In this document: positions 1 through 64,000 of the stretch, piece after piece
Numbering within the stretch: position 1 is the first letter of the stretch
How the letters are laid out: every line of letters begins with the position of its first letter
From: an uncultured Schlesneria sp.
Lineage (GTDB): Bacteria > Planctomycetota > Planctomycetia > Planctomycetales > Planctomycetaceae
Direction of reading: 5' to 3'
Assembly: GCA_903840265.1 (NCBI GenBank)
Contig: CAIMFH010000147.1
Location: 124,001-188,000 of the forward strand
Length of the DNA: 64,000 nucleotides
The notes under the pieces: model-generated
The model's input: the letters and a program-made list of their open reading frames with translations, nothing else
The model's database searches: none
What the model was told of the DNA's origin: nothing
Translations under genes and position numbers: made by a program

Positions 1-1
1 C

Positions 2-844
2 GGAATCATCCCCAAAACGGTGACGCCCTTGCCGCGCCCCGGCAACCCGCCCCCACGCACCGTCGAAACGTCGTCCGGATTGCTCAATTCCATCGGACTC
101 GACAACGACGGCCTGGAAGCATTCATCGAGAAGCACCTCGAAGCCTTGTTGGGAATGGGGACGGCGATCATTGCCAATATCGCGGGAAAGAACACCGCTG
201 AATTCGTCCAGATGGCCCAGCGATTGAACGAGTTTCCCGGTCTGGCGGCACTCGAATTGAACGTCTCGTGCCCGAATGTCAGCGGCGGCGTGGATTATGG
301 GACCAATCCGAAGATGACGGCCGAAGTGGTCTCGGCGGTTCGAAATGCCTGTGATCTGCCAATCGTTGCCAAGCTGACTCCGAACGTCACCAGTATCGTC
401 GAGATCGCCAAAGCGGCCAGTGAGGCCGGTGCTGATGCATTGTCTCTGGTCAACACATTCCAAGGTCTTTCGGTCAACTGGCGCAAGCGAAAGCCGGTGC
501 TGGGAAATGGAATCGGTGGACTTAGCGGCCCGGCCATCAAACCGTTGGCTCTACGTATTGTCTGGCAGGTGGCTCAGGCCGTCAAAACGCCGATCATCGG
601 TATTGGTGGTATCCAGTCGATCGATGATGTGATGGAATTCCTCGTCTGCGGTGCCACAGCCGTCCAGATTGGAACCGCCAACTTCTATAATCCCTCACTG
701 GCGACGAACCTGGTCGATCAACTGTCTGTCGTGCTGGATGAAGAAGGCTGTGAATCGGTGAGCGACATTGTTGGAACGATTCAGCCCTCGACCGTCGCCA
801 AGATGATCGCCAGTCAGACTTGTGCGACCGTGCCGGCCCATTAA
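2..844 (+). CDS. pyrD: Dihydroorotate dehydrogenase (class 1B-like), 5'-truncated by window edge
   Basis: Open frame continues to window start ([23 protein letters not shown]...); motifs [42 protein letters not shown] typical of PyrD. Confidence 0.9.
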
Positions 845-901
845 GGCGTCGCGTGCCGCGAGAGAGTTGATAAGAGTGAGTTGTAGAGAAGAGTTAAAAC
901 T

Positions 902-962
902 GCCGTGCCGTGGTCCATTCACTTCGCACTGCTTGTCCGAAGCGGCCAAGCAGTGGCACGGC
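902..962. repeat. Palindromic extragenic element (REP-like) between pyrD and trpS
   Basis: Nested perfect inverted repeats gccgtgcc(902-909)/ggcacggc(955-962) and cactgcttg(927-935)/caagcagtg(947-955). Confidence 0.55.
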
Positions 963-1029
963 TCTTGTGACGAAGGTGATCTGTCACGGCAAGGTTCGGT
1001 CAGTCAGTAGTTTACATTATTGGTGAGTC

Positions 1030-2007
1030 ATGCGAGTCCTTTCCGGAATTCAGCCCACAGGTCGGTTTCATTGGGGCAACTACTTTGGTGCAATCCAGCA
1101 GTACATCGCTCTGCAGAACAACGAGCAATCGTTCTATTTCATTGCCGATCTGCACGCGCTAACCAGTGTTCGCGATCGCAAGCAACTCGAAGACAACGTC
1201 TGGGATGCAGCGGTCGATTTGCTCGCACTCGGTTTGAATCCCGATCAAGCGGCGTTGTTCCGTCAATCAGACGTGCCGGAAGTCACCGAGCTGATGTGGC
1301 TGCTGATGACGGTGACGCAGTTCAGCCTGCTGGAGAAATGTCACTCGTACAAAGACAAAGTGGCTAAGGGAATCGCTGCGGACGCGGGTCTGTTCACGTA
1401 TCCGGTCCTGATGGCCGCCGACATCCTGCTGTACGACAGCGACATCGTCCCCGTCGGGGCGGACCAGATTCAACACCTGGAAGTGACGCGCGATATCGCG
1501 CAGCGATTCAACTCGATCTTCGGTGGCGAGTTCCTGCATCTTCCGAATGCTCGCGTTCTGGAGGAAGGAGCGAAGGTGCCGGGGACCGACGGCGAAAAGA
1601 TGTCGAAGAGTTACGGCAACACTTTGGAGATCTTCGAAGCGGAAAAACCGCTGAGGAAGAAGATCATGTCGATTAAGACCGACTCGACACCCATGGAAGC
1701 GCCGAAGAATCCTGACACCTGTTCGATCTACACGCTCTTCAAATTGTTCTCGACACTCGAGCAACAAGCGGCACTGGCAGACCGTTATCGCGCGGGTGGC
1801 ATGGGCTACGGCGAAGCGAAGCAGGCTCTGTTCGAGGCCGCGATGAGTTACTTCGCAGATGCGCGTGCCAAGCGAGCGGAACTCGTGGCGAACCCCGCTT
1901 ATGTCGAAGAGGTACTGCAGGCAGGGGCGAAAAAGGCTCGCGCCAAGGGACAGCAAGTCCTGCAACGCGTCCAGGAAGCGTGTGGTCTGAAAGGTCGTCG
2001 AGCTTAG
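1030..2007 (+). CDS. trpS: Tryptophanyl-tRNA synthetase
   Basis: [18 protein letters not shown] (HIGH-like region), [24 protein letters not shown] motif ([10 protein letters not shown]). Confidence 0.97.
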
Positions 2008-2093
2008 TGCGGGTCGCACTTCCGTGTCGCGTTAATACATGGGTTAGACCTGCTCGCTGGACGCAAAAGTTAAGTGGATGCGTTCTAAACGCA

Positions 2094-2126
2094 GTGCTCA
2101 GCCATGGCCCGTTCATGGCTGAGCAC
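2094..2126. terminator. Bidirectional hairpin between convergent trpS and phoH-like genes
   Basis: gtgctcagccatg (2094-2106) / catggctgagcac (2114-2126), perfect 13-bp stem with 7-nt loop. Confidence 0.6.
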
Positions 2127-2142
2127 GCGATGTTCGCTTGGC

Positions 2143-3477
2143 TTACAACAAATTGCTGGCCAACTCGGCCAGTTCGCTGCGTTCACCTTTCTCCAAAGTG
2201 ACGTGAGCATAGAGTGGCTGACCAACCATGCGGTTGATCATGTAGCTGAGTCCGTTTGACAACGAATCCAGGTAAGGATGATCGATCTGCTGGATATCGC
2301 CGGTGAAGACGATCTTGGTTCCTTCGCCCGCACGAGTGATGATCGTTTTGATCTCGTGTGGCGTCAGATTTTGAGCTTCGTCCACGATGAAGAAGACTCG
2401 CTGCAGGCTGCGGCCGCGGATGTAGGCCAGTGGTGTGACCTCCAACTGATTGGCCGCTAACAAGTCCTGCACCTTGGGTGCCCCGGCCAGATCCCCCAGC
2501 GGATGTCGCATGACCGCCATGTTGTCGTACAGCGGCTGCATGTACGGGTCCAGTTTCGCACCAAGGTCTCCCGGCAGAAAGCCGAGATCTTTGTTGCTGA
2601 GTGGAACGGCCGGGCGTGCCAGCAGGATCTGACGGTATCGCGATTTGCACTCCATCGCAGCGGCCAACGCCAACAGCGTCTTGCCAGAGCCCGCTTTGCC
2701 AGTCAACGACACCAACTTGAGGTTGTCGTTGAGCAGAGCCCGCAGAGCAAACGATTGCTCGGCGTTGCGCGGTGCAATTCCTGAAGCAGCGAGTTTGTCG
2801 ATGCGGACGAATGACCGCTCCTGCGGGCAATAGGTCGCCAGTACCGATTTGCTGCCGTTGCGCAGAATGAAGTTCTCGTTTGCAATCGGTTGAGTCACGC
2901 AATCCAAGTCACTGGCAGGGACATGGCCGCCGTTGACATAGAACTGGCTGACTGTTTCGGAAGGCAAATCGCTGACCAATCGCTTTCCGGTGTAGAGCTT
3001 GTCAAAGCTTTCGACCTTGTCGGTAATATAGTCCTGAGCTGTCAGGCCAAACGACTTGGCCTTCATCCTGAGATTGGTGTCCTTGGTCACGAGGACGACC
3101 GGTCGGGGTGCCTCCTGTTGCTGCAGAGTCAGGGCGACATTCAAGATCCGATGGTCGGGGCAATCGGCCAGGAAGGCTTGCTCCAGGCGTTGATTGTGTT
3201 GCGCTTCCAGAACGACGCGGATTGAGCCCAGGCCATCACCGAGTGAAACTCCTTCAGGGGCGAGCACGTCGCCGGTCAGTTCATCGACGCGACGCAGAAA
3301 GGCGCGCGCCTGGAAGTTGAGATCTTCATTTCCCTTCTTAAAACGATCCAGTTCTTCCAGAACCGTGATCGGAACAGCGACGTCGTTTTCTTCGAAGTTT
3401 CGCAGGCAACCTGCATCGTGCAGGACCACGTTCGTATCGATGACGAACAACTTGGAACGATTCACTTCTGGCGTCAT
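2143..3477 (-). CDS. PIN domain-PhoH ATPase fusion (PhoH2-like RNase/ATPase)
   Basis: N-terminal PIN ([13 protein letters not shown]...), Walker [16 protein letters not shown], Walker [43 protein letters not shown] extends to 3540 but start taken at [11 protein letters not shown]. Confidence 0.93.
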
Positions 3478-3643
3478 ATCATCCTCCCTGATGGGTGACG
3501 GTTCCGATCGGGCAGTCCAGATTCGGACTGACGTTGGCACACGAGATTCAGCATGGATGGCAACTTTGCATTACGAGGATTGGCATGGATCCCATTCAAG
3601 AATTTCTCGCGAAGATCTTTATGGAGGGACCCCAAAAACGACG

Positions 3644-3675
3644 ACAGCCCGACCCGCTTTCGCTGGTCGAGCTGT
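3644..3675 (-). terminator. Rho-independent-like terminator downstream of cyanophycinase-like gene
   Basis: acagcccgacc/ggtcgagctgt imperfect stem; on - strand followed by gtcgtcgTTTTTggg. Confidence 0.5.
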
Positions 3676-3741
3676 GATTGGCAACAATTTTCGGCGGTCT
3701 AGCATCGGTCCTCACCTGCTACACAAGGCAATTTCTCTGTT

Positions 3742-5049
3742 TCATGGTTTGGTACTCACCGCACGGTGATCTTCGTCAACGTCGTATAATGGACCCGTGA
3801 TTCGGATCGGGCGAATATCGACGCGGATGTTCAACACCGTGTAGTCATCACCACCATAGGATTCCGTGTACCAAGCGAAACTCTCGTTATCACGAGTGAA
3901 CTTGAACTCGAACCCGTCGACGGAATGCTGTCGCGCCTCAATGCCGTCAAACGCCAATCCAATGGCCACGCCATCAACGTTTTCCATCAACTTGCCCATC
4001 AGATCTGGGACAGTCATGTTGCCCAGGATGTCGTTAAAGAACAGCTTCCGTTTGACATGCGGATCGAAGTCGGGCGACTTGGGATCCAGCACCTCATCAT
4101 CAACCTTGTCATCAGCGGGTGTCACCTGTCGCGTTTTCAAGTCGTAGCGATCGCCGCGATCTAGGTACGTCAGCCGAGCGTTCTTCAGATTGAACCGCCC
4201 CAGCTTCGGGTCGTGTTCGGCGCGGGACAAATCCATCACCAGCGCTCCCTTGTAGCCGATGACTTCGATGTCCTTGCCGTTACGAACGATGATCCCCGAG
4301 TTTTCGTCGACCCCGATGCCGTACTTGAAACCTTGATCGTGCATCGCGACGAGTGCTCGAGCGAACCGGCCACGCACCAGGCAATGCTGATCAACAAACC
4401 AGTCACCGTCGAGAAAGCCGAGGCCTCGATCGATCTCTTTCCCAAAGCGAACACCGTGCAGCAACGTATCCAGCACGGAATCGGCATTGCGAAACATGAT
4501 GCGACTCATCACGGCTGCGCCAGCACTGGTCCCCGCGATCACGCCCCCCTTACGATAAACTTCCCACACCGCATCCAGCATTGGTGTATTCTGGCCCTCG
4601 GGGGTATACAGCGCTTTGACGATCTTGTCCTGACCGCCGCCGATCAGAAAGACTCCGGTCGCTTCACGGACCTGCTCGACAAGTTCAGGATCAGCCACGG
4701 CTGCTTGAGGTGATAATGGCATCTTGCGCCAGGCCACGGGAACCAGGAACGCATCGGCCCCTGCTTTATTGAGAGCCGAGATGACCCAGCCCCCTTTTTT
4801 GACGGGGTCGCCGCTGGCCGTCGGAAAGACCGCGATTCGACTGCCGGGACCACCAGCCAGTTCGACGATCTGTTCCCAATATTCGCGGTGATCAAACCGC
4901 TCAGAACCACCAAGGATGACCAGCGAACCATGGGCGACCGCAGGAGTTGCCTCGTCGGGCTCGGCCTCGACTGCGAGCGCGACCGAGGTCATCAGCAATG
5001 ACCCCAGCACTGCCAGGCTCGCAGACTTCCATCGCCACATGTATCGCAT
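3742..5049 (-). CDS. Secreted cyanophycinase-like peptidase (S51 family)
   Basis: Signal peptide MRYMWRWKSASLAVLGSLLMTSVALA; GSLVILGGSERFDHREYWEQIVELAGG; nucleophile motif IAGTSAGAAVMS; GLGFLDGDWFVDQH. Confidence 0.9.
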   Translation of the reverse strand: MRYMWRWKSASLAVLGSLLMTSVALAVEAEPDEATPAVAHGSLVILGGSERFDHREYWEQIVELAGGPGSRIAVFPTASGDPVKKGGWVISALNKAGADAFLVPVAWRKMPLSPQAAVADPELVEQVREATGVFLIGGGQDKIVKALYTPEGQNTPMLDAVWEVYRKGGVIAGTSAGAAVMSRIMFRNADSVLDTLLHGVRFGKEIDRGLGFLDGDWFVDQHCLVRGRFARALVAMHDQGFKYGIGVDENSGIIVRNGKDIEVIGYKGALVMDLSRAEHDPKLGRFNLKNARLTYLDRGDRYDLKTRQVTPADDKVDDEVLDPKSPDFDPHVKRKLFFNDILGNMTVPDLMGKLMENVDGVAIGLAFDGIEARQHSVDGFEFKFTRDNESFAWYTESYGGDDYTVLNIRVDIRPIRITGPLYDVDEDHRAVSTKP

Positions 5050-5343
5050 CCTTGAGGGAACGGCCCATCCAGTTCCGTTCGGAGGGTGCGGATTATATGC
5101 CTGAGTCGAGTCAAATTCGCAAGGCCAGAACCCTGCTTCGGGCCTGATCCTCCGATGCTGAACTTCGACCTTAAACATAGATCGCCTTTGATTCCGCGAC
5201 ATCCTGTCGAAGAATTCACTTCAAATCACGGTAGAAACAATTTTCGTACCGTGACGAGCGGAAGTCGATAGTAATCATAAACTTATTCATCTGGTGTTCA
5301 TGTGAGAGTTGTCGTGGCGTCTCCAGAATTCCGGAAAAGAGAA

Positions 5344-5374
5344 CGGGCAGGCTCACAAGTCGTGAGCCTGCCCG
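5344..5374 (-). terminator. Rho-independent terminator of the Gly/Tyr-rich protein gene
   Basis: cgggcaggctcac(5344-5356)/gtgagcctgcccg(5362-5374), perfect 13-bp stem; - strand continues ttctctttt. Confidence 0.8.
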
Positions 5375-5410
5375 ATTTGATTGATTCTCTGCCGAGGCGA
5401 ATCAGTCCGA

Positions 5411-6013
5411 TCACCAAACCAGGTCAGAAGACGGGGCTGGAGGAACGGGCGTGTATTGCGAAGGCACGGGAGCGTAATACGAAGGCATCCCGTCTCCGTA
5501 TCCTGATCCTGCACCGCCATACCCCGATCCGCCGTAACGGAGGCCACCGTAGGGAGCAGACTGTGGATAGCTGATCGGTGTGCCGTAGAAGGCCCCGCCG
5601 GGGCCAGTCCCACCGAAGCCACCAGCGGCATAGCTGCTAGGGGCGCTGAAATCGTAGTAAGTTCCGTAGGTGTTCTGCCCGTAGCCAGCACCGTAGGCGG
5701 TCATCGGCAAACCGCCGTATCCCGTCTGGCCATAACCTGCTTGGCCGTATCCTCCCTGACCGTATCCGGCCTGATACGACATTGGGTAAGAACACGTTGG
5801 GCCCGAGCAAGCTGGTCCCGAACAACCCCAGGAAGGCCCGCCACACGAGTAGGCCGCGGCTGGTCCGGCAACATACATCGGAGCCGAACAGGCGCACCCA
5901 CCACAATTCGATCGAAACATGCGGAAATGCCGCCAGCCAGCCTGCGCGATGAATGCCTGCGACCCAATCCCAACCAATGCCACTGCGGCGACGACTCGCA
6001 TAGTCATGCGCAT
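5411..6013 (-). CDS. Secreted Gly/Tyr-rich repeat protein, function unknown
   Basis: Signal peptide MRMTMRVVAAVALVGIGSQAFIAQA; Cys-rich segment then AGYGQGGYGQAGYGQTGYGG tandem repeats. Confidence 0.75.
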   Translation of the reverse strand: MRMTMRVVAAVALVGIGSQAFIAQAGWRHFRMFRSNCGGCACSAPMYVAGPAAAYSCGGPSWGCSGPACSGPTCSYPMSYQAGYGQGGYGQAGYGQTGYGGLPMTAYGAGYGQNTYGTYYDFSAPSSYAAGGFGGTGPGGAFYGTPISYPQSAPYGGLRYGGSGYGGAGSGYGDGMPSYYAPVPSQYTPVPPAPSSDLVW

Positions 6014-6195
6014 GATGTTGCGTCCCTTCTCGAAGTCCAAGTTCGTGATTCAAAAACCTTAATCCGAACCTATCCGAGAGTGAGGCGCTTGCAAGTAGCC
6101 GCCTCGCAAGTGAAGCACGAGTTCAGCCCGGCCAACGATGACATTGCCGGTTGTATCGGTTGCAGCGACAGTAGTTGTGCGCAGCACACCCTGCG

Positions 6196-6609
6196 TTAAC
6201 GGGGGCGAGGTCGATCCTGCGGGGTTCCATGGGCGACCCACGTGACGTTCTGTTCCGCGGCCTTGCGGACTGAATCGAGCGTCGGCGGCGAATTCGTGCC
6301 GTAGTCCGTTCTAACGTCGAGTGATTTGCGGCCAATTCGTAAGACATGCCGGGGATTGGTTCGGTGACGAGTTAGCCAGGACAACATCCACCGACCGGAG
6401 CCCTGGGTGTCTCGCTGGAATGCAACCGCGAGACACAGCGTCACAATTCCACCAAAGATGGCACCAACCAGCAGCAGCGGCCCCGATGGCTGTTCGACAG
6501 CCGCCAGCACGATGAATCCGCAGGCCGCAGCGCCGATCAGAATGACAAACGCAGTCGCCAGCCACAAAACGGCCTGACGCCCCAAGTCCGGATTCCTGCG
6601 AATGCTCAT
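6196..6609 (-). CDS. Small membrane protein, unknown function
   Basis: Two hydrophobic helices (AVLWLATAFVILIGAAACGFIVLAA; GPLLLVGAIFGGIVTLCLAVAF); start MSIRRNPDL inferred. Confidence 0.6.
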   Translation of the reverse strand: MSIRRNPDLGRQAVLWLATAFVILIGAAACGFIVLAAVEQPSGPLLLVGAIFGGIVTLCLAVAFQRDTQGSGRWMLSWLTRHRTNPRHVLRIGRKSLDVRTDYGTNSPPTLDSVRKAAEQNVTWVAHGTPQDRPRPR

Positions 6610-6820
6610 CCCACGCACCTCAATGGCGGAACCGCCGAAATTTCTCACCAGGATTGTACCGAACCACCGGCGGATTCCAAAAGCGATCAATTCGAGACCG
6701 GTCGCGGAAGGCCTTCATTACTTTTGCGAGTGGTTCTGGAGCCCGAGCCATACGCAGACGTTGCTCGACCGACTATAATCCACAGCCTACCTGCTTTCGT
6801 TCGAGATGAAGGTTTTCTGA

Positions 6821-7612
6821 ATGCCCCGCGTTGGCCTGTTTATTCCCTGCTATGTCGATCAGCTTTATCCGCAAGTTGCCATGGCCACGTTGGAATTGCT
6901 GGAGCGGTACGGCTGTGAAGTCGATTTTCCCGCCGCGCAAACGTGCTGTGGTCAACCCATGGCCAATACCGGTTGCGTGACTGAGGCGAAGCCGCTCGCT
7001 GAAAAGTTCCTGGCGATCTTCAAGGACTACGACTACGTGGTCTGTCCGTCCGGCAGTTGCACTGCGATGGTGACGCACCACTACGAAGAATTACTGCATG
7101 GGCAACCCGGTTTCGAAGAGCTTCGCAAGAAGACCTTTGAACTGTGTGAGTTCCTGGTCGACGTGCTGAAAGTCGGCAAAGTCGAGGGACGGTTTCCATA
7201 TAAGGTGGGACTGCACAACAGTTGCCACGGCTTGCGCGAACTGCGTCTGGGATCATCGAGTGAAATGATGGTCGAGCGATTCAACAAAGCGGGGCAATTG
7301 TTGTCCGGCCTGGAAGGGATTGAACTCGTCCCACTGAAGCGACCCGACGAGTGCTGCGGATTCGGCGGAACGTTTGCCGTGGCCGAAGAAGCGGTCTCGT
7401 GCATGATGGGACTGGACCGGATTCACGATCACGAACAAGCGGGGGCCGATGTCATGACGGCCGGCGACATGTCGTGCCTGATGCATATGTATGGATTGAT
7501 CACTCGTCAGAAGAAGCCCTTGCAAGTGATGCATGTGGCGGAAATCCTGGCGGGGCGGCAACCCGCCAAAGAGATCGCCACCACTCAACCTGCCGCTGTC
7601 GTATCTCGCTGA
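6821..7612 (+). CDS. lutA: (Fe-S)-binding lactate utilization protein LutA-like (CCG domain)
   Basis: MPRVGLFIPCYVDQLYPQVAMATLELLERYGCEVDFPAAQTCCGQPMANTG; CCGFGGTFAV. Confidence 0.9.
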   Translation: MPRVGLFIPCYVDQLYPQVAMATLELLERYGCEVDFPAAQTCCGQPMANTGCVTEAKPLAEKFLAIFKDYDYVVCPSGSCTAMVTHHYEELLHGQPGFEELRKKTFELCEFLVDVLKVGKVEGRFPYKVGLHNSCHGLRELRLGSSSEMMVERFNKAGQLLSGLEGIELVPLKRPDECCGFGGTFAVAEEAVSCMMGLDRIHDHEQAGADVMTAGDMSCLMHMYGLITRQKKPLQVMHVAEILAGRQPAKEIATTQPAAVVSR

Positions 7613-7644
7613 TTCGTTTTGAAATTGCCAAGGAATCTTAAACC

Positions 7645-9033
7645 GTGTCCGACACGCTGACGGTTCACCACGAACATCCTGAGAACGCTTCCGAATTCGT
7701 CGCCAACGATTCGCGAGCACACTGGCATGATCAGTCATTGTGGTTCGTGCGATCCAAGCGCGACAAAGCTGCCTCGACGCTGCCCGAATGGGAAGAACTG
7801 CGGGCCCGTGCTTCCGCGATCAAGCAACACGCGATGTCGCGATTGGGCGATTACCTGGAAGAGTTCGAACGCAATGCTCAAAAGCGGGGCGTGACTGTTC
7901 ACTGGGCGCGAACCCCCGCCGAACACAACCAGATTATCCTCGACATCTTGGAGAAGCACAGCGCCAAGAAAGTCGTCAAAAGCAAATCGATGCTCACCGA
8001 AGAGTGTCATCTGAATCCGTTCCTGGAACGAAACGGTGTCGAAGTTGTCGACACAGACCTGGGTGAATGGATCGTACAACTGCTGCATCAACCTCCGTCT
8101 CACATCGTGATGCCGGCGATTCACATTAAACGAGAAGAGATCGGCGAACTGTTCCACAAGCATATCGGGACAGATGCCGGTGCCACCGATCCTCCCTATT
8201 TGGTCAATGCCGCTCGCGGGGAGTTGCGTCGCAAGTTCTTGAACGCCGATGTCGGTATCACAGGCGTGAACTTCGCCATCGCCGAGACAGGTGGCTTTGT
8301 TGTCTGCACGAACGAAGGGAACGCCGACCTCGGTGTCTCGTTGCCGAAAGTCCATATCGCCTGCATGGGGATCGAGAAAATCATCCCTCGTGCGGCGGAC
8401 TTGGGAGTCTTCCTAAGACTCCTGGCTCGATCAGCAACCGGCCAGCCCATTACAACGTATTCGTCTCACTTCCACGGCCCAGTCGAGGGGGGTGAGATGC
8501 ATATCATCCTGGTCGATAACGGGCGCAGCGATATCCTCGGCTCACCCGATTTTCGTCGCTCGTTGAACTGCATTCGGTGCGGTGCCTGCATGAACACCTG
8601 CCCCGTCTATCGACGCAGCGGCGGGCACAGCTACGAAACAACAGTTCCGGGACCGATTGGTTCGATCCTGGCTCCATCCCGCGATGCCAAAACACACAAG
8701 AGCCTTCCCTTCGCCTGCAGCCTGTGCGGTTCGTGCAGCGATGTCTGTCCCGTAAAGATCGATCTCCACACGCAGTTGCTTACGTGGAGGAAAGAGATCT
8801 TCATTCGTGGATTGCTTCCCTGGAAAAAGCGGATCGGAATGAAGTTCGGTCGCATCCTGTTCGCCAACACTTGGATGTTCACGACCGCCGGCCGTATCGG
8901 GCGCTGGCTAGTCCCCAAGCTGCCGCGATTTATGGTCTATAACAGCCTGAACCCTTGGGGCAAACAGCGTGAACTTCCGCCAATGCCAAAGCAAAGCTTC
9001 CGACAACTGTATCAGCAGCGGAAGCCGAAGTAG
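7645..9033 (+). CDS. lutB: Iron-sulfur lactate utilization protein LutB-like
   Basis: Two 4Fe-4S motifs CIRCGACMNTCPVYRRSGGHSY and CSLCGSCSDVCPVKIDL; GTG start. Confidence 0.92.
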   Translation: MSDTLTVHHEHPENASEFVANDSRAHWHDQSLWFVRSKRDKAASTLPEWEELRARASAIKQHAMSRLGDYLEEFERNAQKRGVTVHWARTPAEHNQIILDILEKHSAKKVVKSKSMLTEECHLNPFLERNGVEVVDTDLGEWIVQLLHQPPSHIVMPAIHIKREEIGELFHKHIGTDAGATDPPYLVNAARGELRRKFLNADVGITGVNFAIAETGGFVVCTNEGNADLGVSLPKVHIACMGIEKIIPRAADLGVFLRLLARSATGQPITTYSSHFHGPVEGGEMHIILVDNGRSDILGSPDFRRSLNCIRCGACMNTCPVYRRSGGHSYETTVPGPIGSILAPSRDAKTHKSLPFACSLCGSCSDVCPVKIDLHTQLLTWRKEIFIRGLLPWKKRIGMKFGRILFANTWMFTTAGRIGRWLVPKLPRFMVYNSLNPWGKQRELPPMPKQSFRQLYQQRKPK

Positions 9034-9040
9034 CCAAGAA

Positions 9041-9064
9041 CCAGGCATCTTTTGCGATGCCTGG
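9041..9064. terminator. Hairpin terminator between lutB and convergent gene
   Basis: ccaggcatc/gatgcctgg, 9-bp perfect stem, 6-nt loop. Confidence 0.65.
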
Positions 9065-9080
9065 CGCTCTGCCCTATTAC

Positions 9081-12000
9081 TTAGTTGGGAAATACACGGT
9101 CGACTTCCTTTTTGGCTCGCAGGCCTGGAGAGTCGTGTTTCCAAACGTCGCCATCCATTAATTTCGCGAGCTCCTGGCGCTGATGTGTCGCCTCCTCAGT
9201 CTTGCCGAGGCGTAACAGAGTCAGGCTGAGATAACCGAAATCGACGGGATTATCTCCCTTCGCTGCAATCGACTCTTTGAAAACTTCCTGAGCCTTCTCG
9301 TACTGTTCGTTTCGGTACAAGGCCACGGCGTAAGTGTTGATTGCGCCATCCACGTAGACCTTGAACTGAGCATCAACGAAGGCTTGCAACAAGTAGGCGG
9401 CACGCGCCGTTCGAAGTCCGGCTTCATATTGGCTGCGGCTCAAGTCATCTCGGTCGACATTGGCCCATGCCAACTTATTGAGTTGCATGACTTCGCGAAC
9501 AAGTTCGCGCTGGTCTTCGGTACCCTTCATCTTATCAAGTTTGGCTGGCAATCCATTCATGGCAGCAGCAACGGCCGCGCGAAGTCGGACTTCGAACGAC
9601 TCATCGGATTGCCGTTTTTCCAGAATTTCTGCAGACCCAGGCAAACCAATGGATTGCTCTAACAATTGCACGACTTCTGTTTGCTGAGCGGGCGTGGCCG
9701 TCTCCATCAACGTTGCCAGATCAGGAGCCCAACCCAACGATAGCTCGAACAGCGGCTGCGCAGAGTAAGCCGACGATTGATGGACTTCGACTGCCAGGCA
9801 ATTCTCGCCTGATTTTAAGAGCTTCGGGTCGACAGCAATCGAGAAGCCAGTCGCTTCGTGATCGGACGCGCGAGACATTGCCGGCGTACCGAAGCGGGCC
9901 TTGGCAATCAACCGATCTCGATAGACTTCAGCCCCATTCAATGTGACAGCGATACCGTCACGATAGCGCAACTTCATCAGCAAAGGTGCAGCATGATCGC
10001 CCGTTGGCAGATCGAATTTCTTGCGGAACAATGTCGTCAGTGGACGTTGCCCAGGAACAGGCAGTTCGAGTTTCGTCGTTTCCTCCTGATAGCCAAACGG
10101 CGCAGCTGCGCTTGCCCATGAGCCATCATCAAACTCCGCCTGTTGCCAGTTCGCGAATTCGTCTGCGGGTTTGACCGATTGATACTTCCACTCGGCATTT
10201 GTCGTCACAAGTTCTTGCGCCGACAGAAACGGATCGGAACTGTCGTTCAACAGAGAATTGACTGCCGTTTCCAGCTCCTCACCGCGCAAACCTTTAAATC
10301 GAATCCGACCGGTCTTGTCGAGCACATAAATAGTCGGCCAGGAACTGATCTGGTATTTCGTGGCAATCGGTCCGGTCGGACCATCCATCCAGGTTCGCCA
10401 GGTGACAGCCTTCGTGGCGATAGCGCGTTTCGCTCGCGCGGGCTCGTCACCATTGACCCCCAGCAGTACAAATGGCTGATCCTTCAGTCGCTCGACCATT
10501 TCACGTTCGTGAGGGTACATGTTGCGGCAATGCGGGCACCAGTCGGCCCAGAAATCGAGAACGACAACTTTCCCCTGATATTCTGACAGTCGAAATTCCT
10601 TGCCCTCCGAGTCTTTCCCTTCAATCTCTGCCGCCTGGCTGCCGACTTCGAACTTTCGGCCATCGATGACCGGATCGACATACTCTGAAATTGGCTTTCC
10701 CTTAAATAGTTCTCCCTCTGAATCGCTTTGTAACGACTCGGCCAATTCCATGAGCTCGGCATCCAGCCCTTGATCCCCTGAACTGGACATTGCATAGAGC
10801 AGGACCGCGCCGGCGGCGGTCTTAATCTCTTTCGAGGCATCGCTGGCAATGACGAATCGAAGGTATCGCTCGAGTTCGACGGAGTAGGCGAGCCCGTAGA
10901 GTGAGCCAATCACTTTCGATGATGGCGGGATGATCTTCGGATCCTGAGCGGCCTGTTCAAACAGGTCGTCCAGATAGTCTCGCCCCATGTTCGTCTGCCC
11001 GCCGGTCGCCATAATCATCGCACACAGCTTGATTGCGTCTTCAGCCTCCAATTCGCCCGGATGTTTCCTGGCGGTTTCAACACATCGATAGACACAGTCT
11101 GGACCAGGATTGTTCTTGCGGACCAGTTTCTGCAGTTCCGCAAGATTGGCTGTCAGGCGTGACTGTTGCACATCCCTGATGAATTGGCGGTATTCGAGAT
11201 CAAACCCGCGTTTGATCTCGGCGACCTCTCTTGTCACTAGCACATTCGCATTGGGGACCGGGAGAGCCAAATTGGTATCCCCAAGATCCGCCAGCATCTC
11301 GCTGACATGTCGGACGCCAACAGCCAAACCAGCGCGAGTGCCCACTCGCAGTGTGTTAATCCCGACAATCTCGCCTTCCTCATTCAGCAGTGGACCGCCA
11401 CTGCTCCCGCCCGCGATCACTGCATCGGTCTGAATCCATTCACCCTCGGGATTCTTCAACAGGGTTTGAAATTGCTCGGGAAGATCGCTGGTTTTCAGCA
11501 AGCCGTTTACGAAACCGGGCGACGTGCTGAACTTGAGCCCGTCCGGGTGACCAATAGCAAAGACTCTGTCGTACTGCTCAATTTGACCCGCTGGGGCGAG
11601 CTTGAAGGTATGCAGATTCTCTGGCAGTCCTTCCACAACCAGCACCGCCAGATCGTTTTTCTCATCAAGGATCCGATAGCCGATCACGTCTGTCGACGGT
11701 CCAAGTAACTCATCCTTCGCCCCGCGCGGTTGCACTTTCGCCGTCACCGCGCTCGCGATGACGTGATAGTTGGTAAGAATCAGTCCCTTGTCGATGATGC
11801 AGCCGCTGCCGAATCCCGCTTTCTCACCCAGGGCGTCGTAGACGGACACCAGGACGACGCCCGTTCCAGATAGCTTCAGCATCTCTTTCGGAGAGGCGGC
11901 CGAGGGTTTCACGGCTGGTTCATCCGGTGTTTCAGCCGCGATCGCAGGTGGATCCGCTTTTTCGCTGGAAGCGACCGCGTCGGGCATCTTCGCCGCTTCG

Positions 12001-12161
12001 ACTGCCGTAGCAACAGGGACTGCTGGTTCCGCAGTTTCGGTACTGGGCTTCGGTGGCTGTTGGGCGACCGGAACCGGGGTCACCACTGGCGGCTGTTTTG
12101 CACAGCCAGCGACCGTGACGGCAATCAGTCCAAGAAAAAGAGATGACAAGCGACCTGACAT
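9081..12161 (-). CDS. Lipoprotein: trypsin-like serine protease + TlpA-like thioredoxin + galactose-binding-like + TPR-like multidomain protein
   Basis: Lipobox VAGC; triad context NYHVIAS / NDLAVL / GGSSGGPLL; thioredoxin FWADWCPHCRNMYP; ISSWPTIYVLD; C-terminal repeats. Confidence 0.88.
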   Translation of the reverse strand: MSGRLSSLFLGLIAVTVAGCAKQPPVVTPVPVAQQPPKPSTETAEPAVPVATAVEAAKMPDAVASSEKADPPAIAAETPDEPAVKPSAASPKEMLKLSGTGVVLVSVYDALGEKAGFGSGCIIDKGLILTNYHVIASAVTAKVQPRGAKDELLGPSTDVIGYRILDEKNDLAVLVVEGLPENLHTFKLAPAGQIEQYDRVFAIGHPDGLKFSTSPGFVNGLLKTSDLPEQFQTLLKNPEGEWIQTDAVIAGGSSGGPLLNEEGEIVGINTLRVGTRAGLAVGVRHVSEMLADLGDTNLALPVPNANVLVTREVAEIKRGFDLEYRQFIRDVQQSRLTANLAELQKLVRKNNPGPDCVYRCVETARKHPGELEAEDAIKLCAMIMATGGQTNMGRDYLDDLFEQAAQDPKIIPPSSKVIGSLYGLAYSVELERYLRFVIASDASKEIKTAAGAVLLYAMSSSGDQGLDAELMELAESLQSDSEGELFKGKPISEYVDPVIDGRKFEVGSQAAEIEGKDSEGKEFRLSEYQGKVVVLDFWADWCPHCRNMYPHEREMVERLKDQPFVLLGVNGDEPARAKRAIATKAVTWRTWMDGPTGPIATKYQISSWPTIYVLDKTGRIRFKGLRGEELETAVNSLLNDSSDPFLSAQELVTTNAEWKYQSVKPADEFANWQQAEFDDGSWASAAAPFGYQEETTKLELPVPGQRPLTTLFRKKFDLPTGDHAAPLLMKLRYRDGIAVTLNGAEVYRDRLIAKARFGTPAMSRASDHEATGFSIAVDPKLLKSGENCLAVEVHQSSAYSAQPLFELSLGWAPDLATLMETATPAQQTEVVQLLEQSIGLPGSAEILEKRQSDESFEVRLRAAVAAAMNGLPAKLDKMKGTEDQRELVREVMQLNKLAWANVDRDDLSRSQYEAGLRTARAAYLLQAFVDAQFKVYVDGAINTYAVALYRNEQYEKAQEVFKESIAAKGDNPVDFGYLSLTLLRLGKTEEATHQRQELAKLMDGDVWKHDSPGLRAKKEVDRVFPN

Positions 12162-12551
12162 GCAAAGATCTCCTCGACACTTAAGAGGCGAGCCAGCGGT
12201 CAACGCTAGCGGGAGCGACGGGGTCTTAGTTCCGAACGATCAGTCACGCTATCGATTCGATAGGCTAGCGCCAAGCAGATTAAGCGTTCGTATTCATGTC
12301 GTTTCGTCAGGTTCGCGGCAGGCGTGGCAATTCCTGGCAGGGAAAACAACGCACACAGGTGGCAAAATCAGTGGCAGCCCCGCGAATCGAAGTCTTAGTG
12401 CTGCCTGACCGATCTGCCGGCCTTTCCCTGGCGTTCGGCAACCCGAATAATCGGAAGAACGGTAGACTCGGCTCGGCAACGGCCGTTTTGCTTGGTAGAG
12501 TGATTCCGTCGAAATTGATGTTTCATCAAACTCGCTTTGGCAGGGACGCAC

Positions 12552-14078
12552 ATGGCCATTTCGACCGCACGCACGCTTCCGCCCGAACTTCGCGATGTCC
12601 AACTACGAATGGAAGAGTTGGGACGCAGTTACGGTCTCGACTTCTTCGAGACCATCTTCGAGGTGCTTGATCTCGAAGAACTGTGCATGTTCGCCGCTTA
12701 CGGTGGTTTCCCGGTACGCTACCCGCACTGGCGTTTTGGAGCAGAGTACGACGAGTTGCTCAAGACCCACATGTACGGCCTGCAACGCATCTACGAAATG
12801 GTGATCAATACCGATCCCTGCTACGCCTATCTGCTGAACACGAATGAGATGGTCGACCAGAAACTGGTGATCGCTCATGTTTATGGCCACTGTGACTTCT
12901 TCAAAAACAACGCATGGTTCGCGCAAACCAATCGCAAGATGCTCGACCAGATGGCCAACCATGCCACGCGAATCAATCGCTATGTCGATCGATACGGATT
13001 TGAGAAAGTCGAAGAGTTCATCGATGCCTGTTTGTCGATCGAAGATCTGATCGATACTCATTCGATGCACATCAAACGAGCCGACGAAGTGCAGGCGATC
13101 CCGCATGCGGCTTTGCTGCGCGATGAAGACTTTGACTATCTTCACGGATCGAATCGCTTCCCATCCAAGGGCTACATGGAATCGTTCATCAATCCCCCGG
13201 AAGTTCTGGCTCAAGAAGCCCGAGACCAGCGGGAAAAAGACGAAGCCAAGGCGAAGACGCGATCGTTCCCTGCTGAACCGCAGCGCGACGTGCTGCTGTT
13301 CCTGCTCGAACACGCTCCGCTCCGCGACTGGCAGCACGACATCCTGGCAATCATTCGCGACGAAGCCTATTACTTTGCACCGCAGGGACAGACGAAGATC
13401 ATGAATGAGGGTTGGGCCAGCTACTGGCATACCTTCCTGATGACTCGCCACGGCCTCAATGATTCAGAAGTGATCGACTACGCCGACCATCACAGCGGTA
13501 CCGTGATGATGACGCCTCAACGGATCAACCCCTATAAGATCGGTATCGAACTGTTCCGCGATATCGAAGAGCGCTGGGACCGTGGCCAATTCGGCCCCGA
13601 ATATGAAGCGTGCGAAGATTGGCGAGCGCGACAAAAGTGGGACAAAAAAGTCGGCTTGGGCCGCAAAAAAATCTTCGAGGTCCGGAAGAGTCATAACGAC
13701 ATTACGTTCATCGATACCTTTCTGACCCCCGAGTTCTGTGCGCGTCACAAGATGTTTTCGTTTGCATTCAATGATGCGACCGAGAACTACGAAATCGCCA
13801 CTCGCGAATTCGAGAAGGTCAAGATTCAGCTACTCAACAGCCTGACCAACCACGGCCGGCCGTTCATCTATGTCGTCGATGCCAACTATCGCAATCGTGG
13901 CGAATTGTACCTGGAGCACAAGTACCAGGGGATCGAACTGAAGCAGGACTACGCCGTCGATTCCCTCCGCAACCTGCATCGCATCTGGGCTCGCCCCGTC
14001 CATATCGAAACGGTGGTTGACGACAAGCCAGCGATCATCTCATTCGATGGCTCGTCGCATTCGACGAAAGCGAAGTAG
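12552..14078 (+). CDS. SpoVR family protein
   Basis: YGLDFFETIFEVLDLEELCMFAAYGGFPVRYPHWRFG...VINTDPCYAYLLNTNEMVDQKLVIAHVYGHCDFFKNN; ILAIIRDEAYYFAPQGQTKIMNEGWASYWH. Confidence 0.95.
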   Translation: MAISTARTLPPELRDVQLRMEELGRSYGLDFFETIFEVLDLEELCMFAAYGGFPVRYPHWRFGAEYDELLKTHMYGLQRIYEMVINTDPCYAYLLNTNEMVDQKLVIAHVYGHCDFFKNNAWFAQTNRKMLDQMANHATRINRYVDRYGFEKVEEFIDACLSIEDLIDTHSMHIKRADEVQAIPHAALLRDEDFDYLHGSNRFPSKGYMESFINPPEVLAQEARDQREKDEAKAKTRSFPAEPQRDVLLFLLEHAPLRDWQHDILAIIRDEAYYFAPQGQTKIMNEGWASYWHTFLMTRHGLNDSEVIDYADHHSGTVMMTPQRINPYKIGIELFRDIEERWDRGQFGPEYEACEDWRARQKWDKKVGLGRKKIFEVRKSHNDITFIDTFLTPEFCARHKMFSFAFNDATENYEIATREFEKVKIQLLNSLTNHGRPFIYVVDANYRNRGELYLEHKYQGIELKQDYAVDSLRNLHRIWARPVHIETVVDDKPAIISFDGSSHSTKAK

Positions 14079-14131
14079 TCGACTTCGCAGACATGATCGT
14101 GACTCAACGAGGACTTTCATGAGTTCTCGTA

Positions 14132-14395
14132 CTAAGCACTCCATTGCGCCAACTCGGTTTCGACAAGGTCGGGAGCTTCAATTTCGACCCGCTCGACATG
14201 CAATCCCAAAGACCGTACATCGTTAACCGCCGAATGAATCGCCGCCTGTAGCGATACGGCCTCGCGATCAAAGCCTACTCGCGCACAGCCGCCTGAGCCG
14301 GACAATGTCGCATCACTGCAATGACTGTAAAGCGATTCCGCGAGAGCGTCCGTCAGCTCAACAACCTTTAATTCCAAAGTGAATCGCCAAATCAT
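14132..14395 (-). CDS. Putative antitoxin-like partner protein (small two-gene module)
   Basis: MIWRFTLELKVVELTDALAESLYSHCSDATLSGSGGCARVGFDREAVSLQAAIHSAVNDVRSLGLHVERVEIEAPDLVE; ATG overlaps stop of the upstream frame (ATGA). Confidence 0.6.
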   Translation of the reverse strand: MIWRFTLELKVVELTDALAESLYSHCSDATLSGSGGCARVGFDREAVSLQAAIHSAVNDVRSLGLHVERVEIEAPDLVETELAQWSA

Positions 14396-14632
14396 TCTTC
14401 GTTCTCCTGTCGCAAGTGCATGCAACGATCAATCTCGCGGACGATCCGACGAGCATGATTGCCTGCATTTTGCGGTGTCGATGCGACACGCACCTTGGCA
14501 TCCAGATCGATCGTGCTGCGGGCAGCGTAACGTGGCATAGCAGTGCCCCGTTCCCCGTATGACTCGCCAACCTAAATCCAATGCATGCTGTATCGCGTCG
14601 CTGACCTCTTGCTGGGGATGATGCTCTGCCAT
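14392..14632 (-). pseudogene. HicA-like toxin candidate disrupted by a +1 frameshift near 14494
   Basis: Frame 1: MAEHHPQQEVSDAIQHALDLGWRVIRGTGHCYATLRCPQHDRSGCQ; one extra base (C14494 on +) then frame 2: VRVASTPQNAGNHARRIVREIDRCMHLRQENEE*, stop TGA overlapping ATG at 14395. Confidence 0.6.
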
Positions 14633-14975
14633 ATCTTTTCGCGCCCGCCACCCAATTCTACGATCTTTTTACACCGGACGAATAATCTACAGAATTTTCT
14701 TCTGTTAATGCGCAACAAAAATTCGCTTTTCTGCGGTCTACCATGATCCGATCTGCGTAGGTGAATTGAATGTGTTCTCGTTAAATTGAGGGGTATCTGC
14801 CAGACCGCAATCGGACGTCTGTCTGAGAGAACGACAACTCCGGAGTGAGTTTGGTTGCGTCATCGGTTCGATTTCTCATGAAATTCCAGCTCCCAAGTCG
14901 CGAGTTCAAACCAATTTCAACGTATAATTAGCGAACGCAGTCCCCTACGAAAATTCCGACGATGAAGGATTGTCG

Positions 14976-15482
14976 ATGTCCTTGAGTCTTGATCTTGCCG
15001 CCGCGCTCACCCCATTAATCGGACAGAACTTTCTGCCCGCGCAGACCGTGACTGTCGCCGACGGCAGCGGTGTTGGATTGTCCGTTGATCTGCTGAGCGT
15101 CGAGGCGTTAGGCGTGTCGTGCGAAGAGCTGCGGCTGGAAGTTCCCGCGTTGAATGCGGCGAGTCTGGATGCTCTCAAGAAGTGGGGCGATGCTCTTTGT
15201 AAGCGCATCACCTATCTGCTCGAGAACCTGGGGCCGCTCGAATATGACGCCAGCGCCAACGAAGTTTTGATTCGGTCGACTCCGCCAGACGTTGGCTCGC
15301 CCGGGACGACGAAGTATTACGAGGTGCTGCTGTCGTCGCAGGGGGCAGGTCGGTTTTCGTTGCGTCGGTTTCGAAACGATGCTGCCAATCCGGGTCGAGT
15401 TCCGGTGCCGCTGCAAGTGACGCACGAGTTACTTGCGAAGCTGATCAATGATCTGACGACCACCATTCCTGCCAAGCCGTAA
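14976..15482 (+). CDS. Conserved hypothetical protein
   Basis: Coding-like composition, MSLSLDLAAALTPLIGQNFLPAQTVTV...; followed by terminator hairpin. Confidence 0.65.
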   Translation: MSLSLDLAAALTPLIGQNFLPAQTVTVADGSGVGLSVDLLSVEALGVSCEELRLEVPALNAASLDALKKWGDALCKRITYLLENLGPLEYDASANEVLIRSTPPDVGSPGTTKYYEVLLSSQGAGRFSLRRFRNDAANPGRVPVPLQVTHELLAKLINDLTTTIPAKP

Positions 15483-15490
15483 TCAATAAA

Positions 15491-15520
15491 AGTAGCCCGA
15501 AGGTAAACCTTCGGGCTACT
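15491..15520. terminator. Bidirectional terminator hairpin
   Basis: agtagcccgaaggt/accttcgggctact, 14-bp perfect stem; - strand followed by TTTTATTGATT. Confidence 0.8.
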
Positions 15521-15560
15521 CGTGTCTCGCAGAGCAGACAGCACTTTGTGTGCTGAGTTC

Positions 15561-15583
15561 GGCACACGGAGTGTGCCGTCTAC
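15561..15583. repeat. Palindromic extragenic element copy A (GGCACACGGAGTGTGCCGTCTAC)
   Basis: ggcacac/gtgtgcc palindrome followed by GTCTAC; 18/23 identity with copy at 38915-38937. Confidence 0.5.
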
Positions 15584-15589
15584 TTTAGA

Positions 15590-16039
15590 TTACTTGGCCT
15601 TCTTCACTTCGAAGCCCTTGGCGAAAGCCGCGTCGCTGAAGACCAGGTCGGCTTGAGCGTCGCCCTTGGCGGCTTCAACTTTGCCTTTGCAGTCGTTGCA
15701 GCAGAAAGCAACCTTTGTTCCGCCAACTTCGATGGCAGTGTCTGGATTCAGCTTGCCACCCGACAGTGGGCACTTCACTTCCACAGCTTGGCCGGTCGAG
15801 ACCAATTGGTGGTTGGCCTTGGTTGCGAACTTGGTGGGATCCTTAGCGAAAGCCTTTGGGCAGTTTTCGCAGCAGAAGTAAACTTTGGCTCCCTTGTAAT
15901 CGGCGGTCTTGTCTTCCAGAGCTGGCTTGCCGGAAACAGGGCAAGTGGCCTTGAATGCAGCTTTCTCTTCAGCGGCATAAGCGGCCAGACCAGCGAGCAA
16001 AAGAGCGGAACACATCATCGTCATCTTGGAAATCGTCAT
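15590..16039 (-). CDS. Secreted protein with duplicated YHS/TRASH-like metal-binding motifs
   Basis: Signal peptide; CPVSGKPALEDK...VYFCCENCPKAF and CPLSGGKLNPDT...VAFCCNDCKGKV repeats. Confidence 0.8.
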   Translation of the reverse strand: MTISKMTMMCSALLLAGLAAYAAEEKAAFKATCPVSGKPALEDKTADYKGAKVYFCCENCPKAFAKDPTKFATKANHQLVSTGQAVEVKCPLSGGKLNPDTAIEVGGTKVAFCCNDCKGKVEAAKGDAQADLVFSDAAFAKGFEVKKAK

Positions 16040-16060
16040 CAGCGGGCTCCTTCAAGGTTG

Positions 16061-16078
16061 GGCTGCAAACTTGCAGCC
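16061..16078. promoter_or_regulatory. 5'-leader hairpin just upstream of the SD of the YHS-like gene
   Basis: ggctgcaa/ttgcagcc 8-bp perfect stem; SD AAGGAG follows on - strand. Confidence 0.35.
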
Positions 16079-16172
16079 GAGAGACAGGGTCAACAAGCAG
16101 TCAACGAAAGACTAACAGGTTCACTGACGGACAAACCGTCAGGCAGATGCTAAGAGTTTGGCCACTCGGAAG

Positions 16173-16610
16173 TCAGGCCAGCCAACGACAGAGCCGCGCA
16201 CACCGCTCCGCTGAGCCGATGGAGTCCCGCCAGAAGCGAGTCTTCCGTGTTGAGGGAGTAGCTCCCGTCGACAACATCAGGGCCGGCGTTCGATCGACCG
16301 CGACGGCCTGAACTGGTGGAGTGATTGAATCCGTGCGAACGGAACTCGCCACTTGCGAAGATTGCATCTTTGCACGGCAGCGGCAGTTGGACGACGAACG
16401 GACGTCGGTCGTCTTAGGTCGCTCGGCTTTGACGATCGCTCTCGCTGCACAGCAGGGGCGTTTCGTCTCGATCGCTTTTGGTTGGCAGCAGGACTTCTGG
16501 GCGACTAATCGGCGCGAGCAACAACAGCTTCCCCACATCCACGACGGCCACATTAATGCGACCGCCAGCAGCAGGTTTAACGCTTGATTGGCGAGCAGAC
16601 CCCATCTCAT
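16173..16610 (-). CDS. Small Cys-rich membrane-anchored protein, unknown function
   Basis: N-terminal hydrophobic segment then SCCCSRRLVAQKSCCQPKAIETKRPCCAARA. Confidence 0.5.
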   Translation of the reverse strand: MRWGLLANQALNLLLAVALMWPSWMWGSCCCSRRLVAQKSCCQPKAIETKRPCCAARAIVKAERPKTTDVRSSSNCRCRAKMQSSQVASSVRTDSITPPVQAVAVDRTPALMLSTGATPSTRKTRFWRDSIGSAERCARLCRWLA

Positions 16611-16685
16611 GGGCAGAGGCACCTGACGGGCTACCGAATCCGAAACGACGGCAGGATCATAACAGAATCGCGATGGTTGAGAAGC

Positions 16686-17618
16686 CTATTCGCCTTTCGA
16701 CGTGACCTTGGCACGGGTTTCGACCCCGGCTAGGAAATCTTTAAGGGCCGTCATCACCAAGCGAATATCAGGTCCAAACACATCATTGTGATTCGAGTGA
16801 GGCAACAGAACCATCTGCTTGGGGACTCCTGAAGCCGACTTTTCCGGGGCCACTTGAAACAGTCGCTTTCCCAGTGCGATCGGCACAACCTGGTCTCGCT
16901 CGCCGTGCAGATGCAGGATCGGACACCTGGACTTGGCGATGTACTTCGCGGATTCAAATCGATCAATCAGGATCAGGCTGACAGGGAGTATTGGAAAGTG
17001 ATATTTGCCGGCGGATACGAGTGAATCGAATGAGGCCTGGATCACCAGGCCACCGGGTTCAATTCCCTTCGCGCCCAAATCACCCGCCAACCTCGACGCG
17101 ACCCCGCCTCCCAGAGATTCACCATAGAGCACGATCCGCTGCGGAGGAACCTTCAATTCTTCGGTCGCGTATTTCCAGATCGCCTGAGCATCCTGGATGA
17201 GTTGCCATTCCGTCGGGTGGCCAGGATTGTCGCCAAAGCCTCGATGATCAAAGATCATCACGTCAGCACCTAGCGACCCCAACGCTTGCAGCAGGTACTG
17301 ACGCATCGCGCGATGTCCGCCGTTCCCTGGGAATACGATTACCAGCGGTCGCCCTTGCGACAGCGACTTCGCAATATCAGGTGCCTTTGCGAAGCGTCCT
17401 TCACCCGCTAACGCCAGCCAGCCGTTCAACTTCAGGTTGTCGTGAGTTGTCACTTGAACGTCGACCACAGCCTGTGGAACTTGAGCGTTCTGGGCCGCCA
17501 AGTCATTACTTTTCGCGGGATGATAAATCAGTAACCGCTGCATCCATGCCAGCATGATCAGGACCGCCAATCCACACCAGAACAAGTAAACCAGTAATCG
17601 CCATCTCTTGTCAGCCAC
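16686..17618 (-). CDS. Alpha/beta hydrolase (serine aminopeptidase/BEM46-like), membrane-anchored
   Basis: N-terminal TM; VIVFPGNGGHRAMR, DHRGFGDNPGHP, LYGESLGGGVASRLA, HGERDQVVP. Confidence 0.88.
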   Translation of the reverse strand: MADKRWRLLVYLFWCGLAVLIMLAWMQRLLIYHPAKSNDLAAQNAQVPQAVVDVQVTTHDNLKLNGWLALAGEGRFAKAPDIAKSLSQGRPLVIVFPGNGGHRAMRQYLLQALGSLGADVMIFDHRGFGDNPGHPTEWQLIQDAQAIWKYATEELKVPPQRIVLYGESLGGGVASRLAGDLGAKGIEPGGLVIQASFDSLVSAGKYHFPILPVSLILIDRFESAKYIAKSRCPILHLHGERDQVVPIALGKRLFQVAPEKSASGVPKQMVLLPHSNHNDVFGPDIRLVMTALKDFLAGVETRAKVTSKGE

Positions 17619-17725
17619 GGTGAACCTTCGCTGTCCGAGTTTTTAAGGCGAATGCGCGATGCGAATGCCAGAAGAGTACTATCTGCGGACCTGGTTGAGA
17701 ATGTCTACCTCGTTTGTGAAGCGTC

Positions 17726-18451
17726 ATGCAAGTTCTACCCGTCATCGACCTGTTGGGGGGCGTCGTGGTCCGCGGAATCGCCGGACAACGATCCGAGTAC
17801 CGACCGCTGCAATCCAAACTCACAACCAGCGTGCAGCCGCTAGACGTGGCGCGCGCCATGCGATCGACGTTCGGATTCACAAATCTCTATCTGGCTGATT
17901 TGGATGCCATCGTCGACCGACAACCAAACTGGAACTGCTACCAGGCACTGCTCAACGATGGCTTCAGTCTGCTCGTTGATGCCGGAGTTCGCGATGTCGC
18001 CTTGTCATTGGAGCTGCGATGCCTTGGTGTGGAGCCGATTGTCGGGCTGGAATCGTGCCCCAGTCCGAGTGTTCTGGCGGGGATCGTTACAGCGAACCAA
18101 GGCCGAGTCACTTTCAGCTTGGATCTGAAGAACGGCCAACCTTTGCGATCCAGTGACTCAGCAGGCTGGAACGACGCCCCCGCGGAGATCATCCGGCAAG
18201 CGGTCGCCAGTGGCGTCTCGAGAATGATTGTGCTCGATCTGGCTGATGTTGGCACATCGAGTGGCGGTCAGACGGAGGTCTTATGCCAGTCGCTGAGGGC
18301 CGAATTTCCGCACTTATTCTTGACCTGCGGAGGGGGCATCCGCGGCGTTGACGACCTGCAAAAATGCAAGTCCTGGGGAGCTTCGTGCGTCTTGGTTGCC
18401 TCCGCCCTGCACGACGGCCGTTTGACCATCGCTGACCTCTGTCTTCTCTAA
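17726..18451 (+). CDS. HisA/HisF-related TIM-barrel protein (COG1411-like)
   Basis: MQVLPVIDLLGGVVVRGIAGQRSEYRP; FTNLYLADLDAI; CGGGIRGVDDLQKCKSWGASCVLVASALHDG. Confidence 0.82.
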   Translation: MQVLPVIDLLGGVVVRGIAGQRSEYRPLQSKLTTSVQPLDVARAMRSTFGFTNLYLADLDAIVDRQPNWNCYQALLNDGFSLLVDAGVRDVALSLELRCLGVEPIVGLESCPSPSVLAGIVTANQGRVTFSLDLKNGQPLRSSDSAGWNDAPAEIIRQAVASGVSRMIVLDLADVGTSSGGQTEVLCQSLRAEFPHLFLTCGGGIRGVDDLQKCKSWGASCVLVASALHDGRLTIADLCLL

Positions 18452-18691
18452 GCAAATCGAAAATCGCATCTTATTTGTTGATTGATATTTACGTCGAGGC
18501 GAGAGAGCAGGGCCAGAGCTGGCAGGTTGAGGGCGAAAACCGGCGTCAATCGGCTGCGTGAGCCTGCTATTTTCCACCTAAATTTGGTATGCTTTCCGGC
18601 TCAGAAAAGTAAGTCACACAGGATTTGCAGCGTCAACCGGCTGATCGATGCTGCAACATTAGAGAACCCCTTCCGAAAGCATCCCCTCACT

Positions 18692-19804
18692 ATGCAGCTG
18701 ACCTGCCAGCGCGCTTCTCTGACGAGCGCCTTTCAAACTGTGGCTGGTGTTGTCCCGTCACGAACCACAAAAGACATTCTGAAGAACGTCAAGCTGCAGG
18801 TTTCAGGCGGCAAAGTGACCCTGATTGGCACCGACAGCGAAATTGGTCTGCGATGCGACGTTCCTGATGTCGTCGCTGATTCGTCAGGCGAAGCCTTATT
18901 GCCAACGGCACGAGTGCTGTCGGTACTCCGCGAACTGAGCGATGATGTCGTCAAACTCGAAATCACCAGCGATGCGATCTGGATTCGTTGCGGCTACAGC
19001 GAATTCCGTCTGTCTGCCGAAGACCCCGCCGACTTCCCGCCCGTCGCCACATTCGGCGACGAAGAATACTTCGTCATCACTGCTGCGACGTTGCGACAAC
19101 TGATCCGTCGCACAATCTTCGCGACCGACACCGAAAGCACTCGCTACGCACTCGGCGGTATCCAAATCGAGTTCACTCCGGAACGAGCGACGTTCGCCGC
19201 CACCGACAGTCGTCGACTGGCTGTCGTCTCCGGCGAATGCAAAGTCGTCGGCTCTGCAGCGATACCGGCCACGCCACCTGTCGTTCCTTCCAAGGCGATG
19301 ACACTGATTGAACGCAGTCTGGGTGAAGGCGAAGCCGAAGTTCAGATCGCCATTCATCCCAACGACATCGCCGTCCGCAGTGGTGGCACAACGATTACGA
19401 GTCAGTTGGTTCAGGGCCGCTTCCCCGACTGGCGTCGAGTCGTTCCCACCTCTTTCGCCGCCAAGATCGATATGGTTGCGGCACCGTTCTACGGGGCGAT
19501 CCGTCAGGCGATGATTGTGACCAGCGAAGAAAGCCGCGGCGTCGATTTCATCTTCACCAAGGGAACGTTGAAACTCGCCAGCCAGGCAGCGGACATCGGT
19601 CAGTCCAAGGTCGAACTCCCGATCGCCTACGATGGCGAAGAAGTCAAGATCACGTTCGATCCTCGATATGTCGCCGACTTCCTGAAGTCGCTCGACAGCG
19701 GATCACCGTTCCGCTTCCAACTCATCTCGCACGAGGATCCCGCGGTGCTGACGACGGACGACAACTATACCTATGTGATTATGCCGCTGTCCCGAGACCG
19801 CTAA
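18692..19804 (+). CDS. dnaN: DNA polymerase III subunit beta
   Basis: MQLTCQRASLTSAFQTVAGVVPSRTTKDILKNVKLQVSGGKVTLIGTDSEIGL; C-terminal DNYTYVIMPLSRDR; ORF opens at 18482 but internal ATG 18692 fits family start. Confidence 0.96.
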   Translation: MQLTCQRASLTSAFQTVAGVVPSRTTKDILKNVKLQVSGGKVTLIGTDSEIGLRCDVPDVVADSSGEALLPTARVLSVLRELSDDVVKLEITSDAIWIRCGYSEFRLSAEDPADFPPVATFGDEEYFVITAATLRQLIRRTIFATDTESTRYALGGIQIEFTPERATFAATDSRRLAVVSGECKVVGSAAIPATPPVVPSKAMTLIERSLGEGEAEVQIAIHPNDIAVRSGGTTITSQLVQGRFPDWRRVVPTSFAAKIDMVAAPFYGAIRQAMIVTSEESRGVDFIFTKGTLKLASQAADIGQSKVELPIAYDGEEVKITFDPRYVADFLKSLDSGSPFRFQLISHEDPAVLTTDDNYTYVIMPLSRDR

Positions 19805-19860
19805 CGGAACGAAGAAAAGCCTCCAGGCACACGCTCTGCGGTCCTGCGGATTCCTGACTG

Positions 19861-22718
<2,858 letters not shown>

Positions 22719-22953
22719 TCACAAGACCCAGTTCTGCCGCGAATTCGATCTGAAGCCACCACTGGCAACTTGCAGCCCGCAGCAATGACCAGGAAACCCG
22801 ATTTACTTGCTGATTGCATGATCATTCCCAAGGTGTAGTGGTCGAGTCCGTTCGATTGATGGCCTATCTCAGTTGCGATTGCATTAACACCTTATATCGA
22901 CAATCCTACACTCCTGCGTGCTGGGTCAACGTTCGATTGTCGACAGGTGAATC

Positions 22954-23544
22954 ATGAGCCGCTCTGAATTCGATATGCCAGTAGGAGATTTTCTGCGGTT
23001 GGGCGTGACGGCGATCGGCTGTGTGGGTGTCGGTGTATTTCTGCTGATCAAAGCTCACGTGGAAACGGGAGTCTTGCCGCTGGAGTCGTTGCAGCAGGTG
23101 ACCGGCGTCGTGCAGGTCGAGACCGAGTATTATCGCTCTCGCCGTTCGTCCAAGCCGTATCCGGTCTTCACTATAAACCGACAGCGATTCACGTATCCGT
23201 ATTGGTTTCCGCAGGCGGGCGAACTAACCGAGGCCGTCAAATCAGGCGAGACGATTACGGTCTGGACGGACGCCTTCAAGAATGCCTGGGTCTGGCAGAT
23301 CGAACGAGACGGCCAGCAGATCGTCTCGTATGCCAAAGTTCATGACGGCATCATTGCGCATCGCGCTTTGTACCCGATCATCGGCTTCTGCATGATTATC
23401 TTCGGGTTTGTCGTCGCTGGGCGATTGGCAATTCTCTCCCAGCCCTACTGGATGCCCGAACCCGCCGCCGAAGACAAAGTCGTGAAGGTGAAGAAGAAAA
23501 AGAAGCGGGTCAAGACTCGCCTGAAGGAACTCAAGGAAGAGTAA
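22954..23544 (+). CDS. Membrane protein, DUF3592-like, with Lys-rich C-terminus
   Basis: Two TM helices flanking a VTGVVQVETEYYRSRRSSKPYPVFTINRQRF domain; C-term VVKVKKKKKRVKTRLKELKEE. Confidence 0.65.
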   Translation: MSRSEFDMPVGDFLRLGVTAIGCVGVGVFLLIKAHVETGVLPLESLQQVTGVVQVETEYYRSRRSSKPYPVFTINRQRFTYPYWFPQAGELTEAVKSGETITVWTDAFKNAWVWQIERDGQQIVSYAKVHDGIIAHRALYPIIGFCMIIFGFVVAGRLAILSQPYWMPEPAAEDKVVKVKKKKKRVKTRLKELKEE

Positions 23545-23654
23545 CAATAGTCCGGTCAATTATGCTTTGGCAGAATGCTGACGAACTAGCCAATGCTCGA
23601 ACAAAAGAACGACCTTCCTCACGTCTCGATCGCTTGATCGTATTCGCGATTGTC

Positions 23655-25151
23655 TTAGTAGGTTGCATTCACCTTGCCTGCGGCGACCGCTTCGACAAGT
23701 GCCGCATGGTCGCGCTCTGTTTGGTCACCATAGGTTTCTGCAAATGTGGCCAGCGCGCTCGCGAATGCGTCGGATTTGCCGATGTACCCTGCGATCTTAG
23801 CGATGTCGCCAGTACGAGCGTGCGCACGAGCCAGCAGGACACCACAGATCCAGCACCAGAATTCAAACGGCTCACCGGTCAGCCATTCCACCGGCATGGA
23901 TGCCTTCAGGTTCTTCATCTGCCGAACGAAGTAATGCCGCCCATCGATCGTCGTATAGCCGAGCAGCGGATCACCCAGAGATTGCAGGGCGCGTTGCGCC
24001 GTGACGACCCGGCGACCTTCGTGGTCGATTCGGTAATCGACCTTCGGCAAGTAGGGCGCATGCGCTGGGGTAACAGCCTCTTTGACTTGCAGGAACAACG
24101 GATCGTCATCGCCATTGCCAAACAGCAGCAGCAAGTATGCGCGCAGCCCGACGCTGCCGACCCCCACCACGCGGTGACAAACATCGGCGACCGAGTAGCG
24201 ACGCAACATGAAACGGTGCTCGGGGGGCAGCGTCTCGGCATAGTCGACCAGTGAAGCGATCACCTTCTTTCGTGTTGCCTCATCAAGGTGCGTGAGGATT
24301 GGCGGGGCCTCGATAAATCGCCAGGTCCCGTCGGACTGACGCCCCGCCACCTTGTCCAATAGGGATTTGCTGTGGGTCCGTTGAGCCTTTGCCAGGACCT
24401 TTCTGGCGACGGCCCGAAATTTGTTGCCGACTCGAACCCCTGCCCGATTGAGCACCGCTTCGTTCCGTTCCAACTCGGCATAGGCGAACAGCGACCAGGT
24501 TTCCAGGACCCCCAGCTTCATCAGTCGCTGGACGTTCAATGCATATCCCGACACGCACCGCATCACGGCCGAACGCCGCTCCTGAAGATCGAGTCCATTG
24601 TCGCGGCCGCACACGTTGACACTGGCAACTAGCCGCTTCAAATCCCATTCCCACGGCCCAACGATCCCTTCGTCGAAGTCGTTGATATCGATCACGACAT
24701 CGAGTTGCGGCGTGCCATACATTCCGAAGTTGTTGATGTGCGCGTCGCCATCGAGCATGACCTGCGGTCCGCTGATCGGCGTCTGAGCCAGATCTGCGGC
24801 CATGACCGCACACGCACCGCGCAAAAACGCAAATGGCGACTCGGCCATGCGCTCCATCCGCAGCGGGATCAATCCCTCTTCACGTCCTGCATTGCTGGCC
24901 ATCACGGTCGATACCGGATCCGGTCGATCCGCAGGTGGCATCCACGTCGCGTGAGACTCGCGCGGTGTCTGCTGTCGCAACGCCTTCCCCTGATCGTATC
25001 GAGCTTGTGCTAAGTCCAAAGGCCTCTGGGGATCGTACGGAGCGGTTGTCTGCCAGAACTCCCGCAGTCCATCGAAGGGATGCGGAGGCTCGACAGTTTT
25101 ATCCGGCGCTTTGAGTGACTTGGCGACCCGCGTGGACGATTTCTTGGCCAT
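23655..25151 (-). CDS. DUF2252 family protein
   Basis: MVRMERMAESPFAFLRGACAVMAADLAQTP-type motif, GDAHINNFGMYGTPQLDVVIDINDFDEGIVGPWEWDLKRLVASV; VGVGSVGLRAYLLLLFG. Confidence 0.92.
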   Translation of the reverse strand: MAKKSSTRVAKSLKAPDKTVEPPHPFDGLREFWQTTAPYDPQRPLDLAQARYDQGKALRQQTPRESHATWMPPADRPDPVSTVMASNAGREEGLIPLRMERMAESPFAFLRGACAVMAADLAQTPISGPQVMLDGDAHINNFGMYGTPQLDVVIDINDFDEGIVGPWEWDLKRLVASVNVCGRDNGLDLQERRSAVMRCVSGYALNVQRLMKLGVLETWSLFAYAELERNEAVLNRAGVRVGNKFRAVARKVLAKAQRTHSKSLLDKVAGRQSDGTWRFIEAPPILTHLDEATRKKVIASLVDYAETLPPEHRFMLRRYSVADVCHRVVGVGSVGLRAYLLLLFGNGDDDPLFLQVKEAVTPAHAPYLPKVDYRIDHEGRRVVTAQRALQSLGDPLLGYTTIDGRHYFVRQMKNLKASMPVEWLTGEPFEFWCWICGVLLARAHARTGDIAKIAGYIGKSDAFASALATFAETYGDQTERDHAALVEAVAAGKVNATY

Positions 25152-25164
25152 CTCAATTCCTACG

Positions 25165-25953
25165 CTAAGGCATACTGCCAAGCATCATTTGTTGCACGTC
25201 GGCAAGTGGTTGCTGACTCACTCGCAACAGTCCTTCTGCGGGACGATCGATGTCGGCCGTCATCACGATCACCAAAGAAAAGGCCGCCGCCAGCACCGGC
25301 GTGCCGCGCAGTCGCCGAATCCCAGACATCCCGACCTGATATCCCACCGCCAGCATCGACAACATCGTGAGGACGTACACCGCCAGCCAGACCGTTCCGG
25401 GAATGTGATACTGCAATCCAATCGTCACGCGACTTTGATGCAGGTCGATTAATTCATTCAACGAGGCGACGAACAACGATCGCAACTCTGAGTCCATTTC
25501 TTCCCGGACCAGCAATTTCGCTTGAGACCAGAGCCGCCTGTGGATGTCTGCCGATGATTTCACGATCTCGTTGACATTCCTATTCGCTGTGTTCAATCGG
25601 AGATCGGCATATTCGCGCAATAGGCGACGGACTTCCAGGCCTTCTTTTTCAGGCAGCAAGTCGGCTCGCAGGTACGTTGTGCCGATGGCATTGGCTTCAT
25701 CAAGTACCAACTGCCGACGAGCGTCGAATCGGGATGAGGTCATGCCGAACGTAAAGGCGAGAATAAACGCCAATAGCCCCAGGACTGACCCCACGAGTGA
25801 CCCCAGAGGAGCTTCCGGCTCCTTTTCATGCTTATGCCGGAGCACCATTCCTGCCAGCGCGGCTCCCCCTTCCACGGCGCTCATGCAGAGCGCCGACGTG
25901 AGCACGAAAAGAGCCCACAGCGGAAGCATGCCGATCCAGTTGCCGAAATCCAT
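25165..25953 (-). CDS. DUF4239-like (bestrophin-like) membrane protein
   Basis: LGSLVGSVLGLLAFILAFTFGMTSSRFDARRQLVLDEANAIGTTYLRADLLP. Confidence 0.85.
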   Translation of the reverse strand: MDFGNWIGMLPLWALFVLTSALCMSAVEGGAALAGMVLRHKHEKEPEAPLGSLVGSVLGLLAFILAFTFGMTSSRFDARRQLVLDEANAIGTTYLRADLLPEKEGLEVRRLLREYADLRLNTANRNVNEIVKSSADIHRRLWSQAKLLVREEMDSELRSLFVASLNELIDLHQSRVTIGLQYHIPGTVWLAVYVLTMLSMLAVGYQVGMSGIRRLRGTPVLAAAFSLVIVMTADIDRPAEGLLRVSQQPLADVQQMMLGSMP

Positions 25954-26024
25954 TTTTCCCTCGCAGTCCAGCGAGATCGCTGACCAAAGATCTCCGCCAC
26001 CGTCGGCAGCTCGGTCGACTGAAC

Positions 26025-27530
26025 TTAGAATTCGACGTTGTAACGTTCGGTCATCGCCCGGCGGATCTGGACCAGTCCGTCTTCGATCTGCTTCGTTTCT
26101 GAGGCTTTCACTGAAGCCGCATTGGCATGCTCCTCCGTCCGGATCTGACCGAAATTAGGGGCAACTTGAACAGTTCCAGAGAACGAATAGCCGCCGTAGG
26201 TGCCATAGGGCCCGACTGCTCCGGCACCGTAGGAATAGTTTTGATACACGGGCTGGGCCGTTCGCACGCCGCTGCGCAGGAATGACACTCGAGCAGCCTG
26301 AGCCTGGTATCGCAGCGAACTGCTGACGTTACCGCCGAACGTCAGCAGGTCTTTGTCGACATCCTTCATCGGCAGATCATCAATCTTGCGGGCATAGCGT
26401 TCCATCCAGACGAGTTGATTGTCGCGTTGAGTTTTGTCGAGCGTCTTGCGCAGATCATCGAGTAGGCTCTTGACCGAATGGTAGAACTTCTGCGACGCCT
26501 CGGCCTTGAGGGTTTCGGCACTCGGCGGGGTTGGTGTTCCCGATTCGGTTGAGGTTTCTCGGACATCATGGGTACCTGGTGATGCGGCAAACAGGCTGAC
26601 GATCTTTCGCAAATCAGCCTGCGAAAACTCGCCCTTCATCGTCAATGACGTTCCCGACGCGGTCGCCGTCCAATTATCCAGATCCAGACTGATTTGCAGT
26701 GTTTCGAGGATCTCTTCGATCAGTGGCTTGGCCACGGGTTGGATGATACCGGTCGGCTTCGCGAAGTCGATTTGAAGCGATCCTTCGCGTTTATCGGTGA
26801 CGCGAACCGTTAAGACGATTCCCTTCACGCTGGCCAGGATGTCCGCGATGTCGGCCTGGTCCGCGGTCTTTCCCTTTAACGGTTCGAACTTCGTCAGCAG
26901 TTCGCGAATCGGCGCCGCAGTGACACTATCGGCCAGGTCCACGGCCACGACCAGATGCGACTTGGAATCGGCCTGCTCCAGTCCCTTTGCCAGGAACGGC
27001 GACAACCGAGCGGTGTCCTTCTTCGCGGAACTGATCCAGCGCGAGATCACCTGGCGATTGGGTTGAGACGTCACCAGGATCACGCCCGAATCCAGTTCGA
27101 CTCCGCTGCGCCCTCCCGGCAGAGTGACGGCCGCGTGTCCGGCAATCGTATCCAGGTGCCCACCTTCTCGTCGAGCAATCAGTGCGAACGATGGAGTTCG
27201 TTCGACATCCATGATCCCCAGTTCCCAGACCGGTTGCAGGCCTCCGCCCAAGTCCAGTTGCGACGCCATGACAACTCGTCGCGCCTCTGGCGGCACGCTG
27301 ATTTCCTGGTTCGCAAAGCGGTCACCCGCCTGTTTGCGCCAGTTTTCACGCGTTGCCAGTGGGGAATGAAACAGCGATTCGACGTCGATCACCACAACCG
27401 CATTGGCATCTGCGGGAACCCAGGGCAACAACTTCGTCGGGACTTCGGCGCGGGCCAAACCGGCTACTAGCCCCAAGACCCCGAGTGCGATACCGAACGA
27501 AATTCGAGAGGACAGGGTCCACAAATTCAT
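26025..27530 (-). CDS. Secreted protein of unknown function
   Basis: Signal peptide MNLWTLSSRISFGIALGVLGLVAGLARA; LLPWVPADANAVVVIDVESLFHSPLATRENW. Confidence 0.75.
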   Translation of the reverse strand: MNLWTLSSRISFGIALGVLGLVAGLARAEVPTKLLPWVPADANAVVVIDVESLFHSPLATRENWRKQAGDRFANQEISVPPEARRVVMASQLDLGGGLQPVWELGIMDVERTPSFALIARREGGHLDTIAGHAAVTLPGGRSGVELDSGVILVTSQPNRQVISRWISSAKKDTARLSPFLAKGLEQADSKSHLVVAVDLADSVTAAPIRELLTKFEPLKGKTADQADIADILASVKGIVLTVRVTDKREGSLQIDFAKPTGIIQPVAKPLIEEILETLQISLDLDNWTATASGTSLTMKGEFSQADLRKIVSLFAASPGTHDVRETSTESGTPTPPSAETLKAEASQKFYHSVKSLLDDLRKTLDKTQRDNQLVWMERYARKIDDLPMKDVDKDLLTFGGNVSSSLRYQAQAARVSFLRSGVRTAQPVYQNYSYGAGAVGPYGTYGGYSFSGTVQVAPNFGQIRTEEHANAASVKASETKQIEDGLVQIRRAMTERYNVEF

Positions 27531-27780
27531 GATGCCAACTCCGGAATGTAGTTCAGCCGCCGAACGAAAAGAATGCCGAGAACGATCGCCCCAGAAGCTC
27601 GCGTGACCTTTGGTCAAGCATGTCATGGAAATCGTTGGGCTTTGTCTGCACCGAAAGACGTGTTTGATGAGATGGCCGATACTAGCCCGCGCTGGTGCAA
27701 TCGTCAAAGCTCACCATCAGCTTGCAGGTCCGATGATTCGCTGCGATTTGAACTGAATGAGAACCCACACATGGTTCCCG

Positions 27781-29913
27781 CTACGGCAAGGGCCACTTCC
27801 CTGCATAACACTGTGCGGCCAATATTGGATAGCCGCCCAGGTCATACGCGCGGCCCGCCAGCTTCAATAGCTCTGCTTTCGGAACGTGATCGCGGTCCTG
27901 AATGGCATGGCACAGTTCCAGGCATAATGCGAGGTCCAGTTCGTCTAAAGCGACCTGAGCCAATCGCATCCCTGCTGTCACAGACTCGGGACGATCCACG
28001 GCATAGATTTCCAACCAAATCACCTTGGCGTCTGCGATCTGGTCGTGGTCTCGCCGGTAGTCGGCCAAAGCCAATTTCATTTGCATCTCGACCAGTTCAC
28101 AGGCACCGTGCTCCAGAACGCTGGAATACAGTTCCAGCATACGATCGTCGAGATCCGCTTCGTGCATCGCCTGACCAAGCAACAACTGCCCCGTCGGCCC
28201 CAGCCATTCAGCATCGCCGTCGACCGCAACGATCGATCGATACAAGAATGCGGTTTCGCGGGCCTTGCCGGCAGCTGTTGCGGTCCGCCAGCGAGCGAGT
28301 GAAGTCATTAAAGCTGCCGCGTTTCGAACTGATCGATCCTGGAACTGAAGTCGATGTGCGAACAGAGCTTCACCAGCATCCAGAGGTCGGCCATCGAGCA
28401 GTAATGCCATCGCCAGGAAGACTGCCGCGCGAGCCTGATCGTCCGGGGTCTGACGCGAATTGGCCGCTCGTTTCAATTGAAAGGCTGCTTCGCGAAACTC
28501 GCCGCGATCCATTAACGCTCGGCCATAGAGGATCATCGATCGAGTATGCAGATCGCTTCCCGGTGCCCCATGGACAATGACTTCCAGCATGCGGCAGGTT
28601 CCGACCAGATCGCCCGCTCGATGATAGGCCAAGGCCGCATTGAATGCCGCTCGAATGCCAAGTGGCGAGACCGATCTACCAATGAGCGCGGAATAGGTCT
28701 CGGCGGCATCCATTAAACGCGAGTCTGCGGCAGCCAACTGCGCTCTCGCGAAATTCGCCGGCGCTGTCAGACGGTGTTCGGGCCACATCGCCACAGCCGA
28801 AGCCAGTGTCATCGTTGCCGACTTGTGGACTTGCAGCGCGTCCGCCTCGCCGTTGGTCGTGGTGATCAGCAGCGTTCGTGTATGCATCTGCAAAGTCCAG
28901 GTCGCTCGAACTTCCTGGCACAACGACGACAACACCAGGCTCAGTGGGAGATCGCCAACAGTGACATCAAGCACCCTGCTAGACGCAAGTTGCTCGACAG
29001 CCTCGTCAGACCATTCCAGCCGGAAACCGCTTTCCTCGGCCAGTCGTGTCACAATTTGGTTGATCGATTGTTGACGAGCGGTGATTTGGAACGGTGTCCC
29101 CAGTAGAGTCGCTCCAGGCACCTGATTGTCTGCGAGATCCGCTTCGGCGGCGGGCTTGTGAGGTGCAGAGACGCGCAAATGGATTTCGTCGTCGGTCGCC
29201 GGTTGATCTGGTGCGGCGTCAGCCCATCTCAGCATCTCGGACTGCGACCATTCGATGAGATTGTTGACGGGCGACAACCCGGCCGTCAGTGGGCTATTCG
29301 CGGGCAATGTCTGTTCGGCAGCGACGATCGAGTACAGTAAAGCGACCTCGTCGCTCATTCCTGCGGGCAGACCGTCGCCCGATCGCAGCAATAGGGAGCG
29401 AAGCAAAGGTTCCGCGGCATTGAAGTCATTCAGCCGCATCCAGATTCTGGCCTGGCCGAGTGTTGCACAGACCGCCAAGACCGGGCGATGCGAGTCTGTG
29501 ACCGATCGGTACGTCGCCAGCGCCTCGTCCCATTGGCCCAGCCCTTCCTGACAGAAACCCATTCGGAGTGACAAATCTGCGGCCACCCGCAAGGAATCGG
29601 CACTTCCCAACGATCTATAGAGGTGAAGGGCGGCTTCGTGGCGGCCTTCACGGAGCAAATCATCTCCCTTCGACCGATCGGGGCCCGGTTTCAAAGGGAG
29701 ATGCTGGATCTGGTTGGGAACTGCCGGCGCGGGTTGCTCGGCGGCATCCAGCTTTCCAGGCGGTGGCGACGCCGTTTGCAAGGTGAAGCCAATTCCCAAG
29801 GCGATTGGAAACACGGCGATCACGACGACAAGCATCGAAAAGCCACGCAGTCCGGTTGATGGAATCTCCTGTCCATCCGGTACATCCTGCGTTTCTGTTG
29901 TTTCCGTCGCCAT
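27781..29913 (-). CDS. Membrane-anchored TPR-repeat protein
   Basis: N-terminal TM (FSMLVVVIAVFPIALGIGFTL), TPR-like LLREGRHEAALHLYRSLGSADSLRVAADLSLRMGFCQEGLGQWDEALATYRSV, STN-like central segment. Confidence 0.78.
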   Translation of the reverse strand: MATETTETQDVPDGQEIPSTGLRGFSMLVVVIAVFPIALGIGFTLQTASPPPGKLDAAEQPAPAVPNQIQHLPLKPGPDRSKGDDLLREGRHEAALHLYRSLGSADSLRVAADLSLRMGFCQEGLGQWDEALATYRSVTDSHRPVLAVCATLGQARIWMRLNDFNAAEPLLRSLLLRSGDGLPAGMSDEVALLYSIVAAEQTLPANSPLTAGLSPVNNLIEWSQSEMLRWADAAPDQPATDDEIHLRVSAPHKPAAEADLADNQVPGATLLGTPFQITARQQSINQIVTRLAEESGFRLEWSDEAVEQLASSRVLDVTVGDLPLSLVLSSLCQEVRATWTLQMHTRTLLITTTNGEADALQVHKSATMTLASAVAMWPEHRLTAPANFARAQLAAADSRLMDAAETYSALIGRSVSPLGIRAAFNAALAYHRAGDLVGTCRMLEVIVHGAPGSDLHTRSMILYGRALMDRGEFREAAFQLKRAANSRQTPDDQARAAVFLAMALLLDGRPLDAGEALFAHRLQFQDRSVRNAAALMTSLARWRTATAAGKARETAFLYRSIVAVDGDAEWLGPTGQLLLGQAMHEADLDDRMLELYSSVLEHGACELVEMQMKLALADYRRDHDQIADAKVIWLEIYAVDRPESVTAGMRLAQVALDELDLALCLELCHAIQDRDHVPKAELLKLAGRAYDLGGYPILAAQCYAGKWPLP

Positions 29914-30027
29914 GAGTTGACCTTGACCAAAGACCCCAAACCAGCAAATATGCCCCGCCTTTTCCCAAGTTCAAATTCTTTTCGTCCGAAACCTTCTTCG
30001 TCGGCATAAACCGGCCCGGGTGCTAGC

Positions 30028-30327
30028 ATGCGAATCGATCCTGGCTTCCAAGGGAACCCGCTTAACGGGCGAAAGATCGGACGACCGGTACAGGGATCGT
30101 CTTCCGCCTCAACGTCGCGCACGGACCAAGCCGCGGAATCCGAATCGACGGTCTCGGCCGAAACAGCGGCACTCGTGGGATCGCTGCACGAGATCCCCGA
30201 AGTGCGAGCCGAGGTGATCGAAGAAGTTCGCCGCCGATTAGGCCGTGGCGAATTCATGTCGCGCGACGCCGCCCAGAAAACTGCCGAAGCGATTCTCGCT
30301 GACCTGGCCAGTTTTATCGGTCAATAG
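30028..30327 (+). CDS. FlgM-like anti-sigma factor candidate
   Basis: C-terminus EVRAEVIEEVRRRLGRGEFMSRDAAQKTAEAILADL resembles FlgM sigma-28 binding helices; disordered N-terminus. Confidence 0.55.
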   Translation: MRIDPGFQGNPLNGRKIGRPVQGSSSASTSRTDQAAESESTVSAETAALVGSLHEIPEVRAEVIEEVRRRLGRGEFMSRDAAQKTAEAILADLASFIGQ

Positions 30328-30608
30328 TTGGTGTTCGGACGCTTAGCCGGTTTGAAGTCTCATCTTGGAACCGCGCGGCAATTGGCCTGCGCGACGAGTT
30401 CAGATTTTCCGGCCTGTCCAGATGTGCTCATCGAAGATTCGGAAACGTGCCAGTCGCACGCCACGAGTATCGATCTCTAGCATAGCCCACCACGAAGAGT
30501 TGGGAGAGTGGCTTCGGCTGTGCCCAGCGTCGTTCTGTCACATCGCTGACCGCCCCTGGTGTTGAACGATATCTGCAGGCCAACACCAAGGACGTTCGAT
30601 CCGCCAGA

Positions 30609-32240
30609 TTACTTCAGATCTCGCTGATATTGCAGGAATTCAGCCGAGGTTTCGATGGGAGCACGTGAACCGGGATTCCCGGTCGTTCGCTTTGACGGGC
30701 GATCGGCTGCCATCCGTTGGCTGTTCACAGAATCGGTTGCCTGGAGCAGATCTCCCATGAAACGGTCGCTGGCCTGCTTGACGATGATCACTCGGTCCGG
30801 CTTCCCCGGCACCTTGGATCGCACGATACAAACGACTTCTGCTCCGGCGAATTCTTCAGGAACCTGATTCGATGTACCGCCGCTGGCGCCGGCGCGATCG
30901 AGATTGTTCAGTTGCTCAGCGAGCATTCGGCCGATCGCGTCGTCGTCCGTCGATTCGAAGGCGGACTCGGGAATCATTGTTTCGGGAGTGGCTCGCTTCA
31001 ACTCGTCCAAGGTCGCGATCGGAGCATTGGCTGGCTGCGGGCGTGAGCGAGGCAAAAGATGCGGAAAGCCGGCTTTCTCCACCAGTTGCAGGATTGGTTG
31101 CAAGCCGGTGTACAGTCCGCGGGGCTGTTCTGGATCTGCCGCGATACAAACACCAACCAGCTCATCGTCGCGGAACAGTCCGCCACCAGATCGCCCTTTG
31201 ATGGGTCGAATGGTGCATTCCAAGTTTTCGGGACCGCGGTATTTGTTGATCCTAGTCAAGTCGACGTTCTCGCGAGAAGGATTGTCCCCGCTGCTGCAGC
31301 CAATGCTGAACAAGGGTTCGCCCACAGCCAAGGCTCCAGCCGAAATCCCGAGTGGCATGCTGGACAGGCGTCGTGAATAGTTGATGCTCACCAGGCTCAC
31401 GTCGGCATCCATATCGGTCAGCAGCACGCGACCAGCGACCGTTTCCGGCTTGGCCGATTTTGGATTCGTGTAGAGATCGATTTCGATCACAGCACTGCTG
31501 GACAGCTTACGGAAGATGTGGCCGCACGACAGAATGATCGCCTGTCCGGGTTGGCTTTCGATAATCGTTCCGGAACCGTAGTTAATTGCCGAACCATCCT
31601 TCACGCGAATTCGTACGCTTGATCGTAGGGCATCTTGTTCTGGTGGTTGACCGCGGAAGACCGCGTCACCGATTTCTGGTTGCGCTTTGGCGTTGTTCCC
31701 AAGATCGAATCCAGAAAATGGAGACTGGCGTGACTCTTTTGTGATCGGCGTCAACGGAACGGCAGGCCCCAGGCCACCCGGTTTGGAATTATTACGTTGA
31801 GGTGGCGTTGGATCGGCGACCTGAAGATCTTTCGGCAGTCGACTGATCATCTTCCGCAATTGTTGTTCGGTGGTGATTCCACTGACGCGATCCAGTTCCT
31901 TGCCATTCGCGACCAGCACGAAACAGGGAATCGATGAGACGCCATATTTGCTCGCCAGCGCGGGCTCACGATCGACGTCGACCTTGCGAACGGGCAGGTG
32001 CTGACGCTCCAGCTTCGAGACAATAGAACTCATCTGCTGACAGGGGCCACACCAGGTCGCGGTGAAGTCCAGCAGGATATTATCGGGATCGGCGGCGCTC
32101 GCACGACCGCAACTGAAAGCCAGTGCGAAGGCAAACAGCAGTTTCCAAGAAGCTGAAGTAGAGTAATGAGATCGGGGGACAACGGCGAGATTGGCGGAGC
32201 TAACCACCAGCGACTGCGAGCGCAAAACTGTCCGCTGCAT
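30609..32240 (-). CDS. Secreted thioredoxin-trypsin fusion protein
   Basis: LLDFTATWCGPCQQMSSIV, SSIPCFVLVANG (thioredoxin); ILSCGHIF, DADVSLVSI, GRSGGGLFRDDELVGV (trypsin-like triad). Confidence 0.85.
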   Translation of the reverse strand: MQRTVLRSQSLVVSSANLAVVPRSHYSTSASWKLLFAFALAFSCGRASAADPDNILLDFTATWCGPCQQMSSIVSKLERQHLPVRKVDVDREPALASKYGVSSIPCFVLVANGKELDRVSGITTEQQLRKMISRLPKDLQVADPTPPQRNNSKPGGLGPAVPLTPITKESRQSPFSGFDLGNNAKAQPEIGDAVFRGQPPEQDALRSSVRIRVKDGSAINYGSGTIIESQPGQAIILSCGHIFRKLSSSAVIEIDLYTNPKSAKPETVAGRVLLTDMDADVSLVSINYSRRLSSMPLGISAGALAVGEPLFSIGCSSGDNPSRENVDLTRINKYRGPENLECTIRPIKGRSGGGLFRDDELVGVCIAADPEQPRGLYTGLQPILQLVEKAGFPHLLPRSRPQPANAPIATLDELKRATPETMIPESAFESTDDDAIGRMLAEQLNNLDRAGASGGTSNQVPEEFAGAEVVCIVRSKVPGKPDRVIIVKQASDRFMGDLLQATDSVNSQRMAADRPSKRTTGNPGSRAPIETSAEFLQYQRDLK

Positions 32241-32742
32241 AAATTCGGCCTCCGTGCCTTTTGTAGTTTTTTCCAAATTCCACCGCAGGGTCGCGGCACA
32301 ATTTACAATGACCTGATCGTTGCCATCCTAGCTTCAATCGAGTCACTGGATGCGGTCTGAAACGCTTGTTTTCGGGCGTTTCTCGCTGATTAGTCGACGA
32401 TGGCAAGGGACCAGAATCCAGCGGTCACTTGCCTGTCCCCCCCGTCGACAGACAGCTCATCCACATCGTCAGAAACATTACGCACGTGGCATGCCACTGT
32501 ACATCAAAAACAACCTCTGGACACGATGTCTCGCTGCTGCTACTTTCCGCCGCGTCGGATGGTTTCTCCCGAAACTTTAGCTATTTACAAGAGTCGGCGA
32601 CATTTTCAGCGATGGACCTATCGGTGATTGACCGGGGCACGTCCTGCGGATGCTTCGTCTCGCTGATAGCAGGATCGTTTTTGGCACGATGCCAACAAGC
32701 AAACCCTTCGATCATGGTTTGTGTTTCGTTCGCCACCCAAGG

Positions 32743-33885
32743 ATGGAGTTTGTCGTGCGAACCCTGAAATTGTTCGTGACCGTTTTATTCGCTGTCCTAT
32801 CCCTGTCGGCGGCCTCGCAATCTCATGCCATCGAGAACGTGCGCGGCAAGCCGTATCACCTGACACAGAAGCATGGGCCATGGATGATCATGGTGACCAG
32901 CTTTCGAAATGTGCGTGATGAAGACCTGCGGAAGGATGGCTTGACTGCCGAACAAGCGGCAGCCGAGTTGGTCTTTGAACTTCGCGAAAAGGGAATTCCA
33001 GCCTACTCGTTCTCGCAAGATGCCGTGAAAGGCCAGATTGATACTCACGACCGCCTGGGTCGCGATGATCGCCGAATCTATGCCGCGCAGCGCGACATGA
33101 TTTGCGTGCTGGCGGGCAACTACGAAGCGATCGACGACAGCGTTGGCCAGAAGACACTCCTCTTCGTAAAGAAGTTCCATCCCAAGTTCTTGAAAGACAC
33201 CAAGAGCGGTGCCATCGTGCGAGCCGATTCGGCCCAGCGCGGTCCGCTGATGGGTGCGTTCATGACCATCAATCCGCTCGTCGATCCTAAAGATGTCGTT
33301 CAGACCACAGTGGACAAGGAAACGAAATTCCTGAATTCTCATACCAGCTTTCCGCTCATCAAGAACCAGCACAAATATACGGTGCAAGTGGCGACGTTCG
33401 CGGGCAAATCCGCCACTCCACTCGGAAACAGCACCTATCGCGGCCGTGAAGGCTCGTTCGAGTCTAAGATTGCCGGTGAGACTGGATTTAACCTGGCTCG
33501 CGCCGCCGACGACGCCGACCAACTTGCGGTGTACTTGCGAAGCAAGAAGTCACCGGGAGCGAAAACGGCATTAAGTGAAGCCTATGTCTATCACGACAAG
33601 TTCCAATCGATCGTGACGATCGGTGGCTTTGATTCGCCAGATGACCCGCAGATTCGTGTCGTCGGCCAGTACTACAGCCCCAAGTGGGAGCCTGATCTGC
33701 GTGCAGTCAGCCAGGCTCGCCGAGCCACCGGCGCAGAGTTGACCGAAGAAGAAAAGGAACAGTTGCCAAAGGTCAGGACGAATCACACGGAGTATCTGCC
33801 AAGTGCCACTGCAGGCGGAGCACCAATACAGTTTTGGACATTTGATACGGCGCCCAAGGTGATCCCGGTGCCACGCATCAAGTAA
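32743..33885 (+). CDS. Secreted protein of unknown function
   Basis: Signal peptide MEFVVRTLKLFVTVLFAVLSLSAASQSHA; coding composition; followed by strong terminator. Confidence 0.75.
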   Translation: MEFVVRTLKLFVTVLFAVLSLSAASQSHAIENVRGKPYHLTQKHGPWMIMVTSFRNVRDEDLRKDGLTAEQAAAELVFELREKGIPAYSFSQDAVKGQIDTHDRLGRDDRRIYAAQRDMICVLAGNYEAIDDSVGQKTLLFVKKFHPKFLKDTKSGAIVRADSAQRGPLMGAFMTINPLVDPKDVVQTTVDKETKFLNSHTSFPLIKNQHKYTVQVATFAGKSATPLGNSTYRGREGSFESKIAGETGFNLARAADDADQLAVYLRSKKSPGAKTALSEAYVYHDKFQSIVTIGGFDSPDDPQIRVVGQYYSPKWEPDLRAVSQARRATGAELTEEEKEQLPKVRTNHTEYLPSATAGGAPIQFWTFDTAPKVIPVPRIK

Positions 33886-33916
33886 GTCGATCGAATCTGC
33901 TGACCTCATTCCTCGA

Positions 33917-33950
33917 ACTCCACGGTGGCTCACTCCACCGTGGAGTTTTT
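33917..33950 (+). terminator. Rho-independent terminator
   Basis: actccacggtgg/ccaccgtggagt 12-bp stem, loop ctcact, followed by tttt. Confidence 0.85.
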
Positions 33951-34083
33951 GCATTCCAGGCCGATCATTCGCCTGCGAACGCCAGTAATTTGCATTCAGC
34001 AACTCACAGCAGAGAATTCATTTCGCTCGTGCTATTCTGTGTCGACTGTCACCAAACGTTTCGACACCAAGGAATCACGACTC

Positions 34084-35190
34084 ATGAGCGACCGCGTTTG
34101 CCGCTGGGGAATTCTTTCGACCGCCAACATCGCCCGTAAGAACTGGCTCGCCATCCGAAATACCGGGAACGCCGTCGTCACCGTGGTCGGTAGCCGCAAG
34201 ATCGAGAAAAGCCAGCAGTTCATCAATGAATGTCAGGCATCGGCTCCATTCGCAAAGGTGCCGGAAGCATGCGGCAGTTACGACGAACTGCTGAAGCGCG
34301 ATGACGTGGATGCGGTCTATATTCCGCTGCCGACAGGCGTCCGCAAGGAATGGGTGATCAAGGCCGCCAACGCCGGTAAGCACGTCCTGTGCGAAAAGCC
34401 GGTCGGAGTTTCCGCCGCGGATGTTGTCGAGATGCTCGCGGCCTGCAAGAAGAACAACGTGCAGTTCATGGACGGTGTGATGTTCATGCATAGCCAGCGA
34501 CTAACCAAGTTACGCGAAGTTCTGGATGACGGCGAGAGTGTCGGTAAGCTGCGACGGATCTGTTCGCAGTTCAGCTTCTGTGCCACGGATGAATTCGTGT
34601 CGAGTAACATTCGTGGCAGCGGCGGCCTCGAGCCACTTGGCTGCCTCGGCGACCTGGGCTGGTATAACATCCGGTTCACGCTGTGGGCGATGAAGTACCA
34701 GACCCCTCAGAAGGTCAGTGGTCGTTTACTGACGCAGGCTGGACGAACCGGCGACGGGGACGTTCCGATGGAGTTTTCGGGCGAGCTGTTCTTCGCAGAC
34801 GGCGTCTCGGCCAGCTTCTACTGTTCGTTCCTCAACGAAAATCAGCAGTGGGTGAACCTCAGCGGTTCGAAGGGGTACATTCATGTCCCCAGCTTCGTTT
34901 GCCCTTACTACGGCAGCGAAGTTTCGTTCGATGTGAACAACACAAAGTTCGTCACGCAAGGTTGCGACTTCAACATGGAAGAGCATACGCGACGAGTGGC
35001 GATTGCAGAGTACGGCAACAGCTCGCCGAATGCTCAGGAAACGAATCTGTTCCGCAACTTCTCCAAGCTGGCCCTGTCTGGTAAGCCCGACGAATCGTGG
35101 GGCCAGATCGCCCTGCAAACTCAACGCGTCATCGAAGCGACTGTGGCTTCTGCACGGCAGGACGGAAAATTAGTCGCCGTCGAAGCGTGA
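34084..35190 (+). CDS. Gfo/Idh/MocA family oxidoreductase
   Basis: CRWGILSTANIARKNWLAIRNTGNAVVTVVGSR; VYIPLPTGVRKEWVIKAANAGKHVLCEKPVG. Confidence 0.93.
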   Translation: MSDRVCRWGILSTANIARKNWLAIRNTGNAVVTVVGSRKIEKSQQFINECQASAPFAKVPEACGSYDELLKRDDVDAVYIPLPTGVRKEWVIKAANAGKHVLCEKPVGVSAADVVEMLAACKKNNVQFMDGVMFMHSQRLTKLREVLDDGESVGKLRRICSQFSFCATDEFVSSNIRGSGGLEPLGCLGDLGWYNIRFTLWAMKYQTPQKVSGRLLTQAGRTGDGDVPMEFSGELFFADGVSASFYCSFLNENQQWVNLSGSKGYIHVPSFVCPYYGSEVSFDVNNTKFVTQGCDFNMEEHTRRVAIAEYGNSSPNAQETNLFRNFSKLALSGKPDESWGQIALQTQRVIEATVASARQDGKLVAVEA

Positions 35191-35212
35191 ATCCTGAGAT
35201 CCAAGCAGTTTC

Positions 35213-35257
35213 AAAAAGATCCAGCTAAGGCGCGAGGCTTAGCTGGATCTTTTTTTG
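35213..35257. terminator. Bidirectional Rho-independent terminator
   Basis: aaaaagatccagctaag / cttagctggatctttttttt, 17-bp stem with T-tract. Confidence 0.88.
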
Positions 35258-35472
35258 AATCACGAACGGACACCTGCAATGGCATCCACATTTGCTGATC
35301 ATCCCAACCTGAACTCCGGCTGAATTTTTTGCAGAGCCAGGCGCGGACCGATACCATTTCTCGTTCTAGGAGTTAGATCCGCACACCTACTCAGGTCCGA
35401 CGCGGATTGGCTTCGTTCATTTCGACCGCGTGAACTGGATACGTTTTCATTCCATCAATTGAAAGAAGCCTG

Positions 35473-36159
35473 ATGAGTCATTTGATCCACACACCCAACC
35501 GCCGTCTCTTTCTAGGAACTCTCGGCGCTGCGTTCTTCACGACGCGAGGATTGTTTGCCGAACAACTGCTGCTGCCATCGCCATCACTGACCGAAGGCCC
35601 CTTCTATCCGGACAAGCTGCCGCTTGATCAGGACAACGATCTGATCATCATCAAGGACAGCACCACTCCGGCAGTGGGAACAATCACACACCTGACAGGT
35701 AGAGTGCTGACCGCGTCAGGCGAACCGGTCAACAACGCCACGGTCGAGATCTGGCAGTGCGATGCGAACGCTGTGTATTTGCATTCGCGCGACAGCACTC
35801 CGAAGGCCGCTCAACAAGATCGTCACTTCCAGGGGTTTGGCCGCTTCACAACGGCAACTGCCGGTGAGTATCGCTTCCGGACAATCAAGCCCGTTCCGTA
35901 TCCAGGTCGTCCGTCTCCACACATCCACGTGAAGGTCAAGAAGGGAGATCGCGAGCTGCTGGTCACTCAGATCTTCATTCGTGATCATGAAGGAAACGGA
36001 CGCGATGGCGTCTTCAGTGGACTGAACGATGTCGTTGACAAGGAACTCGTCATGGCCGATTTCAATCCGGTGAAAGACTCCAAGATCGGCGAAGTTCAAG
36101 CTCAGTTCGATATCATCCTGGGACGGACTCCAGACGAACGCTCGATCCGCTCTCAGTAG
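35473..36159 (+). CDS. Intradiol ring-cleavage dioxygenase-like protein (Tat-type signal)
   Basis: NRRLFLGTLGAAFF; SLTEGPFYPDKLPLDQDNDLI; VEIWQCDANAVYLH; GEYRFRTIKPVPYPGRPSPHIHVKV (Tyr/His iron ligands present). Confidence 0.88.
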   Translation: MSHLIHTPNRRLFLGTLGAAFFTTRGLFAEQLLLPSPSLTEGPFYPDKLPLDQDNDLIIIKDSTTPAVGTITHLTGRVLTASGEPVNNATVEIWQCDANAVYLHSRDSTPKAAQQDRHFQGFGRFTTATAGEYRFRTIKPVPYPGRPSPHIHVKVKKGDRELLVTQIFIRDHEGNGRDGVFSGLNDVVDKELVMADFNPVKDSKIGEVQAQFDIILGRTPDERSIRSQ

Positions 36160-36228
36160 TTGCTCACCCTTTCACATCAACTTCGCTCCGCATCATCACG
36201 TCGCCTCCGCATCTGTTAAGGTCATCTC

Positions 36229-36870
36229 ATGAGATTCACTCGCTTGGCAAGTTGGACTGCTGGATTGGTCGTTGCAATCGGTGTTACGGGATCTGTGGAT
36301 GCCCAACCGCCAGGGCGACCCGGTCGGGGACAAGGGCCAGACGCGAACAGCGTCGATGCCGCTGTCAAAAAACTGATGTCACTCGATACCGACGGTGATG
36401 GCAAACTGACACTCACTGAAGTGACAGATCAGCGACTTCAGCCATTGCTGAAGCGGGCCGATGCGAACAACGATGGAATAATCACCAAGGAAGAACTGAC
36501 GGCCCAGATCACGAAAGAAAGCGCGAACAGCCAACGCGGCGGGGCGGCAGGAGGCCCTGGCGGATTTGGTGGTGGGCCTGGTGGTGGCGGTGGACCGGGA
36601 GGCCCAGGTGGTCGTGGACCTGGTGGACCACCACAACCCGGTCAAGTGCTGCCGCCGTTCCTGCAGGACGAACTGCAATTGACCGAGACTCAGCGTCGCG
36701 ACCTTCAAGATCTTCAGAAGGACGTTGATGCTCGGCTCGGCAAGATCCTGACATCAGACCAGCAACAGCAACTGCGTCAAATGCAAAATCGCGGCCCCGG
36801 TGGACCGGGCGGGCCAGGTGGGCCTGGAGGCCCCGGAGCAGGTGGTCGGGCACGTCCCCAACAACGCTAA
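36229..36870 (+). CDS. Secreted EF-hand protein with Gly/Pro-rich linkers
   Basis: Signal peptide; two EF loops DTDGDGKLTLTE and DANNDGIITKEE; GGPGG repeats. Confidence 0.85.
   Translation: MRFTRLASWTAGLVVAIGVTGSVDAQPPGRPGRGQGPDANSVDAAVKKLMSLDTDGDGKLTLTEVTDQRLQPLLKRADANNDGIITKEELTAQITKESANSQRGGAAGGPGGFGGGPGGGGGPGGPGGRGPGGPPQPGQVLPPFLQDELQLTETQRRDLQDLQKDVDARLGKILTSDQQQQLRQMQNRGPGGPGGPGGPGGPGAGGRARPQQR
36538..36640 (+). repeat. Low-complexity GGPGG-coding repeat
   Basis: ggtggaccgggaggcccaggtggt-type degenerate triplet repeats encoding GGPGGFGGGPGGGGGPGGPGG. Confidence 0.7.
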
Positions 36871-36917
36871 ATGACGTTGCGCAATTCTGCTCGCGGGTTC
36901 GCATCAAGCTGGGTGCC

Positions 36918-36953
36918 ATGGTTTTGGAGTCCGCGATATGACTCCAAAACCAT
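36918..36953 (+). terminator. Terminator-like hairpin after EF-hand gene
   Basis: atggttttggagt/actccaaaaccat 13-bp stem. Confidence 0.6.
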
Positions 36954-37000
36954 CCACACGGCGATACATCATACCGGTTCCCCGGCCGCGACAACGCAGA

Positions 37001-38773
37001 CTAAGGCGTTGGTGCTAGTTTGACGGGAGCCGTGGGTGGAGCATCGGTCGTTGGTGAAGCGGCGGTCTTGGTTGGAGTGTTTCCCGCGGGTGGTTTGGGA
37101 TTGAAGTGACCATGCGCGGTATTCAACGTCCCGATGATCTCAGCGACACGATCCTGAACTTGTACTGGCTGCTTGATCGCCAGGCAGTGGCCGAGTTGCA
37201 GTACCGATCCACGTTGGCTGTCCCAACCTGCGACCATCTCTGGCAGACTGTGCATCAGATCTTGTTTGGCGGTCTGATCTTGCACCACATAGATCCGCTG
37301 CACAAGAAGGGGTGGCTCCGATGCTCTTGGAGGATCAGCCTTCTCACGCAGATCATTCAAGAGGTTGGTAATCTCGACGTGGCTGCGCTGTGTTTGTCGG
37401 ATGACTAGCAAACCACTGCCCAGCGGCTCCACTGTTCCGCCGTCTCCGTCGATCGACATCCATGTTCCGGCAGTGCTTTTCTCGATGATCGGTACCAGTT
37501 CCTTCGCATTTCCGCTGATGTCGGCGCTATTGTAAATCAGCACTTCCAATTCTTCGTTCGCCCTGGCTTGAGTCGTCACGATCAGAGTTCCCTCGTGAAC
37601 CAGATACGTCAGTCCCAATGGTGAGAGCAAATGCTTCAACACGACATTCAGAGCGATCGGTTTGTCGGGAGTCGTGACCTGCTGGTCGATGGCGACCCCT
37701 TCGTCGGCGAAGGCTTGCTGGTCGAGCCAGAAGCGGACGCCGAGCGACTTGGCGATTCCCTGCAAGACGCCGTCCAAGGGATGGTCTTCAATAGCTAATG
37801 TGTTTGGCTCGGCCAGAGCCCTGACAATCGCGGTATCCTCTTCGGCGGGGTAACCGGCCCGTCGAACGCTGATTGATTTCGACTTCACGCCGTGGACCAG
37901 CATTCCTTCCAACGCCTGAAGTAGCGAATGGACTTGAGACTGGCCGCGGTAGTTCTGGCGAACGATCAAGCGACCGGGCAGGGCGGTCAGATCTCCACCT
38001 TCACCTTCAGTCGCTTGCCATGTGACAGCACAAGCCGACTGAATCAATTCCATCAGTGCCGTTTCCGCTCGCAGAATCGGCTGTGCGATCGGCCACCCCT
38101 TGCCAACCGGCGAGACCGGCGGATAGGCACCCATTCCTCCGCCTCCCATGCCGCCACCGTATTGGGCAAGCAGAGATGGCTGTGCGGCATCATCGTCGTT
38201 GGGAACACTGAACATCCCACCACCACCGCCGCCACCCATGCCGCCGCCCATTCCACCACCGAGGACTCCGCCCGGCTCAGCAGGCTGCCAATTCACGGCT
38301 TCGAGTTGCGGTTCGAGCACTTTGCAAAGGGCCGAGACGTCGTAGGTTCGTGTGAAGAGTGTCTCTTTGATTTTCTCGCGCGTCGAAACTTCCAAGACAC
38401 CGGATTGCCCCTGCCAGTCGAGGCCCAACGGGGTTAGCAGGAAATACAGAGCAGTCTCGACAGTCATCTCGCCAAGATTCAAGGTGATCTGGAGATCCGT
38501 CGAAATCCCTTCCTCGGCGAAGGCAACGGTATCGATCCACAAGCCGATCTCTGCTTGAGTTGTCACGCTCGTCAAGACATCGCGCAACGTGGCGTCGGTC
38601 CATTGAACCTTGATCTTCTTCTGCATTGATTGCAGTAACTTCTGCTCGGCCTTTCGCGCAACAAGAGTGGAAGCCGTTAAATCGGGCCCGGCCGTCGGGG
38701 GTTCGTCAGCAATGGCCATCGATGCGGCCATCGACCAGACGTAACAAGTCATCACAGCCCAACGGTACAACAT
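37001..38773 (-). CDS. Secreted protein with duplicated STN-like modules and Gly/Met-rich linker
   Basis: Two similar blocks TLRDVLTSVTTQAEIGLWIDTVAFAEEG...LLTPLGLDW and PLDGVLQGIAKSLGVRFWLDQQAFADEG...LLSPLGLTY; GGGMGGGMGGGG linker. Confidence 0.78.
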   Translation of the reverse strand: MLYRWAVMTCYVWSMAASMAIADEPPTAGPDLTASTLVARKAEQKLLQSMQKKIKVQWTDATLRDVLTSVTTQAEIGLWIDTVAFAEEGISTDLQITLNLGEMTVETALYFLLTPLGLDWQGQSGVLEVSTREKIKETLFTRTYDVSALCKVLEPQLEAVNWQPAEPGGVLGGGMGGGMGGGGGGGMFSVPNDDDAAQPSLLAQYGGGMGGGGMGAYPPVSPVGKGWPIAQPILRAETALMELIQSACAVTWQATEGEGGDLTALPGRLIVRQNYRGQSQVHSLLQALEGMLVHGVKSKSISVRRAGYPAEEDTAIVRALAEPNTLAIEDHPLDGVLQGIAKSLGVRFWLDQQAFADEGVAIDQQVTTPDKPIALNVVLKHLLSPLGLTYLVHEGTLIVTTQARANEELEVLIYNSADISGNAKELVPIIEKSTAGTWMSIDGDGGTVEPLGSGLLVIRQTQRSHVEITNLLNDLREKADPPRASEPPLLVQRIYVVQDQTAKQDLMHSLPEMVAGWDSQRGSVLQLGHCLAIKQPVQVQDRVAEIIGTLNTAHGHFNPKPPAGNTPTKTAASPTTDAPPTAPVKLAPTP

Positions 38774-38914
38774 GATGTTTCCTCAGTGAGCCTGGTAGAG
38801 CGCTCGATGTGTGCAGAGGTGGTGACGTGAACGGTCGCGAACGGCCGTCGCCAGGATTGTACCCGAGCCGCGACGTTTGCAAGAGAAAAACTTGAATCGG
38901 GGTATGAGTGGAGG

Positions 38915-38937
38915 CGGCAAACTCCGTGCGCCGTCTA
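38915..38937. repeat. Palindromic extragenic element copy B (GGCAAACTCCGTGCGCCGTCTAC)
   Basis: 18/23 match to 15561-15583 including identical GCCGTCTAC tail. Confidence 0.45.
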
Positions 38938-39010
38938 CACTGACCGAACCGAGCCGAAGAGCATTATGATAATCTGAAGCATAACCTGGGATCTCGAAGA
39001 CCCGCCTAGC

Positions 39011-40360
39011 CTAGCTGTCGAGGCCCTTCAGGCGGCCGGTGCTGTCGCCGAGTTGGTCGATGCCGGAGTCCATGCGATCGAGCAGCGATAAGAACAGGTT
39101 GTTCAGCGGCGTGTCCTTCGGATACGACAGTTGACGACCGGCGTTGATGGTGCCGCCTCCGCGACCGGCCAACAGGATTGGCAGGTCATGATGATCGTGG
39201 CGGTTGCCGTCGGCGATCGCGCTGCCGTAGACGATCATAGATTGATCGAGCAGCGTTCCGTTGCCTTCGCGGATGCCGTCCAACTTTTCCAGGAACTTGG
39301 CGAAGTGGCCGACCAGGTATTTGTCGATCTTCTTCAGTTGGTCGATCCAGTCCTGCTTATTCTGATGATGCGACAAGTGATGATGCCCATCGTTAATGCC
39401 GATCATCGGATAGCTGCGATTGCTTCCTTCATTGGCCATCATGAAGGTGGCAACGCGAGTCGTGTCCGTCTGGAACGCCAGCGTCATCAGGTCGAACATC
39501 AACGTGATGTGTTCGTCCAATTGCTTGGGGACACCATTCGGCAGCTTCATCTCGGGAATCGTACGCTTCGAATCGTCTTCGCGTGAGCGTTCGATCCGTT
39601 GCTCGATCTCGCGGACGCTGGAGAAGTATTCGTCGATCTTACGTCGATCGGTCTGGCCGAGTTGTTGCTTCAGTCGTGAGGCGTCGTCGCTGACCAGATC
39701 GAGGATGCTTTTGCGGTACTCGTTTCGCTTGGCGAGACCCTTGGCCGCATCTCGATCATCAGCCGACCCGAACAGACGTTCGAAGACGAGCTTCGGATTG
39801 ATCTCTTTGGCCATCGGGGTGGAAGCCGTTTTCCACGAGATGTTGTTGGAGTAGGCGCAGCTATAACCCGAATCGCACTGGCCGGCGTTGCGGCCCCCTT
39901 CGGTCCCGAGTTCGATCGATGGCAGTCGGGTCTGCGTGCCGATTTTTTCGGCGGCGACCTGGTCGACTGACTGACCGACCTTGATGTCGACGCCACCGGT
40001 TTTGACGGGGTGAGCTCCGGTGAGGAATGCGGCGGACGAGCGAGCGTGATCGCCCGGACCGTCACCTTTGGCTCGCGCGTTGTCTTGAGCCAGACCCTTG
40101 AGAACGCAGACTTTCTCTTTCACTTTCCCCAACGATTCGAGCGTTGGTGACAGTTCCCAGTTCCAGCCTTCACCCTTCGGTTCCCAGTCGGGAACGATGA
40201 CGCCGTTGGGAACGAAGACGAAAGCCATTCGTTTCGGCGCGCTGATTGAACCCGCGGCATATCCGGTTCCGGGAATCATTGCTTCCAGAAGCGGCAACCC
40301 CAGGACGGCTCCCAATCCTTTGACAAACGTGCGTCGTTCAAGTTTGGGATGCCTGCTCAT
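39011..40360 (-). CDS. DUF1552 domain protein (Tat-type signal)
   Basis: MSRHPKLERRTFVKGLGAVLGLPLLEAMIPG; KRMAFVFVPNGVIVPDWEPKGEG; GLAQDNARAKGDGPGDHARSSAAFLTG. Confidence 0.95.
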   Translation of the reverse strand: MSRHPKLERRTFVKGLGAVLGLPLLEAMIPGTGYAAGSISAPKRMAFVFVPNGVIVPDWEPKGEGWNWELSPTLESLGKVKEKVCVLKGLAQDNARAKGDGPGDHARSSAAFLTGAHPVKTGGVDIKVGQSVDQVAAEKIGTQTRLPSIELGTEGGRNAGQCDSGYSCAYSNNISWKTASTPMAKEINPKLVFERLFGSADDRDAAKGLAKRNEYRKSILDLVSDDASRLKQQLGQTDRRKIDEYFSSVREIEQRIERSREDDSKRTIPEMKLPNGVPKQLDEHITLMFDLMTLAFQTDTTRVATFMMANEGSNRSYPMIGINDGHHHLSHHQNKQDWIDQLKKIDKYLVGHFAKFLEKLDGIREGNGTLLDQSMIVYGSAIADGNRHDHHDLPILLAGRGGGTINAGRQLSYPKDTPLNNLFLSLLDRMDSGIDQLGDSTGRLKGLDS

Positions 40361-40458
40361 GACGAACCTTTGCAAAGTTGGCCGCAAACACGGGTCGGAA
40401 ATTGCCGTGAGCGAATCAAATGATCCGCTCACGGCTAGCTTCCATTATATCGACATTT

Positions 40459-41481
40459 TCAATCTTGCGAATCTTGAGGTGCGGCTCCGCCTTCTTCGCC
40501 ATCGAATTTACGACGATCCAGTCGTTTGAATCGTTGCTCGTTCAAAGCCTTCCGTTTTGGCTTCTTAGGACCGTCGAATTTCTTGGCACCGGAAAACTGG
40601 CCGCCTGAGAACTGACCCCCGCCTCCCCCGGTACTTCCGCCAGCGCCACCACCTTGGTTTTCAAAGTTGCCGCGTCGTGGAGGTCGGTATTCGCCTTGAG
40701 GGAACTGTTGTCCCTGGTTGTTGCCATAGGGAGGTCGGCGCGGTGGCGGATAGCCTTCTTGATTCCGATTGCCGCCCTGGTTCCCACCTTGAAACTGGTT
40801 GCCACCCTGGTTGTAGCTGCCACCTTGGTTGCTGCCCTGATTGTGACCGCCACCCTGGTAGCCACCTTCGTTGCGGCGTGGTGGTCGACTTTCTTGTTGT
40901 CCGCCCTGTTGAGGGTATCGGTTGTTTCCCTGTCCCTGTTGTGGATAGCGCGATCCACCCTGCTGTGGGAACCGTGGTGGCCGATCCTGGTCATTCCCTT
41001 GGGCGAATCGTTCTTTCAACGGCGGGCGGGCGGTGAATTCCTGACGCTTTTCCTGCACCGGTGCGGGCGCTGGAGTTGCGGCGGTCCCGGTCGGTTCGCT
41101 GAGCCAATCGGCGATCGCACCACGCAGGAAACGCCAATCTTCACCGATCTTACGGCCGGGCAGTCCCTGTTCTTTGACGAGGCGACGAATCTGGCCGTAT
41201 TCAACTTTCAGATACGCAGCGGCATCTTCCAACGTCAGGACGTCCAGTTCGCTCATGACTTCGCCGAGGTCATCTTCGTCGAACAATTCGTCAATCATGG
41301 ACCGGGCGGCTTCGAGTTCTTCATCATCTTCGAATTCGTCGGCGTCGACTTCCGCGAGTTCTTCATCACTGAACTCTTCGTCGAGGTTCTCTTCGAGATC
41401 CTCATCAGCTTCGATGTCGGCGACATGCATCTGAGCAGCCGGGTCCAGATGGTCTTCGGGCAATTCTTGATCGTTCATCAT
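40459..41481 (-). CDS. Excisionase/MerR-type HTH protein with acidic N-terminus and Q/N/G-rich prion-like C-terminus
   Basis: Acidic DIEADEDLEENLDEEFSDEEL; HTH VLTLEDAAAYLKVEYGQIRRLVKEQGLPGRKIGEDWRFLRGAIADWL; tail with QQGG/NQGG/PPRR repeats. Confidence 0.85.
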   Translation of the reverse strand: MMNDQELPEDHLDPAAQMHVADIEADEDLEENLDEEFSDEELAEVDADEFEDDEELEAARSMIDELFDEDDLGEVMSELDVLTLEDAAAYLKVEYGQIRRLVKEQGLPGRKIGEDWRFLRGAIADWLSEPTGTAATPAPAPVQEKRQEFTARPPLKERFAQGNDQDRPPRFPQQGGSRYPQQGQGNNRYPQQGGQQESRPPRRNEGGYQGGGHNQGSNQGGSYNQGGNQFQGGNQGGNRNQEGYPPPRRPPYGNNQGQQFPQGEYRPPRRGNFENQGGGAGGSTGGGGGQFSGGQFSGAKKFDGPKKPKRKALNEQRFKRLDRRKFDGEEGGAAPQDSQD

Positions 41482-41677
41482 CTTTCCTTCGCACTGGGCG
41501 GCAGATCCGCCTCGTTCAAACGAGGCACTCGCCACCGACTTCACATCGAACCTCGGTCGGGCCAGCCTGTTGCCGCCCTATCTCCCACGCACGCCGAGGC
41601 ACGTTGCGTTGGCAAAAATCAGTACCCGAATCCGGAACATCTCGCACAAGGAGGGCGACGGCCCGTCCGACAAGCTT

Positions 41678-44290
41678 CTACTTGGATTCTTCTCCACGTC
41701 GCATCCGAAACGGATCGCTCTTCGCGATTTCGGCGACAAGCACTGAAAATCGGAACTTCTGTTCCTTCAAAGTTTTCACAATCTTATCCGTCGCACAGCG
41801 ATCATAGAACTCTAAACCGCGCCCCAAAGCATAAGTCAGCATCTTTTCTGACAGACATTCACCGAATTCGCATTCTTTCCCGCGTAGCACATGTGCCAAT
41901 TCCAAGGGGCCATGAAAGCGACTTCCGCCGGGAAGTTCTCCCGTTGTATCCAAGGGTTTGCCATTGTCGAGGTCTCGCCAGCGGCCAATAGCATCGAAGT
42001 TCTCGATCCCGAAACCCAATTGATCCATCACCTTATGGCAAGAATTGCAGCTTGGATTCTGGCGATGCAACTCGAGTTGCTGCCGTAAGGTTAAGTCGGG
42101 TGAGGCTTTGGCAGTCTCGGCCAGTTCGGGAACGTTTGGGGGTGGCGGTGGTGGAGGTTTGTCCAGAATCACTTCCATTACCCATTTGCCACGTTTGACG
42201 GGGGACGTCCGGTCGGGGTTGGAAGTGAGCGTCAGAATGCTGGCCTGAGTGAGCAGACCGGCTCGATTTTTTCCTTCGAGGCTGACTCGCTGAAAGTCCC
42301 CTTTGACATCCGGCAACCCGTAATGACGGGCCAGACGTTCGTTCACATAGCTGTATTCGCCATCGAGGAAATCCAGGATTGAGCGATCTTCTCGCATGAT
42401 CGCTTCAAAGAACCGGCGAGTTTCTTGCTTCATTTCGTCGCGAAGATCCGGGCCAAACTCGGGGAACTTCTCGGGATCGGGGGTCACTTCATTCAGGATA
42501 CGCAGTTGCAGCCACTGTTCGGCGAAGTTGTCGACCAAAGCTTGCGACTTGGGATCCTTGAGCATTCGCCGAACCTGATCTTCCAGGACGGCATCGTGGT
42601 GCAGATCACCCTGAGCCGCCTGCGCGAGGAGTTGCTCGTCAGGCATGCTGCTCCAGAGGAAGTAAGAGAGTCGCGAGGCGAGTTCGTAGTCGTTCAACGC
42701 ATGCTTGTCTTCTGGATCATCCGGCTTTTTGTCGGTCTCGATGCGGTAGAGGAAGTGTGGCGACACCAGGACGGCGGTGACAGCCACCCGCATTCCGAAC
42801 GGAAACGGTTCTCCGTTTTTGACGGCTTGCTCGACGAAGCCGACGTAACGTTCGACTTCGGCCTCGGTCACCGGGCGGCGAAATGCACGACGAACGAACG
42901 GCTGCAGATTTTCTCGAGCAGCCTGAGCCACCGTCTTTTCGGTAGCGGGGATGACTGCCACCAGTTGCCGGTGGGACGCGGGGAGTTCAGCTGGTTCCAG
43001 ATCCAACGGCCCGATAATTTCGACATCGCGGACGATCAGATTGCGATCGCGTCTGGACTTGTCTTTTGCTTTCTCGTCGTAAAAGTCATTGAGAAATGCG
43101 ACCGCCAGCTTGTGATGCCCTTTGGATGCTTTGAAGCGAAATTCGCATGTTTCCGGGCTGGCATCTTTCGCGCTAACATCAAACGTATGAAACGCCTTGC
43201 CATCCAGTCGGTATTCCATCTTGGCGTGTTCGTCCCCGGCCGGGGTTTCCGCCGCTTTAGTCCGCAACAGGTATTCACCTGTCAGAGGGAACTCCATTTC
43301 GGCCGTGACATCTCCGAGCGAAACCAGGATGGTGGCATCTTCTCCATGCGGGTGGACGGCTTTACTCTGTTTCAACTGGTTGCGCGCGAACTCACGCACG
43401 ACGGGCTTGTTGGGATCGACAACGATGATCGCTTCGGCGGCGATCTTTTCGGCGGCATCCAGGTACTTTTCCATCAGCAGCGTCGGCAGGGACAACACGT
43501 CGCCAATGTTGTCGAAACCATAGCCGACATCGTCCGAAGGAAAATCATCGGCGGGGCGAACAGCGACTCCCAGCAGGTCTCGAATGGTGTTGTTGTATTC
43601 CGATCGGTTGAGTCGCCGGATCGTCACGCGGCCGGGATCCGAGACCTTCGTGCAATCGATACGAAACAAGGCCGCTTCGAGGTACTCTATGAGCTGCGCC
43701 TTTTCTGCCGCGGTCGGCTGGGGACTATCCGCCGGGGGCATATTTCCGTTCGAGATCATCTCGAACGATCGCTCCCACGTTTTGCGATCCTTCAGCATCG
43801 CCGCTTCGTCTTGATACTTCGCGAACGAGATCCCTGCTTCGGCGTCATCACCGCTGTGGCACTGGCCGCAGTACTTCGTGACGACGGGCGCGACGGCTTG
43901 CGCATACGTCGGTTTCGGTGGCCCAGACTCGGCCGCCTGGGTATGTCGTTTCGTGGAAGTCATCAGAAACAGTAGTAGCAACACGACCGTGGTGGCTGCG
44001 GCCGACAGACCCGCCCCGACCAGGAATGAAGAGCGATCAATGCGTTGCCACCAACTCGTTTTCCGCTCCGGCGGTCGATTCGATTTGGCTCGCTCACCCC
44101 AGGACAAACTGTCGCCACGCTTTGATTTAGGGGTCGGCAGTTCCTCGTTGTCGATCTCGGTCGCTTCCAAAGCGGGCACAGTATAAGTGTGCTGGCAATC
44201 TCGATTTGGACATTTCCCGCGTCGACCAGCAAACTTCGCGTCGACCCGAAAGGCCTGGCCGCAGGCAGCGCAGGTCACGGGAATATGCAT
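41678..44290 (-). CDS. DUF1587/DUF1592/DUF1588/DUF1585 cytochrome-type protein with N-terminal zinc ribbon and TM anchor
   Basis: CAACGQAFRVDAKFAGRRGKCPNRDC; TM LSAAATTVVLLLLFLMTS; heme motif YCGQCHSGDDAEAGISF; NRSEYNNTIRDLLGV; RRPVTEAEVERYV; LHRQNPSCNSCHKVMDQLGFGIENFDAIGRWRD. Confidence 0.93.
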   Translation of the reverse strand: MHIPVTCAACGQAFRVDAKFAGRRGKCPNRDCQHTYTVPALEATEIDNEELPTPKSKRGDSLSWGERAKSNRPPERKTSWWQRIDRSSFLVGAGLSAAATTVVLLLLFLMTSTKRHTQAAESGPPKPTYAQAVAPVVTKYCGQCHSGDDAEAGISFAKYQDEAAMLKDRKTWERSFEMISNGNMPPADSPQPTAAEKAQLIEYLEAALFRIDCTKVSDPGRVTIRRLNRSEYNNTIRDLLGVAVRPADDFPSDDVGYGFDNIGDVLSLPTLLMEKYLDAAEKIAAEAIIVVDPNKPVVREFARNQLKQSKAVHPHGEDATILVSLGDVTAEMEFPLTGEYLLRTKAAETPAGDEHAKMEYRLDGKAFHTFDVSAKDASPETCEFRFKASKGHHKLAVAFLNDFYDEKAKDKSRRDRNLIVRDVEIIGPLDLEPAELPASHRQLVAVIPATEKTVAQAARENLQPFVRRAFRRPVTEAEVERYVGFVEQAVKNGEPFPFGMRVAVTAVLVSPHFLYRIETDKKPDDPEDKHALNDYELASRLSYFLWSSMPDEQLLAQAAQGDLHHDAVLEDQVRRMLKDPKSQALVDNFAEQWLQLRILNEVTPDPEKFPEFGPDLRDEMKQETRRFFEAIMREDRSILDFLDGEYSYVNERLARHYGLPDVKGDFQRVSLEGKNRAGLLTQASILTLTSNPDRTSPVKRGKWVMEVILDKPPPPPPPNVPELAETAKASPDLTLRQQLELHRQNPSCNSCHKVMDQLGFGIENFDAIGRWRDLDNGKPLDTTGELPGGSRFHGPLELAHVLRGKECEFGECLSEKMLTYALGRGLEFYDRCATDKIVKTLKEQKFRFSVLVAEIAKSDPFRMRRGEESK

Positions 44291-44466
44291 GGCAACACCT
44301 TCGAGCAGCGACAAGGACGGAGGGATTTACCGGGGTGGGAGTGAAGCATGAAAGTATAACTGGCCAAAAGACCCAAAGTCCACGAGCAGTATTTTGCGAA
44401 TGGTCCATCCCGTGATCGAGCGAGCTGGAGGCAGTGGATTCGAGAGGAGCAGAGAAGAGTTTTAGC

Positions 44467-44499
44467 CACGGATGAGACACCGATTGAACACGGATGAAG
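44467..44499. repeat. Three tandem 11-nt units (CACGGATGAGA|CACCGATTGAA|CACGGATGAAG)
   Basis: Directly visible 11-nt periodicity within intergenic region. Confidence 0.65.
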
Positions 44500-44878
44500 A
44501 GTGAATCGTAGGTGGCAACAATTCGACGGGAAAGAATCCCGCTGAAGAGCCGTTGCTCAAGGACTGCGCGCACACGCAAAACATATAAGGGCACTGAAGA
44601 TAAGGCGTGTGGCAATGAAGCTGCCATCGCAGTGACAGATGCATTCTTGAGTCGAAATGGGACCGCGCTTCGTTTCGTCAAAAAAGCTGATCGCGCCGTC
44701 GCTACAATTGTTAAGATCTGCCTCATCCCACGCGTCGCAGTTGCCGATAGAAACTCTTGTCTTACCTGCCAACCACCTTCAACGGCCTTGCGGCTGGCTC
44801 CGTTTTGTCGCGGTTCAGACCCGACGGAATGATGTTGCAGTCGGTTGTTCGTGGGCAAGACGATGGGGCGATCGGACA

Positions 44879-44910
44879 ACCCCTCGTCCACTTCAGTGTG
44901 GACGAGGGGT
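44879..44910. terminator. Hairpin downstream of NuoL-like gene
   Basis: acccctcgtccac/gtggacgaggggt 13-bp perfect stem. Confidence 0.7.
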
Positions 44911-44918
44911 GCGCCGAT

Positions 44919-46805
44919 CTACGCCACCAGAATCAGCGTCAGCAACAGCGTCGCTGTCCCGAGGAGCATCGTCGCGACGTAAAAATCGATTCGCGACACC
45001 TGCAGTCCTTCGATTCGGAATCCAATCCAAGCCGTTCCCTGGACAAGCAACCGTCGCCACGCTCGATCAATCGCAATCGCATCCACAGATCGAGCGAAGA
45101 ACCGGCTGATCGAGTGCCAGGGAGTGCGGAAGACCGATTGAAACAACGGATCCACATACATTCGCTCTCGTCTCAGGCGAGCAAGCGATTCCCAAGCACT
45201 CGCTGATACTGGAAACGCGGTCTGGCCGGTTCGCCAGCCGATCACGAAGCCGATCAGAACCAAGACCTGTCCGATCCCCCACCGCATCCATTCGTCGGAG
45301 CTCATCGGCGTGGTGACGATCTGCCATGACCAGAAACCAATAGCGGCGGCAAGGAGCAGGATGCTCACGAATCCCAAGGCGGGGCCTCGCAGCGACGGCA
45401 CCATCGGCACTCGAAGACCGCAAGTATCTTCCAAGGGACGCGATCTGGCCAATCCTCCCGCGACTGCGAATGCGGACAGTCCTTGAGCGATCCACAGGCC
45501 GTACACCCACTCCCAATGCTCGGCCATCGCGCTTGATGGATCGGTCGCATCGGCAGCGTCATCGTTACTTGCTGCCTCCAGCGACCTCACCTGCATGGGC
45601 TGTGTGTTGAGTTCAATCAGTGAGTGTTGCATCCAACCAAACGGGAGTAGCCCCGCGATCGCCAACGAGCCGCACCAGGCCGCCACCGATGATGTCCGTT
45701 GAACAGCTTGATCGAGACGTGGCGATCCAAACAGCAGAAAGGCTGCCATCGAGATAATGCACAGGTGGCCGATGCACAACGCGACAGCCGGTGGCTGTCC
45801 ACTGCCGAGTGCGACCAAGACCACGCCCATTTGAGACGTGACAAGATAGGTCAGCCTGCGATGTTGTTCGAGTTGTCCACCGGCGACAAATGCTCCGAGA
45901 ATGGCACCGAGCGTGCCGAAGCCCCCCAGTAACGTTAGTGACGTTTCAGAAGCCGCCAGTAAAGGCTGACATTTCAGTAGCACCCAGATTCCCGCAGGCA
46001 CATATCCCACAGCATAGATGAGGATGCACGAGGGACTCTCCCACGTCGAAGACTGATAGTGCCAGCCAAACCAGGGAAACAGCCCGCAACGGCAGAGCGA
46101 GCTGATCACGATCAGGCTGCCGATGAGTCCGATCATGGCGGGGTTGTCCGTTGCCAACCGACGAAGGCCCTCGTTTGACAGCACTTCAGTGAACGAACTC
46201 GAACCCTCCACGACGCCGATCAACACCACGGCCCAGAAGAGGAGTAAGTCACTCATCAAGCCGACCACTAAGGCACGATGCATCCCTTGTGTCGTGGATG
46301 CAGACGATGATCGACTTGTCAGCAACAGCGTCCCCGCCGACAACATCAACCAGCACGCGAGCATGTGAACCAAGGTTGTCGCCATCACCAGGCCACTCGC
46401 CGAAGCAACGACGATCGCCGCCGCAATCTTGAAGCGAACCGCCGTCGCTGACTGTGATCTGTCGCCGCAGAACGTTGCCGTCAACCACGCCAGTGTTGTC
46501 ATTATGGCAAGCCAGATGACTGCGTACTTGTCGACGTGCCATCCCCAATTGATCTGCTGAGGTCGCACTCCCGCCGTCACGAGCCAAGGTCCCAGTTCTG
46601 CACCAACGATGGGAAGACCAGTGACCTGCATGATCACGAAGAGGCTTATCGCACCGACACAGCCGCTCGCCAAACCGCCAGTTGCGGAAAGCGAGGCTGC
46701 TCGTTCTGATCGACTATTGAACAGCAGCAATAACAGTCCGATGACGGCTCCCAGCAAGGGGAGCGCTACCGGTGCGACGATCAGCCACTGAGTGAAAATG
46801 GTCAT
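44919..46805 (-). CDS. Divergent NuoL/DabB-like proton-conducting-transporter family membrane protein
   Basis: Many TM helices; CGLFPWFGWHYQSSTWESPSCILIYAVGYVPAGIWVLLK aligns with NuoL/Mrp TM7-8 region; start overlaps stop of upstream gene (ATGA). Confidence 0.75.
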   Translation of the reverse strand: MTIFTQWLIVAPVALPLLGAVIGLLLLLFNSRSERAASLSATGGLASGCVGAISLFVIMQVTGLPIVGAELGPWLVTAGVRPQQINWGWHVDKYAVIWLAIMTTLAWLTATFCGDRSQSATAVRFKIAAAIVVASASGLVMATTLVHMLACWLMLSAGTLLLTSRSSSASTTQGMHRALVVGLMSDLLLFWAVVLIGVVEGSSSFTEVLSNEGLRRLATDNPAMIGLIGSLIVISSLCRCGLFPWFGWHYQSSTWESPSCILIYAVGYVPAGIWVLLKCQPLLAASETSLTLLGGFGTLGAILGAFVAGGQLEQHRRLTYLVTSQMGVVLVALGSGQPPAVALCIGHLCIISMAAFLLFGSPRLDQAVQRTSSVAAWCGSLAIAGLLPFGWMQHSLIELNTQPMQVRSLEAASNDDAADATDPSSAMAEHWEWVYGLWIAQGLSAFAVAGGLARSRPLEDTCGLRVPMVPSLRGPALGFVSILLLAAAIGFWSWQIVTTPMSSDEWMRWGIGQVLVLIGFVIGWRTGQTAFPVSASAWESLARLRRERMYVDPLFQSVFRTPWHSISRFFARSVDAIAIDRAWRRLLVQGTAWIGFRIEGLQVSRIDFYVATMLLGTATLLLTLILVA

Positions 46806-47104
46806 TCGAGGGCCTGCGATCCATCAGCAGAAGCTGTCCCTTCTGGTAAGGACTTCTTTGCGATGGGGATCATCCAGATGCCCCACAGGCAAAACACCAA
46901 TAGCAATGCTGCGGCCGCGAGATCGAATTCATCGCTGAAAAGGTAGCCGCCACCAGTCACAAACATGATCGCAACCCCCTGCACCAGCACGCCCATCGCC
47001 AGGACGCGATCGCGAACCGAACGCCCGGCGACGACGGCCATTCCGCCGATCGTGATCAGCAGGCAGCCGAGCAAGAGGCCGCGATTCCAATCGATATGAT
47101 CCAT
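46802..47104 (-). CDS. Divergent NuoK-like small membrane protein
   Basis: Three TM helices, RGLLLGCLLITIGGMAVVAGRSVRDRVLAMGVLVQGVAIMFV; gene position between J-like and L-like genes. Confidence 0.6.
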   Translation of the reverse strand: MDHIDWNRGLLLGCLLITIGGMAVVAGRSVRDRVLAMGVLVQGVAIMFVTGGGYLFSDEFDLAAAALLLVFCLWGIWMIPIAKKSLPEGTASADGSQALE

Positions 47105-47122
47105 AATGGTTGGTGCCTCAAG

Positions 47123-47974
47123 TCACGTGGCTTGTTCCGTTGCTGGCTGATCACCGTCTTGAATACGGCGTTCCAGGCTTGCTGAAGCTGAATCTTCACC
47201 ATCCGAAGTCGAACGCTTTGCCACTGCCGCGGAAAAAGAGATGAAGGCCAGTACCGACAACAGGATGACGATATCCGGGCGTTTGCCAAATGCCGTCAAC
47301 GTAGCCAATCCTGAATGTTGGTCAGCGGCAGGGATGTTGAGCAGACTTCGAATTCGCGCCGACTGAGGCAATGCAGACAGCCGCCGTGTGGGAGTGGCTC
47401 GTGATGATTCGGCACGCAGCGCGTAGTGAATCGTCCCGATCAACAGCACCGAGACAACCAGCCCTGTCGCACCACTCAACCAAATCGCTGCGCCGGCTTT
47501 GTCCTCCAGCTTCGAGAAGAGCTGCGGCCAAAGGTCTTCCGTTCGCAGTGGTCTGCCGGACCAGTATTCCTTGACCAGGTAGATGACGCAGGCAAACCCC
47601 AGCAGCGCTAACAACGACGCGGTGCCAGTCAACTTTTCGGCGGCGCAAATGATCGCATTCATGATGGACATCAGGCCGAACCAAACGGCTTGGCCACGAG
47701 GATGGGGTCGGCCAACCAGCAGGACGGCCGCGATGACGGACAGGACTGCTTGTCCGATGAACAAGTAGTCCTGAGTACTCCACGATCGCCAGGTCGCCAC
47801 CCCGCGCGGATCACCGCCGATCGTGAAGGCCAGGAACGCGAGGTAAATCAGCGCCAGCAACATCGCTCCAGACCGAACTTGCGGTTTGAAGCGGGCTGAT
47901 TGCCAAACGGCCAATCCGACGACGCAGACTCCCAGCAGCACGACGAGCCACCAGGGTCTGTGCGAGTCATCCAT
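47123..47974 (-). CDS. Divergent NuoJ-like membrane protein
   Basis: YLFIGQAVLSVIAAVLLVGRPHPRGQAVWFGLMSIMNAIICAAEKLTGTASLLALLGFACVIYLVKEY; weak NuoJ resemblance and synteny. Confidence 0.5.
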   Translation of the reverse strand: MDDSHRPWWLVVLLGVCVVGLAVWQSARFKPQVRSGAMLLALIYLAFLAFTIGGDPRGVATWRSWSTQDYLFIGQAVLSVIAAVLLVGRPHPRGQAVWFGLMSIMNAIICAAEKLTGTASLLALLGFACVIYLVKEYWSGRPLRTEDLWPQLFSKLEDKAGAAIWLSGATGLVVSVLLIGTIHYALRAESSRATPTRRLSALPQSARIRSLLNIPAADQHSGLATLTAFGKRPDIVILLSVLAFISFSAAVAKRSTSDGEDSASASLERRIQDGDQPATEQAT

Positions 47975-47996
47975 GAATCACCGGGCTCAACTGAAG

Positions 47997-48317
47997 TTAT
48001 CGCTTTTCAGCGTTTGGAATCACGCGTTTGGCAACATCGATCTCAACATTGCCGAAGGCTTGCTCGTGACGCTGCAAGAAACCGCCGAGCATCAACCACA
48101 GTCGCTTGGCAGTGAAGTAGTTCATCACCATCCGCTGCGACACTTTAACCGGGGCCGGTTTCGCTCCAAACGGTTGAGGATTCAAACCGAAATCCAGCAC
48201 CAACTCTTCAGGCAGACCGGCAACTCGCACGAAATTCGCATACAGCGGCTCCAAGCTTTCGGGCTCGATCACTTGCTGTTGCTGAGCCACCAGGTCTTGC
48301 GGAGATTGTTCCGTCAT
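47997..48317 (-). CDS. DUF3467 family protein
   Basis: YANFVRVAGLPEELVLDFGLNPQPFGAKPAPVKVSQRMVMNYFTAKRLWLMLGGFLQRHEQAFGNVEIDVAKRV. Confidence 0.9.
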   Translation of the reverse strand: MTEQSPQDLVAQQQQVIEPESLEPLYANFVRVAGLPEELVLDFGLNPQPFGAKPAPVKVSQRMVMNYFTAKRLWLMLGGFLQRHEQAFGNVEIDVAKRVIPNAEKR

Positions 48318-48648
48318 GACGCGATCCTGATTTGAAGTTCATCGTGAAGAGGGGATTCAGACAGCATCATGGTCGCTGTAGAGACATGCTGTCAACGAAC
48401 GTCCGAGGCCGCCTGAAGGGAGGGGGATCGCGATATTTGGGGCTCTTTGGATGACTTTGTGTCGATGAAGTACGCCCATCAAAGGCGACACAGAGGACTC
48501 GCAGAACGGTGAATTGGGATTTTTCAGTCGGTGTCTGAGCCGTGGTCGATCCCTCTCAATTCGGCTATACTGCAAGGCCAGATTGAAACGAGCAGTCGTC
48601 GCGGCTGCGTCGATCATTTTTGTCCTATAAGCAGAGGCAGCAGGTTTT

Positions 48649-49191
48649 ATGAGTGCAACCGTCGGTCAAGTCGCCCCGGATTTTTCTGTTCAAGCTTATG
48701 ATCGCACCAAGGACGGGACCGATCAACAATTCAGTCAGGTCAAGCTCTCCGACTTCAAGGGCAAGTGGGTCTGCCTGTACTTCTACCCATTGGACTTCAC
48801 TTTCGTCTGCCCGACCGAGATCGTGGCTTTCGACGACGCCGTCGGCGAATTTAACAGCCGCAATTGCGTCTTGCTGACCGCCAGTACAGACAGCGTCTAC
48901 TCGCACAAAGGCTGGTGCGATAGCCATCCTGACCTGGCCAAGCTCAAGCATCTGATGCTGGCCGACACCAATCACAAGCTGTCTTGTGACTATGGTGTGC
49001 TGATTGAAGAGCAGGGAATCGCCTATCGCGGCATCTTCCTGATCTCTCCGGAAGGAATCGTCCGCTACCTGGCCATTCACGATCTACCAGTCGGACGCAA
49101 CGTCGAAGAAGCTCTGCGAGTCTTGGACGCTCTGCAAACGGACAAACTGGTCCCCTGCAACTGGAAGAAGGGCGGCAAGACGCTGAACTGA
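48649..49191 (+). CDS. 2-Cys peroxiredoxin (AhpC/TSA family)
   Basis: FYPLDFTFVCPTEIVAFDDAV; resolving-Cys context LVPCNWKKGGKTLN. Confidence 0.95.
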   Translation: MSATVGQVAPDFSVQAYDRTKDGTDQQFSQVKLSDFKGKWVCLYFYPLDFTFVCPTEIVAFDDAVGEFNSRNCVLLTASTDSVYSHKGWCDSHPDLAKLKHLMLADTNHKLSCDYGVLIEEQGIAYRGIFLISPEGIVRYLAIHDLPVGRNVEEALRVLDALQTDKLVPCNWKKGGKTLN

Positions 49192-49222
49192 TTTCGGATC
49201 AGTAGCGCCAAAGAAAATAACG

Positions 49223-49257
49223 GCCCTCGCTCCAATCACGGAACGAGGGCTATTTTT
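49223..49257 (+). terminator. Terminator of peroxiredoxin gene
   Basis: gccctcg...cgagggc stem followed by tattttta. Confidence 0.7.
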
Positions 49258-49298
49258 ATCGGTGATCGATCGTGCCGAGATCGACAACGAACGAAACT

Positions 49299-49703
49299 TC
49301 ACGACGCAATGGGCAACAACGTTTCGCGTTGCACCCGCAATCCATCAAAATACAGACGCAAATCGACTATCAATTCCTGGGCCAGGGCTTCGTAAGGAGC
49401 CCGATGAGCAATTCGATCGCGCAGCCGTTGAAGACGCTCAAAAGGAAGCGGCAGTTCCGACGGATTGGAGGCTCCTGCCACCCAGTCGGCGTCGCGCGGG
49501 ATGACCGGCAGATAAACCAGCGACCGGCGAGGGCGAGAAACCAGCAACATATCGAGTGTTGCCAGTAACCAGCGGTCGCGTTCGCGTCCAGGTTCATCGT
49601 TCAATAGTTCGCGCAGATCACCCAGGACCAGGTGTTCAAACTCCAGTCGAGGAGAGGCGGCGCGTGAATTTGTGGGGGCGGTCGCAATCATCGGGTTCGC
49701 CAT
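49299..49703 (-). CDS. Hypothetical protein
   Basis: MANPMIATAPTNSRAASPRLEFEHLVLGDLRELLNDEPGRERDRWLLATLDMLL; coding-like composition; start uncertain. Confidence 0.5.
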   Translation of the reverse strand: MANPMIATAPTNSRAASPRLEFEHLVLGDLRELLNDEPGRERDRWLLATLDMLLVSRPRRSLVYLPVIPRDADWVAGASNPSELPLPFERLQRLRDRIAHRAPYEALAQELIVDLRLYFDGLRVQRETLLPIAS

Positions 49704-50048
49704 TGAGATGCCGCGAAGGCAGACAAGGGGGTGGGCAATTGTGATGGCGGGCGAGCTGAACATGGTGAAACGCAACCTGCGTGCCAGAAAGACAAGAAGT
49801 CGATAGTGGATAACCACGACGGTCATCAATTGTTAAATTCGTCTGTACTTCTGACCGAATTGACGAGTTGGCACTGTTTCAAAATTACCCGTAGAGTAGA
49901 CGTAATGCCGACCGCGCGTTCCTTTTCAGGCAGTGCTGCGAGATTGTCCGGCAACCCTTTACTGAGCAGGCGCTTCCGAAGATCCATTGTGGTTTGCCGA
50001 AGTTGGAGTACCGATCCGAAATTCGTCTTGCAGCAAAATCCGGCCTGA

Positions 50049-50091
50049 ATTAGAAGTCCAGCTCTCCCCTAATTTATAGACGACTTCTAAT
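50049..50091. promoter_or_regulatory. Inverted repeat upstream of lipoprotein gene
   Basis: attagaagtc (50049-50058) / gacttctaat (50082-50091), perfect 10-bp, 23-nt spacer. Confidence 0.4.
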
Positions 50092-50143
50092 CCACGGCTG
50101 CGCGATGCCCCTGGCACCGTTTTTAGCCATAAGGTGACTGCTG

Positions 50144-50854
50144 ATGTTCAACCCACGTCACGCGGCTGTAGTTTTGCTGGCGGTCACGCTCGCCTGTGGC
50201 TGCACAACAGCTCGTCAGTCGAATACCGCTCGAACGGCTCGCGAGCAATTGTTGATTTCGAACGCCGTCGATCAAGCTTTGGCGAAAGTTGATTTCGCCG
50301 CCTTCCAGGGGCAAAAAGTCCTCGTCGAAGAGAAGTACCTGGACTGTAGCGACAAGGGCTACGTGGTCGGCTCCATCCGGCACCGACTGATGATCAATGG
50401 TGCTTCCATTGCTGCCAAACCCGAAGAAGCCGATGTCGTGATGGAACTGCGAAGCGGCGGTGTGGGCACTGATGACGCTGATTCCTACATCGGGATTCCG
50501 CAGATCGTTCTGCCCGGCATGCTGACGTTGCCTGAAGTGAAACTGGTGACGCGGACAAGGCAGTCGGCTCTCGCCAAGATCGGGATGGTCGCTTACGACG
50601 CCAAGTCCCATCAGCTATTAGGAGCGGGCGGCGTGTCATCCTCGCAGTCTGATGACAACAACCTATTCGTCATGGGAGTTGGGCCGTTCCAATCAGGATC
50701 CGCTCGCCGAGAGCTCAAAGAAACAACCACTCCTTTGCCGAATCAGCCAATCCAACCGTTGCCAACGACTGTCGCTTTCAACGCCGCTTACGAATCCGCC
50801 CCAGATCGGCCTGAACGTTTGCAGCTTACGGGTGATAAGTCGGAAGAGAAGTGA
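50144..50854 (+). CDS. Lipoprotein of unknown function
   Basis: Lipobox-like VTLACGCTTARQSNTARTAREQLLISNAVDQAL. Confidence 0.78.
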   Translation: MFNPRHAAVVLLAVTLACGCTTARQSNTARTAREQLLISNAVDQALAKVDFAAFQGQKVLVEEKYLDCSDKGYVVGSIRHRLMINGASIAAKPEEADVVMELRSGGVGTDDADSYIGIPQIVLPGMLTLPEVKLVTRTRQSALAKIGMVAYDAKSHQLLGAGGVSSSQSDDNNLFVMGVGPFQSGSARRELKETTTPLPNQPIQPLPTTVAFNAAYESAPDRPERLQLTGDKSEEK

Positions 50855-50871
50855 TCAGTCTCTGATATGAG

Positions 50872-52506
50872 TTACTTCTTGACGGTCAGCCAGATCGCTG
50901 AGGATTCCGTCTGGAACGCCTTCAGAGTGACTGTTGCGACCTTCACGTTAGACGATTCTGCCAGTCGACCGATAATCTGGATCGGCCCGGAAAACGTCGC
51001 CTGCCCATCCGACTTCAGAATCAGCTTCACAGTCTTGGAACTGTCTCCTTTGGACGCCGATGTCACGGGTTCGGCCGACACGCCGTCGGGCATACCAGTT
51101 GCCCGGATGGCGATTTCCTGCTCAAAACCCGACCGCGTAATCGTGATGGGGATTTCCAACGGTTTCCCGCCACTCAAAACGAACGCATCGGCGGCGACTG
51201 ACAACGTAAAGTCGGGCTGAGTCTCAGTGATCGAGAGCAGATACGCATAGCGTTCGCCACCATGAGAGAACCGATCGAAAACCGTCACGCGGAATTCGCC
51301 GTCGGCGGGTAACGTATACTCCACGTCGGGATCGATGGACTGCTTCCCGTCGTCATCGGCTTCTTTCAAGACTTTACCAGCCGTATCGTAGATGCGCAGG
51401 ACGGGATCCAATGGCGATCCCCATTCGCGAGCACTCACCTCGAACCGCAACCGTTGTCCCTTCTTGGCCTGAAACTGATAGGCATCAATATCGCGAGCCT
51501 GTGAAATCTCGCCGCTGACAACGCCGGGCACGGTGATCGGCGAAGCCTGCGCCAGATCGTTCGGTTCACGCTCAACGATCGTGGCATCCGGAGAGACGAT
51601 GATCGAAACGGGCAGGCGATGGCTCAATCCGTCAACTGGCCATTCAAATCGCCGACCAATCGCCGACACTGGTGCTGTGACATCGAATTCGCTCGGTGCG
51701 AGATTCCAGCCGCGCAATTGAAGTCGTTGCGTCTGACCGCCCTGAATGGCGAGCGGCAACACGTGGTCGACAAACGAACCTCCAGTGACCAACAGGCGAT
51801 AGACACAGGCCGGACTGCCAAACAATCGAATACTGCTGTCGGGCGTTGCGGGAAAAGCCCATGTCCGCAGCATATAGATCCCATCCTGAGGGGCCATGAA
51901 ATTCAGTTGTGGGTCAAATCCCTGGTCATCTTCGTTCTGCTCCAACACAAAACCTTCCGGTCCCAGGATCTGCAGGACAGCATCCTGAGGCGATCCCAAC
52001 GTTCGATTCGCCATCAGCGAAGCGACAATGATCTGCCCCTTCTTCAGCGACACCGCGAAGCAATCGGCATCTCCGTTCTTGCCGTGCCGACCATTCACAA
52101 CCACCGGCAAATCGGGCAACGGCGGGGCCTTCGCGACTTCATCATTCGGTTCCGCTTCGTCGATCTCTGGATGCGTGCCAATGACAAATGGCCGCAGGCC
52201 TGACGCTCCCTCGTCGTTATAGAAGCGCAGCCAACACACACCAGGTTCGGCCCACAAGGCCACACCAATCGTGATCGGACCAGGCTTCTCGGGGAATGAG
52301 ACAGTCACCCCAGGGCGCGAGCACCAGACTCGATTCACCCCGTCGCCGAGCTTTCCCAGGATGGTCACGCTGGTGGAAGAGCCCTGCTGACAGCCCGCGG
52401 GAAACAGTGATGTCACATCCGGCGGCGCGGCTTGAGCGACCAGGCAGTGCCACACGATCAAACCGAGACTCGCGATGATTGGCTTTGCGGTCACCAGTAA
52501 CTCCAA
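50872..52506 (-). CDS. Secreted protein with bacterial pre-peptidase C-terminal (PPC) domains
   Basis: ARDIDAYQFQAKKGQRLRFEVSAREWGSPLDPVLRIYDTAGKVLKEADDD; DADCFAVSLKKGQIIVASLMANRTLGSPQDAVLQILGPEG. Confidence 0.87.
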   Translation of the reverse strand: MELLVTAKPIIASLGLIVWHCLVAQAAPPDVTSLFPAGCQQGSSTSVTILGKLGDGVNRVWCSRPGVTVSFPEKPGPITIGVALWAEPGVCWLRFYNDEGASGLRPFVIGTHPEIDEAEPNDEVAKAPPLPDLPVVVNGRHGKNGDADCFAVSLKKGQIIVASLMANRTLGSPQDAVLQILGPEGFVLEQNEDDQGFDPQLNFMAPQDGIYMLRTWAFPATPDSSIRLFGSPACVYRLLVTGGSFVDHVLPLAIQGGQTQRLQLRGWNLAPSEFDVTAPVSAIGRRFEWPVDGLSHRLPVSIIVSPDATIVEREPNDLAQASPITVPGVVSGEISQARDIDAYQFQAKKGQRLRFEVSAREWGSPLDPVLRIYDTAGKVLKEADDDGKQSIDPDVEYTLPADGEFRVTVFDRFSHGGERYAYLLSITETQPDFTLSVAADAFVLSGGKPLEIPITITRSGFEQEIAIRATGMPDGVSAEPVTSASKGDSSKTVKLILKSDGQATFSGPIQIIGRLAESSNVKVATVTLKAFQTESSAIWLTVKK

Positions 52507-52535
52507 ACAGCAATCATTCGAGGTAGGGAAATTGA

Positions 52536-52952
52536 TCAGTTACAACGGGGCGGCTTGCTCCACGGCCAATGCGGAGGAGCCAACAGGAACGATCCCACGA
52601 CCAGAGTTCCAAACACCGTATAGATCACCGTAAAGACCCAGGGCTGGGCTTCATAGAAGAGCAGATCGTGGACAAGGTTGGCAAGGAAGGCTCCCTGATA
52701 CGCTTGTTGACCCGCCAGTGATCGCAGTTTCCGCTCCCAGGTTGTCAGCGGGCAGGTGATACCGGCCCACGCTTCAGCAACAACGACGATAATCATCCCC
52801 AAGTGGCAACTTCGCAACCAGAAGTTGCGAATCCAGCGCTGCCGAAGCAAGATCCCGATCCAGATGGCCGGCAGCCCGAGGACCACAACCAGGACATACA
52901 GCAGGTGGACAATCACCACGAAATCGGCGGTCAGGCGGTACATGAGCGTCAT
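52536..52952 (-). CDS. DUF2784 membrane protein
   Basis: VVIVHLLYVLVVVLGLPAIWIGILLRQRWIRNFWLRSCHLGMIIVVVAEAWAGITCPLTTWERKLR. Confidence 0.88.
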   Translation of the reverse strand: MTLMYRLTADFVVIVHLLYVLVVVLGLPAIWIGILLRQRWIRNFWLRSCHLGMIIVVVAEAWAGITCPLTTWERKLRSLAGQQAYQGAFLANLVHDLLFYEAQPWVFTVIYTVFGTLVVGSFLLAPPHWPWSKPPRCN

Positions 52953-53062
52953 GCACCATCAGACCCCGTTGCTCGCTGGTTATTCCCACGTCCGTTGGTG
53001 TTTCTCAGAACTGCAGTGCCTCGGCCCTGAAAGCCCGCACCGAAAGCGATTGAAGGGACGTG

Positions 53063-54787
53063 TTACAACCGTGGATTGCCCGGCTTGTTCGGGGCGTCCC
53101 AGCCATTGGCCCCTTTCACTTTGACCCGACGCGAATAGACGCGATCGCCACAGGTGCAGACCAGCAGATCAAAGTCGGGTCCGCCGAAGGTCAGGTTCGA
53201 AACCTTGCCATTCGGAGTCGGGATGATGCAGTTGACTCGGCCGGGCTGATCGCAAACCTGAAGTCCCATGCGAGTCGCCACCCAGACACGGCCGTCGCGA
53301 TCGGTGCGAACTCCATCGGCCCCTGAATCGTCAGCCGTATCGGGCGCATGCAGATGAAAATACTTCTGTTTGTGAGCCAGCGATCCGTCAGCTTGAATCT
53401 GATAGCTGTAGACCCAGTGGCTGCGGCTATCGGCGACGTACAACAATGTCTGATCGGGCGAACAGCACAGCCCATTCGCGAACTTCAGACCCGAATCGAC
53501 GACTTTCTTCTCACCCTTGGATGAGACATACCAGACCTTGCTGTCCGGCGCGACGAATGGGGCCGTTGCGAATAGACTGCCGTCGTGACGAACGACCAGG
53601 TCATTTCCTTTAAATCCGTCGGCAAAGACAGTCGACTTTCCTGCATCATCCCAAGCCAACACTTGCTCCGTTGCCCCGGCATTGGCGTACAGTCGGCCGT
53701 CAGGACCGAATGCCTGTCCGTCACCTCGCTGCGAATCGGCCAGGAACTCGGTCACTTTGCCATCCAGCCCCAGCTTGAAAGTCTTGCTGGCACCGACATC
53801 ATTATAGAAGACTTCACCTTTGGCATTGACCGACGGACCTTCGGTGAACTTGTAGCCTTCACCGACCAGCTTCCACTCTTCGCCGGGAATCAGAATCTCC
53901 TGTATCTGTGGCGACCCCTTGCCGATTGCAATCTGTTGCGGCCAATCCTTCCACAGCCAACGCATCGCGTCGGGGAAGAGTTCCGTCGCGTGATTGCCAT
54001 TGTGCCCGCCATCGCCCCAGTTGTGGGTCACTTCATAACCAGCGAAGACCAGTGACCGCTCCATCGCCTGATTCGCCATCCACCAGTCGCCGCCATAAAT
54101 GTTCAGATCTTTGCTGCCATCTTCCAAGTAAACTCGCAGTGGCTTGGGTTCGTACTTGCGAATCAAGGTCGAGTAGTTCTGGCCACCACGCAGCCCAACA
54201 TAAGTGCCGATCGCGCTGAAGACACGACGGAATGCGTCGGGTCGCTCCCAAGCGGCGGTGAAGGCACAGATGGCTCCGCTGCTCGCCCCGCCAATCGCGC
54301 GATCATTGCCATCTTTCGAAAGCTTGATCGCTCGCCCATCGGCCGTGGATTTCGTTTCGACGGCCGGCAGCAGTTCGTCCAGTACAAACCGCGCGTAGCC
54401 ATCTCCCAAGCCGTCATATTCGAAGCTGCGATTAAATCGCGGCAGCGCTTCATTCGAAGTCGCCTTCACCACGCCCGGAGTGACAAACACGCCAATCGTG
54501 ATCGGCATCTCCCCTTTATGGATCAATTGATCGAAGACAGCGGGAGCGTTGTATTGCACGCCATCCTGATTCACGTAGACACAGGCCGGCTTGGCAGGGT
54601 CGTATTGCTTCGGAACATAAACGGACACGTCGCGAGTCGTGCCGGGAAAGATCTTGCTCTCGGCAAAAGGGAACTTGATCAGTTCTCCCTGCGGGATTGT
54701 GTCGTCTGCCGCACGAGAGTTGTGAGACGAAACGGCGACGACAACCGCCGCAAACCACACCGCCAAACGCATTGAACAAAGTTGCAC
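53063..54787 (-). CDS. Secreted esterase (enterochelin-esterase-like) fused to SMP-30/gluconolactonase beta-propeller
   Basis: N-term IGGASSGAICAFTAAWERPDAFRRVFSAIGTY...; C-term EGPSVNAKGEVFYNDVGASKTFKLGLDGKVTEF...FANGLCCSPDQTLLYVADSRSHWVYSY. Confidence 0.88.
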   Translation of the reverse strand: MQLCSMRLAVWFAAVVVAVSSHNSRAADDTIPQGELIKFPFAESKIFPGTTRDVSVYVPKQYDPAKPACVYVNQDGVQYNAPAVFDQLIHKGEMPITIGVFVTPGVVKATSNEALPRFNRSFEYDGLGDGYARFVLDELLPAVETKSTADGRAIKLSKDGNDRAIGGASSGAICAFTAAWERPDAFRRVFSAIGTYVGLRGGQNYSTLIRKYEPKPLRVYLEDGSKDLNIYGGDWWMANQAMERSLVFAGYEVTHNWGDGGHNGNHATELFPDAMRWLWKDWPQQIAIGKGSPQIQEILIPGEEWKLVGEGYKFTEGPSVNAKGEVFYNDVGASKTFKLGLDGKVTEFLADSQRGDGQAFGPDGRLYANAGATEQVLAWDDAGKSTVFADGFKGNDLVVRHDGSLFATAPFVAPDSKVWYVSSKGEKKVVDSGLKFANGLCCSPDQTLLYVADSRSHWVYSYQIQADGSLAHKQKYFHLHAPDTADDSGADGVRTDRDGRVWVATRMGLQVCDQPGRVNCIIPTPNGKVSNLTFGGPDFDLLVCTCGDRVYSRRVKVKGANGWDAPNKPGNPRL

Positions 54788-55103
54788 AGCTTCGGTCCTT
54801 CCAGGTGCGAGCAGTCAAAATACGGGTTGAGCCGGCCATGATAGCCACAAGAAATGACAAACCAAGCGAGAGCTGGGAGTTCTTTGATGCGAACGCGGCA
54901 TCAGAACGTGTACCAACCACGCTACAACCCGAAGACCGTAAGGTCACTTTTTAGCCACTCGTCTTCGCCAGTTCCGTGAACCGTTGCATCTTTGGTCCCG
55001 CGTGGTAAACTCTGCTCCGTCGTAGAGTGTCGTGAAAAGCGGCTGGCGGTAGGGATTTTGTCAGAACGCATTTGCCAGCAAGTAGTTGAGGTTAGGACCT
55101 GAG

Positions 55104-55373
55104 ATGTCAATCACGAAAGAACGTAAGACAGAGTTGATTCAAGAGTATCGACGCGGAGACGTCGATACGGGTTCTCCTGAAGTTCAGATTGCGGTGTTGT
55201 CGTCGCGCATTGCCCAATTGACCGAACATCTAAAAGGTCATGTGAAGGATCATGCAGGACGCCGCGGTTTGCTGATGCTGGTAAGCAAGCGTCGCAAGCT
55301 GTTGAACTATCTCGACAACCATGCCAAGAGCCGGTATACAGAAGTTATCGGCCGACTCGGACTGCGTAAGTAA
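55104..55373 (+). CDS. rpsO: 30S ribosomal protein S15
   Basis: [70 protein letters not shown]. Confidence 0.98.
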
Positions 55374-55523
55374 TTGCAGCCCAAACTGTTGTGGCGACAG
55401 GCGTCTGGTCTGTTGCCTGAGCGGGTCAGTGCGGTCATCAGTCGTTAGCCTGACCCAATCGAACTCGGTTGCCAACGCACATCTGCGGGCAACCCTCAAT
55501 CCATTCTTTGTAGGAAATCAATA

Positions 55524-57656
55524 GTGAAAGTAGTCGTCGAAAGAGAATTTGCTGGTCGAACATTAAGCCTGACCAGTGGTGAAATGGCAAAGCAGGCCGC
55601 CGGTGCGGTCCTTGTTCGTTTTGGTGATACCGTTGTTTTTGTCGCTGCTCAAAATGGTCCATCGCGACCGGGAACTGACTTTTTCCCTTTGACATGCGAC
55701 TACCGTGAACGTTCCGCCGCAGCTGGTAAGTTCCCCGGTGGCTTCATTAAGCGCGAAGGTCGGCCAACTACCAAGGAAATCCTGACCAGTCGCCTGACTG
55801 ACCGACCCATCCGACCCCTCTTCCCCGGAGGATACATCGAGGAAGTCCAGGTGATGTCGAATGTCCTCTCGGTCGACACCGAGAATGATCCAGACGTACT
55901 GTCGATTATCGGGGCGAGTGCAGCACTAAGCATCGCCCCGGTTCCATTTCAGGGCCCGATCGCCGCAGTGCGAGTGGGCTTGCTGGAAGAAGAATTCGTG
56001 CTGATGCCAACGCGTCAGCAGATGGCAACCAGCCGCCTGGACCTGATCGTCGCCGGTAGCCACGATTCGGTGCTGATGATCGAAGGCTTCGGCCATCAGC
56101 TTCCCGAAGACCAGATGGCCGATGCGATCATGTTCGCTCAACGAGCCATTACCGAACTCTGCCAGATGCAGACCGAATTCATCCAGAAGCTGGGCAAGGT
56201 AAAGACGGCGTTGCCACCGGCCGCTGTGAACCCTTTCGACGCCGCTCTGCGTGAGAAGGCTTACCAGCGGATGGAAGACGCCAAGGTTGGCGGAGTGAAG
56301 GCTGACCGCCGCGGTGCTCGTAGCGATCTGAAAGCCGCGTTGATCGAAGAGTTCTTCCCCAATGCTGCCGTAGCGACCGCTGACGGCTGGACCCGTGAAC
56401 AATTCTCAACGGCCTTCTACGCTTTGGAATCACGCGTCGTTCGCGATCTGATCCTGAATAAGAAGCAACGCCTGGACGGCCGCAAGCCAGACGATCTGCG
56501 AGCAGTCTCTTGCGAAGTCGGCATGCTGCCACGCGTCCACGGCTCGGCCTTGTTTACCCGGGGCGAAACACAGTCGCTGGCAACCGTGACTCTCGGTACC
56601 GCTCGAGATACTCAACGAGTTGACGGGCTGTTCGATGAAGTCCAGAAGCGATTCATGCTGGACTACAACTTCCCGTCCTATTCGGTCGGTGAATGTCGTC
56701 CAATCCGTGGTCCCGGCCGTCGTGAAATTGGTCACGGAGCTTTGGCCGAGCGTTCGGTACAGTCCGTCATTCCAGCCGAAGAAAAGTTCCCGTACACGAT
56801 TCGTGTCATCTCCGACATCATGGAATCGAACGGCAGCAGCTCGATGGCTTCGGTTTGCAGCGCGACGCTGTCACTGATGGACGCCGGTGTGCCAATCACT
56901 CAGCCCGTCGCAGGGATCTCAATCGGCCTCGTGAAGGAGCAGGATCGGTATGAACTGCTGACCGACATCATGGGCGACGAAGATCACTTCGGCGACATGG
57001 ACTTCAAGGTCGCGGGAACTCAAAAGGGTGTGACTGGTATTCAGTTGGACCTGAAGATCGCCGGCATTAACGAAGAGATCATTCGCAAGACGCTCGAGCA
57101 GGCTCGCAAGGCCCGTATTGAACTGCTGAAGACGATGCTGACCGGCATTCGTCGTCCGCGATCCGAGATCTCCGTCAACGCCCCGCGTTTGCTGCGTACG
57201 AAGATCGACCCTGCCAAGATTGGTCTGTTGATCGGTCCCGGCGGCAAGACGATCCGAGCGATCCAGGAAGAAACGGGCGCAACGATCGATATCACCGACG
57301 ACGGGACCGTGATGATTTCGTGCGGCAAGAGCGAAGGTGCCGAAGACGCACTCGCTCGCGTCGAAGCGATGACCGAAGAGATCAAAGTCGGTCGCGTTTA
57401 CAACGGAACGGTCAGTTCGATCAAGGATTTCGGGGCCTTCATCGAAATCGCTCCTGGCAAGGACGGCCTGTGCCACGTCAGCGAACTCGACACCGGCTTC
57501 GTCAAGAACGTCGGAGACATCTGTAAAGTCGGCGACAAGATCCAAGTGAAGGTGATCGCCATCGACGAACAGAATCGCGTCAAGCTGTCACGCAAAGCCA
57601 TTCTGGTTGAGCAGGCCTCTCCAGAAGGCGATGCTCCAGCCGCTGACGACGAGTAA
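55524..57656 (+). CDS. pnp: Polyribonucleotide nucleotidyltransferase (GTG start)
   Basis: FPLTCDYRERSAAAGKFPGGFIKREGRPTTKEILTSRLTDRPIRPLF; KH GLLIGPGGKTIRAIQEETGATIDI; S1 domain; downstream of rpsO. Confidence 0.98.
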   Translation: MKVVVEREFAGRTLSLTSGEMAKQAAGAVLVRFGDTVVFVAAQNGPSRPGTDFFPLTCDYRERSAAAGKFPGGFIKREGRPTTKEILTSRLTDRPIRPLFPGGYIEEVQVMSNVLSVDTENDPDVLSIIGASAALSIAPVPFQGPIAAVRVGLLEEEFVLMPTRQQMATSRLDLIVAGSHDSVLMIEGFGHQLPEDQMADAIMFAQRAITELCQMQTEFIQKLGKVKTALPPAAVNPFDAALREKAYQRMEDAKVGGVKADRRGARSDLKAALIEEFFPNAAVATADGWTREQFSTAFYALESRVVRDLILNKKQRLDGRKPDDLRAVSCEVGMLPRVHGSALFTRGETQSLATVTLGTARDTQRVDGLFDEVQKRFMLDYNFPSYSVGECRPIRGPGRREIGHGALAERSVQSVIPAEEKFPYTIRVISDIMESNGSSSMASVCSATLSLMDAGVPITQPVAGISIGLVKEQDRYELLTDIMGDEDHFGDMDFKVAGTQKGVTGIQLDLKIAGINEEIIRKTLEQARKARIELLKTMLTGIRRPRSEISVNAPRLLRTKIDPAKIGLLIGPGGKTIRAIQEETGATIDITDDGTVMISCGKSEGAEDALARVEAMTEEIKVGRVYNGTVSSIKDFGAFIEIAPGKDGLCHVSELDTGFVKNVGDICKVGDKIQVKVIAIDEQNRVKLSRKAILVEQASPEGDAPAADDE

Positions 57657-57689
57657 TTCGCAACGTCTTAGGACAGATTTGAAGTGACC

Positions 57690-57720
57690 AGCCCGGCATC
57701 ATCGATGCCGGGCTGTTTTT
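57690..57720 (+). terminator. Rho-independent terminator of pnp
   Basis: agcccggcatc/gatgccgggct 11-bp stem, ttttt tract. Confidence 0.9.
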
Positions 57721-57750
57721 GCGAACGGTCGGTTTCGAATCGGAAGCGTT

Positions 57751-58485
57751 ATGACCGACGAATCCGCTACAGAACTCAATAACCTCGCTAACGATCATGA
57801 GCGATTGCGCACGCAGTACGCCGAGATCGCCACGCTGGCGGGGGGGCTGGCCCACGAAATTCGCAACCCTCTGTCCACGATCGGGCTGAATCTCGATCTA
57901 CTTTCGGAAGAGCTGGGGGAATGCGATTCACAGCGAGATCGCCGGATTCTCAATAAACTCACTGTGGTAAAGCGGCAGTGCCAGCAACTCGATCGGATCC
58001 TCGACGACTTTCTGCAGTTCGCGCGGGTGGGGACCCTGACCCTGAAACCGGCCGATCTGAATCAAACAGTCCTGGAGTTCATCGAGTTTTATGCTCCGCA
58101 AGCGGCCGAGCAAGGGATCGATATCAGCCCGCATCTAGCCGCGAATTTGCCGCCGGTCAAACTGGATGTCAATTTGTGGCGACAAGTCGTGATGAACCTG
58201 TCGCGCAACGCGCAACAGGCGATGCCGCAAGGCGGAGTCCTGGAACTACAGACGTATCAGCGCGACGATCAGGTCGTGCTGGAAATCATTGATAACGGCA
58301 AAGGGATGAGCTCCGAGACGCAGGCGCGGATGTTCGACGCCTTCTACTCGACGAAGAAGGGAGGCAGCGGCTTAGGGCTGCCGACCGTCCGCAAGATTGT
58401 CGAAGCTCATCACGGTACGATTTCCTGTGAAAGCGAAGTCGGTCGCGGAACGCGGTTCAGCATCGCCCTTCCCATTTGCAATTGA
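57751..58485 (+). CDS. Soluble sensor histidine kinase (NtrB-like), no evident sensor domain
   Basis: H-box GLAHEIRNPLSTIGLNLDLL; N-box NLSRNAQQAMPQGG; DNGKGMSSETQARMFDAFYSTKKGGSGLGLPTVRKI. Confidence 0.93.
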   Translation: MTDESATELNNLANDHERLRTQYAEIATLAGGLAHEIRNPLSTIGLNLDLLSEELGECDSQRDRRILNKLTVVKRQCQQLDRILDDFLQFARVGTLTLKPADLNQTVLEFIEFYAPQAAEQGIDISPHLAANLPPVKLDVNLWRQVVMNLSRNAQQAMPQGGVLELQTYQRDDQVVLEIIDNGKGMSSETQARMFDAFYSTKKGGSGLGLPTVRKIVEAHHGTISCESEVGRGTRFSIALPICN

Positions 58486-59020
58486 GTTCCGGCCGCATGC
58501 CAGCGGCTACTCGGTTCCTTCCCATCTTCCAGCCCTATCTGCATGGGTCCGCGTGCTGCCGCAGGGCGGCTCATCTGAGAGTTGGGTCGGATCTCGTCCC
58601 CATCCCGCATCGCAACTAGTCGCGAATTTCGTGGCTGATCTTGATCCAGTGGACTGCATCGAATCACTGGCTAAACATCTGTGTCCAGCAGCCGAAATCT
58701 GCCGGTAAATTCAGAACAGGTCGACTTTTTACCCCGGTCGGCAGCACTTTCCTCAATTGCCCAAAAGTTTTGCGTCGACGAGCCGCTGTTTCCGGCAATG
58801 GCGACCTGGCCGGATTTTCCCGCGAAGCTGTTGACCTCACCGCCAGAATTCCCCGTCGAACTGAAGAGCAGGAACCGAGCGGTAAATAAATGCGTGCTAG
58901 AGTTGAGTCGACGCGGCGTCTGCGCTTGATTCGACCGCGAGGTTTTTTGAGTTCAGGTGATACGGATCCGTCGCGAAAAACAATTTAGTCGCATTCGGGC
59001 CTTGAGGGGGGTTAACGAAA

Positions 59021-59704
59021 ATGGGGTTCTTGAAACGCTTCTTCAAGAACACGTATCGCGACGGCGAATCAAAACATGGTGGCAGCAGCTTCGAGAACTT
59101 GGACGAAGAACAGCTCGAAACCCATCTGAAGATCGCCCGATACGGTTCGTTTACTTTGACGGATGCCGTCCGTCCTTCGTACGACTTGCAAGTCGTTCCG
59201 CAGGCGGGATACCGGCATGATTCGTATCATGATCGCGAAACGGGGATCAAGATCCCGGTGATCATGGCTTCGGCCAGCCGCGAAGTTCTCACGGATCTGT
59301 TTTTTGAACTGCTGAATCCGCTGGGAAATCAGGTCGACATCGTGCTGGAAACCAGCCACGAACGACGGGGCGGTCACGAGGATCTGTATCGCGAAGATAT
59401 CGACATGCCCGTGCTGAAAAGCATGCTGTATGACTTCGAAGATCTATTGATGAATGACGGCTGCAGCGGCTTGGCGGTATTGAATCCGAATGTGCCGCTG
59501 GAAGTGCAGTTCGACGAGCATAAGCTGCTGATCATGTACGGTCACGAATTGGTTGATTTCGAAGACATCCTCGACGACTTCGGTTTGCCTTGTCGCGAGG
59601 ATCTCAAGTTCATTACCGAAGCCGAGCATGTCCATTCTTCGACCGAAGAGTTTGCTCGAACCTTCGAACAGATGAAATATCGCCTTGGCATCGACGAAGA
59701 CTAA
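59021..59704 (+). CDS. Conserved hypothetical protein
   Basis: MGFLKRFFKNTYRDGESKHGGSSFENLDEEQLETHLKIARYGSFTL...; coding composition. Confidence 0.75.
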   Translation: MGFLKRFFKNTYRDGESKHGGSSFENLDEEQLETHLKIARYGSFTLTDAVRPSYDLQVVPQAGYRHDSYHDRETGIKIPVIMASASREVLTDLFFELLNPLGNQVDIVLETSHERRGGHEDLYREDIDMPVLKSMLYDFEDLLMNDGCSGLAVLNPNVPLEVQFDEHKLLIMYGHELVDFEDILDDFGLPCREDLKFITEAEHVHSSTEEFARTFEQMKYRLGIDED

Positions 59705-59811
59705 CGATCTCGTCGACGCCGGTTGTTCACTGGCGAGTGGCTCTAGGTTGAGCCGCTCGCGTTTTCCTTCCGCACGACGGCGCAACCCCCGCGCCGAGTC
59801 TGGAGACCGAC

Positions 59812-61326
59812 GTGCGCCTGTTCCTTGCCGCCCTGACAGTCGGTGCCGCTGGCATCGCCTACGCCTACACACAGCAGACACCAGCCCCCGCTGCGGAATC
59901 GCAGGCGAAGGTAGGGCGTCCGCTCTTCGACTGGCAATCGGCGGACGACACGCTCAAGGCGGCTTCGACCGATATTGCCGCGAATCACGAAGAGCCACCG
60001 CTGGTCGTGCGCGACACGATCAGTCAAGCCCGCACAGAAGTGACTTCGGTCCTGGACGAATTCGTTCGCGGCAGCAGCGCGTCAAACGAAGTGCCCGCCC
60101 CGGTAGACATCGTCTCCCAGGCCGCTGCGGAGTCTCCTGCTATTGATAGCGAACTGATCCCGTTCGCATCGAGCGATACGCCAATCGGGAACGAGACCTC
60201 CGATATCGCCCCGGCAGATGCCACAGCCACGATCAATCAGCCTCAGGCCGATCTGGTTCAGACAAAAGAAGCAGCACCCCTACGAGATGCTGCACCAGCA
60301 GCCAAACCTCAGTCGGCGCCACCGCAAGACATTGTGACGGGGCCAACACTCGGTAAGCCGACAATCTCCGAAGCAACAATCGTCAAGAAACAGCCGACGA
60401 CTCCTCCACCGAATGGAGCGAATCGCGAACCTGCAGTCTCGGTAAAGCAGCCCTCTTCGGCGGGATCGAGGTCTAAGACCGAACTGCTGCCAGGCAGCAA
60501 ACAAGCGCCCAAGGCCCCGCTGGTCGACGCCGAATGGAAGCTGATCGGTCGATCGGGGGCCGGAATGCCGTTGCACTCACGACGATTCGGGCGACAGGGA
60601 ACCCGTACGCTAATTATTGCCGGGTTGGATGGTCTGGACGTCGTGGGGACTCGTTGGAACGACGAACTGGCCGAGGCGTTGTTGCGTCGCAACGACCTGT
60701 TACAGAACAACGAAATCATGATCGTGCGTGCGGGGAACCCGGAAGGATTGACGAACCGCATCCCCACGAATTTGCGTGGAGTTTCGATCAACCGCAACTT
60801 CCCAAGTCGTCGCTATCAGGCGTTGCCAGATAAATCGACGGGCACCGGTCCAGCGAGTGAAGCAGAAACCAAAGCGATTCTGGACGTGTTGTATTCGTTC
60901 CGTCCGCGCCGCGTGATTCATCTCGCATCAACCAGCGGACGTTCGACAGTCCTTTACAACCGTGCGGCCACCGATATTGGGGATGAACTGGAGAAGCAAT
61001 ACAAGTTGCACGTTCAGCTCCTGGACCCTGAACAGGTTCCTGGATCGATCGAAGAGTTTGCGGATGGAACATTGGACGCCGCCGTGATCTCGCTGAAGCT
61101 GAATTCGGGGCCCGAATGGAAAGGTGCCTGGAAAAAGAACGCAGCCGCAGTGCTGACCGCGATCGACGGACCGCCCCAGGAGCAGCAGGTTGCTGCTGTG
61201 TCGACAGAGAAGTCACCTTTAGTACTAGAGCCGACCAGTTCTCCGATTCCGAACATGGATGAAGACGTGGCACCGCAATTGAAAAAACGCCGTGGGTACG
61301 AGGAACTTCCTCGACCACCTCAATAA
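59812..61326 (+). CDS. M14/MpaA-like carboxypeptidase homolog, apparently catalytically degenerate
   Basis: IGRSGAGMPLHSRRFGRQGTRTLIIAGLDGLDVVGTRWNDELAEALL; VRAGNPEGLTNRIPTNLRGVSINRNFPSRRYQ; GPASEAETKAILDVLYSFRPRRVIHLAST. Confidence 0.78.
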   Translation: MRLFLAALTVGAAGIAYAYTQQTPAPAAESQAKVGRPLFDWQSADDTLKAASTDIAANHEEPPLVVRDTISQARTEVTSVLDEFVRGSSASNEVPAPVDIVSQAAAESPAIDSELIPFASSDTPIGNETSDIAPADATATINQPQADLVQTKEAAPLRDAAPAAKPQSAPPQDIVTGPTLGKPTISEATIVKKQPTTPPPNGANREPAVSVKQPSSAGSRSKTELLPGSKQAPKAPLVDAEWKLIGRSGAGMPLHSRRFGRQGTRTLIIAGLDGLDVVGTRWNDELAEALLRRNDLLQNNEIMIVRAGNPEGLTNRIPTNLRGVSINRNFPSRRYQALPDKSTGTGPASEAETKAILDVLYSFRPRRVIHLASTSGRSTVLYNRAATDIGDELEKQYKLHVQLLDPEQVPGSIEEFADGTLDAAVISLKLNSGPEWKGAWKKNAAAVLTAIDGPPQEQQVAAVSTEKSPLVLEPTSSPIPNMDEDVAPQLKKRRGYEELPRPPQ

Positions 61327-61481
61327 TCCTCCACCCGCGTCTATCGACTTAAGGTGCGCCGCGCTGCGTTAGCGCGTGCATGACTTCGGCTATCAGCCTG
61401 GGTTGCGGCCGCGCGAGTGCTCCTTCATCATGATCGCGGATTTTCAATTCGCATCTTGGCACTTCTCGTGGTTGGATTCCA

Positions 61482-63542
61482 ATGAGCACCTCTGTTCGTG
61501 AGCAGATCGAAGCCTTGCGCGCGACGATCCGGCGACATGATGCCCTGTACTACGTGCAGGCAACGCCCGAGATCTCGGATCTCGATTACGACAAGCTGAT
61601 GAAGCAACTCAAGGATCTGGAGGCCCAGCATCCTGAATTCGATTCGGACGAAAGCCCCACTCGCAAAGTCGGCGGAGCCCCTATCGCCGGCTTCGTCATG
61701 GTTGAACATCGTGTTCCGATGCTGTCGATCGACAACGTCTACAACGAAGCCGAGTTGGCCGAGTTCGGCCAGCGAGTTTCGAAGCAGTTGGGCGGTCATC
61801 CCTGCGAATGGCTGGTCGAGTATAAAGTTGATGGCGTCGCCCTCTCGCTGATCTACGAAGAGGGAAAGCTCGTACGAGCAGTCACGCGTGGCGATGGACG
61901 CCGCGGTGATGACGTCACTCACAACGCCCGAACGATGCGCGGAGTGCCATTGCAACTGACGGACACCTCACGAAAGTCCAAGGGTGACCTGTTCGACAGC
62001 GATATCCCTTCACTGTTGGAAGTGCGCGGCGAGGCCTATATCTCCAACAGTGAATTCGCCCAGTTGCAACTGGCGGCCGTTGAACGTGGCGAAGAGCCGC
62101 TGAAGAACTCGCGCAATGCGACGGCCGGTGGCATCAAGCTGCTCGATCCGACTCAATGCGCCGAACGAAAGGTCCGATTCTTTGCTCATAGCGTGGGCAG
62201 CCTGGAAGGAGCCACCTTCAAGAAACACAGCGACTTCCTGAAACGAATCGAGCAGTTGGGTATTCCTTCTGTTCCGCGCGTATCGGTACAGCCGAGCTTC
62301 GAAGCCGCCGTCGAATACTGCCAGACTCTGATGCAAGATCTGCACACGCTGGATTTCGAAGTGGATGGTATCGTCTTGAAGATCAATGATCTGGCAGTGC
62401 GGCAGGAACTGGGATCCACCAGCAAAGCACCGCGATGGGTCGTGGCATTCAAATGGGAGAAGTACGAAGCCGAAACACGCGTGGCTGACATTAGCATCAA
62501 TGTCGGCAAAACAGGCGCGCTGACACCGGTAGCATTCCTGGAGCCGGTCGAGATCGCCGGGACGACCGTCTCTCGAGCCAGCCTGCACAATGCTGATGAG
62601 GTGGAACGCCTGGGGATACAGATCGGCGATTGGGTGATTGTCGAGAAGGCCGGGAAGATTATCCCGCATGTGGTCCGCGTTGAAGTTCATCGACGCGATG
62701 GCACTGAGCGACCCTATCAGTTCCCGACCGAATGTCCAGAATGCGGAACCCCCGTCGAGAAAGACGAAGGGGGCGTCTACATCCGTTGTCCCAATCCAAG
62801 CTGTCCGGCTCAACTTCGCGAAGCACTGCGGTACTTCGCATCACGAGCTGCCATGGATATTGAAGGACTGGGCACGAAGCTGATCGAACAATTGACCGAG
62901 CAGAAACTACTGGCCAGCTTCTCGGACATCTACCGGCTACCAGCGCGACGAGCCGAACTGTTGACGTTGGAGCGACTGGGGGCCAAGTCCGTCGATAACC
63001 TGCTGGCGGGAATCGAAGCCTCACGCGAACGCCCGCTGTGGCGATTGCTGACCGCGTTGAATCTTAGGCACGTGGGAACGCGTACCGCGCAGCTGCTGGC
63101 CGACCGATTCGGTTCGATGGACGCATTGGCTCGCGCTTCAGAAACAGATCTGGCTCAAACGGATGAGATTGGCGACGTGATTGCCAAGGCGGTGCAGGCC
63201 TTTTTCGCGAGTGAATACGGCCAGCGAATCGTTGCGGAACTGAAAGAACTCGGCCTGAATATGGGCAGCGAGGCGGCCGCGGCGGAAGCGGCCGCTCGAC
63301 AGACCGATGGGTTGTTTTCTGGAAAGACCCTGGTCGTAACCGGATCCTTGGTTCGCTTCAAACGAGACGACATGCACGCCCTCATTCAAAAGCATGGTGG
63401 TCGCCCTGCCAGCAGTGTGTCCAAGAACACCGACTTCCTGATCGCCGGAACGGATGCTGGCAGCAAGCTTGAAAAGGCAAATTCGCTAGGCGTCAAAGTG
63501 CTATCGGAAGATGAGTTCCTCGCGCTGATCGGCGAAGGTTAG
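61482..63542 (+). CDS. ligA: NAD-dependent DNA ligase
   Basis: YYVQATPEISDLDYDKLMKQL; EYKVDGVALSLIYEEGKLVRAVTRGDG; Zn finger CPECGTPVEKDEGGVYIRCPNPSCPAQ; BRCT C-terminus. Confidence 0.98.
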   Translation: MSTSVREQIEALRATIRRHDALYYVQATPEISDLDYDKLMKQLKDLEAQHPEFDSDESPTRKVGGAPIAGFVMVEHRVPMLSIDNVYNEAELAEFGQRVSKQLGGHPCEWLVEYKVDGVALSLIYEEGKLVRAVTRGDGRRGDDVTHNARTMRGVPLQLTDTSRKSKGDLFDSDIPSLLEVRGEAYISNSEFAQLQLAAVERGEEPLKNSRNATAGGIKLLDPTQCAERKVRFFAHSVGSLEGATFKKHSDFLKRIEQLGIPSVPRVSVQPSFEAAVEYCQTLMQDLHTLDFEVDGIVLKINDLAVRQELGSTSKAPRWVVAFKWEKYEAETRVADISINVGKTGALTPVAFLEPVEIAGTTVSRASLHNADEVERLGIQIGDWVIVEKAGKIIPHVVRVEVHRRDGTERPYQFPTECPECGTPVEKDEGGVYIRCPNPSCPAQLREALRYFASRAAMDIEGLGTKLIEQLTEQKLLASFSDIYRLPARRAELLTLERLGAKSVDNLLAGIEASRERPLWRLLTALNLRHVGTRTAQLLADRFGSMDALARASETDLAQTDEIGDVIAKAVQAFFASEYGQRIVAELKELGLNMGSEAAAAEAAARQTDGLFSGKTLVVTGSLVRFKRDDMHALIQKHGGRPASSVSKNTDFLIAGTDAGSKLEKANSLGVKVLSEDEFLALIGEG

Positions 63543-63699
63543 GTCGCTTGCGCGGGAATGTCAGAAGAGTCGCCTGGAGTATCGAAAGAACCATCAACAG
63601 CCTTCAATCGCTTGCCTCGCGTTGACTGTGTACGATGTCGGGACTTGATGGTTCGGAGCGATTCATTCGCTCTTCAGGGGTTTATGGGGAATGCCACGA

Positions 63700-64000
63700 T
63701 GACAGTGCAGCAAGTGTTGATCGACGGACATTGGACAGCTTCGGCAGGGACTTCGACGTTTCAGGCGGTTAATCCTCGGACGCGCGAACCACTACCCGAG
63801 ACGTATCCGATCAGCCCCTGGTCAGAGATCCTTCGTGCGATTGAATCCGCCTCGCGAGCTGCTGCTATCGTGCGAGATTGGAGCGGCGATCGTTTCGCCG
63901 CGTTCCTGGAACATTTTGCCGACCGCATCGACGCTCGCGCCGCCGAACTGATTGAGATGGCTCATCAGGAGACAGCGCTGCCAGTGCAGCCACGGCTGAA
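63700..64000 (+). CDS. Aldehyde dehydrogenase family protein, 3'-truncated by window edge
   Basis: Manual translation MTVQQVLIDGHWTASAGTSTFQAVNPRTREPLPETYPISPWSEILRAIESASRAAAIVRDWSGDRFAAFLEHFADRIDARAAELIEMAHQETALP; open to window end; alternative in-frame ATG at 63685. Confidence 0.82.

Follow-up and report, generated by a model that had tools for sequence, protein, structure and literature searches.

A HicA-like gene interrupted by one extra base beside its intact partner in an uncultured Schlesneria species, and asymmetric decay of PDC-M06-type gene pairs

The minus strand of a 64,000-nucleotide stretch of DNA from an uncultured Schlesneria sp. (the window) carries two small adjacent genes, here termed A and B, of which A can be read through only by changing frame. 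What is this pair, and why is one gene broken next to an intact one? The original prediction described a HicA-like toxin split by a +1 frameshift and coupled to its partner, and offered a neutralised toxin, a programmed frameshift or an assembly indel as explanations. The features of the locus are as follows.

12537–14078, plus strand: SpoVR gene (PF04293), which flanks the accessory A-B insertion on the left.
14132–14395, minus strand: gene B, 87 aa, intact; the short PDC-M06B form, with the predicted N-terminal ferredoxin-like domain only and without the C-terminal helix-turn-helix (HTH).
14392–14493, minus strand: 3' part of gene A in the shifted frame, VRVASTPQNAGNHARRIVREIDRCMHLRQENEE, with its TGA at 14394–14392; β3 and α2 of the family fold.
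14404–14408, minus strand: Shine-Dalgarno-like AGGAG, 8 bases 5' of the B ATG and within the 3' end of A.
14429–14632, minus strand: 5' part of gene A, an in-frame ORF of 67 aa ending in GACRIDTAKCRQSCSSDRPRD and a TGA at 14431–14429.
14495–14496, minus strand: one-base length difference from the sister species G405; AA in the window, a single A in G405.
14970–15482, plus strand: 170-aa gene of unknown function, right border; it adjoins SpoVR without A-B in another species of the genus, G374.

The sequence and its ORFs confirmed that A, spanning 14632 to about 14392, is divided between two frames. Residues 1–46 of the ORF 14632–14429 form the conserved α1-β1-β2 part of the PDC-M06A (HicA-like) protein, and the 21 residues after them are read out of frame, in agreement with the poor tail that had been noticed. 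The second frame lies in an ORF at 14538–14392, and its TGA overlaps the B ATG (14395–14393), again as predicted. Each half matched the family profile separately (model positions 1–44, score 47.5, E 2.4e-13; positions 44–70, score 27.8, E 5e-7) and the closest intact homologue, L010, aligned gap-free across the junction; therefore, the two frames are not a product of chance. Homologues ending at the in-frame stop without VRVASTPQNAGNHARRI, which the prediction named as a refutation, are not what the family shows. There is one base too many, as proposed, but comparison with G405 favours the adjoining AA (T14495/T14496 on the plus strand) over C14494 as its position, a shift that alters at most one junction residue. 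The AGGAG inside the 3' end of A may permit translation of B whichever A frame is read.

To which family does the pair belong? The joined A halves, whose single ORF is broken in the window, matched PADLOC PDC-M06A (E 2.6e-19, positions 4–83 of 87) and B matched PDC-M06B (E 8e-10, positions 1–85 of 174), so that the recurrent small two-gene family named in the prediction has a counterpart in a database. In PADLOC, PDC-M06 is a candidate phage-defence pair only, and its anti-phage role is putative; a literature search found no paper describing or mentioning it. In PHROGs, A corresponded to phrog_5923 (unknown function, 2.7e-15) and B to phrog_2620 (excisionase and transcriptional regulator, 3e-11). 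Searches of Pfam and NCBIfam gave no family match for either protein: Pfam HicA (PF07927) matched none of 21 A members at E ≤ 10, and Pfam HicB did not match B. A sequence search of the PDB returned nothing meaningful, and one A member matched the PADLOC 'HicA-like' model at 6e-4.

The family is widespread. A was present in 45 of 120 genomes of the same taxonomic family, and a class-wide draw of 397 genomes contained A in 88 and B in 102. Named loci belong to Planctomycetota, Alphaproteobacteria, Balneolales, Halomonas and others, and the family also occurs on plasmids (233 records) and SSU5-like phage-plasmids; a plasmid search gave no near DNA match to the window locus. An intact long-form pair was observed between replication/recombination genes of SSU5-like phage-plasmids in phage Cyrano (L289) and in the Escherichia coli plasmid p503829_100 (L290). 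The Cyrano genes, CYRAN_51 and CYRAN_50 (Escherichia phage Cyrano, the SSU5-like phage-plasmid of E. coli LF82), are annotated as HicA toxin and putative antitoxin HicB, and are listed as morons expressed above the prophage background (PMC9928086).

The predicted structures were then compared with HicAB. The model of the intact A of L010 showed an α-β-β-β-α arrangement (pLDDT 88; H8-19 E23-26 E31-36 E46-50 H56-69), which is the dsRBD-like topology of HicA (PMC10865869). In a Foldseek search of this model against 350,542 PDB chains, the best two matches were 6g26_F and 6g26_E of the Burkholderia pseudomallei HicAB complex, with probabilities of 0.91 and 0.80 and E-values of 0.17–0.19 that are not significant alone; 5yrz_B, from a Streptococcus pneumoniae toxin-antitoxin complex, ranked 12th. 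His30 (L010 numbering) was invariant in 21 A sequences and lies in the β1-β2 loop immediately before β2. In B. pseudomallei HicA, changing His24 to Ala abolishes toxicity (PMC3969222). Since topology, rank of the PDB matches and position of the His agree, though the E-values are not significant alone, and one member matched the 'HicA-like' profile, we consider A to be HicA-like, as predicted. The model of B was β-α-β-β-α-β-α, ferredoxin-like, and the 50 top PDB matches listed for it included no HicB. HicB has a partial RNase H fold (PMC10865869); by its modelled fold, B is not HicB. Many homologous B proteins have a C-terminal HTH-like extension that the window B lacks. The prediction of a HicA-like toxin-antitoxin candidate thus held in part: A is HicA-like, its toxicity being putative, its partner is not a HicB by fold, and neither protein falls in a Pfam or NCBIfam family. 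A survey of HicA (PMC10865869) makes no mention of planctomycetes or a ferredoxin-like partner.

To place the broken copy in the context of its family, 182 unique A loci were scored; in 174 of them B could be scored as well, its status being curated by eye. These 174 A-B loci comprised 28 with a disruption of A alone, 2 of B alone (L030 and L065) and 5 of both. The surveyed copies include close relatives and are not all independent, a limit on the binomial p of 9e-7 for 28 against 2; as the loci were found through A, with partial A hits included, the 19% of broken A cannot be taken as an unbiased frequency. Setting A against B locus by locus reduces the effect of sampling, and the scored domains are of similar length (68 and 74 positions). 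A was disrupted by nonsense codons (12), frameshifts (about 12) and truncations (about 10) at scattered positions. Seven of the 12 nonsense codons fell on two conserved Trp codons (L022, L059, L069, L097, L131, L138 and L182); recoding at Trp codons was considered as the source of this clustering and rejected, as TGG transitions at a plausible transition bias suffice.

Orphan genes showed the same direction. In the 397 genomes, 40 copies of B had no A within 1.5 kb, compared with 5 copies of A that lacked a B. Among 20 orphan B loci that were read, five (L276, L281, L282, L285 and L288) had the end of an A upstream, recognised by profile or by eye and in some cases weak. At L282 (G207:C11:5700-8200), the first ~20 A residues seem to continue in frame into B (HTDKDIEAAVKYAESQAAELPKSVYSFTLHL), which would be an A-B fusion through an internal deletion. 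At L271 (G103:C318:1500-3800, minus strand), an orphan PDC-M06B-type gene (nt 701-1384) lies 4 nt downstream of a classical-looking HicA-HicB pair with a GSH motif (YVPDLPGCVACGD), in the position that a third gene of a HicAB operon would take. Because orphan antitoxins are common for type II systems, as in Klebsiella (PMC7192599), the asymmetric pattern is what would be expected of a toxin-antitoxin family.

A dispensable A beside a B with another function, for example in transcription control, as the phrog_2620 label hints, would produce the same asymmetry. On this account there is no toxin-antitoxin system at all: B would be mainly a regulator, excisionase/AlpA-like in its long forms, and A a mobile-element protein decaying by drift. 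The HTH-like extension of long-form B, the carriage of pairs on plasmids and phage-plasmids, and the frequent loss of A are in keeping with it. However, intact copies of A show stronger conservation than B does (mean column identity 54% against 44%; 8 invariant columns against 4), which argues against simple relaxed constraint. In addition, A has the predicted HicA topology with a matching His, and short-form B still accompanies A though it lacks an HTH. We therefore regard a purely regulatory B with a dispensable A as rather unlikely. For the preferred toxin-antitoxin reading, we counted the PDC-M06 match, the pair in G405, the constraint described below, the fold, the His, the decay, the orphans, L271 and the Cyrano annotation; the non-significant Foldseek E-values, the lack of a Pfam HicA match and a B that is not HicB by fold were counted against it. 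On balance, it is quite probable that the pair is a toxin-antitoxin system by design.

We turn to whether the break in A is real. A syntenic locus with 93% identity over 3.3 kb occurs in G405, a sister species within the genus. Its B protein is identical to that of the window, and its A can be read in a single frame throughout; the two A genes differ in length by the one base at the junction and nowhere else. The codon changes between the two were 4 synonymous and 0 nonsynonymous in B and 4 and 1 in A, together 8 and 1, and both genes are under constraint. Divergence at fourfold sites was ~0.09 for A-B, compared with 0.28 for spoVR and 0.38 for dnaN. These low values indicated a recent break in A, and also that the pair was either acquired or exchanged once most of the flanking sequence had diverged, or is held under unusual constraint. 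The A-B segment at 14116–14656 is ~98% identical to G405, and most flanking genes are 84–93% identical. Judged from these alignments, this suggests a later transfer or exchange of the A-B module between the window species and G405.

The pair is absent from most of the genus. The SpoVR gene was present in 13 of 15 searched genomes of the genus, and in G374 spoVR and the 170-aa gene are adjacent without A-B, from which we concluded that A-B is an accessory insertion. No Rfam elements were found at the locus, and promoter and terminator patterns there were at chance level.

If the extra base were a sequencing or assembly error, A would be intact in the living organism. The full conservation of both halves, with one nonsynonymous difference from G405, and the draft state of the assembly (204 contigs) are compatible with such an error. 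The rate of indels was estimated on one contig (211 kb) against a G405 contig, covering about 98–102 conserved ORFs and ~105 kb of coding sequence. Among the compared ORFs judged real after inspection, A alone carried a clean frameshift in the genome of the window; several apparent frame splits were discounted as spurious or antisense ORFs or as different starts, and inspection at the level of single bases covered part of the splits. The window assembly is thus not riddled with indels. The only other clean break lies in G405, in a DUF2252 gene that is intact in the window (23655–25181, minus strand) and broken by an 8-base deletion in G405 (G405:C67:96771-98295). The junction in A is outside any long homopolymer, and A is broken in about a fifth of the examined copies, including single-contig genomes (L211 and L166). 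B is rarely broken in the same assemblies, a bias that random errors would not give. An artefact is accordingly improbable, and it is highly probable that the inactivation of A is real, with a recent lineage-specific frameshift the most likely source of the extra base. Of the three explanations first offered, the neutralised toxin is the one that these data support.

Could the ribosome instead restore the full-length protein by programmed +1 frameshifting? Such a mechanism would be compatible with the conservation of both frames and with the ATGA overlap through which the shifted frame meets B. However, a programmed site should be conserved, and A is encoded in one frame in the sister locus at 93% identity, in L010 as the closest homologue and in most members of the family. 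Elsewhere in the family, broken copies have their frameshifts at many different sites, and the junction has no stop-codon or slippery shift motif. Programmed frameshifting was therefore rejected as very improbable. That the two frames are separate short genes, the second starting at the internal ATG at 14538, is hardly conceivable even though such an ORF exists (14538–14392), as its first 15 residues (MPRYAARSTIDLDAK) have no family counterpart and lie across the conserved A frame, the homologous genes each encode a single protein, and no conserved separate small ORF was seen in relatives.

Here, we propose a model in which the locus is an accessory module of the PDC-M06 type, designed as a toxin-antitoxin system. 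In this model, gene A would encode a ~79-residue protein of HicA fold (dsRBD-like), most likely an RNA-cleaving toxin using the invariant His of the β1-β2 loop, and gene B a small ferredoxin-like protein, most likely the antitoxin that neutralises it. In long-form B, the C-terminal HTH would allow repression of its own operon. A recent one-base insertion after codon 45/46 would have removed β3 and α2 and left A inactive, and B, whose sequence, start codon and separate AGGAG are preserved, is probably still made. The locus would then fit what is seen across the family, namely repeated inactivation or deletion of A with retention of B. This reading as a whole, a HicA-fold toxin inactivated next to a retained antitoxin or regulator, is in our judgement probable.

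Taken alone, the locus is a modest case of one broken toxin-like gene, and the pair was already known as a PADLOC candidate. What is added is the asymmetric decay and a natural one-base comparison between two close species, one with an intact and one with a broken A. The repeated loss of A and retention of B point to a likely costly gene beside a gene worth keeping, and lead to the prediction that A is toxic and B protective. The antitoxin-only genomes provide a set for examining a possible immunity role of B. More tentatively, and with rather low probability, PDC-M06 may be a toxin-antitoxin family of its own, in which toxin-free lineages keep B against incoming elements that carry A, such as phage-plasmids, in an anti-addiction or immunity role.

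Compared with known systems, the window genes resemble the PDC-M06 pair in that both match its profiles and are adjacent on the same strand with A upstream of B, as in homologues; they differ in the frameshifted A and in a short B that covers the first half of its profile and has no HTH. The likeness to phrog_5923 and phrog_2620 consists of profile matches, and the label of the latter probably reflects the HTH half that the window B lacks. Profile matches (A 3e-30, B 3e-27) place CYRAN_51/CYRAN_50 in the family too, and they share the gene order, but have an intact A, a long-form B with an HTH-like extension and phage-plasmid carriage. With HicAB (HicA PF07927; B. pseudomallei 6g26), the pair shares an A-first two-gene operon, a small A with the predicted α-β-β-β-α topology and a conserved His in the β1-β2 loop, and a partner with or without a DNA-binding domain. 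It differs from HicAB in that A has no significant sequence match to Pfam HicA and carries extra invariant Cys and Trp residues, and in that B is predicted to be ferredoxin-like instead of having the partial RNase H fold of HicB. As a family of its own, PDC-M06 would thus combine a HicA-fold toxin with a ferredoxin-like antitoxin unrelated to HicB.
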